Part shown: in pieces, positions 1-64,000 of the stretch
Layout of the letters: every line of letters begins with the position of its first letter
Numbering within the stretch: position 1 is the stretch's first letter
Source: Cloeon dipterum
Lineage: Eukaryota > Arthropoda > Insecta > Ephemeroptera > Baetidae
Length of the DNA stretch: 64,000 nucleotides
Reading direction: 5' to 3'
NCBI RefSeq assembly: GCF_949628265.1
Contig: NC_088790.1
Span: forward strand, 8,622,545 to 8,686,544
The notes under the pieces: generated by a model
Told to the model about the DNA's origin: nothing
Database searches by the model: none
The model's input: the letters and a program-made list of their open reading frames with translations, nothing else
Translations under genes and position numbers: made by a program

Positions 1-153
1 ATTTTAAATAACATAGGCGTAATAAAAAAATTGATTTTTGTTGATTTTTTAAAATAGTAGTTCTTTCTCAGATTCAATTTAAAAAAATTTTCAAGCAATT
101 TTCTATATTAGAGCAAAATAAATGCTAATTAAAACTCATAAATTTGCACTCAC

Positions 154-1042
154 CTATTTGGTATCCTGCAGAAAACATAATACACGCGCTCAAACCAACG
201 AGAAACTTAAGAAAACAATGCAGTATATAGATTGGCTGGAGGGCCAGCGCGATGCCGGCGGCCACCTGCAGAGCCGCGCCAGACACAATGATCGCCCGCG
301 GTGAAATACTAGCAAAACACGCATGAATTATGCAAGAACAAACATGCTTATCACTTAAAACTCACATCTTCAGTAAAGAATAAGTGACGACTCCGCCACA
401 GAATATTCCAAACAGGTACAAAGACTGGACAACGTTTATCAGCCTGTTTCTGTCGCATACTAATGACCACTGAAATATTTTAATCACCGCATTAATGGAA
501 TTACCGGGGACGTGACACTTTTTACTTTATCTCAATGAACTATTTTTCAACAAACGCAGTGAGGAACAAAAATATTTGTATTTAAAAGTAGGAATTATTG
601 TTTTCACCTCTGTTATCATTGTAGTTCGGTCAACCAAAAACTCGAAGTTCTTGCATTCAATCAGTCCATCATTGTAAGGCAAGGGTGCCGAGTCATTTGC
701 ATAGCCGGCGTAGACGAAACAAGGATCGAATCCATTCAAATATTTCTATCAAGGGATAGTTTAGTGCTACAAACAGCCGCCATTATTGTAAGGGCTACAA
801 ACATTGCTCTTGGGGTGCCACTTTTCGATCCACTCCTGCGGCGTCCACCTGTCCTTATCGGTACGCGCGCAAAAGTACATGCCGCCGAACGACTCGGGGC
901 TGGAGGCGAGGAAGAGGATGCTCATCATCTGCCAGGCCGCCGGTATCTTGACCAGCGCCACAAGCAGCAACATGCGCCACTGCCACGGGCCGAAGTAGCC
1001 GAGAGCCACGATCACCGGGTCCGAGGACTCGGACGGAGGCAT
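154..1042 (-). CDS. SLC22-family organic cation/anion transporter-like, N-terminal half (runs off left edge)
   Basis: Predicted plasma-membrane major-facilitator transporter of the SLC22 type. Exons in transcript order are 1078-803, 745-608, 469-366 and 308-154; each junction is GT-AG and keeps frame. The start is the ATG at 1042, because the in-frame upstream exon has no ATG before a stop. The protein opens with a short cytosolic tail and 'GYFGPWQWRMLLLVALVKIP' (TM1), then a long Cys-bearing extracellular loop containing 'LNGFDPCFVYAGY', then 'WSLVCDRNRLINVVQSLYLFG' split as the Trp-Cys-Asp segment before TM2, then TM3-TM4 ending 'FSAGYQI' at the donor at 153. That loop followed by W-x-L-V-C-D is the SLC22 hallmark. 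The usual D-R-x-G-R-R loop after TM2 is missing: the sequence reads LLKIISPRAI there. Substrate is unknown. TM5-TM12 lie outside the window. Confidence 0.88.
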
Positions 1043-1246
1043 CGTCAGCGACTGCCAACTCGCAATTCCACGCAAGCCCTGAAAAAACACATATTATCAG
1101 CCACCAAAGCGCGCCGCACTGATTTTAAGAGTTAACCATTCCGAAGCGTTTGAGTTTCACCATATTGTTGCTATGAAAAAAAAATTGTGCGGACGAATAC
1201 AAAAATACGCGCGCGCGTGTACACCGACGTCACACTTGTCACTTAC

Positions 1247-1440
1247 CTTTAATATTGTTTGTAGCAAGGTTTTTCTCGTTGCGCCAGACGTCCGATGGCG
1301 CCGTGTCCTCTTCTCGCATGGAACAAGTTCGCCGCCGTTCAATTGACTGAATTTTCGATTGGGGCCTCGGCCTTTCAATTAATACTCTTTGCAGCCGAGC
1401 GGCTCTCGCGAGACGAACAACAAGCAAGGTGATGCACAAT
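1247..1440 (-). other. Non-coding first exon (5'UTR) of the SLC22-like gene
   Basis: A good donor (AAAG then GTAAGTG, GT at 1246-1245) pairs with the acceptor before 1078, so this exon is spliced to the first coding exon. In the continuing frame it has no ATG and a stop just above 1378, so it should be untranslated. The upper boundary is a guess; I see no TATA box. Confidence 0.5.
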
Positions 1441-1832
1441 GGGCAAACAATGCAAAAAATATCAATCGAGATAAGAAAGTGTGAACCTGCCGATCGGCTA
1501 GTTCATTACAAAATATAATTGATTAGAGCTACTTTTTTCCATCAACGAGTTATCTTTCTCTATAAAACATGAGAATGGAAATTTTCCTCACTCTATTGGT
1601 TTTATGAAGCAATAATGTTTGTTCAGACAACGCTTCTGGAATGCATTTATTTACTCGACACAAGCAAGAATGTTGAATACTAACGCAATATAAAAATAAT
1701 ATGTGTGTTCTCGCTGCTAATTGAAAAAAATTACGCGTTATATCGAAAGCAATGCGTCACATCAAATTTTGAGTAGCATGTAGTTTAATAATCAATGAAA
1801 AACACTGTTAATTTATTCAGAAGTTGTTGCTG
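1441..1832. other. AT-rich intergenic region between divergent SLC22-like and gustatory receptor genes
   Basis: No coding signal is visible. It lies between two divergently transcribed genes and so must hold the promoters of both, but no TATA box or initiator stands out. The 'tttattcag' at 1812-1820 is a possible 3' splice site just before the receptor ATG, so the receptor may have a 5'UTR intron here. Confidence 0.4.
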
Positions 1833-3239
1833 ATGCGTCAAAACCCTTTTAATACTTTCACAACGCAGCCTTCAACAATGACCACGCAATGTTTTTTGAC
1901 TGCCATTAGGCCAATTCGTCTGCCTTTGGGTTTTTTTGGAATCCAAACAAGTGCAAAATTCCACGCGATTTTGGCAATTGCTGCCGTGTTTGGATTCATA
2001 TCCCAAATTATTGTAATGGATATATTTCTCTATGACACTTTCTCCGCTGAAATTACGAGATTAGGGCCGATCTCAAATTTACTCTCATTAGCACACGTCA
2101 CTTTACACATCGCTTTGCTTCTTGTACTTCTCGACTTTCAGTTTTTTCGCAGGCAAATTTTTTTAGAACTTTGCCATCGCCTTGACATTGTGTCTGCGCA
2201 GCTCGCGTGTCAAGATCGATTCCTGCAGCAATCATACAGATTTTCTTTGCTCCTCACTACGATTGTTAATGGATTAGGATTTTTGCTTTATATGGGAGAC
2301 AATTTGACATGGCTAGACGAAACCAACTTTATTTCTATTTTTGTTACTAGCATGGCCACAATTTATTGGATGAATGGAAAAGCGTTGGTTGTTCTCTTTT
2401 ACCATTCAATCCAGCTACTATTTTGTGAGATAAATTTGCAAATCGACCAGGTGAACAAAGGGGAAAATTTTAATTTTTTTATCCTAACAATTAATTTTTA
2501 CAGGTCCATCAAAGTTCCTGTGCAAGCAGCTTTTTGCAAAATGCCGGAGAGTATTTTGAAAATTTAAAACAATGTCACAGTACGCTATGTGAAATGATCT
2601 CGGCCGTCAATGACTGTTTTGGACCAATTCTGTTAACTACCAATTTCATGCAATTCATTGACGTCATAAATAGTTTGTATTACGTAATTATTGTCATTTT
2701 AAAATTAGACGACCACATTAGCAACGAAAATGTCACTCTTGTTGCATCCACAACTTTCATTAACGCGACAATTTTCTACGCAGAGCTTGTTTGTTTTTGT
2801 TACAAAGCGGTGCACAGCGTGCGAGAAGTGCGTGCGTTTTTGTTATGTTGAATTCTTTTTAAATTTTGAGTATTTTTCATTCAGGGAAACAAAACACCAA
2901 TGCCGCTTCTGAAGCTGGAGTTGGAATTTACGACAAACAAAATAATATTGGAGGAAGTGTGCATATTAATAATTTTACTAGGCGTCAAATTTTACCCGTT
3001 TATACATTTCAGTGCCAGTTGTTCAGAGAAGATTTGATGCATTACAAAAAATACAGCTTCTCTCTTTGCGGCATGAGCAACATTGACTACCAGTTTATTG
3101 TTACTGTATTTTAATTTAATTTTTATTGCGATTTTACCTGGAGCTTATAATATGCTTCCAGATTTCAGCTGCCATTGTGGCATATTTGGTTACAATAATC
3201 CAATTTCAGCTGGTGGTCACGTCATTAAAAACTCATTAA
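1833..3239 (+). CDS. Insect gustatory receptor (7tm_7 family)
   Basis: Predicted ligand-gated chemoreceptor channel of taste neurons. Exons are 1833-2450, 2504-2827, 2885-2956, 3013-3105 and 3162-3239. All four introns are phase 0 and 53-57 nt long, as is common in Gr genes. The spliced protein is 394 residues, normal for the family. Hydrophobic segments include 'AILAIAAVFGFISQIIVMDI', 'LLSLAHVTLHIALLLVLLDF', 'LLLTTIVNGLGFLLYMG' and 'LLTTNFMQFIDVINSLYYVI'. The last exons give 'FSLCGMSNIDYQFIVT' joined to 'ISAAIVAYLVTIIQFQ', which fits the C-terminal Gr signature (T-Y-hydrophobic5-Q-F) with Ala in place of the Thr. The ATG at 1833 is chosen because only TTG/CTG precede it in frame; 1878 is an alternative start. 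Subfamily (sugar, CO2, bitter) cannot be told; the divergence suggests a bitter-type receptor, which is inference. Confidence 0.85.
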
Positions 3240-3708
3240 AGTTAGCAGCTCTCCGTTTAAATATCGTTAGATTCTGGTAAAATTTTTGAACTCACCTCTT
3301 CCATTTTAATGTAATACGGGTAATTTTTCAGTTTCGTGATTTCCAAGAAATGTTTTACAGCTGGGTGCGCGTTGGCTTACTTATACCAACGACAGCAGGA
3401 AATATAGGTCATCACAGAAAAGACTCAAGGTAAAGCGCGTGAAGTACATGTCCTTAACATAAATAACCTCTGCTTTATTGTTATTTGTGTTTAAAATGAA
3501 TCTGCTTTCATTAGCTGCGCAAAATTTATAAATAATAAGTTGTTTAAAAACGCAGCTGTGAGATCAAATTAAATATTTTTACCATACTTCACTGGAGTTC
3601 AATGAGACAAGAACCAATAATCGCTTTATAGTTAAAAATATAGAAACACAATTTTTTATTATCAAACAACGCAGCAAGTATAGAATCATCTAATAAACAT
3701 ATAAAAAT
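3240..3708. other. AT-rich spacer between convergent receptor and secreted-protein genes
   Basis: No open frame of note. It must hold the 3' ends of two convergent genes. On the minus strand an AATAAA (plus-strand TTTATT at 3655-3660) lies about 50 nt past the stop of the secreted-protein gene and is its likely poly(A) signal. Nothing else is seen. Confidence 0.5.
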
Positions 3709-4951
3709 TTAATTCACAGGCACAATCTCGGCGCCGTAAACATTAACTTCAGTGGAAGTTGTTGCTTTGTGAAAAACTCTGAATTGGCGTGTGTAGATTT
3801 TTCGCCTCCAATGCACTCTCGTAGCCGTGGTTGCTTCTTCTTCATCAACAACGTCTAAATTAGTGTTGGTAGAACTCCAATTGTGTGTCTCATCTGGAAA
3901 AGCGGTGCCATCGTTTTTGTTCCAGCTCGCAAAGTAGGTTGTGGTCTCTTTAGTTGTCTGCGTTCCTCGCCTTGTTACGCGGCCCCATATATGACCTGAT
4001 GCACTCTTCGTAAATTTTATATAATTTTTTGTCGGTGGCAACTTTGTTGTGGTTTTATAAATTTTTCGAGTAAATAATGGCTTGGCCGTTATTGCGATGA
4101 AGAAAGTGTCCACAGCAGCAGTGATTTGAGGAGGTTCCGGCTGCATTGGATTTGTAGGCGCAAGATCTAAATCGTCATCTTCCCCTGTGCGTGGACTCCT
4201 GAGAGTGCCTAAAATATTTTAATTTAAAAACAGAAAAAACACGGAAGTAATTTTATGAAATTTAGATGAACGAATGGATGAGCTCTACTCTGGATTAACT
4301 AAAAAGAGCTTAGTTGTTATTTAATTCTTCTCAAATGTTCACTTATGTAGCTATCCATTCTGAGTAAAATCCACGCAGATTTGATCCATTAATTTAAATT
4401 ACGAAGTTATAGTTTTGTTACTATCTTTTTCAGTAATGTTTACGATTTTTAATAGTATTTTTTTAAATATCTTAAGCATTTTCTCGCAAGCTACAATTTA
4501 GTTCACCTGTTGCCCAAGGGTCAGGCGAGGTTGGTGGAGTTACCATTCGCTCAAAACTCTCCTCTAAATCGTAGTCTAGTCCGCCAAAGTCGCTGGACGC
4601 AACCTGCCAGTCCATAGATCGATTAAAGACTGGCGCGCTGCTGTTACTCTTTGTCCACGGAGGCATTCGCATCACGAACTGCCCTTTGTTTGACAACCAT
4701 TGCTTTTCCTCCTCCTCATCTGTTTTATTACCACTTGTTTGAGGCAGTCCGCCGATCTGCTGAATTCTCGACATTGCATCGTCATCCTTTAATTATGTAT
4801 TTTGAATTGCACCTGATGTATTATTTTCAAATAACTTTACCAACTCAGTTGAGTCATTCCTGAATAAAATAGTTTTTAAAGCTTCAAAGATGCTTGCACA
4901 GTCAGTGTTTTCTGCCCAAAACGTAAAAAATATTAACAAAACGACTAGCAT
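3709..4951 (-). CDS. Unrecognised secreted protein, three exons
   Basis: I do not recognise the family. Exons are 4951-4841, 4786-4507 and 4208-3709; junction phases fit (0, then 1) and give 296 residues. The N-terminus 'MLVVLLIFFTFWAENTDC' is a clear signal peptide, so the product is probably secreted. The middle is hydrophilic, with an acidic DEEEE run, 'SFERMVTPPTSPDPWA' and several N-x-S/T sites. The last exon is basic and Thr-rich ('TTTKLPPTKNYIKF') with a late acidic DEEEA, ending 'VYGAEIVPVN'. The first intron is only 54 nt, divisible by three and interrupted by one in-frame TAA, so it could instead be retained or read through. An AATAAA lies about 50 nt past the stop. Poor family resemblance and odd composition suggest a fast-evolving lineage-restricted gene. 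Confidence 0.6.
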
Positions 4952-5480
4952 CGCTGTACATTCCGCAGTTTGCAAAATTTGCCCTGGAAAGCCATACTGC
5001 CAGAATATGGATGCGTGGCCTACTTAGTTATGGCAGCTGACGCTAACGCTAGTTTCCGCCTAGTCAAAATGCGTCATATGTTTGTTTGGAATAGCAAAGC
5101 ACCCAACAGCGCGAAAAATACCGTTGTTAACTTTCATCCAAGATTAATGTCACATTTGCCAAGGGTGAAATTTAAAAAGTTAAGTTTGTAGTAATACATG
5201 GCTGATTAAAATTGTGTGAATAAACCACAGCAAAAATTAAACTATTTTTATCTTGTTTCTAACCCTTGCACAGGAGTTTAATTCTAGAAATAAATCCTCG
5301 TCTCCAGAAGCAAATGTGGTGTGTTAAGATCCAGGAAAGGAAAAATTCCAACGCCATTACAAAAAAGGCTTTTGATGTATTTTCACCCACAGTTAACAAT
5401 TTGCGGTTCAAATTTTTAATGATAATGTGCTTCCACAAGGCGAGGAGAATGAAACCCAAGCTTGTCTTTCTGACCAACGT
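4952..5480. other. Intergenic, no supported gene
   Basis: Short open frames of 70-80 codons exist on both strands (4970-5191 plus, 5259-5495 minus) but lack family resemblance, splice context or biased composition. The region probably holds the promoter of the secreted-protein gene. No TATA box is evident. Confidence 0.35.
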
Positions 5481-6530
5481 CTCTTTCAGTTGCAAGCAAC
5501 ATTTCTAATATCACAATTGCGCAATCCCAGTTCAAGTCGAGTGAATTCCTCAGGGCTGTACACAAATCGTAATAAAATTATGATGTCAATAGATTTATGA
5601 TAGTTAATACCTCGATATTTTGCTTCTGTGAAGATCTTGAGTTCTTAGATGGATCAGAGGCAGTTTTCTAAATCCAATGCCCTTGAAAAGTATTATCTCC
5701 AATGCTGCCAGAGGTGAGAAGTCTGCAAAAAACAACATGTAAGCGCTAGAATAAGATAAAACCACAAACGTGCCCTTGCTGTCAAAAGACAGTCATTTTT
5801 ATCTCTTCTATAACCACAAATTGTAAACTAAAAATGTAACCTGTGAGTAATGACTAGCCTTCTCTATCGACTTCTTCAGATGAGGGGCATCACCGACTGT
5901 CTTTCAGCTCAAATCAAAGAGAATCACTTCGTAAGCTCCATTTAAAATGCAAGCCAGTTCCTCCAGCATTGGCACTCAGGAGCATGAAAACAACAATTAT
6001 TATCATATAATGAGTATGCAAAAATATGGAAACATATATAATTAAAAGTGGAGTAATTGTGATATTCAACATTCAAAAGCGCCAAACCATCATTAATTAT
6101 TCAGCTTTAAATGGAAACATTTTGGAAAAAATGTTAGCTGAAGATTTTTTAGCGTTGCTTTACTTACAAGCATGTTTTTCAGAACATTCTTCATAATTTC
6201 CTGCTACAGTCATGACGTCTGATTTTGGCTCGAGCATTGCACACCATGTTTTTTGTCTTCTTGTTAGCTCAGCTCAAAACTATATTTATTTGATTAAGGT
6301 TGATTGTGATTAAGGCTTCATCTATTACCGCAATAATTATAATTGCCACTATGGTTAGAGGCCCTGAAACCGGAAAAAATATTATATAATGTTGGGAGCA
6401 CACGAAATTTAATTGAACCTCAACTTTATTTCCATGTATCATATAAGTAATACAAAGATATTGAAGTATCACATATACCCCACCTCCTACCTATAAATTG
6501 TGTATATCTCCTGGGTTTCATGAAGTTTTC
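5480..6530 (-). other. Possible small orphan gene or decayed gene with a hydrophobic N-terminal anchor (unresolved)
   Basis: Several exon-like pieces lie in order on the minus strand but I could not join them all in frame. 'MKPRRYTQFI' (from about 6519) has a donor after ATAG and joins across a 3' splice site near 6363 to 'GPLTIVAIIIIA', a signal-anchor-like helix. A further piece 'EIMKNVLKNML' ends at GTAAGT near 6165. 'EELACILNGAYEVILFDLS' (about 5965-5909) runs into a TGA, then 'TVGDAPHLKKSIEKASHYSQ'. A last piece, 'FSPLAALEIILFKGIGFRKL', starts after TTTTTTGCAG near 5724 and can reach a final exon near 5560-5490. The pieces may be a many-exon gene with short introns or a pseudogene. Function is unknown. 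Confidence 0.25.
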
Positions 6531-6939
6531 AGCTGAGAGTTAAACGTGAATATATTTCGACAAAACCACTAACGTTGCTAATCACTATCAGTCTATCACT
6601 CGTCCCAGCTGATCGAATCAACAGCAACACAGGCGGCAAGGTGGTTGGCTGTTCGCCAGATTGTGTTGGCAATACTGCTCTTCAAATTTAGCGCCTTCTA
6701 CTTTTCGGGAAAAATAATGACAGTTCTACTATTCCTTATAGCTATCTTAGCGATCGTGATTACAAATTACTCGATTTTGTTCCAATGAAAGTCGATTTTG
6801 AACTCATTTCACTTTAATTTCAAATACACGATAGATCTCTTAAATTTGAGAACCGCGATTTTATTATAAACTAAGCAAACTAAGCTATTGTGTAAATATG
6901 GTGAAATTTAATTCAATATATGCAATATATAATCCAAAA
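6531..6939. other. AT-rich spacer with short hydrophobic ORFs
   Basis: A 23-codon plus-strand ORF from 6717 ('MTVLLFLIAILAIVITNYS') looks like a signal anchor but stops at once and has no convincing donor. A minus-strand open frame of about 55 codons ('SGEQPTTLPPVLLLIRSAGT') lies around 6685-6520. Neither is a supported gene. Confidence 0.25.
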
Positions 6940-7361
6940 TTATTCATTGGTGCGCACTTTCTAAAAGCAAGTAAATTTTTAATATATTTTTAATATTTGA
7001 ATTTTTAAATTTTTAAAAATAGCAAGTTTGAGAAATTAACTAATCAGATAATAATGATGATTGCGAATATAAAATTACCCCAAATAATGATCTTCCAACA
7101 GAAATATTATCTGAATTCAATTCGTACTTTCTTCTGCGAATCAAAATTTCTTCACTAGGAGGTTCTTCTTGCGAATGACACCACCTGAAGAAGGATTTGG
7201 TCCGCCGCAGAGTCATCACTGGGCTTTAAGGAAAAGAGCGTGACAAAAATATTTCTCACGATAGATTAATTTAATACCTCTTATTTGATAAGGAGGTGGC
7301 TCTATATTTCTGATTTTTAGGAGACTTGACCCTCTCGCCCTTTCCCTTTTCACGTCACGTA
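6940..7361 (-). CDS. 3' part of an unrecognised small gene (three predicted exons)
   Basis: Exons 7361-7278, 7218-7079 and 6960-6940 have consensus splice sites and compatible phases. The first begins after 'ttttttatcag'. The second follows 'ccttaaagcccag' and codes 'MTLRRTKSFFRWCHSQEEPP' plus 'SEEILIRRRKYELNSDNISV'. The last is a 21-nt exon giving KVRTNE and a TAA. The predicted 80-residue tail is basic, then acidic, then basic, with no hydrophobic segment, so it looks cytosolic or nuclear. I found no convincing exon upstream between 7362 and the yellow-gene promoter, so the 5' end is unknown. No family is recognised; the evidence is splice-site and frame agreement only. Confidence 0.4.
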
Positions 7362-7846
7362 CTGATAAAAAATGCGAGGAAAATTAAACCGACAAGCGAC
7401 TAATAATTTTGAGCTGGGTCAACTGTTGTAATTGAACCACACACAGACATCCCGAAATGTAATACACTATGCTTATTTTTTATTGTTATTGCAATTTTGC
7501 TATGAGAGACTTATTTGTAAATGCGCAGATAGGAATGGAGGAGCTTCGATTTCTGTACCGTTGTAAAATACAAATAAAGAAATTGAATAAAATGGGAAAA
7601 TGACATCAGGAATCGGACCAAGCAACCAAAACGCCGAAAGTTTCAATGAAATAATTATTTCCTCCTTGCTCTGGTCAGAGGCCAGAGCACTGTGATAATT
7701 TTCGTCTCATTTATCGTTTGCTGTACGGCCTAACCTTTGCACTTTCCTCAAACAAAAATCAATGCGATCTAGCTTAACATTTTTTTAGATTAGTTAACAT
7801 TAATTTCAATGAGAAAATTGCGCATGACGTTTCATTTTAGCGGCAT
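7362..7846. other. Region upstream of the yellow-EGF gene
   Basis: No supported coding sequence. It should carry the upstream regulatory region of the yellow-EGF gene and perhaps a 5' exon of the minus-strand orphan gene: a short minus-strand frame with 'FLMSFSHFIQFLYLYFTT' ends at a weak GTACAG donor near 7562. Confidence 0.35.
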
Positions 7847-7880
7847 TATAAAAGGGCGTCCAGTCGCTCCTCTCTCATTG
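7847..7880 (+). promoter_or_regulatory. Core promoter (TATA box plus initiator) of the yellow-EGF gene
   Basis: TATAAAAGG at 7847-7855 is a near-perfect TATA box. About 27 nt downstream, TCTCATTG (TCATTG from 7874) fits an arthropod initiator. A short non-coding exon then runs to a donor (GTGAGC at 7925), and an acceptor (tttttaatcag, ending 8051) precedes the coding exon. A strong TATA box suggests regulated, tissue-specific expression, as expected for yellow-family genes; that last step is inference. Confidence 0.75.
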
Positions 7881-8060
7881 TCTTCTACAAGTTATTACAT
7901 GCAGCTTTCTTCTACAAGGCAGTGGTGAGCGATTTTCTTATTTATTCGTGTTTTTTTGTTTCAAATAATTTTACTCTAAGATTATAGACCTGTGCACACA
8001 GTTAAGTCAAGAGACAACTCATTTAATTTCGTCTATTTTTGTTTTTAATCAGAAAACCTT

Positions 8061-10446
8061 ATGATGTCGCCATTCCCGTTTGTCACCTTTTTGCTCGGCC
8101 TGTCCCTGGTCTCTGCCATCAACCTGAGTAACCTGACCACCGTCTACGAGTGGCCAGACAAAATTGAATACGACTGGCCGTCAGAAACGTTCAAGACAAA
8201 GGTCATTCAGGACACAAGTTTCGAATTCAACGGCATCCATCCTCGATTCATGGCTGTCTCTCAGGAAAGGATTTTTCTTAGCCTGGCTGGCTATGGTGGC
8301 CTTCCTGCCAGCTTGGTCTTCATTCCGACAAACAGCACGTCTTCATCTCTGCCTCCTTCGCTTGCTCCTTATCCGTCCTGGGAAATGCATGTAAGTAAAA
8401 AAACATAGAATTTATCACCAAAAACTGAAGTTGGAAATTTGAAGCATTTCTTGTTCATGCTTACAAATTAATCGGTTTTAAACAAATTTCCTGTCACTGA
8501 AACTCCTGGAAAATCAACCAGCTTATTTTTAATCGAATCCTTAATTCATGAAAACTGACTAAAAACTGAAACTGACAATTTTACTCCAATAAAATCAACT
8601 AAAAATATTTGACCAAAATTCACATCTCTATTGCTCACTTATCTGTTAAGGGAAAAACAAGTTTTCTTATTAGGTTAATAATATTAATCGTGTTTTTGCA
8701 GAACAATGATATATGCGGTACAATTCAGTCAGCCTCAGGGCTGGAAGTGGACAAAATTGGACAGCTGTGGGTGCTCGATAATGGTAGCAAGAAATGCAAT
8801 GCAAAAATATGGATTTTCGACCTGGCCAACAGCGACAAAATCCAACACGTACATGAATTTCCTTTCCATCTTGGTCTGCACGACTTGGTTCTCGACGAGA
8901 CGCCTGACGGATGGTTTGCCTACATCACGCGTTTTGAAAAGGAACACATCGTCATTTTCAGCCTGAAAACGAACAAGTCATGGCTGCTGGACACACCGGG
9001 AAAATCTTTTTTATGCCTCGCCCTTTCTCCTAAGCAGGAAACGAGACTGTTGTATTTGGGAAGATTAGACTCTAATGAGCTGTATGCTATTTCCGCGAGT
9101 GAAATCAGGGATAGGAAACGAACTGCACATCCAAAGCTGATAGGAAAGTGGAATCAGGCGCCGTATAGAATGCTAATGGACGGCGCTGGCGTCATGCAAG
9201 CCGCCTTTTTCCGGAAGAAATACACCTCAACTTGGAACACTTCACTGCCTTTTGCGGAGAAGCCTTTCATTGAGGTGTAGCAATTTATTTTGTTAAAAAT
9301 AGACATCTAAACGTTCTCACCTGGCAGGTCGAAACCCTATATTCAAGATGGCCATTTGCTTTTGCGTCTGGCACTTCAAGGAACCTTTGGATAACAGCCT
9401 TCAATTGGAATGCCAAGCCGAGATACAGACTGCTCAAGGATGGAGTAGGAGCAGGCAAAAGATCTTATCTATATGACGCCTCGAAATGTAAACGTGAACA
9501 TTTTTTAAATAAATAAAATAACTGTTTTTTTCCAGTCGATTGTTTGGAGGGTTGCCACGATGAGCACGGCTACTGCTCAAGACCTGGCGAGTGCCTTTGC
9601 AAGGTCGGATGGAAGGGCAACTACTGCGACGAGTGCCACCCCTACCCTGGCTGCGTCAATGGCACCTGTAACAAACCCTGGGAGTGCAACTGCGAAGCCA
9701 GCTGGGAAGGAATGCTATGCGACAAAAGTAAAATACATTTACAATTCTTTAAAAGCTAAATGATCGAAATTGACTTTTTTATTTTCATTTTTTTCACAAA
9801 AGTACATGAATAATAACAGCCAGTTGGCTCACATTGTTAAGGCATTCTCAGGAGTGACAAAGCAATGGGAGATATTTGAGCAGCTACCCAATGTCAGAGA
9901 TGGCAAAAAGTGGTTAGTTTAGTGACTCGAAATGCTCAAATTGCTCAACGGGCTGGGAGGCGCACCGGCGCCGACTCGCTACTTGCTGGTTTGCACCTTT
10001 CCAGCATGCGTGATTTGGCTTCACGGGACGAAGTTCTAGCGTTTCAATGCAGTCCTCGGTGCGGGGGCAAGTGGCCCTTCAGAGGGCTGGGTCCCTGTGC
10101 GGCCTGGTGCGCCCATGTTATCCGTTCGCGGTGTTATTGGGACCCGGGTTTCAGCATTTCGTGCTAGCGCAGTGCGCGCCCTTCCCGGTCCTCGGACAGG
10201 GATAAAAAAAATAAAGAAACAGATAATTATTCATATTATTCAGCGCTGTGCAATCTGACGTGCAATCTGGAGCATGGCTCCTGCGTGGATACTGGCGAGT
10301 GCCTCTGTAAAACTGGGTGGAAGGGCGAAAACTGCGATGAGTGTCAATCCTACCCTGGCTGCACCAATGGCACTTGCAGCCAACCCTGGCAGTGCAACTG
10401 TGCTGCCGGCTTCCATGGAAAACTTTGTGATTTAGAAGATGAATAA
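8061..10446 (+). CDS. Secreted yellow/MRJP-domain protein with two C-terminal Delta-type EGF modules
   Basis: Exons 8061-8390, 8702-9274, 9328-9487, 9536-9727 and 10244-10446 give 485 residues with all phases compatible. Residues 1-19 ('[19 protein letters not shown]') are a signal peptide. About 25-354 is a full MRJP/yellow beta-propeller domain: '[18 protein letters not shown]', '[18 protein letters not shown]', '[20 protein letters not shown]', 'LDNG', '[17 protein letters not shown]' and '[14 protein letters not shown]' all match family landmarks. Residues 356-485 are two 12-cysteine modules, each resembling EGF1-EGF2 of Notch ligand Delta. No transmembrane segment or DSL domain is present, so the product should be secreted. 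Yellow proteins act in cuticle pigmentation and related secreted roles; the EGF part suggests an extracellular partner, possibly Notch (inference). ATGATG at 8061 is the first start after the 5'UTR splice. A dispersed repeat sits in the last intron. Confidence 0.92.
8391..8701 (+). other. Intron 2 of the yellow-EGF gene (within the MRJP domain)
   Basis: GTAAGT donor and 'tttttgcag' acceptor. AT-rich with no other feature seen. It is larger than the other yellow-EGF introns except the last. Confidence 0.85.
9536..9727 (+). other. EGF module A exon (Delta EGF1-EGF2 / DOS-like)
   Basis: This 192-nt exon is flanked by phase-1 introns on both sides, so it can be duplicated or inserted without breaking frame. 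It encodes 12 cysteines as two EGF units: '[20 protein letters not shown]', '[12 protein letters not shown]' then '[17 protein letters not shown]', '[10 protein letters not shown]'. The spacing, the shared C-D-E-C junction and Y-P-G-C / P-W-x-C-x-C are those of the first two EGF repeats of Delta/Serrate/Jagged and of the DOS motif proteins OSM-11 and DLK1. Confidence 0.9.
9822..10215 (+). repeat. Dispersed repeat, copy 1 (in the last intron of the yellow-EGF gene)
   Basis: About 390 nt, from near 'gttggctcacattgttaagg' to 'ctcggacagggataaaaa', nearly identical to 42892-43300. Relative to copy 2 it lacks about 20 nt (after 9881) and has scattered substitutions. The end is an A-rich tail (ATAAAAAAAATAAAGAAA), as in retroposed non-autonomous elements. 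I see no convincing target-site duplication, and no protein family in its open frame. It is GC-richer than the surrounding intron. Confidence 0.9.
10244..10446 (+). other. EGF module B exon (second Delta EGF1-EGF2 / DOS-like copy) and C-terminus
   Basis: The exon enters in phase 1 like module A and encodes the same 12-cysteine pattern: '[20 protein letters not shown]', '[16 protein letters not shown]', '[17 protein letters not shown]', ending LEDE and TAA. Modules A and B are close paralogues (both contain 'GWKG..NCDEC.-YPGC.NGTC'), so this is an internal tandem duplication. AATAAA at 10442-10447 overlaps the stop codon and is a possible poly(A) signal. Confidence 0.9.
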
Positions 10447-13400
10447 AAAGCAGAGAAAAATAATTTACTGGATTTTCTTTTTGAAGCGAATGATTTTTCT
10501 TTGATCCAAAATTCCAGCAATAATTTTTTGCTTCTTTGCTATCGTTCAGGGTAATTATAGATATTGTAACTGCGCAAGTAACTTTAAGCCGATCGCAAGC
10601 TCTCTCTAGAATACATCTCGGGTTTTTATTAATTCCACAGTCTACAGTCATTCAGACACGCCATACCGATATTTTCTGTAGAAAAAAACGGAACAGCTTT
10701 CAAGGAATAAATCAAACACGCAGTAGCTTCAAACATAATCAACTACTTGATTTTATTTGCATTTTAATCTTTTTACATTCCAGTTTTCACTTGGTTACAG
10801 CCTTAAGAGAAATCCCAAAGTGTTTTGTTGCTTTCTTTATTTGATGGATATAGATATGTTTTTATTTTTTGCCCATATACTCACGCAATATGACAACTCG
10901 GCTACGTATAATGCATGCATCCACATGGAACATAACTCCACTAAAAGTATCTCGACCGCGAGTGTGGTTGTTGTCCCCCTTGCGCGCCGCGTCAAGCTTC
11001 AAACTAACCACGGGAAACATTTTTTACGACTCGTTCACGACAGAAAAGTAATATTTCGTCACGCAGACGCCACTACACTCTTTTAAAACGACGTTTAATC
11101 ATGAACAACATTATTTTGATTGGGATGCTTGGAACATGTGAACAACTCTGGCAATGCAAACAGCAAATATTATTTTCACTGGAACGGGGATGGGGGGATA
11201 TAATTTTTGTCCCTATAACAGAGATAAATTGATTCAATTGAGATGCATGAAATAGCCAATTGATTAACATTTTCAAAAATAGCAGCAGGATGTTCCTGAT
11301 TCAAAACACTGAATAATGATATATAGAATATTTTTTTCTAACAACCCACTCGAACGAGGCGAAAAATTTCATTCCCTTTAAAACAAAATACTGTTTTCGC
11401 CGGCCTGAATATGCGGTTTTCGTGCTTTTGGTTTAAAATTTGTAACAACTAACGAGCAGGATGAGTGAGAAGGCTGTCAAAGGACTCTTTTTTAGTTACC
11501 ACAACAATCAAATACTTATCTACAACATTTTCGCAACCATTGATATAGAATTCCAATGAATATGTCGGAAGAGTCACTTTCCCTACTGAAGGATATAATA
11601 TATCGTAATTTCTGTGTTACTCTCTGCTTTCTCAAGTGGGATGACCTCACTCTCTCATATAGTACAATTCCCCTGCTCCCTACTTTTTGTTATGAACGCC
11701 TAGGATATTTTATTATTATTGCTTAAAGCTTGAAGAAGGCAGGCCAATTGTCACAAATATTGGCTGTTTGTAACAACAAAATTCCACATTCACTGTGTGT
11801 GTCTGTGTTATAAAATGACGCTTCTTTTGTTTGTCCCCTTTTGTATGGATATTTCACACTCGCTTGATTTTGTTTAATAGTTGTCTGCACGTTTGTATTG
11901 CATTTTGTATGTGACGGAATCTACATTCTTTATGCCAAAATAGCGCTGGCCACGGAAAACACTCAATTTCGTTTTGGTGGGGTGGCTTTCGGGGAGACAG
12001 GATATATCAAGTTGGTGGGCAGTGAACACTAATAGAGACAAAAACGGGGGACACGATTCTTAGAGCGTATGTTTTAAATATTTATATTTTCTGATATGCG
12101 CGCGTATCATTTTAACAGCATTTGTTCCCCGTAGGAAGAAAGAGTTTGCTCATTCCCTGGAGAGATTTTCAGAAAAAGCCTTGAATTCTACCTGAAAAAT
12201 ATCCCTGATTTTTAAACGATAGAATTGAGAGCTCCTTATTTGGATTCGCACCAGTTTTTCACGTCATAGACATAGATACGCAACCGGAACACTACATTTT
12301 TTCCGACAAAAACATTAAATATAATAGAACTACTCGCTTGTGACTACATGGGGAGCAGAGGTGAATTCCAATTCGCTACGCGGGTGGGAGCGAGGGCAGT
12401 TGGTTTCTTTTAAACAGCAGGATCGGATTCCGGATAAAAAAGGTACATAGAAAATTGATCAAGATTGTTAACCGTAAGGCAAGTCAGTTAAAGAGAGCCT
12501 TGTCTGTCATTTTCACCTGCGACACGCACTCCTCCATCCGACCGCACAGAGTCAAGTCGAGGTGCTGCGGTTCCTCGATTGACTAGAGATATGAGCGCGA
12601 GAACGTTGCACTGAATTTTGTCGCCGCGGGAGAGGTGTAACCACTCAACAGCTACTTGACTGCAAATTCAAGATTGGAAGACAGATAAGGGGTCATAAGT
12701 CAAAGGACATATACATATATGCTTTTTCTTTCACCGTATACATCAGTGTTAGTGCGGTCTGAATTGATCTCGGTTATTATTTATTCTCGCGTCTACAAGA
12801 GCAGAGGGGAAAATATAAAGCTATCAAGGGCAAGATGAACGCAAGTTTCTTTGTGGCATTCTGTGTTTGCTATTTGAACTAGGTGAGACGGTATTCGCAC
12901 TGTGTTTAGAATAACTGCTTTGGCTTCCACGTTTTGCACTTATGATCGAGGAAGTGAATTTACTGGCGACCGAAAACGAACGAAAAGGAGTTTAGCTCTT
13001 GAATCACTTTTGCTTGCATGACATGTGTGTGAGGATGTTCCAAACGCGTGATCAGTCGCAATTGAAAATTGTAGTGAATACATGGCTTGCTTGTTCAATT
13101 TTTTGCTCGAATTAATTTGAAAAATGGTCAAAAAATACTTGTATTAATATGCGCAAAATCCTGGTTCAGATAACATCATTCAATTACAATAAGGAAACAT
13201 CCATAAATTCCATATTTCACCGAGTATTCTAAACTTATATATTTTTTCTGCAACGCCAGCGTTTAATAAATAGAGTATCTCATTTTATCGCGCTAGAAAT
13301 TGTACAGCTTTTTCTGGTCAGATGGAAAATATTCCCCAACAATTCTGGCGGAAAATGCCGATTAGCCAGCTAACGCACCACAACAATCAAAGAAACCAAC

Positions 13401-13750
13401 CAAAGACTGCGAAAGCGCCGCGCTTTATCACATATTGTGCTTGTGGGACCAAATCTTTTTGGTTCTGGAAAACGCCAATCGAGAAGCACAACAGAAAAAT
13501 AGTCTAAATCGTCCGACTCTACTAATTGCACATGACACGATAACATCGCACAAAGTTAGCTTTCCGCACCTTGAGTTTCGTTCTATGCTGGCGCTTAACA
13601 AAAGCAAGAACTCGCACTAGTGCACAGGAGACAGTCGTAGTAACGATCCAGATTAATATTACTCTTGTCTCATTTTGATTAGATGTGCTTGTATATTGTA
13701 TAAAGTGTGTGCTTGTGTTTGAAAGTGGGCTGATTCAGGCGGCGTGACCC
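10447..13750 (-). other. 3.3-kb non-coding region, probably the long 3'UTR and 3' flank of RasGRF
   Basis: No open frame on either strand resembles a protein. It lies between the stops of two convergent genes. Minus-strand AATAAA signals (plus-strand TTTATT) occur near 12780, 11708 and 10834, so the RasGRF 3'UTR may run 1-3 kb, as is common for neuronal genes. Which signal is used cannot be told. Dispersed AT-rich and short GT stretches are present; nothing else is identified. Confidence 0.45.
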
Positions 13751-14954
13751 CTAATTGGAGTCCTGACACTGGCTGATGGTGGCCGCGGAGCCCAATCTCG
13801 AGGTGCGTGGCTCAATTTCCAATGACATGTTGTACAGCTGGTCGTCGTCCAACAGCAGACTCGGGTCCAGCAGGTAGTTGGTCACCTTGGAGATCAATTC
13901 GATTTTGTACGGCGTCTGTTGGAAGTGGCGGATCTCGCGTATGACATGGGCGATCTGAAAATTATATCGTTTTTAATGAATTCAAAATTTTGAGATATAA
14001 TTAGAGCATCTATGAGACTTAAACCCACCATTCTCATTTTTGAGAAATTCAGTAAACCCTCGTCAGTGAAGTTTGGAGTGCCCTCCTCGATGAAGGAAAG
14101 ATCCGTCAGATACATGCCCAAGTAGGGGATGCAGGGAGGATCGCATCTGTGCAGAGCATCCCTCAAGTTTCTGAACCTGCCGTCGGCCGAAACAATAGTC
14201 TGCAGCTTTTCTATAGACTGCTTCGTCTGCAAAACGTTGTGTAAAGAAAAGAGTGTGAAAATATCTTGTTTTGCCCCATCTTTTTGGTGCTTACGGTTTT
14301 CGACACTTTCTCCCAAGTCTTCTTGAGGCGGAATACGGAACTGTTGGTGAAAGCAGCGCAGATTTGGAGGACGCCGTTGAAATTGTGCAGGCAACGACTT
14401 ATGTCGGCTACGGCGGCCCACTTCTCTATGGCAGCTATTCTGGCCGCCAAGTTGTCCCTGCGGATGATTTCAGAGACGACTAGGCGGGAGACCTCGTTGA
14501 AGCGTTTGGTCATCAGCAGAATGTGGTGTGCCTTTGTGATTTTGTCTGGCTTCATCCACGCTTGTCCCAGAAACTCTCTAAAATCACAGTGCTGTGAACG
14601 GCAAGGAAATTAATTTCAAAAACTCACTCGCTACAGATGGATATGAAGATTTGGTGGTCCAAATACGTCATTTGCTCTGCTATTTCCAGGGCGGACAGAG
14701 TCTCGATGCTCTCCTTGCTAGGATTCTGAAAAAAAGAAAATAAAACCTGCTCAAAGTAAAAATCAATGGACTACCTTTGGAGCTGCCAGCAGCCCTTCCA
14801 AATCCACTTTGACATGCTCTGGCTCCTCTCTGGTGATGAGCCGCAGGAGTTGTGATGCTGCTTTGTGTTCAGCTGGCAGTAGGTTTGGGCTGTATGTGAT
14901 GTCGTCCAGGAACTCGATTGTCATCGATTTCAGCCGCTGGTCCAGTTCAAAGTC
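13751..14954 (-). CDS. RASGRF: RasGRF exons: CDC25/RasGEF catalytic domain and C-terminus
   Basis: Exons 14954-14775, 14725-14628, 14577-14295, 14226-14029 and 13954-13751. Key blocks: '[17 protein letters not shown]', '[13 protein letters not shown]', '[14 protein letters not shown]', '[20 protein letters not shown]', '[16 protein letters not shown]', '[20 protein letters not shown]', '[20 protein letters not shown]'. The catalytic helical hairpin region is complete. The tail after 'MSLEIEPR' (17 residues ending SQCQDSN) extends slightly past the vertebrate end. Stop is TAG at 13751-13753. Confidence 0.97.
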
Positions 14955-17900
14955 CTGAAAAGATTTTACAATTTTTCACAAGTCCCAAGCATTTACTCAA
15001 AAGCCTAAGAGAAATTATAGTCAAGAAGCGCACTTAATCTATTATCATAGAGTTAAAAGAAGAGTTTTCTTTGCCTGAGCGTGCTTGGAAACCCAGTGTC
15101 TTAGCACGTTGAGCACCCTCATGGTTGCCGCTGTGGACATGACTGATTCCTTCCTGCGGTTCCTGTCTCTGCAGCTGCCACGCAGACTCATGGCGTCGCC
15201 GACGCTGCACCTGGAGGCCCTCTGCATCGGGGGCACGACCGGCGTGTGGTCCCTCGGGTTGCTCGAGGCCGAGGTGGCGATGGCGAACGCGGCCGCCGCC
15301 GACGACGTGCTTGACCTGCAATTTCCAGTTGGGTCTCAGCACACGGCAAAATGACACCTTGTATCATATTTATCGACCTCTATTTCGCCAGTTTTTTAGT
15401 GCAGTTTGGAAAAATCCTGCTATTTGCACAAATACCAATCAGGCTAGCATGCAATTTTCAGAAGAGAGAATTCACTCACCAGAGCGGTTCGTTTCCAATG
15501 CTGCCAGAGGAGAGCAGGCGCATTTGCACAAGGCATGATCAACATTAAGTGACAAGTAACTCTCAACAGCTCAGAGCCAAATATTTCATTCCGATATTAT
15601 GCAGAGTAATGTTATATTTTCTTCTGACCTTTCTTAATTCCTGCGCCGGAGAAATATTTGGCGAATCAACATTGTATATATGAAATATAAAACTTTCTAG
15701 TCGAGTCGAAATGAACGAGGGGTAAATAATTACGAAACATTTTAGGAGGTCTGAATGAGAAGGATTCAGACACACATTTATCGTTCGAATATATTTACAG
15801 AAGGTTATTTACAAAAGAGGTTCCGAAGCACATTTATATGTTGATTTAAGAGCAAGAATAAAACAGAACTCAACCCTCGAAAAAGAAGTAGAGGAAGAAA
15901 CAGTACAGTAGAAATGGGCGACTGAGAATCTCAATTGATGCGTCAAGAACGGAAAAAAAGATGAGAAAAACACTTACACAAAAACACGAAACATAACCAC
16001 AGAGAGTTCAGAGATAATAGATAGAGCTCGTTTATCTGTGTGTGATTTATAGTGCTCGACTTGCTTTCATGGGTTATATAGTATACAGAATAACGACAGC
16101 AGCAGTAAAAACAAGTGGATGCAAAATGCAGCCATCAATGAGTAAAATCGTTTGCTTGGTTCGAACAAGCGCGTCGACAAAAAATTCTCACCTTCTCTGT
16201 GACTGGCGGAAAGAGGTGATGACCACGCCAGCCTTGCTTGAGGTTTGCGGCGAGTCGTGCTGGAAGCTCGCCCTCTGGGACACGGTACCGCCTCCTTCAG
16301 AGTCAACCACAGATCTACGACCAGCGTAGTAACTCTGCAAAATAACAAGAATCATCGTGAATAATTTTAAAAACTTCATCATTTGCCTCAGATTTTTTAA
16401 AACATATTTCACACCTACCAAAACAAGACTGATTTTGTTCATCAATTAAGACGTACCTGGATGAACGAGGAAGCAACATTGGCAGTTCCAATCGAAGAAG
16501 ACCTGAGGGCAGCAGCTCTTTCCAGTTCTGCATCGTCCTGGTCTTCCAACTCAGTCACCGACGAGCGCTCGTTCCTCGTCGAAAGAGACGACTGAAATCA
16601 CGTTGTGCAGAACCGCAAATTTTAATCGTAGGATCATCTTACCCTGGCAGGAACTGCAGGTGGCTTGGAAGGTCGCGGAGGTGGATCTGGTGGGCGCACG
16701 GGTAGCGTCCTCTCTGGAGGCGGTGGCGGATGCTGTGTGGGAGACTGCGTGCTCTCCGACTTGATGATGGGCCTGCCGGCCAAAGTCTTGTCCGACTCGC
16801 CACTGTCCTCCGAGCTCGATGCCACCAAGGTCACCGTGCTCAGGTTGCCGGGCGAAGAGGGCATGCTCGTGACAGTGTCACCTTTCAAATTTGTATTTTT
16901 ATTCAAAGTTCGTTTGCTAAGTCTAGTAAGAGCGAATTTCTAACGAATTTTGTATTGACTAAATCGCATTAAGCTTTTTTAATATTTGCACTTGAAGAAT
17001 GCAAAAATACTCTACTACAATAAATTATTTTCATTGGCATGAAAGCATGGAAGCTACCATTTTTCTTATAATTTTGATTTAAATTTATTTTAATGCTGCG
17101 CTGATTTGACTCCGTTGTGGCAGAACAATTGAAAAAGAAAAACATTACAAAGCGATTTTTACACTGTCTTTTCCTACGATTCTCTTTTATTCTGGAGCAA
17201 ATGCAAGTAAATTATTTGTCCCTATTCAAATCAGGATCAAATAATGCCGACATAATAATTGCTGCCATCCCGAGATAAACATTTAGGCAACCTGCTAAGC
17301 GTATAGGACGCGCGGGTTGCATAATTACAAAAAACGCAGGATGAAACTTTTACCTGTGAGTGTTTCTGAGCTTGAGGAGACGGCGATGGACTTTGGAATT
17401 GTAAGGAACTTTGTGCCACAAGGTGGCTCTGCCTCGCCATCAGGGTCCACTTTCAAGGTGACACTTTTTCTAGGTGTGCCTGGCGACGAGATCACCGTGA
17501 CTTCTGTTGTTGCGCTTGCCTCGCGTATTTTTTGCAACCCAGTTGTCTGCTCATCTTCGACTAGATCAAGAACAAGAAAAAAATATTATTCCTTGTAGCC
17601 TTTCAGGTTTATTGAGCCTCACATTTCCTGAAGCTGCAGCGCCAGTGACCTTTGGAGTACCCTCCCGCCTGCGAGTCGTAACTGTGGCTGCGATCGCGGT
17701 CGCTCATCTCCGAGCCGTAGCCTGAAAGCAACTCTGAATGTTTTACCGTTCTTAAATGGGACACACCTAACACACGACAGGCACACCTGAGACGGAGCTG
17801 GCACCACTTGTTCTTCGGCACGGCGAAAGGGCACTGCTTCGTCGCCGCTCGGTGTCGTATAGGTGCAGCATGTTTGGGTCCTCCCTGCCCGTGATGCCTT

Positions 17901-20900
17901 CCATTGCCCTTAGAAACACAAGGAAATATTTATTTTGTAAAAAATCCAACAATTAAAAAATGACAACTCGACTAAAACCCTGCTAAAGAGTTGATAATCG
18001 GCTTACATAAAAGATTCGGGCCCTGCCGAGGGCTGGTCAGGCGGATCGGCGCTGTAAAAGACGCGTTTAAGCGCCTCAAGCACGGTGACGCCGTCGGTGA
18101 AGACTCGGTAGGTCAACAGGAAGGTGTTGAGGAAGTCGATGGACAAGAAGCGCAGGTCGGTGAGTCGCTCGAGCAGCCGCTCCGGCGTCGCGTATCTGAT
18201 CTGCGGCACTTTGCACGAGTTGAGCGTGCGGCTGAAGCGGATGTCAACGTCGTCTTTGAACAGCTTTGGGTCATTTTTAATCGACTGTGGCATCGTCACG
18301 CTCGACGTGTCTGACATGGAGCCGTGCAGCAGGTCGTTGAAATGCACATTGTCCATGCACTGCCAAATCGCACACAAAAAAAAGAAAAAAGCATTACTTA
18401 ACTTCGTAAATTGGTATTCAACCGATAAATAAGTAATTGTTTTTTTATGAAACGGACAGAGACCAGAAAAGCATAGTGTATCATCACAATGACATGAATC
18501 AGAATTGAAAATTTACTTTTGAAAATTCAGAAAAACGGATGCCATTGTCGCGTTCAGCGATTAGTATGCATAAGAACAACTATTGAGCTACCTTATCCAA
18601 AATTTACAGAATTTGTCAAATATTCTTTATCGTGGTAAAAAAAAAAGATTGGGTGCAAATATTGGATTTTGTAACTATTTTAGTGAAGGTTTTTCTTAAA
18701 TATCGAAAATTGGATTTAATTCCATCTAAGGTTTGAATTTGAGCACAAGCAGATACCACCTTTCGAAAACGAAGAAACATTTTGTGTGCGGCTAAAATTG
18801 GTGCACAAACAAAAGTTCTTGTAATGTGTGTGCCAACTGGCAGCCAACTGACTGCGTGCACGGTTTGACTATCGTTGCATTAAGTAAGCTCGTCCCCCTC
18901 GTCTGCCATCGAGTTAATTTGTCTTCTCAACAGCTACTTTAAATGGCTTCTGGATTTACACTATGTCCTGCGGTGCATGAAATTACGTGTATGAATAGTC
19001 GCGCGCGCAGATAGATCCAGCACACGCCAAACAGCTTAAAACGTAGGCACGCGCACCGCTGCCGCAGTTATATAATTGTTTGATTGTGAATTTTTGTGCC
19101 AGGTCAAATTAGGTAATAATTAATTAGGGGCGAACGTGCATATATTATTTAACTTTCGTGGTAGTAAAATATTTCTATATGCCAGAAATGAAAGTTACGA
19201 TTGAAAACATTCAAAAAAGATTACACTAAATATTACTTGTCAGAAACCAGTCAGAGCAAGCGCGAGAGCAGATGGAAAAACGTTAAAAAAGTCACCTGAC
19301 TGATATCGCTGATCCAGGCTTGCTTTTCCTGCATAGTAGAGGCGACCAGGTGGACCGTGATCTGGCTGCCAGCGGAACCCTGAGAGGCGCCGATGCCCGA
19401 CGAAGTGCTCTTCACGTCCAGCACGATCTTGAAGTCCCTGTTGTTGAAGTCTGAGAGCTTGTGGGCGCCACCCGGAGTCAGGTGAGACGTGCCTGTGTTG
19501 GCGCTGCTCTCACTCGTGCCGCTCGACTGACTCGACGCTGAGCACACTGAAGCACCTGAGCGCACGATTAGTGGACACCGGCCAGGCCACTGCGCCGCGG
19601 GGGGCATGCGGGGGTTGGGGGCGGCGCACGGGGGCCGCCCCAACATCCAGTCTGAGTCTCGATCAGGGAGCGGGGGCGGGCGGGCGGGAACACAACACTG
19701 GGCTAACAACTATTTTTTTTTATTCCGACAGCTGTGATTTGTGTGTGTTTTTAAATTCAAGCAGGTTCTATGCGATTGCTGATAGTAAGTGGGGGACTTT
19801 TTATCGGGAGTAAGGTATTTTGGCTTGAGAGAAAGGTTGCGGAATTTGCCGCCTAAAATTGTGGGTTACAATTTTGATAATCAACGTTTGGTATTATTTC
19901 TTGCAGTCAGTCAGATGGATCCAGACTTGGGAATTGAAGCCAATGAGCTTTTAATTAATAAGCTTTATAGATGAGAACATTTTTTATGATTAAATTAAAT
20001 CAAATACAACCGAATCCGAGACTTATAATCACAATTAAAATAATTTTTTCAGACTAAGAAAATAACTGTACCTTCTTGAACAGAACATTACGTATTTTAA
20101 CCAGCAGACGACCAGAATAATTTTTCGTAGTTTCTAATAAGTATCAACCACCATAATTGAAATATTTAAAACCAGTGAAATTGAAATTAAATTGACTAGT
20201 CAAATATTTGCTATTTAAAAACCAACCTGATATACCGAAATCAAAGGCTTTAGTTCCCAAGTCTTTCAATAGTGGGACCTTAGAAACTATTGAATCATTT
20301 TCAAGCATGCCAATTCCAAAATGCAAGCATTTTATGTAATACCAGAAATTTTCTGTGGACTATGTTGAAATAATTGAAGCAGAAAAATTGAGTTTTAAAT
20401 TCACGTGTTTCAAAAAGGCCAAAACAACTGTTTTTTTTCAGGCAAACAGAAACGAGGTAAAACGAGCAGGCACAGACACGCCATTCAACGTTGTCAGGCG
20501 GCGGCCAAAAATGAACAGCGAGAGGGTTTCCAAGGGAGGGGACGTGCGGTCATTTTGCTCGCTCGTCCCGCTGCTTTCCGATTGCGCTTTTCCAAGACCT
20601 GTCTAAGCAAGGCTTTCGACTCATTCAGCAGGGTGTGTGAGAATGCAGGTTCTGAGAATAAAGGGCCTAGAGAGACCTGGTTCCCGCGTGGAGGCGGGCT
20701 TGAGTAGATGTTGGGGCGACTGGGCCGTGGAGGATGCCATACCGTCATCGTCTGTTGCAGCGCTCGACTCGCTCGGGTCCTCGATCAGCACGGCGTCAGC
20801 CAGAGGGATTTTGCCGATGTCCGGCAGCAAGTGCAGACGCCCTCCAGATGTCCTGTGCAAATTACATGAATTCAACACCAAGAAAACTTGAAACTGGAAT

Positions 20901-23900
20901 TTTCTGTTCATTACGTCGACTGCATTTGCTCGCGAAAAATTCATTTTTACATAATCAAGATAACACTATATCTAATGACAACACGTCACCAGCAATTTTT
21001 GTAATTTTAAATCATTTGAATTTTACCAAAACGATAGGAACTCTATTGTTGATAAATCAAACAATCTAATATTTAGTGAATTTCCAGCTTGGTCACGACA
21101 GATCTCCTGCTTAAATACAATTTATTAACTGTAAAGTTTGAGACCAAAGTGATTTTTCGATCATTGTCAGGAGAAAAATATGAAGCAAATCTACTTCTTA
21201 ACAATTTGGAATATTATATTAATATATTTTTATGCTCTACATTAATTAAAAAAATCACGATCTCACCTGGTCGCGAGGATGAGATGATTGGAAAACAAGA
21301 AACACTGCCGGAGCGCCTCCTTTTCAGTTTTGAAATTAGTGAGCCGACTGCGCTGCGACCTCTGCTTGTCGTTCAGCACCTGGATCAGACATCCTGAAAA
21401 GCAATACGTTTTTCAGTGATCAAAACAAACAAGCAGTGATGGAGGCGCCAATTCGGAGCGCGGCTACAATTTATTAGATGATTAGGGAATCGACGGAGAT
21501 AATTTGAAGCACGCCAGTTGTTGGTCTGGGCACATCGATCTCTCTCACCGTGTTTTGGCTCACTTTATCTACTGGTACCAACATGGCGCTGCGGTAAAAT
21601 ATTGTTAAAGGGCCGAGGTGATGCGAGAAAACAATAAAGGCACCCGTGAGTCAATTTCAGGCCCGATTGAATTTGGTGCATTACAATATTTCTCGCTCTG
21701 TGGGTGAAGGCAGGGAATCCGCAAATTTGCATGCAGCCTTCCGCCTCGATCAATGTCAATATTATCGATCGCCAAGGCACAGAAAGGAGTCTGATCAGTG
21801 TCGTAGAGTGCACACAAATTTAACGAGATGATGTATTAAATCCGAATTGAGGAGATTCGTTTAATTTCGGAAGGGGAAACAATTGTGGGCGGCTGCGAAA
21901 AGGGAGCACCGCACTGGCAGAGGGCGACGGACCTGTTACATTTACGCTCACGGCCGATGGCTGGAGTAAAGCGTAGTACGGAAGCGGAGGCGGCGGGGGC
22001 AGGCGGTCGGCGGCGGCTGCGGGCGGCCTAGTCGGCTCGGCTAGGCAGCCAGACGGTGGCACGTGTGCTGCACGGCTGCATAAATTGCGGCGACGGTGGC
22101 AACGAGTGAGTCTCTGCTCGGGTCGCGAGCGGCGAAATGCATCGGGGCGATCGACGCCACCCCGCACCCCTCGACTCGATACGATACCCTTGCCAAGGTC
22201 GCCAATTACGTCACCACCGCCACTCTTGTGCACGCAGATGAAAATAGCTCTGAATAAACACGGCCCGACGCACCCCTCGAGTCGCGGTCGCGGCGGGCCG
22301 AACGCCACCGGGGTCTCGAGTGCCGCACAGAGTCTCGCGCTCTCCGCGCTTTATTTACTCGCGGCCGGTTTGCGTTTGGGCTCGCCACGCCGACCACGGG
22401 GCCCACGCCGACCGCCACTTGACTCGCGTAGTCACGACAACTTGTTGGATTCCACCATCCCTGCACCCCTCCGGCAAAACGCCGATTCCTCAAACCCAAG
22501 ATTTATCCCCCTTGAAGGATTTTTTCCTCAAGCCTCGATTTTTTTATTCCAATGAATTTGTAGCCCCATCCACCCTCGGGGGCGGAAAGTTTCCTGCCGG
22601 GGGTGTTATTTTTGAGGTTGCCGCGCGGACTGCAAACAGCTGGCGCCCGAGGAGCAGGCGCCCGCACCACGACCCCCAGCCCGATCAATAAATACTGGGT
22701 CAGGGGTGAGTCGGCTGAGTGGTGACGCCCCCGCGGCGCTCACCCCAACTACGAGCGCAAGCGGTTGCGCCGTCGCCGGGTCGCGGTCAGCGCGCGCCAA
22801 CCTTCGCCGCCGTGACCTGGGCTCCAAGCGCTGGGCTGCGTATTGAAATTTGACACAGCACTTTTGCGCATTAAAAACAACCGCGAATAAAAAAGTTAGG
22901 CAAGGAAACCGTCGAACACTAATTGGAAGCAGGGCTGTTTCCTGGTAGAACTTTTTTGATTAAATAAAGCCTCTTTGTTGCACTGTTTGTGCAAAATACA
23001 AATTAAAATGAGCTAAATCAGTCTTCAAACGTAATTATAGCTTCAAAGGCCAGTTTATGTGGAAAAATAAGGCCAGTTACTAAGCATTCAAAGCCCGGTC
23101 TTTTAGAAGTTAATTAAATTTTAAATCCGAAAAAAACAGACGAGCTGAATGATGCGGACAAAGGTCTTTTCGTGCAACATTATCTTGCTGAGTGCAGCGG
23201 CATGTCGCTTAATTTTGGTTAATGTGCGCCGACATTTTGCTCAGGCGAGCCAATTACATTAATTCTTGATTCAACGCATCGGTGGCTACTTCTTTGAGCG
23301 CCCCCATGCTCCAGCTAATTGGCCTCTTTGCCGAATTTTGCTGGCCCTTCGCTGCCGTTGCCACGTCCGCGGATTTTCGGTCTGGTCGTTTTTGCAAAAT
23401 TTGTGCCCGCTTGGCCGAGCATTTTGCCGCGGCCGGCTGAGTAAATTTTGCCCGCAATGTGTGAATTAAACATACAGCGCGCGCTCGCCAAATTTCGCTA
23501 ATTTTGGTTGGCAAATGTTTGAAAAGCTCAAAAGAAAAGAGTAGTTGCGGTGAACAGTGAATTTTGTACGCGTGAGATTACTAATTGTGAATAGCTAAAC
23601 ATCCAATGTATAAATTGCTAAAACTAAATTTATCTTGATTAAAACCAGTGAGCATTATCATCCGGCAATGATTCTTTTAAACATTGCATGCTGCCATTAA
23701 TTTACTTGCGCGTCAAAATTTACAAAAGGCCATCCAAATATTCCCCATCTGTTGCATTTCACCAAAAGAAGCGGATAAAAAATAAATAAAATAAAAACGA
23801 GGTGCCGAAATTGAAGATAGGAAAACTATAAGCTCCTCTCGGAAGTTTGAGTCACGAAGAAACATTTTCCATAAAATGAGCCGTCGAGCAGTAAACACAG

Positions 23901-26900
23901 GCGCGAATTTCGCATTCAAAATTACTAATCATGTCATTACAAAGTTCGGCAGAGTGCAAATTCGATGGATTTGTCGCGGCTCACCTTGTCGCACGAACAC
24001 TTGGTTCACGTCCAGCAGAATGTCGCACCCCTCGACGATCATCCGCTCTACTGCCAAGTTTTTCCGCAGATTTTCCGTCTCGCTCACCTGCAAACGCACC
24101 ACCAAAATGCTAAGTATTTTTTCCAGCCACCGTATCGTATGTTTGACACGGTGCCAAGCGAAACGAACGTGCGTACCTCATCGTGCATTTGACGTGAGAG
24201 ATCCTCCAGCTGCCGCCGAGCATTTTCCAAACTCTTCCGCTCCACGTGGTCGTGCGGCGTGTGCGCCAGCAGCTCGTGCAGCGTTATTATGTAACGAGGC
24301 ACCTGAGAAACATTAATTTGCATGGTATTCCCTGTGCATGATTAAATTGAACAATACATTAATTCTAATTTTCAATTTCTCCTCGGGAGATTAAGTAGCT
24401 ACCGTTTAATTTGAGTAATATGGAACGACTTTGAGCACACTAAAAGATAAAAATCTGACACGTTTTCTCTGATTTGGAAATTATATAATTAAACTTCTTT
24501 AAATATACATTTATTCACAATTAAGTTCCCGATGAAATTGTTTATTTATGTTGCAGCTTTAGAAAATTGCAATTTAACAATTGGTCAAGGATGGTTTTCT
24601 GCGCTTTTCAGTTCATTCTTTAACAAAACAAATAGGGGAAACTTTACATTATGTAGTGACTCTCATAATATTGTTCATTTACGCGTACAAACACCCGATT
24701 ATTTACAAATTGGAGGTGCATGAAGCGTACAAAATGTTGTACAAACTCCACATCGGTGTACACATCACACGCGAAAAAGATAAGCTTCAACTGATGACAT
24801 TATGGAAAATACGGAAAATAGTTGATCAGATATATTTGAATATACAAACACAAAGCTGCGTAGCTAGCCTGAATATATTTATTAAAATATTGATGGTGAC
24901 GAACAAGAGTCAACAGTCGATTTCATCGTTTTTATATGATGTCTTTTTTACCGATGCTCAACAAGCGGGTCTAAAAAATTTGCAAGGCCAATTTTGAAGT
25001 ACAAACCTTCGAGATTTTTGGCGGCTACGATTTTCATCGCAATGCGTGTTTCAAAACTTGACCTTGTTTTAATTGCAAAATGTTCAAAGTTTGTTCCTTC
25101 CAATTATTTGCATAAATCCTATCAGTGAGTCTGTTTGAGACTCAGAAGTGCCTAAATCAGCTATAGAATTTTGAGCATCACCGATCTGCAAACACGAATC
25201 CACTAGGCACGTGCAAACATTCGCTTGAGTGCACAAAACCAACTACATCAGTTTTGCACCAAGAAACGCTGATCAGTCAGGCGTGCAGAAACGCGCCGCT
25301 TTTCGCTAATGGCAAGCTGTCTCTTTCCTAGTCTAACATCTTACGCAAACTAATTAATTCGTCGACGGCGGCGGCGACAGGTGGGCGGATGATGCAGTCT
25401 TCTTTTGGTCGATTGGCGGCGACGCATTCACGGCCATAATAATTTTCCGTTAGTCAGTGCAACGGGCGGGTGAGATCGGAGCACGACCTGCCGCCTTTTC
25501 GGGGCCCGGTCGTGCAAAGTGCGAGCTCACACGCTGGACGGCGGTCAAACGGCAAAATTATATAGCCACGAACGCAGCGCGCCCCTCGCACGGGATGTTG
25601 CCAACTCTAATTAATCAGCTGCAGGCCGAGATTCCACATGGATTTGCCCACTCGACGAGTCGTCGCCGGGTCATCATTTATTGAGCTGCTTTTTCGCTAA
25701 GCCACGCAGCCCGGCCATCGAAGAGGAGTGCAAAACAATGCCGGCACATTAGTTAGAGCGAAAAAATGCAACAAAGTCGGTCAGATCTGGTGCGCACTCG
25801 CGCAGACAAAATTCTGAAGGAAGTTTAAACAAACGCTTTATTCCTTTCTGCCAGACTTAATACAGAGTATTAAAAGTTTCACCAAGTTGAAAGTTTATTT
25901 AATTTGTTGGAGGTTTCCACATCAAAACCAAGTTTCATTTTTGGCAACTAAGTATCATCTTGTTTGATATTAATTAATACAGGTTTAAATGTGCACACAG
26001 TACCATCCAATCTCATCTCCATGGTACATTTCAGCACCAGATTTTTATAATTTGGTTTTTGTAGAATTCCTGGCGGCCTCGTGCATAAATCGAGGGCTAG
26101 AACTTAAACCAAACAAAAAAAATTTACAATTGAGGTTTTTCAGATCATTTTGTTTTTTGTCTTGCCCAACTAAAATCAAATTGCTTTTTGTAACCGGGAT
26201 GGGGCGCTGAAAGGGAGCAATTGAAGAAAAAATGAAAATTAGCCGTCCATTTTGATTAGTAAAGTTAATTTTACCTTTTATATTGAATTCTCTAGATGGA
26301 TAATATGTATATGTATTTCCGTTGAATAAAACAGATTCAATATTTATAAACCAATATTGAATAAACAGACTGTTACATAATAAAGCAAAATAGCTCGTTA
26401 AAATATAAAATAAATATGCTTACACGGATTTAGAGGTCAAACAGAGCAAATTCAATGAAAATCATGCATCATGCTTTTTGCAATTCATCCTATTGAAATA
26501 GACGAGAGTATTACGCAGCAGTTTAGCATGTGCAAATATTACATCCCTCGCCATTGGCATTTCTTGGTCGTGTTTAAAACGACTGCATGGTGCACTCGAG
26601 TATTGCACGCAACAGAGTGAGATGATTGCTCTTCTGCAAGTTGCGCAAATAGCAGCTGTGCAGCAACGACGGAAGCACATTTTCCAGCCCGGAGAAAATT
26701 TATGCACGCTGCGAGGATTCGAGCAAACAGCCTGGTAATTGCAAATTTCACCAAGCGGCTACCAACACGAGAGAATAAAGAGAATTAAGCCGCGTACGTC
26801 CTGTTCATATTATTTCTGCTCAATGAACAAATTTAGTGGTTCGTACCGGTACTAATCCGCGAGCAAACAAGGCGGCGGACGTAGACACGGGCAATGACGC

Positions 26901-29900
26901 AATATAAACGCCCATTTGGAGCAGAAACGAACAGGTGGCTCTCGTGTCCATCCAATCGTGCCTGGTCATAAAAATCTGATGTAAATATGGGATGCGTGTG
27001 ATTACTGCGGTCTGACAGATTGACACTGACAAACAAAGAGTGCAAATTAACCGGAGCTCATTTAAGCTGATTGTGAATTTCACTTGTCACGTCGGGAAAT
27101 GATTGACGTATATGACCTGAATCCTTTTCATTTTAATAATACTTTTGTGTGCAACATAGAAACTTTTCATATATTATCTGTGTGGGATACTATCTGAGTT
27201 ATTCCATGCTTACACTTTCATGAAAACGTCACCATATTTTATCCAGTAAACCGCTCACGACGACGTTAATTGCGGATGTGTTAATAGCCCTCACGCTGTT
27301 GAGTGAGAAGAGCAGCGCAAGTACAAAACTTTCAACATTTATCAACAGCGGAAGGGAGCTTATGAGTAAAGTTTTGCATTGTATTTGACACACTTTGGTC
27401 GTGTGCGAGAGACGCATTTCCTCTGCCTTGTGCAAAAATACAACGTGTTTGACAGCTTTGTTCAGAAACACACATCTACATTTTCCTTGAAGACACATTC
27501 AATTCCGATTTTCCTCAAGACTCCGCAATTAATTATTCAATGCGGAAAGCAATTTCCATTTCTTACACGGAAAACCCTTCCAAATATCACAAATAATATT
27601 ATTTAACTAAGCTGACAACATAAAAACTTTCCATATTTGTCACATAAGAGGAGGTAAGGAAATTACGCGAATGCTCTAGAGCCCAGAATTTGGCGTTGGC
27701 ACAATGAAAATTAAATATTAAACTGTTCTGACGCACGCATTGAAAATCAAGCAATTATTTCACAAACTGCAATTCTGGTAGTCCCTCAATAAACCAGCAT
27801 TAGGATCAATTTACGCCATTCTGACTACTTTTTTGCTGGCGCAGGGTCTCAAGTAACTAACCTGGTGCATGGGGTAGGTGAGGAAGGTCTCGAGCGACCT
27901 GCCCTGGCAGGCGGGCTTGTTCTCGAGGCGGGCGAGCAGGGCGGCAAACGCCGGCGACTGCTTGCACTCGGTCAGCACCTGCAGGCTGTAGTGGTGGTTG
28001 CGGACGTACTCTTGGTAGATGCTCAGCATCGGTAGCAGCATGTCGAAGAGATCTCCTGGAACAAAGGGCGGCCCTCACCAGCACAGGAGCGAGAGGGAGA
28101 GCGGAGGGCAACACGCCAAGTCAGCTAACAACAATACGCGTGCACAAGCCACAGAACAACAACAACAACAACAACAACAAAAGAAGAGGCTGAGTTCATG
28201 TCTTGATCGTGCACACACGGCAGATCGACAACTCAAGACTCAAGAAATGGAATCGAAGGCGGACGCCCCTAGCCACCAGCCAGGAAGAGAGAAATATCTC
28301 CCGATTTTCGGAGGCCCAGAGTTTCAAGAAATGTACTTGCTCGTTTCGAAGAAACATTGAAGCTTATAATGAAACCAAAATATCAAATAAACAAGAACGG
28401 CTGAATTTTAATTAGTCTTGGCAAATGTTTGAGCGCACATATTGCGTAAAAGCGTCACTTTTGGAAGGCGAAAAGGGAGCACAGAAGGCTTAACTCTGAC
28501 ATTAGCAACCGCAAATCGTGCCTTTCTCTCCCAAGGGAAGCGGCCGTCGGCGTCGCGCCCAAAAACACACACACCATGGACCAGACCTAGCTGCATGCCA
28601 ATCGAGTAACAGTTGTCGGTTGGTTTGCTTCCAGGGGCTCGGGTCGGATAGAGAGAGAGGTAATAAAGCAGCACTGACCCATGAAGGAGGCCACGTAATT
28701 ACGGAAATAACTTACCGAATGAGAGAGAAGTGTATGGAAGAGACAGGGCAGAGAGCAAGATGGATAGAACACCAGAACACTGAGGTTTGTCAAGGAAGAG
28801 AGAGCAGAAGATATGCACGCAATTCGTGGTCTCTCTGCAGATGTTGCTAAAAGCGAGCGGGCGGGCATGAAACGCGCCACCCGAGACTGCCTTTTTCTCT
28901 TTTACGCTCTTTTCGGCAAACAGGAAAGTTTAATCACGTCTAAGTTTGCTTGCTGCCTCTCACACCGATGATGAATATTTCAGCTCTGCTTGATTTTCTT
29001 TACGAGAAAATTTTGAGCCCCAAGTTTTTAAAGTGCGCGCTTCCGCTTGCTAAAGCTTCATAAATGAAACAGGATTTTGCACAATAAATCTCCTTTGATT
29101 TAAGTTGAGTAGACGAAGTTGCTCTACGGAATGAGGAAAGGTTGTTTTAGGGTTATAAATTTTTGAAGACTTGAATGAAATTGGTGGCATACTAAATTTA
29201 GCTCTAAAAATTCGGTTGTTTCTAGTCCAGACCAAATCTATCGTTCCAAGAGCGAGCGAGAGAGAGTGATACAAATTTTCATAAGTTTTTGACAATTTTA
29301 GCACATTTCCGATGTCATTGAATTAAAAAACTCAGGGAAAACCAATCTTTCCCAAATTTAAAATACGTGAAATTTTTATCCTGAATGAAAGTCAACGAAA
29401 AATTGAGGAATGGAAAGTACAAGATCGTTTAATGGATTATTTTTATTCAATTAGTTTTGGAACGAATCGTTTTTTTATTTGTCTCTTTCAGTTAATGTTA
29501 TGTTTATTTTTTTAATGTCAGAATTTTCTTAATGTTGGCGTAAAGTTAATATTACATATTTTTCACCAACAACTCTTGGTGTTAAAACACTTTCCAGACT
29601 TCTCGTTGAAGAAATTATTTATTTATTGGAACGTTATGAGAAACGCCGCGCCTGCAAATTGTTCATTTATAATTTATTTGCAATCGTTTTACTATAATTT
29701 CCGGCAGAATTTTCCTCCAAATTAAAAAGTCAATATTGCAGAACGTATTCAGGTAGCGATCCGGTTTCATCGAGCGTGGACGAATGAAGCATCAAAGTTT
29801 TAACTGCCCTCTGCGGCGTCTTAAAAGTTAACGTGAGTATGCAACCCGCAGGTCCCGATCGACAGACAGGTTGCCTGCTGCTCCTTATTTGTATTCATGT

Positions 29901-32900
29901 CTGGCGCGGAATCAGCTTACGAGCTGAGCGTCAAGGCCATTTGCATTCAGACCCGCACAACAGTCGTCACGGAAGATGTCGTCTCTTCCGCCCTGCACAT
30001 TTATTCGCAAAGAGTGCAAAATTCAATCAACCGAGTTTGTCCGTCGGCGTAATTAGATTTAACAGTATTATTCTTCTTGGTCTCTGCGGTTCTGGTAAAT
30101 AAAAGGCCTCGCGGCCCCAGGTTCTTTTGAATTCACCTTGTGAAAGGCTTTTAATTGATTCAACTCTGCGCTCGCGGCGTCCGCAACGAGGTGTACGTTT
30201 CCGTGTACCCCAGCGAATCGCTGTTTTCTTTGTGCTGGGAAAAGGTCAAACGCAGTCGCAAGTTTCCTTGATGTGTAGTTGGAAATTTATTTCGTTTGCT
30301 ACCGGGCCCAAATTGGGGCTCCACAAAACGTGGTCAATTTTGCTTTTGTTGGAAATGAATATGAAGGACTTTCGGGGATAATCGGCCATGCCAAGGCTCC
30401 ATTTGACTTTATATGTTAACTATTAGTAGCTGAGTTTTTTTTTGTTGGACGAGAACGATTTTTGGCCATAATAATTTTTATCAGACTGTAATGACATTAT
30501 ATTCCATATAAATATAAAAAAATATTTCGTGTTAAAAATTGACAGCCAAATTTTTTAATTGCATCATTTAATAGGAGAAAAGGTGAACGTGAAACTGGAA
30601 GTTACCAAGAGGAAGCTCAATGAATCCTAGCCATCAATGTGCCTTCAGCCGAGCCGCCGAGATCACGAATGACGACATTGGTCCCCACGGTTTTGGCGTG
30701 AAATGTTGAACCGCATTGAACGGCTAAAATTTCCTTTATAGAGTCGCTTGGCCTCAATTTATCAGAGACAACTTACGAGAGATTTTTCATCAATCAAGAG
30801 CTAAGAAAAGAGCTTTAATGAGTTATAAAAATGTGAAATATTATGGATTTTATGCAATCGTGATCAAAAGAAAAAAATAGAACGTGACCGTAAAAAGTTC
30901 TTAATTTCAGGTCAATGAAGTAATCTGACAGCAGAAATGGAATGATCATCTTCCAGCTAGCTGCTGTTTTGAGCATATCAAGTCATCAAAAATAATTTTA
31001 AAAATCACGGTGAGTTAGCTTCTCGGGATTTATACAGAACGGCTACTAAATGCTGTTGCGTCATCGTTTAATCGCGTAGTCTACGGCTGCAAATGGCATC
31101 AGCGATTTAAAACTGACACGGACTGGATAAATCTGTTTCTGCAGGCGTGCAGACCAATCGTGCCGGTGATAATTCGAGGCAGGCCGGTGTAGTAATTGAT
31201 TGGAATGCGCGTCACGTTTATCGATTGGGGTCGAGACCGGGCGGCGGGCGCGAAATGTTGCACCTGACTGCGGCCGGCGAGAGCACCTAGGGCCGTAAAT
31301 CAGGAGCACAGATATTAAACAACGGCCTGATTTCTTCTTCAGCCCGGACGGACGCGTGCGGTCGGAGCAATAAATCACGGTTCGGAAGAAGGCTCGTGTG
31401 TGTTTGTGTAGGGAAAGCAGCGAAGGCGGGCGTGTTTGTGTTCGTGGCGAAGCTGCTGTCAAAGCTAATAAACGCAGGGCTAGGTAGCAGCGCGCGGGAG
31501 CGCAGCGGGCGGCCGAAAAGTCAAATACACAAAAGCAGCAGCTAATGGTTTCACGCTCTACTCGCTTCAAAACTGCAAAGCTCTATAATGTTAACGAATC
31601 TGCCGCTAGCAGTCGGCCCTTAACTCCCAGGGACAACAGGTGGATGCAACACCCCTCTCTTATTTTTTTCATCTCTTTCGCAACGTTTTTCAAACAGAAA
31701 TTAGAGGTAAACGGAGGATCGGATGATATAAGTCTTAGAAAAAAATGTTTTCGAGATTTTGTGATTTATTTTTTCTTTTAATCAGAGTTGCAATGAAATT
31801 TTTTGTCTTATTCCTAATTGAAGTATTCATTAATTGTTGAAGTTTAAAAGCTATTAATTTCTGACGTCACTGACACTACCCATTGGCAACAACTATTTTA
31901 GAATCTCTCTTTTGCATTGCATAAAAATATAGAGGGCAAATCTCTCGTTTTTGACATGCAAAAGATCTTTGAAAATTTTCCAGATTTCAATTTGTTCCCA
32001 CAGTGATTTGGTTGTGGAATTCCACTATAATTTTAAATAAATAAAGCAGCACAGCAGGTATACTAAATACTTTTGCAACTGCATTGATGCATTCCAATTG
32101 ACAAATTGTTTCAAACAAACCGGGGAGGAGAGGCAAGATGATGTCACGACAACACTCTGTGTCCAGGGGTCAGGCCGAGCCGGCATCGTATTTAAAAAAA
32201 ATCTAGTTCTACTTGACACAAAAGGCAAACTAGTTTACTGAAATTAGCTAGCAATCTCTAATTACGACAGTTGTAATCTAATCGTTCCGGAATAATTATT
32301 CTAGATTAATAAGAAATCAACCAAACTCAGCAGTTCAAACCACGAGTCTACACACAGAATCAGCTTCAAATCATTTAAGATAAGGTGGTGGTTGCTCGTA
32401 TTCGTTCGTAAATTGATTTAAATATTTCCTCTTGATAAACAAATGATAAATTTATCGACAAATTTATTTTGTATAAGTGTAGTTGAAATATAGAACAGCA
32501 GTTGATTCTATTAAGTCTAAAGGTTTTGAAAAATCAAAAGAAGATTTTTTAAAGATCAAGAAGAAGTTTAAGTTTCTTTCTGGATGGATTGAATTAGGTC
32601 GTCGAGAGCAACACCATGAGCCAAATAGTCAAAGAGAGCATACCACTCGGGGTGCAGCTAGATCTAGCAGGTGTGTGGCACAACATTGGAGTGACTTACC
32701 AAGAACGAGCGTTGGCCAACTTTCCATGCGCGAGGTCAGCCCCTTGAGGAAGATCTGGTGCAGGAAAAGCACGGTCTCACTGTTCAGGAAGATCGAGTTG
32801 ACATCCTCGTGCGAGCATGGCGGCTTCTTCGAGCTGGCCGCCATGCGGAAGGGTCGCAGGAAACACGAAACCAGCACCTCCATCTGCTCCATGTACTCCT

Positions 32901-35900
32901 CCTCCGCCTCCACCATCCGGAAAACGAGGCTGCGTGCCGACCCGGAGGAAACGGTTCACCCAGTGAAATAACGCGAGCATAAAAGGAGCACTCTCCCGCA
33001 AAACCGCACGAGATTTCTCAAGACAACAATGGTGACTTTATTACGTTCAAACAATATTATCCTATTTCCTTAGAAGAGTCAACGTGTATCTAAAGAAATT
33101 ACGCATTCATGAATAAAAACACACATTTCTGATGTTGAAAAATTGTTTCTGAATAAAAATTCTTGTGATGTTAAAAGTGCAGGAATATTCTGTGCAGAAG
33201 AATCTGGGAGGCATTATTTCTATTTTAGACTCCTCTGTAAGCTAATAAACTTGTGACGTCAATTCATTAAAAAAAGGTCGAGCTTTTTCAGTCTTCGACG
33301 CACATTGAAAGGCACTCATGTTTATTTTAGATCAGGCTTATAGCGCTCTTTTATCCTTAAATAACTGCAAAGTGCGTTGATCTGACTATTTCCAACAACA
33401 ATACTTTTATTTCCAGTAAAACCTGACCCTAAAGATGTCCTCTTATAATTTTCTTGGCACCAATTTAGAACACAAAGGACTTTCTAACTCGTTCTTCGAA
33501 ATCATAGCAACTGACGATTCCCACAACCATATTATTCAATTCCTAAATAAGATTAATTCAAAGAGTTAGACGCACGCACGCTTCGTATAAAAAAGTGGAT
33601 AGAGTGACGATTGCTCGCTTCCGAGCAGAGCTGCGTTTGCCAAAGATTGATAAGCCGCGGCGGCGGCTGCGTCTAATAATAATACCTGTTGCGTTTTCTC
33701 ATGCTCTCGGCGTGCGGCGACTTGATGTACTCCTCGACTATCTGCTTCCAGCGTCTCCGGCACAGCCAGCCACGAAAGAAGCTCTGCACCTTTTTTATTT
33801 TGCGCAGCTCGTCGGCCTCCTTCGTCGGGCCGGCCAGGCTCGTCTGCTTCACCGGCACTGGACGCCATTCCCGCTTCAGCGCGCACAGCTGTGAAAAGTT
33901 TGGATAATTTGAGCCTAACGTGCACAAATATATTTTGGAAAAACAGATGAAGTTATTTAGTCGAAAACTTGTCAGTAAACAAACTCAAAGCCTTCTTTGC
34001 TCTGAGGATTTCGAAGGTCTACGGTCCTAATGGAAAAGTTGTGGAGGTCGATGCTGTAGCTTAAAGCGCCTTTTTTTCTTGTGAGCACGGATTTTGATTC
34101 ATTTGCTGAAAACATTTTTTCAATTCTTGGAGTCTAGTAGTAAAAAGGACACAATCTTGGTTTGTGTGTCCTACAATTTGTATTTAAACAACAAAACTGC
34201 AAGATTTATTTTTTAAACGTATTTTTCAATAGATTGCCTGGTTTTGTAAAAATGGAACTCTCTAAAACTAGCTGTATGAAACTTGAGAAAGTCGAATATT
34301 TAGTACAATCAGACAAATTGGATTTTACTCGTCTAATATTATTATTTCTTGTTTTCGTTCACAGCATTTTTGGAAAACCTACACTTTCAACTAGTTTCCA
34401 GTAGTCACATTTCCGGCATGTAAAACAGTGCGTTGATTTTTTAATTTTCCATCGAAAAGTCCAAAATTCTTCTAAAAATTCATTGAGAGCGGGATTCAAA
34501 AAACGACGGCCATTTTCAAAGTAAACAAATTTAAGTCGCAAATGTGTGTTAATTAATTCATTCAAACCGATTTTAGATTAATTTAGCACCATCATCAACA
34601 GCTTAAAATTGCAAATGAGAACATAAAAAGCGACACAGAGTATCAGTTTGCAAGGGGGTAAAGGGGTGCAAATATTTACCCTGCACTCTCTATTTTGCCG
34701 GCAAACATTTGCATGCGCTTGCTCCTCGTTCGTTGCATAATAACAATCTGCGCGGGAGCCGATTTGGTTACGAACATGTTGCTTGCACGATAAACACCCT
34801 CGCGTCTCGGTAAGCAAAAGCAGGGCGTGGGTGCGTGTGAGTTATTAACTCGCTTTAGCACGAGAGGGATTGAGACAAAGCGAGTTGAGGACGAGTGCGA
34901 AAATGAATTAATATTGCGCTCGATCTACGTTGCGGGTGGGAGGAAGCATTCGCCTTTGTAATTACGCCGCGAAACCATCTAGTAATTATATGTCGCTTTG
35001 CGGCTGCAATTGCGTTAGCTGAATGGATAATTCACCAACAGATTGAGTTTGATTGAGCTGCTCTCCGAATGCAGCGACCGTGTTTTGCTTTGAGGCAGAG
35101 TGATATTATGTTCACGGATCAATTTCAATCTGCCTTTGATAATTTTCTAACTTAATTAAAACAAGGACATAACTTTTTATTTACTTATAAATAATGCATT
35201 TTCATGCTGTTCAATCTCCTATATCAGTTTATAAAGGTGCACAGATAAAAGATTAACAAACCACCCAGTAAGTCTTTAATTAACAAAAAAATTAGGATTT
35301 TCAAAGTATCCTTGGAGTCATTTTTATTCGAAATAGTTGTCTTCCCGCACATCTGCTATGTGCAATAATGAAATCAGGACCGAGGAACAGTTAAATATCA
35401 CATGTGGCCCAATTTAACAAAAAAAATGGGTTTGTAAATTATTTTTTGCTTAATTTCGATCCTTCTCCAATGGTGTGCGAATTATGAGCTAAATTTCTCT
35501 TCTGGCGAAATAAATCAATAAGGAGATAGTGCTCGCCACTTGATTAGCATGAAAACTTTAAAACCGATTTTCTCAAAAATTTAAACAGTAACCAGGGAAA
35601 TTTTCTGACTTTTTCCTCATATTTAGATAGTGTTTCAAGTAAAGAGAAAAAGGATTAATTTTTCATAGATTTTCTGTAAAGCTTTACTATAAGAATGCTT
35701 GCTTATTCTACATTTCTTATAATTTATTTATGTAATTGTTGCTACCTATCCACAGTTAATTCAATCATTCGTTCTAAATGACTTCATGAAAGGACGAATA
35801 AGAAATCTTCTTTTTAAATAATTTTAAAGAATTCCAGTTTGAGTTTGTCATTTATCCTTACCTTTATGGCTAGCTTGTCAGATATTTTTTAATGTTGAGC

Positions 35901-36690
35901 GCTACGTAAAGTAGTTTTCGATGAGATGAAGCAATTCAGTTTGAACTGTCACAGGAAAGGATCAAGGAAACCTTTAGTGTTTGACCATGTTTCTCGAACC
36001 TCTCATTGAGATAAATCATTAGACACTTTTTGCTCCGAGATTAAAATGGTGAACAGTGCATGGAACTCTGCAATACTATTAAATTACAATATCGTGCAGC
36101 TCCGCTTTCAGTAAATGAATATGAGAGAAAAAAATTGAAATTTTGGCTGGAAAATCTACTCTAAATTTATCCATGCCAAGACAAGCTGAAGTCAGAATGC
36201 TGCATCGCACTACTCAAACCACGCGAGAGCGATGGTCAAACGACAAAGATAAGGAAGGAGAGGAAGGGGTGCTCACTTCAAATCTCACCTCCGCTCGCAG
36301 CTTTTTGATTTCAGAGGCCAGCTCCTCGCACTGCTGGGTGTACTGCCACTTGGCCGTTTTTTCGCTCTCGACAATCTGGAGGAGGTGCAAGTGCTTCTGC
36401 TCCAATTCCTCTTTCTGCAGCAGCAGCTTGTTGAAACTGAAACCGAAAGCAAATAGGTGTGCGATGGAAAAGACTTTTTTAATTAAAAAATTAATTAAAA
36501 CACGTGCAAGCAAGAGTTCTGCGAAAGTTAAGGTTTTTGACTGGTGAAAATGCGCGGCTTTGGTTGCGCTTGTAGCAGTAAATAATCTGCCGTCGATTTT
36601 CGCCCTTTGGATCCCAGGATTTTTTTGCTCTCCGTCACAAGGATTAATTTGCCAAACACTATGGGGCTTTATTTTGTGCCTGCGCCCGCT

Positions 36691-36736
<46 letters not shown>

Positions 36737-38171
36737 GATTTTTCACAGGCATCGACTGGGATTTTCACCGTTGTTCCGGGGATTTATCCTTAAAAGACGT
36801 GATCCGCTTATGTGAGCGAAATTTCAAAAGCACCGGTTCGTGAAATGTATTTCAGCTGTGAATTCGGCTCTTTTTGCTCTTGGGAAACAGCCAGTCACGA
36901 TGTAAACCATCCAAACCTTATTGACAAAGGTCACTTGCAATTTGCAATGAAGTTTATTTGAATATTCAACTGGTGGCGGCATTTAATTTCATTTTTGGCA
37001 GAAAGCTGAATGAACTAAGCCGAATTCGTAAGTCTGAACGAAATATGTCCTTCTCTGTAGAAAATGCCCAAAAATTACGATTAATTCCACTAGACCGAAA
37101 ACTGTTTGTAGTTAATAAAAATTTTCTTCATTTAAAATTTGGTTACAAAAATCTAGAGCTCCTTTAGAAGCTCTCTCTTCCTAAGTTTGTACGTGCCCTT
37201 AAAGATATTTAAGATTTAAATAAAATTTAGAATATGAGAACCCATTTTCTATCAACAATGAATTAGTTCGTAGGGTTTTATCAGACCATTTGGAAAGGTT
37301 GTGAGACGTTTTTGCTAACACATAACTTCAACTGCTACACCAATTTTGCATCAGAATTAATCTAAAGCAAACATGCCACTGCAAGTTGATCGTAAGGACC
37401 GCAAACAAGAAGGTTGTGTATCACATTCTCCGCCTAAAATAGTAGCAAATTACCAGGTAAATTAACTAGTGTCCGGCCACGTGTAGCCAAGCCCGTAATC
37501 TAGTGCGTTTGCAGTGTTTAGGCAAGCCCATCAGCAAGCATAAAGGACGCCCCTGTAGCCGGTGCGAAATAATTCCCTGCGAGCCGGATTTGGGGGAGAG
37601 CAGCCGGCATGAGAGCAAAGTAAATCAAGCGGCGGTGGCGGCGACATTTATTAGCAGAGAATTAAGTGTATGCGTGACTCTGGCGGATATTACACGCGCT
37701 ACCTCCAGTTGAAAAGTGGAAATCTTGTACTAAATTCATTATCAAAATAGGCACTGGCGTTGAGTTATTAAAATTTCAGCCGCTTTTCTCCGCGCCAGCC
37801 AGCCAGCCGCAGCAGCAGCGGCGGCGGCAGGAGCAGGCGTGACGTCAATGCATTCGCGAAAAGCGTACGCACTCCATCCCGCCTGCCACACGTAAGTATA
37901 CATACATACATATACGTAACGTGTAGCATCGAACGCCTATGTACACAATGTGCCCGTATGTACTCGTGTACACGATGTGTGTATTTCCTTCCTTTGTGCT
38001 GACGCGCCTGGCCCTCGAAATTAAAGGCCTGAATCATTTATTCGCGGCACCAGCTCAGCAGCGACAGCGACAGAGAGAGAGAGAGAGGCGCTGGGGAGAG
38101 GAGGAACCAAAGGATGGTTCCAGATCAAAAGGTAGCAATGCTGCTTCTGTTTGGGCAGCCACGTATGTGTG

Positions 38172-38261
<90 letters not shown>

Positions 38262-41200
38262 CCTCAAAATTGTACAATAATTTTTACTGCCGCTATCTGA
38301 ACCAAATTGGGCCTTGCCTCGTTTGTGTGTTGTTCACGTGCTTGCCTATATTCTGCAGCTGCGTTTGCTTTAATTTTGTGTTGTGCTCAGAAAATGGAAA
38401 ATAAATTTAAACTCTCAAGATTTTTGTTGTATACCGTCGGTGTATACTATGATTATTTTTTATTTTAACAATAACTTTTAGGATTCTCATCAATTAAAAA
38501 AAAGCATTGGAAGTAGCCTCATTTTGATCATTGGATCTCTACCCCTTGTAACAAAAAATATACATTTGTAAAAATATTCTGACATATTTTATATCCATAA
38601 AGCATCTCAAAAGCAAATAATTTAATGAGACTTGGCATTTTTAGTGGAATTTTTGAAACATTAATTTATGACGGTTGGCGCCATAATTTTTCACAAGCTT
38701 TGGTTAAATAATACGATTAAACAATGTTGTCGAAAAGAGATTTCACGATTTTGAGCTTTACGCAACTCTCTGAATCATTAATGGCAGACACTCTGACTTT
38801 CTCACCCCTGCCATAATTAATCTTTGAGCTGAACGAATAATTTGTGTTCCCTTTTCACTAGCGCATTCAATTAAGCTGCGGAGGTCGATCGCAAGTCTTC
38901 CCACCTTGAGCTACTTATTCTGCCGATCTAATAATTTCTTGATGCCGAAGGGAGGCGAGCTTGCTCTCTCATTTATCCGGCGGCAGCGTGAAAATTTCAG
39001 CAGAGAAGGAGAAGGAACATCGCCTCGAGCCGTGCGAATGAAAGTTGCAGCAGGCCGAGGAGCAATTCATCCTCGTTCGGCCCAATTCAAATGCTCTATG
39101 GCCGCTCCGGCCCGTGCGTCTTTATTGTAGACCATGCATATTTCACGCGCCAAGGGCTCAAAGGCGGCTGCAAAAAATCGCAGAATTATTCAGGAAATGA
39201 CTCTGGCAAAGGTGAATAACGCATTGTTAGACGCTGCACCGCGTGTTCGGGCATAAATTTTGCGTTCAATGAGCCAAGCCGCGTCCATTTGAGCCTGCAA
39301 GTGATTAAAGGGTTAACAACTCTTTGTCTCCCCCTGGGATGCTTCAATCAACTTAATTTGCCGAGTTTGCAGAGCGGAAAGCCGTCTCTAGAAACGACTT
39401 GGATCACTGTTAAGTGGATTAGGTGAATGTTCGCGTGCTGATTGATCTTGCGAAATTAGGATAATTAATGCATTAAGACTCAATTAGCTTCTAAGCGGGT
39501 AACGATTTTTAACGACTTTGTACGTGAAATCAAGTTTATGAATTTTCCAAATGATGGCTTTATTGAATTAGATTTTCCATTCCTACCAAATCTATTTGCG
39601 TTTTTTTCTAAATCTGATTTTAAAAAGATAGCTGAAAACTGCGTGGTAATGCATTGTTGAAATCTGCTTCAAATATAGCAGTTAAGAGGAAATCTAAGAA
39701 GAAATGCCAGTCTTTCAGAGTGAAATCTAAAAACTTCTGATTCAAGGGATGAATTATTTTTATTTACAGCTGTCAAAAATTTGCATCCCTTTTACATTTC
39801 ATCTGACATACTATACTACAAACAGATTTTTCAGCCCATTTTTACAGAGGTTTAGAAAAACGAAAACTAAATTAACTACGACGAACGTTTGAAATTTTTA
39901 TATCAGACAAAAGTTTCAATAAGCATTGTATTTAACGAAAACCAGAAAAAAATCTATAGATCATCCAATTTATAGTCCATCAAACTGAAGTAAAGCAAAA
40001 TATATACTATCTTAAATAAGCATAAATCTTTGTATTTAGTTAGTGTGATGACTACGGTTTTGGGGTTAACACGCAGCTAACTGTATCTTCTCGAGCTCGT
40101 GCACAAGTTGCTCCGTCGTGAAAACACAGCACTGCACGCTGCTTTATCCGCTTGAGAAAAGGGATCTGGTATCCAAGCCTCGAGGAAAATTGATTTAAAA
40201 GCCGATACTCACAGCCGCAGGGCCAAATCTCGGAGGGTTCCACACAATATGCCTACTTGGGGCGATCGAGCGGCTTCAGCAACAGACTGTTCGAAGTTAT
40301 GCACACCGTGATTTGGTCCACAACTTGCTTTACACCTCCTCGGATCACTTCGCCTAGCAACTTCACCAGCACAAGTTGGTTGCTGGTAAACTGGTATCAC
40401 GTTCTCCGCTGTGCGAAGCGAAATTCGTACACAGATGCGTCAGTCGGGTTCACCTCATTTATCATGTTTGCGGCTGAATTAATTAGCATCTATTCCCGGG
40501 TATCTGCGAATTGAGACGCTCTTCAATCATCCTACGTATTTTAATCTTATTGAAAATTTGAAATGTTCTGGAAGTAGAATGCTCTTTTTAATGCGAACGA
40601 TTTTGTCTTTTATTTTATTGTTCATTTGAAATAAGAGAATTATCACGAACAAACTTTGTGGGAATATCCGGAATATCAAACTGATTGTGAGTTACTCTGT
40701 AGGATGATGTCAGCCGCAAGATAAATTTCTACCAGCTTTTATTCCGAATAAAACTTCCATGATGTATCTGTTGCTAACATGACGGATAATTAGCAGTTTG
40801 GAAAATGATAGCGTATTTGTAAACTGTTATAATGCTAGACCGCGACTGATGTAATCAGCGAGCTGCGTATATTTTTCCGACATCCAAAATTGATTACGCT
40901 TCGCAACGTCAAAACATGTCAAAGGGCATCAATATCGCGTAAAAAAGCGGCAAATCGATTTGGCGCGAGGAATAATTTGCGGGGCAAACTTCAAAAAGAG
41001 TCAGGGTGGCTACGGCGGTGTAATCGATTGCGTGCGCGGATAATTATTTCAACTGTTGCGACGGCAAAGCTAATGATTACCCAAGCCTGGACGATGAAAT
41101 AATAATTATTGGGCTGCGTCGGCATCATTAGCGGTGGAAAGGGAGAAAGGAAAAGCAATTCAATACCAAACCCTATTTGTAGGCGAAAAAGTCATTAACT

Positions 41201-44200
41201 TTTTCATCATCTTCTCTCTTTCTCTGTTCGAGCTGTAAGGTTCATGGAGTGAAAGGGGGAATAAGAGACTCCTTACCTTGCTTCTCTGATGGCCTCGATC
41301 CACATTTTGCAGTCGGTTTCGCTGTTGGCCCGCAACTCGTACTGACGCTGGTTCTCCCGCCGGTACGATATCGCGAAACAGTACTGCGAACAAACACCAA
41401 ATTGCGATGGTTATTACACCGAAACAATGAGACACATCAACTGAAAATTGCATCTTTGAAAACCGACAAAACGGTTAATAATTCAAAGTGCCTCTGAGTC
41501 AATCCAAAATTTGCAAGTTTAGAAGCTCAGGAGTCGATTATTCAAATTATGTTATTCTAAAACAGTCTTTTGTCAACTGTCCGCCCTTTTGTGATAGCCT
41601 GCTCCGAATCTTCCTTGAACAAGCATTGGTGGGTACTGGGTATAAATGTTGTCGGATGCGAGCAAGTGATGCGTTGTGAGGCTTTATTTGTCCGTTGGTC
41701 CCGCGTCTCCTTTCTCGCTCGATGGAACGACAGAATGATGCCCTGGGGCCGGCACATGCTCATGAGAGGCGAATATTTTGGACTCACGGCACGTGGCCAA
41801 GCTGGCCTAATCGAATTGAACGTGTTGCCCATGAAATTGGCCGCGTGCAACACTACTTTCCGCAGCTCTTGCGGGCATCAATTATGCAACCGCTGGCAAA
41901 ACGTACTTGACGGCGCATTACGCAAAGTGCAGCACGTGGCCAGCATCGAGCCCAACAGCAGCTAACACTCATTAATTATTAACACAGGAAATGAGAACAG
42001 TGTGCAAATACTGCTTTTTATTTCTAGATTTTCCCACTTCGCTGAAAGCCTTTGAAAAATGAAATAATTCCCCAGGGTTCCCAGAGGATTATGCACGCTA
42101 ACTTTTTACATACCAGAAAATATATAAAATGGTCTCTCACTGTCAGAGGTGGACGAAATAATATTCATTTTCACGCTCCCACAATTTCAAAGTGCTTAAA
42201 TAAATTTCGCGTGCTGAGGTTAGAGATTTCAACCACACGTGTGCGGCTTTGGAGCAAACTAATGTCTTGGGTGGTTCTATTCTATGAATGTCCTTGGTAG
42301 GTCGGTTTACGAAATTTGCGGCTTGGTCAGGCGGATACTTAATGTTTAGAGCTGCGCCTTGGGCATTTCGATGAAAATTCATAACAACGGTGCAAAAATT
42401 TGTATTTTTAATGTTACGAGGACAATAGAATCCAGGAGATTTAGAAGCTACAATTTTTATAAAATCACACACTAAACACGAATCGTTTTATTTTACGTTG
42501 TTCTAAATTAAAATCTTAAAAGAAGGTATTTGCTAGAAAAGATTAAATAGAATTCGAAATATGTGGTTCAGTCTGCCTTCCTGCACATTTGTAATTTGTG
42601 GGAATAATGACATGAAACAAAGATGAACAATATACCTGTGGAAAACAAAAGGGAATTATATTTTAATGGTGGACAACTTTTCTTTGCACTGTTGCTGCTC
42701 AAGCCCGTGATAGGCTTAAGAAACATTTTCTGTGCAAGTGAGGTGGAAAAATAAGTTGCAAAAAATATTGCTTGGAGGATGGTCAACGTTTCATTATATA
42801 AGAAAAAACTAGCTCAAAACGAAATAGAAGCGTTATTTCATCACCATTAAATTCCTCAATTCTAAAAAGTTTTTTAGAATTTGCTTTGCCAGCGCGTTGG
42901 CTCGCATTGTTAAGGCATTCTCAGGAGTGACAAAGCAATGGGAGATATTTGAACAGTTCGGAGATCTAATACTGGCTACCTTATGTCAGAGATGGCAAAA
43001 AGTGGTTAGTTTAGTGACTCGGAATGCTCAAATTGCTCAACGGGCTGGGAGGCGCACCGGCGCCGACTCGCTACTTGCTGGTTTGCACCTTTCCAGCATG
43101 CGTGATTTGGCTTCACGGGACGAATTTCTAGCGTTTCAATGCAGTCCTCGGTGCGGAGGCAAGTGGCCCTTCAGAGGGCTGGGTCCCTGTGCGGCCTGGT
43201 GCGCCCATGTTATCCGTTCGCGGTGTTATTGGGACCCGGGTTTCAGCATTCGTGCTAGTGCAGTGAGCGCCCTTCCCGGTCCTCGGACAGGGATAAAAAG
43301 AGCAAAAAAGCTTGAAAATAGCTGTAAAGCCCCCATCAGACATCTATAACTCGAGCTCCTACTTCCAATGAAGGCGTTTGAACAGCCTTCCACCGTGCAC
43401 TGGCACTAATTAACGAGCAATTTCATACCGCAGCTAGCAACTTATCATCTATATCATATTGTTTATCTGACGTAACGAGAGCATGCATGGTTGTTTGGAG
43501 CTTCTGCATCAGTTTGGCTCAGTATAGCAAACTGCATTCGTTCCTGTAATATTCCACCGCAAAACGCAAAAGCGGAGGCGAGCGAGCAAGTGCTGCACAA
43601 CTTGTTGCCTACCTGGAGAGGGGCAAAAAGCTCGTTCATTTGCTTAGCAACGTGTAGCGGCCAAGGGCTTTCGAGAACGGCGGCCGGGTCGGTCGAGAGG
43701 CCAAGGGGGCACGATCAGAATTGCAAATCGCCAGCAGCAGCACTGCCTGGCCGACCGAAATAGCTTATTTCCCTCTCCCGCGGGACTCGGAAGAATAATA
43801 ATTTAGCTAAATTTATTTGCTTTTCTCTTCTCTTCGGTCGGCTCCTACTCCATTGCCAGCACGAGCTGAATTAATCGAATTAATTAGCTACCGCGCTAGC
43901 ATGATGGCAGAAATTGTGTCTTTTTAAGAGTGGATATTCATTCTTCTGCTGATTTTTCATCTCAGCTTTGATAAATTACTATCTACCTAAAAGTTGCAAT
44001 CAAATTGCAATGATAATTCCTGTTTGAACCTTTCCAACATAGGACCGTATTTCTGAGTTGAGTTCTATTTCTTTGCAATGTAAGATAAGCAAAGACACAA
44101 CAAAAATAAACGGTTAAGTAGCTGAGTAGAATAAATAAAATTAAAAAAGCAATCCATCACGTGATCTCACTTTAACGTTTGATCCATTCCTTTCCTTACA

Positions 44201-47200
44201 GACTTGTAATGAAAAATAAACGAAGAGCGACAGCACAAACAGTGCGACAAAGAGAAAATGCGACGACAGCATGACATTTGTTTATTCGATGTTCATAATT
44301 TTTTGCTGCTCGACCCACCAGCCATTAGTGCTATTTCATCATTTCGAATGTGCTCTCTCCCATATATTTTGACGGCAAATTTTCACTCCTGGACTGCGGA
44401 GCACACGAATCGATCAGCTTTTTAAGCCCTGTGTGTGCATTTTAGGGCTTATTTATCACGAGAGGATTACAACAGCCATGCAGGAGGCGCGATTTTGGTA
44501 ATGATGATGAAAAATGAAGGGGCGAGCGCGACTCAAATAATGAGGATTTTGTCATCCATTCAGCCGGCACGTCAATCAATCACCTCGCTGCCCCTTTCAT
44601 CCCCGTCGCGAAAAGTCGCGTAAATAATTTATCCGCAGGTGAAAGGTATGTGTGTGTGCCGTGGCGATGCACATTACCAGAATTACGTTCAGCGACACAC
44701 ACGGCGGAGGCGGCGCTTTTTCACCGAAATTGACGTCAAGGGAAATATTATTCCTGCGCTGAGGTGAGAGAGGGAAAATTGAGTCGCTTTATTGCTTCTC
44801 GGCGGAGGGCTCCGGGAAAAGAAATTCTAACGCACACAGGCGCCTCCTTCGTCTTTATTTAGATTTGTTCATTATAGCTAGTCTGAAAATACACGTGTGC
44901 CCGCTCCAGCCGTGGAAAAGCAGAATAGGAGACGTGCGCGCTCGCGGTAAACATCAAATTTATATTCGACGAGCGAGCACAAATGATTTCGTGATGTGAA
45001 AAGGAACTCGACGGTGCTGAGAAATATTAAAATTAGACACACAGCCACGGAGAAACTGAAACTGATGCGAGCTGAGTCGCTTTGCACTGTCGTCTACGTA
45101 CAAATTCGCTCGATTGCACCCATTTTTCATCTCCAGTGTGCTGGAAATGCAAAAATTCGCAAGAAAAATCTCCAGCTCGATCAATTCCAGCCATTAAGAC
45201 CCAAAAATTCAACAAACAGCATAGCCAATTTGAAATTGTTGGTTACAGGCACGAAAAATTTCTCAAATTTTGAAAAAATTTGAAAATATGCTATAGAGTT
45301 GAGCGAATGCAGTGCTGCGGCAGCCATTTTCCACTTTCTCGCAGATTTTTAGCTGGGCCTGGACAGATCAATTTTCGATAAGGTCTCGTTCACTTAGCCC
45401 GAGGCGAGCAGTGGCCCAGTTCTTTCTCAATTTGCGGAAACGCGCGGCTTGGGTCCGAAACAGCTGTCGGGAGCAGGCGGCTTTCCCGAAAGAGCCACAC
45501 GCAGCCTAATTGAGAGGGAAGACTGAAGAAAATTCCCGAAGTTGCGAGCGAGAGAGGCAGATAAACAGGCGGCTAGGGAATGCGGCGGCGGCTTGAGCAG
45601 CAATTTGTCATTCTGGCGGCTCGCTCTTTCAACGCCCGGCGAAATTTAATTAAGATTAAATGCACCCCAGACTCGGTCCCCAAACACAAATTTGCACGAG
45701 ACAACGTGTGGGGCAACAGCCTTGAAATTTTAGCGTGGCGATTTAATTGTGGCAGCCGCTTCGTCATGTTTTTCGGACACAGCAGGGGCACATTTAGCGC
45801 AATTTGGCTGCAGGGTTAATTCGCTACATTTGCCAAATTGCGTCGCTTGTTGTGTGGAATTAAATTACCAACTTCCCGACTAACGCTCGTCATGATAGGC
45901 GTATTATTGCTCGCAATTAGCTCCATTGTCTATACCACTGTGCGCGTCACAGAGTTTAATTCGTTGGGGGGGGGGGGGACAAATTATTCATTCTTGTGAG
46001 AAGAATTAATTTTGTGGAAAAAAATCATGAATAGTGCGAGAGCAGAGTGAATGAAGGTGCAAAGTTCGGTTGCCAGAGCTTCTTAAAGTGAGATTCATAA
46101 GTTTGGGGGTGCGCGTATCGACGCACATCGGCTCACCCATGACAGCGTATTATCAAAGGAATGAAACACAGCGTGGCATCTTAAAAAAGGTGGTTGCATC
46201 TTAATAGTCGCGGGTGATAAATAATCGCTCGCTCGCATCCTGCCATTAAAAAGGGGCCCGTCAGCCTTTTATTGCCAGCGCCGCGTGCAAATGGGCTTAT
46301 CTGAGAAGCAGGCGAGGAGGTCGACCACTTTTTATTATTCATAGCAGCGAAAGTTGCGAGGCAGGTGTCGTGTGGCGAAATGGCGGCGGCTCGCATGATG
46401 GGATGAGAGGCTTCATTCCTTCCCTCGAACAGAGGAAAATTTGCATAGCTCTAATTATCCGAGACTCGAGAATAGTTTCTTCCAATGGCGCCAGCAAATA
46501 TTTGCACGCTGAAGTAACGAGAACTTAGCAAGGATGTGATGATCAAGTGTGTGTGTGTGTGTGTGTGTTTCTCCGACTTGCACAAGTCTCGTTTTTGCGG
46601 TAGAATAACAGGTGGTGTGTTTGACTTTCATCAAAACTCGAGCTTGGAAAAACAGTCATAATTGCCTCACAGCACTGCTTTGTAATTTGTGGATCTCGTT
46701 TTTTGTCAATCATGCAAATTGGGTGATGAAAATTGTTTGCAATTTAGTTGAGAAACTAAAACAATTTTTGCTTAGTTATAGTCCACTACGTATAACGAAT
46801 CACACATTTTGGTATATGGCGCTGGTGTCGCTTTTTTCTAGGTTGGATCTTAGTCAAAATTCGAAACAAGTCCCTTTCTGGACATTTAAAAAATATATTA
46901 AAACTGGCTTTGGACAAAAAAAATAAACCGAATTCGTGAAATTGTTTTGTCATTCCAATAAATGAATATATTTGTTCTAAATTTTTTCACATCTCGCTTT
47001 ATCCTGGCCATCGCCAGCCAAAAAAATCTACCGTTGCTATCACCAACAAGTTGGTTGAATAGTTTGCGTTGGCATGAGAACTGAATCTGTGCAGCAGAAG
47101 CGGCAAATGGGTCGAAGTATCGAAAACCAATGGAATCGCCTGTAAATTGGGCCTTGACTGCGCAAACCATATCAGCTGAGCTGCTTTTGGTGTGCGTCGC

Positions 47201-50200
47201 TGGTCTACTCTTCAAATATAGATGCGGAGAAGGGCTGGAAAGATACCCACTCGCATTGTGTAGTGGATATGTAGTAAGAGCAGACCGCTCGGCTGTGCCA
47301 GGGATATATCGAGCCTTTATGCCGAGCACAATGGGCTCGAAACTTAATATGACACACGCAGTGCGATGAAATAAAAGGCGGAAAAGAGAAGGCGCCGAGT
47401 TTTTCCTCTTCTCCCATCCACCGGCACAATAAGGAACAATCATCTGGGCGAGAGTGAAAATCTATTCAACGGCCCCACGCCTCGTGGCAGTAATAATGGC
47501 CCTTTTTGCTGCACCAGAATATAACGACGCCCAACCTCTTTCAGTCGAATTGGATTGCCGTGATCAAAATAAATTATTCACTTTGATTAGCCAATTTTTC
47601 GTTGCTTACATGCAGTTTAGCGTGGCTTGCCAGGCAGAGTCTAACAACTGTTTTTAGAGTGGTCTTGTTATTTTTAAACGAGTTCCTTCTTTTTATCACG
47701 CAGTGTTTGTAAAAAGAGTTCTCTCGAAATAATTTCAAACAATATCCAAGAGCAACTTCTGCGACCAACTTTCCTTTCAATTAGCTCTGAAGACCATTTG
47801 CTGAATTTCCGATTGACTAACTCGGTTCTCGCTCCTTGCGGCTCAACAGACAGACAGACAGACCCTTTTGGCCGTGAATACACATCTCTCGTCTAATGAC
47901 AACTCGGTGCCAAGCAACACGGCCGAGATCAAAAGTTGGACTAATTTGACGAGTCGACAGAGAACGCTAATGGAGAATATATGCCCTCTGCTCGCAATCT
48001 CCAGCCCGCAGAGCTGCGAATCTGGCTAAATTCAGGCCCCGCCGAGGGCTGACATGATTTATTACAGGGTCGAGTGTATGTGTGTTATTTCTGAGCAAAA
48101 TCTCGTTATGAAAATGTCAAAATCAATACTTGAGGAGGGTGAAAACGTCTCTCCCGCCGCCAGCTGTAATGCTGCGTGTGCACGTTGTTACATACACACG
48201 TCTTCTCCAGCGGGATAAACTGCTGGTCGGATGAACTAAGTGCCAATAAAGAAGAGTATTTATGGAAGCTCGTCGAGAGGTGACAACTTCTTCTCGGCGC
48301 CAAAATCGCAAGGGCGTGATTCGCATACTTTATTCGCTCGAGTTTACCACAAGCCGGCACGACAAGTTTCAATATTGGATAATCTAGTTGCCAAGGCGAA
48401 ATTCAGACCAATAAATCGGCAAAACATCCTACGCACATCATCCCCCTTCGGCTGAAATTACTTTTTTCAACTTTTTCATTAACATTTATGATTGCTTCGG
48501 TACAAGTTTGCAAAGTGAGTTTCTGCCGAGCAAGACGGACGGAAGGATCGCATCTGCACGGCACATAAATATTTATAATTAGCCGAGCAGCTTTCAGAGA
48601 AACGGAGATATTGCAGTGCTCTCGGTGCAGCTTTCACATAAATTATGAGATAACTTGCACGGGGTTTATCTGGGCGCTGCAGAATAATAATAAATCCTGT
48701 TTCAAGAGCCGCACACGGAGCGTGTTTGCAGCAAAGGAAGCTTTTTTATTTTTTATTGCAATCTAAACGGCGGTTAATTTGCAGTGAATTATGGAGAAGT
48801 GCGAGTGCGACCCACTTTTGTGCAAATAAAAAATGCTCGAAATAAATACCGTCGACAGCGGCAACGGCCCTAAGGAATAAGAGTTTCCAACAGATTTCAT
48901 AACTCTGCTTTATTTTAAATAAACGCCGTACTTTATCTTTCCAATTTTTAATAAAGCGAAAAGGACGGAGATTTTATCCGTGTTTGAGAATAATTATTTT
49001 TTGGTCTTGCACCAAATTAGCGTTTGTTAGACTTTAAACGTGATCAGATATTTTTCATAAATGTGCAGTGAAAACCAAAGATTATATTTGTTCAAAGCTT
49101 TTTCCTGTTCAAACATTCCTTTTTTCACTTTATTATATTGATTCCGAGAACCCATCAAAACATTTCCACGGGCAGTAAATTGACTCGAGAAGCTTGAAAA
49201 TGGAATGAAGGCGTATGACAGTCATTCTATGACGATGGCGAATAAATTCTTGGAACGGCAGGAATGGCATTGTGCGAATATACAATTTGTCAAAGCACGC
49301 CATCAGACGGCGAGTATTTTTCTCCCAGGCCGTTTGATGACTGGAAGGGAATTTCGTCGAACAATAAGTGAGCCGATTTCACGAAAGACCATAACAACTC
49401 AAGTGGCAGAGAGGTACATTTGCAGGGCTCTCGACGCAATTGCTGGCTATTTCCTCGCGGCGATAAGGAAGGGACGATGAGTTATTCAATTTTTCAAACT
49501 GCGGGGAATTTATATCCCACCTCTCTCTTGTCACGATGAAATAGGATTACGTTACTTTCCTTACAAAAAAATGTTTCATAAGGAAAAGAATGAGAAAACA
49601 AGGAGCACAGGGAGATACAACCGTAAAGTTGTTATCTATTACATTTTTAATATTCGTACGATTTGCTCAATAAGCCTTATCAGATGATTTTCACAAAGCA
49701 CGGATCTCATTTTGTCGTGATTCACTTGTGTATTCTCTGACAAGCACAGCATCATTCTTTTCTCCTCTCGGCAATGCTGACAGCCTAATCGCGATAAATA
49801 CAAATTAAACAGCATGCCCTATTTTCCTTGTTGCCATGAAAAATGGAGCCCGGGCGCTCCATTTGCCCGCTTGCAGCGGAACAAGAAAGAGTCGTCGCTT
49901 AATCCATCAAGTTTTCAGTTCGATTCACTCGCGAGCACGCCGATTACCTTTTCCCGGGCTTTTTTCCGCCTCTACTGCGTTGCTGGTTAATTTAGCAGAC
50001 GCTCTTTTTTTTGTTTGTGTTTGAAAAGAGGCAAGCAGGCGAAGTGCGTTTTGCTTGAGTTGTCAACAGCGAAGGAAAAAGACAAGGAATTGGAATTCGA
50101 CATTCGGCTAAATTAATACACAGAATCGCTCGCATGCGACGGAAAAAATCGGATCAAATTGCGGCACTTTCAAGGAGCGGTTTACCGAGCATCACTTTTT

Positions 50201-53200
50201 AGGAGGAGTTTTTTCAGCGCAGTATTTTAATATCCCACCTGTTCCTGTTGAGCTCCTTTTCCCAGCGACGACGCATCTTTCACGTCAGCCGTGCCACTCG
50301 TTTTATTTCTGGCGGGCGAGGGTGTGTTGCCACCGCAACGCAAAAAAAACGGACGAGTTCAATCAAACACCCTCATTGCTGTTTGTTGCCTCCAATAAAA
50401 ATAGGGTTGCAAAGATTTAATGCGAAAATGCTGTACCGCGAGGAAAATCAATTCTAGGAGGAAAAAAGTACGCGGAAACATTAATTTGATTTAATCATTT
50501 GTGAAATTCAAACTGAGGCTTGTCCTTCTTGTTGCTAAAATATTTCATCTGTTTATTTCTCCACAATATTTCGGCAGCCCTATTTCATTTTGGAACAATT
50601 TACAGTCAGTTATTTATGGTTTATGGTACAATATTTCAATATTTAAAATGGGACACCCATAAATATAAAAAACACGAAATTTGACAACAAAAAATTATTA
50701 ATTTATTTTCTTATACCACGAGTACTTTAGAATCGTCTTCATTTTTGGACAATTTGGAGATATTTTTAACGACAACAACGTCATTTTTATAAAATATCTG
50801 ATATAGCTTGAAACAAACCCAATGAAAACTCTCTTGAATCGCGTATTGCAAACAACAAAATAGCTGCCGTGGGAATTACGGGGTGGGAGTTCTGGCACTC
50901 ATGCATTCAGAATGCCTTTTTGCGCGCCGCATTTGGCTGGATAAACAACAACAACTTTGTTGAAAGCCGCAAGATTGATATGAAAAAGCACGAAAGAGGG
51001 TAGCAAGCGGGCTGCCAGCTTGTTTGTGAAATGAGCGCGCAGGTAATTGCAACAGCAGCCTCGCTCAAGTGATGTGATGAGGGTGCGGCCTCCCTTTCCC
51101 TGCCCCCTAATGCACGTGCACCCTTTCGCACGAGATAAATGCCGGGCCGCCCCGCGTGTGTGTGGAAATTGTCAATTTCACTGACCGCCGCCTCGGCCAA
51201 ATTTGTTGTTGTGTCTTTGTAACTCGATTTCTGGCTGCCTCGAATGTTTTAGCAAGTTTCAGACAATGCCGGCTCAAGTGCGTGGGTCCGTGTGTGGTTT
51301 TCGCTTGCAAAAGCTGCCAGACTCCGCAAAGTGGCGTGTGCGAGGGCGTCCCTCAACAGGGAAATTTAATTGCACAATTGTTTCCCCTGAGCACGAAGCA
51401 TATTTTAGTTGCTCTAAATTTATTCACAAACTGTTTTTGTAATGTTAACGGAATTGAAAAATTGTTGTGCATTATTCAAATCATATTGATGACTGTATCT
51501 TGATTAAATTTAGTAACACCTATAATGACTAATGAGGTTCATTGAAATATTCAACCATCAAATAATGCCCCCCTCAATTATGAACACTAAATATATCTAA
51601 AATATATGAAAAACGGTGAAAGTTATAGTTACCCAAAATAAATAATGTTTACTTAAACGATCTTTGAAAAATTTCCTCAAAGTAAACACCAATAATTTTA
51701 GTATCACTTTAAATCCAAAAAATTTTCTTAGCATGAAAAGTTCAAATACGAAAACTTTCTTTGTTTTTCACTAGAATAATTCAATCAAGGGCTTTATCCA
51801 GGAAATAGAAATCACGTACGCTAGCAATAATATTTTGGCCTAAATTAATTTTCAGTTTCCCCAGGAGAATATATTCCTTTCACGCACAGCTTTGTAAAAT
51901 AATTTCGGTGCTTGTGTACAGCTCTGGCTCATTTGGTTTTTGAAGCGTGTGTACCTTACGCATCGATTTTGCAGCGTAATTTAGTAGCATATGCACGGAA
52001 CAAAAACACGCCCGTTGGTCGATCGGCTCATCAAACGGACGAGGTGGATTCGCCAAACAAGATAAGGCGTGTAGCTCGGCCGATTTTGCCGAGCGTGCAA
52101 AATTTCAGAGCAGCACTTGCCCACATCGAGTGTCTCTAATGCTGAATTTTCAAGTTAAACCGAAAGAAACTGAAGGAAAATCCGCTCAGCGGGTAAATTC
52201 TCTTGAATATTAAAGAAACAAGTTTTCAGAGAGCTATTTTACTTTAATTAGAACAGTTCCAGCACACGCCGCCCAGACACGAGTCGTCGGAAATTACAAA
52301 CAGCTCAGAAATGCTAAACGAGAGTCCAGCAGCAAAAACATTAATACCATTTAAACTCCCGGCGTGTTTTCCAACATTTCGTCATGGTCCTGTGCAGAAT
52401 AATCCCGCGTGATTGAATTCCAAGTTGAATTCTTAAACGCATTAGCAACGAGAGAGGGGGATCTGGGGAATTTTTGTGCCCTTGTCAGTGTCGACAGGAG
52501 CTGGAGCAAGATAGCGAGACAGGAATTTTGAGCGTGCAAGAACGGTGTCTTGATTGAGAAATTCCATCCAGCGAGTTGGCTATTAAATTTGGAACGGCAA
52601 CAGTCGTTCAGAATCAAGATGACGCACAACTTTGTCAATATAGAACGTTATTTTGAGCATCAGTATCATTTTCCCTTTTGACGTCGGCCGCGCGTTTCAC
52701 ATAATATCTAGTTGCAGTAGCAGCACACTCACAAAGGACGACTGGAAACTTCTCATTTAACAACTTCCAATAATATAGAATGTTTTCGGCAATTCTTCGG
52801 ATTCTCAGAAATATGGTTAGTAGAGCTCTCTGCCTCTTTCCTTACGTTTCAAATGTATACCTACAAGATGGATTTTTAAGCGAAGAGGTTTGCTGGCAAG
52901 AGAGGAAATCCAATTTTATTACAGAAAGGCACTTTTGATGCGTATATTCTTTTTGAGTTTTACATTATTATCAACACAATCATGTAATTTGTAGAAATGG
53001 AATTACGTCTGATGCTTTTCAAAATTTCAACGTGACAGTGGAATTGTGAGAGAGATCCCTTGAGAATTATTGTGAGTAAACCAGGTAAAAATAAGTCGAC
53101 AAAATATTCGTTTTGTGTCGCATTTTCTCTGGATTCTTCCGTCTCCGCATCGTGAAATTGCTTCATTACAACAGTTCTTAGAACTCGCAAACGTTTTTCG

Positions 53201-55988
53201 TTGGTTGCGATTTTTTTCATGAAATCTAACCACATCAAATAATTCTCTACAGATCTTTGTGAAAACAAAATAGGCACGTTTTCCACGAGGATTGCGAAGA
53301 ACGTCGGTGGGAACCCCAAAAATTGATGTTTTGTCACAAACCAACTAACGGTCCAACAGCGGTGTTTCAATTACTGTAATAGCGCCACCAAGGGAAATAA
53401 GGGAAAGAAGTAAAAGGTTGCCGCGTATGTGTGTAGTGAGCGTATCTGCCTCACGTCCACGCAGGCGTTGGATTTACGTGAATATCTTGTGCGCAAAACT
53501 CGACCCTTTCAAGCAGACACAATTCCTTGAAGACGCGAGAATTTTCAATGGCAACCAGAATTCCAAAGAGCGCAGTGTTCTGTTTGTACAGATGCTGTCA
53601 CGTAGGGGATTTGATAAAGTGCTTTGTTCGTGGCAGGGAATAGGGAAGAAAGGCTTGGATTAAATTACGACTCATTATTTTGGGCAACAAGCTGAAATTC
53701 GCTTTCGCCATTGTTCTCTAGTTGTTGTTATTATTATGATAATATAACGCGCAGCAGTAAAACGACGAGACGCCGCGCGCGCAACAATTCTGCTGCGCCG
53801 GTTGCATAGCTCGGTTTATTTTGAGCTTCGGGACTGTTTTGGGAGACGCAACTCTACGGCTGCTATATATCGTGTTTCATACGACGACGGACCAAATTAT
53901 GTTTGATCGTTCTATTGTTGTAGGCAAACAGGGAGCAAGTCGAGATCTAGAATAGCAACAGGATTGCTTTGGTCTGCCCACTCAAGTTGAGCCGAATGGC
54001 ACGTTAGTGTCAGCTCACCAGCTCACCCCGACGCTCTGATGCACTCTGCACGTGCCGCTTTGTTAGCGATCCGATCGCTTAGGTAAAACGATAAGCACTC
54101 GAGGTTATTTTGGGATCAACTAGCAAGTCTCTGATTCTACTGTAACGTTTTCACAATATCCTCAATAGTACCAATCTTGTAAGATTTGTTTAGCTTTCCG
54201 TGATGTGAACAAAATGCGGTGATTTAAATTTTCTATTTAATAATTTCAAAAAAATTACAAAGCCATGAAATATTAGCCAGATATTTTTAAGAATTAGTAT
54301 TGCAGAGTTATAACTTTGGGGTTAGGAGGTGGAAATTAAACCTTGCGGGATTTTCAACAAATTCTTCTCTTTATAAACGTCAGTCACTTGGCGACTTAGT
54401 CTAACAGTTTACAAGGACCTTTAAACAGAAATGATATTTGACTTTAGGATTAACAATTTAAGAGAATCGACTTGAAGAACAATTTAAATTAGAAAAGAAT
54501 TTACCCGATTGAGCCGGGTCCTTCACAATTAAACGCTCGGAACAATTAAGATGCGACTTGTTGGCTTCAGTGTCCGGCGAAAACTAATTTAAATTCAAAA
54601 TCTCTCTCTGTTGCATTAAAGAATTTCTAACAATCTCATGAATAACAATACCCTAGACTAAAAATGAAAAAGGAGTGGGAGCTCGGCCCCGCAACCACTA
54701 CATTTAGTCCGGGGGATGTAAACTGGAAGTTTTTTTTAGTGACATTTACTAAACTCAAATCGCAAATCTAACTTTTTTGCATGACTTTGCAGTTTTCTCG
54801 GCAGTTTTAGTTTGATCGGTCTGCTCTTCCACCACTTTCCTTTTAACTACTTCTATTGCAGAGACAGACTCTGTGGCTAAAATAAAAGCTGGTTTCAAAC
54901 GGTCTACACTGACATTTTTGTGCTGGCCTTTGATTTCTAACTTGAAAAACTTGGGTCCTCTTTCTACTATCGGGAAAGGACCAGTGTATGGAGGCTGCAA
55001 TGATTTTCTGACCGCATCAGTACGCACAAAACAGTGTGAAGCAGTAGCCATATCAGGATGAACAAATGTTTTGAGGTGATTTGAATGGTGTGAAGCAGGA
55101 GTCGGACGTAATTTCTCAATGACGCGGTTAAAAAATTCAGGCATCATCTCGAGGGCCGAAATTTCACCATTCTGACTGACCATCTACCGTTGACTTTTGC
55201 TTTCACCAAAAATAGACAAGACTGCACTCCGCGACAATGCAATCATTTGGAGCGTATAAGCCAGTATTCGACCGACATTCAATTTATCCGGGGAAATTGC
55301 AATATTGTCACAACATAACTAAACACAAATTGTTAATCAGACAAACGCACCAATGAGGTCCATCACATTAAAAATTTTCACCTCGGGATTGAGGGTGAAA
55401 GGAATTTATTTCAAAGAAAAATATCGCCTTGTCTATCACTGGATCAATCATTTCTAGAGTTTTTAAAAAAAAAATCATACAGCTGTTTCTAGTCTCAGGG
55501 TGCACCCCTGTTCTTCAAAATAAAGCAAAAGTCTTATCGTAGCTATGTTTGCTCCATTATTTGCACATCCTGCAAACGCTACCTGACAAGGGATTACTAT
55601 TAAGAAAAACCCCGGAGGCAATTGATTCCCTTTCTACGCACTGTGTCCTGAAACGAAAAAGACTGAGTATTGTTGGAAAATACCAAAGCCCGGCACGCGT
55701 ACGCGACACAAAGTAAACTTGTTTGCTCTCCGCCCTCGTAATTCCATCAGATCAGGTTCGCTCACGGCTCGGATTATGTCATCGGAACATTCCCATTCAG
55801 AGCGCTTTTATGTGCGTGCGTACGCAGTGTGTACAGATCAGCGGGGCGTAAATTCATTTTATTGACAACAAACTGAAGATGCGCACGTGAAATTGGCTCA
55901 TCGTGTCGCTGTAATTTATTAGCTGTCGGGTAAAAAATCGCAATTACAAGACGTCGAAGGAAATTCTCGCCTTCTGCAGAGGCAACGC

Positions 55989-56049
<61 letters not shown>

Positions 56050-56342
56050 TTTGCCATTTGACACCGGTCAAAAGTCAATCGAAAGACGGCGGGCTCTGTT
56101 TTCTCGCTCTTCGACTTCACTAAGGGTCCTCGCGTTTCAGATGAAGGTGAAAGGTCGTGCGCTTTCGATCTCTAGCTCTCCGTTCGCAAGTGTTAATTAA
56201 AAAAGGCTGCACAGCCGAAGGGGAAAAAAGGACATACAAGAAGTAATTGGCTGGGACAAAAGCTAACACCCTTCCGAGCTGATCAAAGTTGCCTGATACC
56301 ACAACAAATGTTGTCCAGTCCAATTAAAAAATTCAACAACGG

Positions 56343-56419
<77 letters not shown>

Positions 56420-56911
56420 GAACTGTGTCTGTATTTTAAATTTCAACTTTTTGTTTCATTGATCAGTTAAGAAATTAAAATTTGAAGGTTTAAACACATT
56501 AACTAAAGATACATATGGTGCCAAAATGTCAAAATTTATAATAGTTTAAAGTATTTTCGATTTTAATTTTAACGTTTCATGAATAACCAGAAGCGGAACA
56601 AATGCCCCCTGATCGAGCTTGATATTCAAATTGGCTTCAAAACCTAGTCTTAGGGGCGGAAATCACAAAACCATTAAAATTTTCATAATTGAAAAAGCAG
56701 CTTTGCTCGTTGAAATGAAAGAGAATGCTATTACCGCACACAGTTCGTTCGATTGAGCGTCGAAGACATTTCCTCGGCGGAGAGCACACTTTGCTTATTG
56801 ATTTCACGTCTGCATTAGCAACAAAATAAAGTAGTTGTTAACCGATATTGATTGACAGCCTATTGTTCCCTGAGCGACGTGCAGAACGCAACTTTAGGCC
56901 TCGCGAGAGAG

Positions 56912-56958
<47 letters not shown>

Positions 56959-59900
56959 CTGATGCGAAGCCAAGATTGTATTCACACACATTAGGGGTTG
57001 AGGTGGGGCGGCTGCAACGCTTTCCATGAGAAGAATTCGACGGTGAGATGCTACCCCGTGCGTCATCGATCACAGCAGCGCACACCTGCTGGTTAATGAC
57101 TACCGCTTGCAAATTTTCACTCGCCCCGCATTGCATGCTGCACCTTACCGACCACATTTCACGCGCAATCTCGTGCTGGGGGATGTGAAAAATGACCCGA
57201 TTTCTATGCAGCATTAAAAACGCGTGCTTTCCGCTAGAAAAATAGAATCCAATCTGCGACGTTTGTCCCACTTTCCATATTTGCCATCTTGCGAGGGAAA
57301 CACCATCAATCGTGCCTCTAGAAATGGTCAACAGATGGGAAAAATCTATTTTTCACCGCCCTTCTTGTTGGCGCATATTCAACGCCGAGCAAAGAAAAAC
57401 GTCGCTCTATTTTTCCCCGACCTCCTCCACTCGCAATGTGTCAGTGCCATTTCCAGAGCGCGGTGCTGACGGTCACTTTTTTATTCATACTTGTTGTACG
57501 AGCGCAAAATGCGACCCTTTTTTGATGAAGTTTATTTCAGTGCCATTGTGCCGAAACGACGGACGAATTTTCGATATATTATAACAACTGCGAGAGCGAC
57601 CGAAAGTTTATTCGAGCGTCGTAACTTTGCATATTGTAGAGATATTCCCGCGGGGCCGCAAAATTGTGATTGCTATCGAAAGCGGTCACGCCATTGCCGA
57701 ATTTTCTCGCCGGATGTTATTCCTGATGGCGTGACGGCCAATAAGAGCAACAGTTTGTGAGCCGCACTTGGCTGTTACGCAGTAATTGCCAAAGTCTTTA
57801 TAGAGAACCTGTCGCGCAAGTTGGTTCAGCAAAGTCTGCATAGCCTCGGCCCCGCAAATGGTTTAATTTTCGCTAGTAACAGCATGGTCTTGACTACTTT
57901 AAGTATTAAATTAATTAAAAAAAACTCTAAACAGCACACAAAATCCTAACAATAAGGGTTTAATGCTAAACAAAAATTTCGTCCATTTTGGAACAAAAGT
58001 ATCGATTTGATTATATCTGTTAAAAAAGGGCTTGAAAGGGGGTTTACAGTGTTTACCTGTTAAGTTTTTCCAAAACTATTTATTCTTGTTTATTCTTTAG
58101 TCATTTCAATAAAATACAATTAAGAAAAAATAAATTATCAGGTAATACACAGCAAGAAAGGGCAAACAGTACTAGCGAAAACTTTAGGTTTGGATTTTTT
58201 TAATTTCTCTAATAAAAAAGCGCATCTAATTAATTACTTTTTTCTGCACCGAATATTGTCTAAATTCCCCAAGCAAGTCTATTTTAGAAAAAATTTGCGC
58301 GGAAAAAAGAGTCGAAGAAAAAACGGGAGGCAGGGCCTATTACAACAAAAATCCTTTTAGTGCGTCAAGCACGACCACTACGGCAGAGGGAAAGTATACC
58401 GAATTTTCCCATTAGCACTGAGCCGCATTTTGCATTTTGCGGGCGTGACGCAGCGCCGGTGACGTCCCTTTCAGCCTCTTTTGAAAATTAGCGGCGCGCA
58501 CTGCCTTTTGCAGATGCGAGCCAAAAATACATATGTACGCCAGCGGAGCACTTGAAACGACTGCTCCGGCTGATTTTGGCTTTTCAAACGCCACCACTAT
58601 CCGATCCATTAATGCGCCATTCAAACGGGGCGCAAAATACGCGCCAGCACGTGCGCCCGACTTGGTGACTGCTTTTCTGCCAGGTGATTTCTAGCCAGAA
58701 GAATATGGATGAAAGTCCTGAATACGGAATTTATCGTCCTTGGCGAAGCAAACTCAAAAGTTTATTTCCCTGTCAGCAAAGTGGAAATGAAATTAGGGTA
58801 GAATTGGTTCAGACCACTAAAACGATTTTCCCGTTTTTAGAGAAATTCGTTTGCAAAAAAAATTTAACAACACTTTTTCAACTGTTAAGCTGATTTTTTG
58901 CTAGCATCCCTTAACAAGTGGTGTCAATTCATTTTTATATTAATTTTACTCGTCAATTTAGGGAAAAGTCATAAATTTTCCAGGCTGTAGCCGTTCGGCA
59001 CCGCAATGCAGGAGCCGCAGCTTCCCCCATGCGGCGGAGGAAACTCAATTTCCTGACAAAAGCACCAGCTTCATCACAAAGGTCAAGGTTGCAAAAACAA
59101 ACAACCAACTTGCTTAATATTTCCCAGGCGTCCAGCTTAAGACCATGCTCCCTCTCTTTTCTAATAGCCCGCACGGCCAACAAAAGTCATATTGCGAGCC
59201 GCCGAAAAAAATAAATAAATAAAACCGCGCGTGTTGGGTGGCACGCAGCGTGTAAATAAAACTGGGGCATGGATTATCTCCTCCGAGAGCAATCTGAAAA
59301 GAAGAAGAAGAGTGGCCGCAGGTGGGAGCGAAAAATTGATACCCTGCTTATTGTCTCGAGACACACACACACACATCTCTGACATCGCCCGAGAAATTAC
59401 GCCGTGCGCGTGGCAATAAAGGAAAGAGGCGGAAAGAAACTTTTTGCCGGTCCTAGGCGATCGGAAATTTGTTCGCCAGCCTGACACTTCGTCTTTTCTT
59501 TTTTTCCTGCTCTCTTTCCCTTTTGGTCGAGGTGTGTGCCGAGAGAGATTACTTCTCTTTCTTTCTTGGTTTCGCCGACTGCTCTTTCAATAATTCATGT
59601 TTGATGTGAGCAAAGGATGTGGCCAGACCAGATGCTTGGTGTACCTACTTTTCAGCGGCAAAGTTTTCAGGTTCTTGGCACACACTCGGAGCCTCGGGAA
59701 TTAGCTTTCGTGGCTCAAGTCTTCGACGAGGGATGTAAAATCATATTTTTTTGTCGAAAGATTAATTAATATTTGCTGACTTATATATTTACAATAGAAT
59801 CTTTTAATTTATTATTGAATATATATGGTTTTCTTTAACCCATTTTTTATCTGAATGTAACTTTCTTTTTAAACATTATATATAATTAATGTAAATTCAA

Positions 59901-62900
59901 CTAATTCCGGAAAGAATAAGAGCAACAGGATTTTAACCACGAAAAATTATTTTCTCTCTGGCAAGTGCAGTCGGTGAAAAATTCAACTTTACAGCAAGGA
60001 TTACCGAGAGAAAGGCTGGAGAAAAATTAATTTTCTTACGCGCATCGGGGGCCCATTTGCGGCAAGGTGATTAAATTCTCTGGAGCGGACGCGGCGGGCG
60101 CGTAATCCAGCTTGAGTGATCGCCGGCAGCAGCTTTCACCGTCTGGCAGATTAATCTTTCGCTCATTAATCTGCAACCAGTTGGTTGTACCAAGTTTGGG
60201 GCGGCGTGAACAATGCTTGCTCGCTGGCGCGGTTTGCGGCCGACTCGTCAGAGGATTCGGCTTGGGCAGCGCGCCTGAAAAATGCATGCACGGCGAAAGC
60301 ACCACCGCAGAGAGTGTTAAACTTTGAAGCGGTGGCGGTTTCTGCCTCTGCACCCTTACAATGCCGCCTTAAAAAGCAAGGGCTGCGCTGCACTGTAAAG
60401 CAGGCTGCTTCGTGTACCTTTGCCTGTCACAAAAGCAGCCGGCGATTAAATTTTAAACTGCTTCCACGCGCGCGTACCTTGAGAAAGCTGGCGGTGGATT
60501 GCTTTGAGTCTTTGCTCAGGTGTTGGCTGCTTGGATCAAGATCGTAAAAAAGGTTTAAAGAAGGTATTAAACTAAAAATACCATTCGCAGCGGCAGGAAT
60601 AAAGTCAACGGTGGGATGGCTTTGTGTCAACGCTTTTTATAGGATCGAATTTTCCACATTTTATGCGAAAACCAACGTTTCTATGCTTCATGAACGAAAA
60701 GCAGGCATATTTAAAAAAAAATATATATATGCGCAGCCGATACTTTTTGGAACTGGCTTGGCAGGTTTGAATTTTATATAAATCTATACTTCTCTCATAA
60801 AAAACTATAGGCTTTTCAAAATTTACAACTTTAATATGAACACAATAAATCCTTTTTTTGTGAATCAACTATGTGCTCAAGGAAAAAGTAGGTTGCAAAA
60901 TGGAACACCTCAAATTAAATTTTTACATCTTTACTGCATTGAATGTTAGAGCTACAAATCATTCTCCTCTTCAAAAATTCAAACGAAATAGGACCAAATA
61001 AGGAATGGAATTGAAAGCGTTTGTTATTTTACCCCGAAATGAGAAGTTTAACAAAATGTTTTACGGTAATGAGCGTCTTTTACGTTTTCATTAAGAGAAG
61101 CGATGCGAAAACTTGACGCGTCTGGTAGCGAAATCTGCGCCGTCAAGCATCCATCTCGCGTCTGCTTTTAATAAAACAGTCACGCCTTTAAAGTATATGT
61201 TGCCAAATTCCGATTTAATTAAAGCGAGTTGCGAACTGCTTGAGCCGGGTTCAAAAGAGAAAGAGCTGCTGAACGTGACATAGCATTCTCTCTCCCTCTC
61301 CCTCTCCCTCTGACGACTGGGTGGAATGAAGTGCCGAAATTTTCTCCGCACGACGCCAACAGGTTTCCATGTACCAAGGACGGCCAGCAAGTCGGCTGGG
61401 GCAAAGAGAATGATTTAATATAAATTGCACCTCAATGGTGCGAGAAACTGGATTCCCTACGTTGCCCTTCGCGCAGAGCAGCGAATTCCGGGAATTTCGG
61501 CCGCGCCTCTGTTTCTCCATTTTCGGAATTGATGATATACGAGCGGCGCACTTACTTAGTCCTTGCTGAAAACTTCCAACCGACCCATTAAAAAGTTTTG
61601 GACCGAAAAAGTGAGTCGAAAGCAAAGCATCCTTCTCAGCGCGGGCAGCGAATTAATTAAGACGGCAATGAGCGAAGGCACAAGAATAATAGCGGCGGTG
61701 CAGCCTCGTAATTTATGTTGGGCGGCAAACTCGCAGCGGCGGCCCCGCGGCGCAAAATAACCGCCGCTCCCTGCAGAGCATGTTTCCTGCTCCTTGTATC
61801 TTTTGTGCTCCGACGAGAAATAGTTGGAATTGCTGAAGGAAATTTTTTGCCCCAAAATATCTTGGTATGCGCAAAATTCGTTAAAAAATCTTGAAAATTT
61901 GAATGCAAGATGATCCAAATGAAATCAGTGCAAAAAATCGAACTTGGATGAGACAATTTAGTTAAAAAAAAATCTGAATATTCATATATCTATTTACTCC
62001 TATTTCATCGTGCTTAGTTCGATTATTGTTTTGCTAATCAGAACAAAGTCAAGTTAGCTAACGCCCCAATGAACAAAGAGCAATAAAACCTCTTTCTATC
62101 AATCGTTGCAGGAAATTTAGCTTGGCTAATAATTATCGAGGGCTAGTGCGGTGCGTAAAGCACGACATCAATCTTACCTTCAAATTGTTGCTTTTCTGAT
62201 AATGATTTATTGATCACACAGCAGCAGCAGAGACGGTGACGGAAATGGAAAGCTCCTCACTACAAGTCGAACCTGCCATTTCTTTTCTGCTCGGCAGAAA
62301 GAGCCGCCGCTGCTATTCTATCCGCCTCTCGGACACGAAAGAGCCACTTTATTTCCTGCATGTCTTTTCGTAGTTTTAATTGGAAAACCATCGATTTCCT
62401 CCCGGACAATGCCTCGGCGAAATTAATGTGTCGACGCTGAGATTTCTTCCGTGAATAAAAAAATCTAGCGTAAGATATCAACCAATTTGTACCTTTGACC
62501 TTTACTGCTAAAAAACATGAAATCGTAAGATATTCTGTTTTAAATATTTTCCCCATCGCTGTGGCAATCCCCAATTTCATAATTGAAACAAGCGAATCAC
62601 AATATCACCGATTGTGACGCAAAGACAACTTTTCGCCGATATTATTGATCCGTTTGGAGGCCATTATGCTGCCAATAAAGGTTCACCGTTGCGGAAACAA
62701 ACACAACATTTCATTATGCGTGAGTGTAGAGCGCCTGTCTAACAAAAACACGAGAGTTTTCCCCTATCCCTAGTATAAAAAATATTATGTATCTATTCAG
62801 TCATGTGTGCGTGTGCGTGTTTTCATTTCATCACTCGGAAGAGGCGGCAGATGCTGTAGCTTTTGTGTCTGTCGCTCATTATGACGAAAAATGCGCTTTC

Positions 62901-63173
62901 ATCGAACAGCGACGGCTCCAAATGGAATGGAAATTGTTTTTGATCCACTCTACATAAAATATCGGGGCTCGTATAGCAAATTATGCAGTTTGTCCAAACT
63001 CATGTTTTTTTCATGGCGTTTGCAAAACAGAAGCCTACCTGTTTGTTGTCGGTGCCGTCTTTGTTCTTGGCCGCCGATCCGGCCGTGATGAGTCGCTCGC
63101 AGTAACAGCCTTCCAGCAGGAGCACTCCCGATGGCCTGTTACACGTGTCCGACTCGTAGTAAAAGAGCAGGTT
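13751..63173 (-). CDS. RASGRF: RasGRF orthologue: Ras/Rac guanine nucleotide exchange factor (5' end beyond right edge)
   Basis: It exchanges GDP for GTP on Ras (CDC25 domain) and probably on Rac (DH-PH), and is Ca2+/calmodulin responsive through its IQ motif. Twenty-four exons were placed; transcript order from 63173-63039, 41383-41277, 36436-36289, 33888-33686, 32929-32700, 28055-27862, 24302-24177, 24087-23985, 21393-21267, 20852-20743, 19546-19296, 18359-18007, 17908-17787, 17721-17623, 17560-17354, 16881-16643, 16591-16457, 16334-16192, 15315-15075, 14954-14775, 14725-14628, 14577-14295, 14226-14029, 13954-13751. Lengths total 4236 nt, exactly 1412 codons with the stop, and every phase agrees. 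Domain order and many blocks ('[18 protein letters not shown]', '[15 protein letters not shown]', '[17 protein letters not shown]') match vertebrate RASGRF1/2 as I recall them. Only the first PH strands and the start are missing. Confidence 0.96.
15075..17908 (-). CDS. RASGRF: RasGRF exons: Ser/Pro-rich linker between RasGEF-N and CDC25 domains
   Basis: Exons 17908-17787, 17721-17623, 17560-17354, 16881-16643, 16591-16457, 16334-16192 and 15315-15075. Mostly low-complexity and poorly conserved: basic '[19 protein letters not shown]', '[20 protein letters not shown]', repeated-looking '[20 protein letters not shown]' and '[19 protein letters not shown]', then proline-rich '[20 protein letters not shown]' with several PxxP SH3 sites. 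Towards the end, '[17 protein letters not shown]' and '[15 protein letters not shown]' match RasGRF1/2, confirming the chain. Frame and phase agree throughout. The last exon ends at a GC donor. Confidence 0.88.
15316..16191 (-). other. RasGRF linker intron (876 nt)
   Basis: Standard GTGAGA donor and 'aaattgcag' acceptor. Apart from the candidate 21-nt microexon at 15480-15500 nothing else is seen. Confidence 0.8.
15480..15500 (-). other. Candidate 21-nt cassette microexon of RasGRF
   Basis: In the intron between exons 16334-16192 and 15315-15075, the minus strand reads a pyrimidine-rich tract ending ctctcctctggcag, then 21 nt, then GTGAGT. It has both strong splice sites, is 3n long and contains no stop in the required phase: inserted, it would add S-I-G-N-E-P-L in the linker. 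Prediction only. Confidence 0.4.
16882..17353 (-). other. RasGRF linker intron (472 nt)
   Basis: GTAAAA donor and 'aatttgaaag' acceptor; AT-rich, no other feature. Confidence 0.8.
18007..18359 (-). CDS. RASGRF: RasGRF exon: RasGEF-N (Ras exchanger motif)
   Basis: 117 codons: '[20 protein letters not shown]', '[20 protein letters not shown]', '[20 protein letters not shown]', '[20 protein letters not shown]'. This is the REM domain that stabilises the CDC25 domain. It ends at 'PSAGPESF' with a phase-2 GTAAGC donor. Confidence 0.96.
18360..19295 (-). other. RasGRF intron between second PH and RasGEF-N (936 nt)
   Basis: GTGACT donor and 'tgcgatttggcag' acceptor. No coding match or repeat seen. 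Confidence 0.8.
19296..21393 (-). CDS. RASGRF: RasGRF exons: second PH domain with a Ser-rich insertion
   Basis: Exons 21393-21267 ('[20 protein letters not shown]', '[16 protein letters not shown]'), 20852-20743 ('[20 protein letters not shown]') and 19546-19296 ('[19 protein letters not shown]', '[20 protein letters not shown]') form the PH domain after DH; 'QAWISDI' is its C-terminal helix. Between strands there is a loop of about 25 mostly Ser/Thr/Gly residues ('[17 protein letters not shown]'), which I recall as shorter and acidic in vertebrates. Confidence 0.93.
19547..20742 (-). other. RasGRF intron in the second PH domain (1.2 kb)
   Basis: GTATGG donor, 'gtgcttcag' acceptor. A GC-rich patch at about 19560-19690 includes long G/C runs; the open frame there runs into the next exon but lacks a family match. 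Confidence 0.75.
20853..21266 (-). other. RasGRF intron in the second PH domain (414 nt)
   Basis: GTGAGA donor and 'tttgcacag' acceptor; AT-rich with no other feature. Confidence 0.8.
21394..23984 (-). other. RasGRF intron (2.6 kb) with a GC- and CpG-rich island
   Basis: About 21890-22860 is markedly GC- and CpG-rich in an AT-rich neighbourhood, with runs such as gtcgcggtcgcggcgggccg. Open frames there are long on both strands but proline/arginine-rich and of the kind high GC yields by chance. It could be an internal promoter or enhancer; no TATA box is clear. The rest is plain. Confidence 0.5.
23985..24087 (-). CDS. RASGRF: RasGRF exon: end of DH domain and DH-PH linker
   Basis: Codes '[20 protein letters not shown]' then '[15 protein letters not shown]', nearly identical to vertebrate RasGRF at this position. 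It is separated from the previous exon by only 89 nt. It is too short in its reading frame to stand out alone. Confidence 0.95.
24177..32929 (-). CDS. RASGRF: RasGRF exons: DH (RhoGEF) domain
   Basis: Three exons (32929-32700, 28055-27862, 24302-24177) code most of the Dbl-homology domain, expected to act on Rac. Conserved regions seen include '[16 protein letters not shown]' and '[15 protein letters not shown]' (CR1 area), '[18 protein letters not shown]', '[20 protein letters not shown]', '[12 protein letters not shown]' joined to '[16 protein letters not shown]' (CR3), and '[11 protein letters not shown]'. The introns within the domain are 4.6 and 3.6 kb. Confidence 0.95.
24303..27861 (-). 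other. RasGRF intron within the DH domain (3.6 kb)
   Basis: GTTAGT donor and 'tgtttctcag' acceptor. Patches of higher GC lie around 25360-25700. An AT-rich plus-strand frame at 24581-24997 starts with TTG and has no family match. No repeat recognised. Confidence 0.7.
28056..32699 (-). other. RasGRF intron within the DH domain (4.6 kb)
   Basis: GTAAGT donor and 'ctttgttccag' acceptor. Contains a (CAA)n tract at about 28153-28180. GC-rich patches occur near 28500 and 31130-31520. No gene or mobile element recognised. Confidence 0.7.
28153..28180. repeat. (CAA)n trinucleotide repeat
   Basis: About nine CAA units; the poly-Gln frame across it is intronic and not coding. Confidence 0.95.
32930..33685 (-). 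other. RasGRF intron between IQ and DH exons (756 nt)
   Basis: GTATTA donor and 'cggcacgcag' acceptor. The acceptor lacks a good pyrimidine tract, but phase and conserved protein fix it. Nothing else seen. Confidence 0.75.
33686..33888 (-). CDS. RASGRF: RasGRF exon: IQ motif (calmodulin binding)
   Basis: Contains '[20 protein letters not shown]', a complete I/V-Q-x3-R-G-x3-R/K-x2-W-type IQ site, followed by '[14 protein letters not shown]', which leads into the DH domain. Calmodulin binding here couples calcium entry to Ras activation in known RasGRFs. Confidence 0.96.
33889..36288 (-). other. RasGRF intron between coiled coil and IQ exons (2.4 kb)
   Basis: GTGAGA donor and 'aacttttcacag' acceptor. 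AT-rich with no coding match. Confidence 0.75.
36289..36436 (-). CDS. RASGRF: RasGRF exon: coiled coil
   Basis: Forty-nine codons rich in Leu/Glu/Lys with heptad spacing: '[20 protein letters not shown]' and '[13 protein letters not shown]'. The block '[13 protein letters not shown]' matches the coiled coil between PH1 and the IQ motif in RasGRF proteins, which assists localisation and calcium response. Confidence 0.95.
36692..36733. repeat. (GA)n microsatellite
   Basis: Uninterrupted GA dinucleotides, about 21 units, in a RasGRF intron next to the coiled-coil exon. The RERERE-type frames across it are artefacts. Confidence 0.98.
38174..38256. repeat. (CT)n microsatellite
   Basis: About 41 CT units, followed by a short imperfect tail; a short (GA)n also occurs at about 38071-38086. 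Confidence 0.98.
41277..41383 (-). CDS. RASGRF: RasGRF exon: first PH domain, C-terminal strands and helix
   Basis: Begins phase 0 after 'gttcgcag' and codes '[20 protein letters not shown]' then '[15 protein letters not shown]', ending phase 2 at GTAAGG. The W in 'CKMWIEAI' is the invariant PH C-terminal helix Trp. Confidence 0.95.
42892..43300 (+). repeat. Dispersed repeat, copy 2 (in the largest RasGRF intron)
   Basis: Near-identical, in the same plus orientation, to 9822-10215, and about 20 nt longer at 42957-42979. It ends 'ctcggacagggataaaaaga' with a shorter A-rich tail. A 150-codon plus-strand frame spans it but begins without ATG and has no recognised family. This copy is antisense to RasGRF. 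Confidence 0.9.
45966..45978. repeat. Poly(G) run
   Basis: Thirteen consecutive G; may be a sequencing or assembly weak spot. Confidence 0.95.
46547..46568. repeat. (GT)n microsatellite
   Basis: About 11 GT units in the large RasGRF intron. Confidence 0.95.
54755..55183 (-). mobile_element. Ty3/gypsy LTR retrotransposon fragment: C-terminus of integrase
   Basis: A 142-codon intact frame ends pol: '[20 protein letters not shown]', '[16 protein letters not shown]', '[11 protein letters not shown]', then a Lys/Glu/Thr-rich tail. This is the conserved C-terminal (GPY/F-type) part of insect Ty3/gypsy integrases. A TAG lies directly upstream, and no protease, reverse transcriptase, RNase H or integrase core remains. 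Flanking LTRs were not identified. It is therefore a truncated relic, in the same orientation as RasGRF. Confidence 0.82.
55991..56047. repeat. (CT)n microsatellite
   Basis: About 28 CT units. Confidence 0.98.
56345..56416. repeat. Compound (CT)n(CA)n microsatellite
   Basis: About 19 TC/CT units run directly into about 17 AC units at 56382. Confidence 0.98.
56904..56957. repeat. (GA)n microsatellite with a GATA interruption
   Basis: GA units broken by 'gatagata' near 56913-56920, then about 18 clean units. Confidence 0.97.
61287..61311. repeat. (CCCTCT)n-like short tandem repeat
   Basis: TCTCCC/CTCTCC hexamers repeated about four times. Confidence 0.9.
63039..63173 (-). CDS. RASGRF: RasGRF exon: first PH domain, central strands
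   Basis: Phase 0 at both ends, 45 codons: '[20 protein letters not shown]' followed by E-G-C-Y-C-E-R-L. This matches the N-terminal PH domain of RasGRF, which helps membrane localisation. The preceding PH strands and the start codon must lie on an exon beyond 64000, since no match is seen in 63174-64000. Confidence 0.93.
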
Positions 63174-64000
63174 CTGCAAAAAAGAGTGCAATTTTTTTAA
63201 TTCTCCTGGTTGCATGAACTGTTTCCTAAAATCTTCAATTTATTCATTACATTTTTTTTTATTCTCGTGTGTTTCTTTTCCATTTTATTTCACTTATTGA
63301 AGGTTAATCGTGTTTTAGAAAATATAAAATAAAATCAGTTTTCCTTTGTTACGCTATTTAGTCTATTTTTCCTGTGCTCAAATTAGCAAACACAAATTTC
63401 TCTTCAAAAAAACGTGACAACCTTCAATCGAATTTTAATTAGTTTCCTAAATCATAAAAAAGTATAATTCCTGTCCCATAGAAGAGGTTAAAAGCTCAGA
63501 AACAGAACATTTATGTGGAAAAGTAATCTCCGTAACCCAGGAAACGATCTATTCCTCCCCCTTTTCAAACACTTGTTATTCGTGATGCTTGAGAAATCTA
63601 TTTTCTGTTCCGAGAGTTGCAGACAGCTCACTTCCTCTTTTTCCCACGATCGCTTCCAAAAGGTCTATTTTCCCTGGTCGGTTGAAACGTTATTCACAAC
63701 GCCGTGCGTGCGTTTGATAGCGGTGCCAAATTGACAGAGTGCGACTATGTACATGAGTGTCAGGTTGCAGAGAGGCGAAAGGGGCTCTGTGCGGCACTCG
63801 AGGCCGTCACACAGCACTCGGATCAGACAATGGGGCTGTTGCACGTGATCGCCACACATGCATGGAATTGCTCACTTGCACAATGGAATCCTGCCGGCTA
63901 CGCGCTTTGAGATCTAGTCATTTTCGCCCTCGTGCAGACAATAGGGCTAATTTCAGTGCTTGCCTCTCTGCTGTCCATATTGATTGCCGAGGATTAATTT
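63174..64000 (-). other. RasGRF upstream intron (continues past right edge)
   Basis: Acceptor 'ttttttgcag' at 63174-63183. No match to the expected N-terminal PH sequence is present, so the first coding exon lies beyond 64000. Nothing else seen. Confidence 0.75.

Follow-up and report, generated by a model that had tools for sequence, protein, structure and literature searches.

How does a protein of the yellow/MRJP family come to end in EGF modules of the kind carried by Notch ligands, and what could such a tail do? The question is raised by a gene on the plus strand at positions 8061 to 10446 of the window, by which we mean the whole 64,000-nucleotide stretch of Cloeon dipterum DNA that was analyzed; it lies on contig C5 of the genome that we searched (190.1 Mb, 10 contigs). 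The gene had been predicted from its sequence as one continuous, phase-compatible exon chain, and this was borne out: it has five exons, its introns are all GT-AG with fitting phases (0, 0, 1, and 1), and the frame stays open for 485 codons. The spliced product is 100% identical over its full 485 amino acids to the database entry "protein yellow-like [Cloeon dipterum]" (P0001), and an independent gene model thus joins the same five exons. The sequence and model of this gene are already in databases, under that plain name.

Exon 1 (8061 to 8390) holds the start codon, a signal-peptide-like N terminus, and the start of the MRJP propeller, as judged from the splice model, the database protein, and the predicted structure. 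Exon 2 (8702 to 9274) encodes most of the propeller (splice model, Pfam, predicted structure, and Foldseek), and exon 3 (9328 to 9487; splice model and predicted structure) adds its final strands and ends in phase 1. In the splice model, propeller and EGF tail are separated by intron 3 (9488 to 9535), which is 48 bp long and of phase 1. Exon 4 (9536 to 9727; 192 bp, phase 1-1) carries a whole EGF1-EGF2 pair and exon 5 (10244 to 10446; 203 bp) the last pair and the stop codon, assignments that draw on the splice model, exon comparison, and the EGF tree. Upstream, on the same strand, a TATA-box-like TATAAAAG at 7847 to 7854 may be a core promoter, and 7877 to 8060 reads as a possible 5' UTR with an intron at 7925 to 8052 (gtgagc...tttaatcag).

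The genome sequence search also placed a high-copy interspersed repeat within intron 4 (plus strand, 9905 to 10220). It recurs at about 42997 to 43299 of the window, is SINE-like by eye, and had 2,793 first-look candidates in the genome, 40 of which, including the repeat itself, were scored and were 94 to 100% identical. Elsewhere in the window, the minus strand at 13897 to 18512 holds exons with RasGEF and RasGEF_N domains, and a hydrophobic frame of 251 residues at 1812 to 2567 has by eye the look of a gustatory-receptor-type 7TM protein, with no Pfam match at 0.01.

We then evaluated the domains of the 485-residue protein. Pfam placed MRJP at 51.8 bits (gathering cutoff, 19.8; E value = 1e-13) in two stretches, the best of which spans only positions 1 to 104 of the 288 in the profile. 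Over residues 31 to 340 of an AlphaFold2 model built on a 68-row alignment, the mean pLDDT per ten-residue block mostly exceeded 90, with two blocks at 86 and 73. When this model was used with Foldseek, the best 8 rows were the Aedes dopachrome conversion enzyme, MRJP1, and a yellow-type sand-fly salivary protein, and a profile search of PDB sequences returned MRJP1 (2.5e-21) and the Aedes enzyme (2.2e-19). The full yellow/MRJP domain of the original prediction is thus supported by Pfam, the modeled propeller, and Foldseek together, and residues about 21 to 341 are predicted to form the propeller, with the two EGF1-EGF2 pairs making up the remainder. The protein appears to have its propeller in common with the known structures of the family (Aedes enzyme, 9w1k; MRJP1, 5yyl; sand-fly protein, 3q6k) but adds C-terminal EGF pairs to it, and its identity to them is 17 to 19%.

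The tail itself contains the 24 cysteines that had been read as two copies of an EGF1-EGF2 pair, and we counted them as two pairs of 12. Most of the tail has a pLDDT below 50 in the AlphaFold2 model, few aligned rows reach it, and the model is uninformative on its fold. In Pfam, the tail matched EGF_DL_JAG at 85.9 bits and JAG1-like_EGF2 at 48.8 bits (cutoff, 27 for both; E values = 1.8e-24 and 7e-13), and its best match among PDB sequences was EGF1-2 of DLL1, with EGF1-2 of JAG1 and JAG2 also among the best; the pairs are of the Delta type, as had been proposed. Pfam listed no DSL domain at E values up to 1 and no MNNL domain. The N terminus is hydrophobic and signal-peptide-like by eye, and no hydrophobic stretch was seen by eye past exon 3, the C terminus being LCDLEDE; the lack of a DSL domain and of a membrane anchor had both been predicted. 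The tail shares its pair type with Delta and Serrate, whereas DSL, MNNL, and transmembrane parts are missing. OSM-11, DOS-3, and DLK1 likewise have a DOS-like module and no DSL domain but lack the propeller.

Whether the pairs are DOS motifs in the strict sense depends on one residue. The DOS consensus given in a figure legend of PMC11162419 asks for K, V, E, or R at position b; both window pairs have Leu there and fit at the remaining positions, so that they match in the relaxed form only. The DOS-like pair type of the original prediction held, with the correction that the window pairs depart from the strict consensus as that legend gives it, which also sets them apart from OSM-11, DOS-3, and DLK1. 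A chance cysteine pattern was ruled out by the Pfam and PDB sequence matches and by shuffling of the tail, since even the relaxed DOS pattern appeared in only 7 of 20,000 shuffled tails.

The window gene has sisters. P0004 and P0005, two database proteins encoded within C2:1365591-1371092, each have a propeller followed by one EGF pair, with the same propeller-EGF joint as the window gene. Next to them, gene D (C2:1358614-1361963) is apparently a fourth yellow-EGF gene, in which a propeller is followed by four pairs on exons of 189, 192, 192, and 203 bp, the last as long as the terminal exon in the window; its joint requires a weak donor, GTTA|GTTCAA. P0004, P0005, and pairs 3 and 4 of gene D fit the strict DOS consensus, pair 1 of gene D fits only with the b site relaxed, and pair 2 does not fit even then. 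The label "DOS-like" is thus correct for the window gene and "DOS" for several of its sisters. Searches that required shared 5-residue words yielded lists of 117, 17, and 120 proteins, the last from 7,985 scored candidates sharing the most words. Among the proteins listed, three combined MRJP with EGF_DL_JAG, all from C. dipterum, and none corresponded to gene D. No other mayfly was among the source names, some rows being nameless; with a word-based search this does not imply absence elsewhere. An open-license literature search found no description of the yellow-EGF architecture, its donor, or varied yellow tails: by term search, the main text of the mayfly genome paper PMC7250882 lacks "yellow," "royal jelly," and "MRJP," PMC11491810 has "yellow" once and as a color, and passages of PMC6945029 show no such fusion.

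Next, we looked into where the tail could have come from. A Delta-like gene at C2:2955575-2957288 lies inside an array of yellow genes; about 1.07 kb downstream of it, on the same strand, is an MRJP gene. We call it C901-type, a label that follows how its fly relatives are named in the database and that reflects similarity and build rather than a gene tree. C901-type arthropod proteins have tandem EGF1-EGF2 pairs, as the window protein does; the Cloeon gene has three different pairs and another EGF, a partial DSL match (profile positions 17 to 45), and no propeller, and the window gene, with two pairs and no DSL domain, does not have this build. The exons for its pairs 2 and 3 are 192 bp long and of phase 1-1, equal to window exon 4; the pair 3 exon has a GC donor in the gene model. 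At the protein level, Cloeon C901-type pair 3 and the third pair from Galleria show 73% and 75% identity, respectively, to window pair 1. In each of three foreign C901-type proteins tested, the third pair alone fit the DOS consensus. A separate case of C901-type pairs in company with another domain is P0093 of the beetle Euwallacea fornicatus, where they occur with lipase-type domains, which could reflect a further capture or a merged model.

A search of the genome for DSL domains found three places, all of them outside C5, and both loci with a near-full DSL domain, which are the DSL ligands, divide EGF1-2 between exons. We also constructed an EGF tree (41 rows, 60 columns), in which 27 of 38 inner branches were open. 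The Delta pairs formed a separate clade (96/98), and another clade (97/96) united the terminal pair of the window gene with those of gene D, P0004, and P0005; the fork that sets the yellow-EGF, third, and Delta pairs against the first and second pairs was weak (49/98). The split exons and the tree disfavor Delta or Serrate as the donor. By sequence comparison, the nearest source of the window tail in this genome is likely the C901-type gene, and the 192-bp phase 1-1 exon, the 73% protein identity, and the position within the yellow array make its pair 3 the likely donor. We infer the direction and the number of captures.

The setting of these genes is a large expansion of the family. At least 146 places in the genome matched the window propeller, of which by our own count at least 114 covered exon 2, and Pfam MRJP had at least 199 matches; the expansion occupies C2 at 0.35 to 5.35 Mb and 35.6 to 36.6 Mb and is also present on C1, C4, and C5. 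A genome search with the terminal EGF pair gave weak, partly broken matches on C2, and 177 kb of C2, chosen largely because of those matches, were scanned for relics. The scan found 24 EGF clusters, of which 20 were preceded on the same strand, at no more than 1.5 kb, by an MRJP hit and 4 did not fit a place 3' of yellow genes; one of the 20 was a false hit inside exon 2, which leaves 19 decayed pair relics. Control scans of window positions 12001 to 64000 (52 kb) and of 10 kb of C2 that hold no yellow genes gave no relic hits, and 500 kb of block-shuffled sequence gave 2. The many relics indicate that the EGF tail is dispensable. None of the six yellow genes at the top of the propeller-search list had a relic 3' of exon 3, so that the tail was not universal, and the idea that it once belonged to the whole yellow family is unsupported.

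We placed these genes on a propeller (MRJP) tree of 87 rows and 350 columns, from which 8 truncated proteins and one short relic were left out and in which 8 locus rows were merged into database proteins at 92 to 97% identity. Fifteen of 16 relic genes fell within one 21-row clade (98/90), and a clade of 67 rows (96/95) had the window gene, gene D, and P0004/P0005 branching close to its base. The four genes with intact EGF tails did not form one clade, and having, or having had, an EGF tail required at least three changes among the tested genes. One early capture followed by many losses and a few transfers both fit this tree.

Tail and body also have different histories in places. When gene D was compared with P0004 and P0005, dS over the 183 codons of propeller exon 2 was 1.26 and 1.55 (5% bounds, 0.91 and 1.07), and over the 65 codons of the terminal pair it was 0.26 and 0.14 (95% bounds, 0.42 and 0.25); the bootstrap ranges of body and tail did not overlap. 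This suggests that the tail exon may have been exchanged between paralogues by conversion or recombination, the alternative being unusually strong constraint on silent sites. P0068, which has a transmembrane tail, points in the same direction, with a tail 75 to 76% identical and a body 55 to 57% identical to those of P0045 and P0046. For the EGF modules (NG86, 60 codons each), dN/dS was below 1 in 13 of 13 comparisons, ranging from 0.03 to 0.54 with two values near 0.5, and retained tails thus appear, with wide error, to be under purifying selection.

The EGF pair is one of several kinds of tail. Among the 78 Cloeon MRJP proteins listed, 76 could be classed by hydropathy and cysteine counts alone (two annotations are mixed, and the counts are of proteins, not genes): 34 had no tail, 17 a transmembrane tail, 8 another tail, 6 a GPI-like end, and 3 an EGF tail, and 8 were truncated; the alignments of P0092 and P0095 were too short. 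Eight of the 34 tail-less proteins are products of relic genes. The labels clustered on the MRJP tree, with no shuffle as low as the observed for relics (0/500), transmembrane tails (0/500), or all labels together (0/200); GPI-like (66/500), EGF (29/500), and absent (141/500) tails were not clearly clustered. GPI-signal-like C termini were seen by hydropathy in P0006, P0009, P0018, P0020, P0042, and P0059. A tyrosine-containing stretch, NPVSPEMVHEEIENDLYGV, recurs on the cytoplasmic side of the transmembrane-tailed P0031, P0045, P0046, and P0068, which might hint at signaling or sorting. In the older C. dipterum annotation, P0002, P0003, P0128, P0129, and P0131 (817 to 1,005 amino acids, named "Hypothetical predicted protein" or "Bee-milk protein") are perhaps neighboring yellow genes merged.

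The reading that we favor, and hold to be probable, is that a yellow gene took up the third-pair exon of a C901-type gene and that the resulting protein works through its propeller and is docked by its EGF pairs on an extracellular partner. The third EGF1-EGF2 exon of the C901-type gene in the C2 array would have been captured by a yellow/MRJP gene of the expanded family, and, with matching phase-1 introns on both sides, splicing would keep it in frame after the propeller. Other yellow proteins bind a small molecule or protein, and the propeller, as the working part, would presumably do the same. The EGF pairs would dock it on a partner outside the cell, for which the partner of the third C901 pair is the simplest candidate, and the tail would be an exchangeable address within the family, in the form of an EGF pair, a transmembrane segment, a GPI-like end, or none. 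The starting point of this argument, the fusion itself, would fall if propeller and EGF exons were two adjacent genes joined by annotation. C901-type and yellow genes do adjoin on C2, and EGF pairs are intact modules; on C5, however, the EGF search gave exons 4 and 5 alone and the DSL search gave nothing, the terminal pairs group by themselves in the EGF tree (97/96), and a separate EGF transcript is unlikely given the 48-bp intron 3 with its fitting phase, the database model, and the same joint in P0004 and P0005. We regard such an artifact as highly improbable.

If the DOS-like pairs bound Notch, the protein would be a soluble Notch modulator, to which the propeller would add only stability or targeting. 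Secreted DOS-only proteins of C. elegans such as DOS-3 can act through Notch (PMC11162419), and Dll1 is aided in binding Notch by its DOS pair (PMC6986876); both window pairs retain, as YPGC, what we read as the same conserved Pro of Dll1, and the strict consensus is found in P0004, P0005, and two pairs of gene D. Against this stand the Leu at position b in the window pairs, the lack of a DSL or MNNL match, a literature search for C901 that turned up no paper on a Notch role, and growth in copy number with decay, which would be odd in a dosage-sensitive pathway. The family setting, with its large yellow array, different tails, and relics, lowers the odds of a one-off Notch ligand and raises those of a modular docking tail, and we rank docking in general ahead of the Notch reading, which we consider doubtful. 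A structural role in an extracellular matrix, for instance the egg coat or the cuticle, with both propeller and EGFs serving as building blocks, also seems unlikely to us: the nearest structures do include MRJP1 oligomers and royal-jelly filaments, yellow genes are many, and the tails are Cys rich, yet the transmembrane and GPI-like tails of paralogues are better suited to cell surfaces. Docking, our preferred reading, has a bolder extension that we offer as a speculation with rather little chance of being right, in which the yellow family would be a combinatorial recognition system, secreted and on cell surfaces, with exchangeable tails (DOS modules, transmembrane segments with a conserved cytoplasmic motif, and GPI-like ends), and its EGF-tailed members would diffuse and modulate either Notch or the C901 partner.

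Within one genome, then, a natural case of exon shuffling is visible with its likely donor, its recipient, a matching intron phase, and copies both kept and decaying. On C5, the window gene represents a dispersed copy with two EGF pairs, and through such genes an extracellular propeller family gains a module of the Notch-ligand type. The other tails suggest that yellow proteins can become membrane bound by tail replacement. Should the EGF tail prove to bind Notch or some other partner at the cell surface, secreted modulators would have been built on the yellow/royal-jelly scaffold in an insect lineage.
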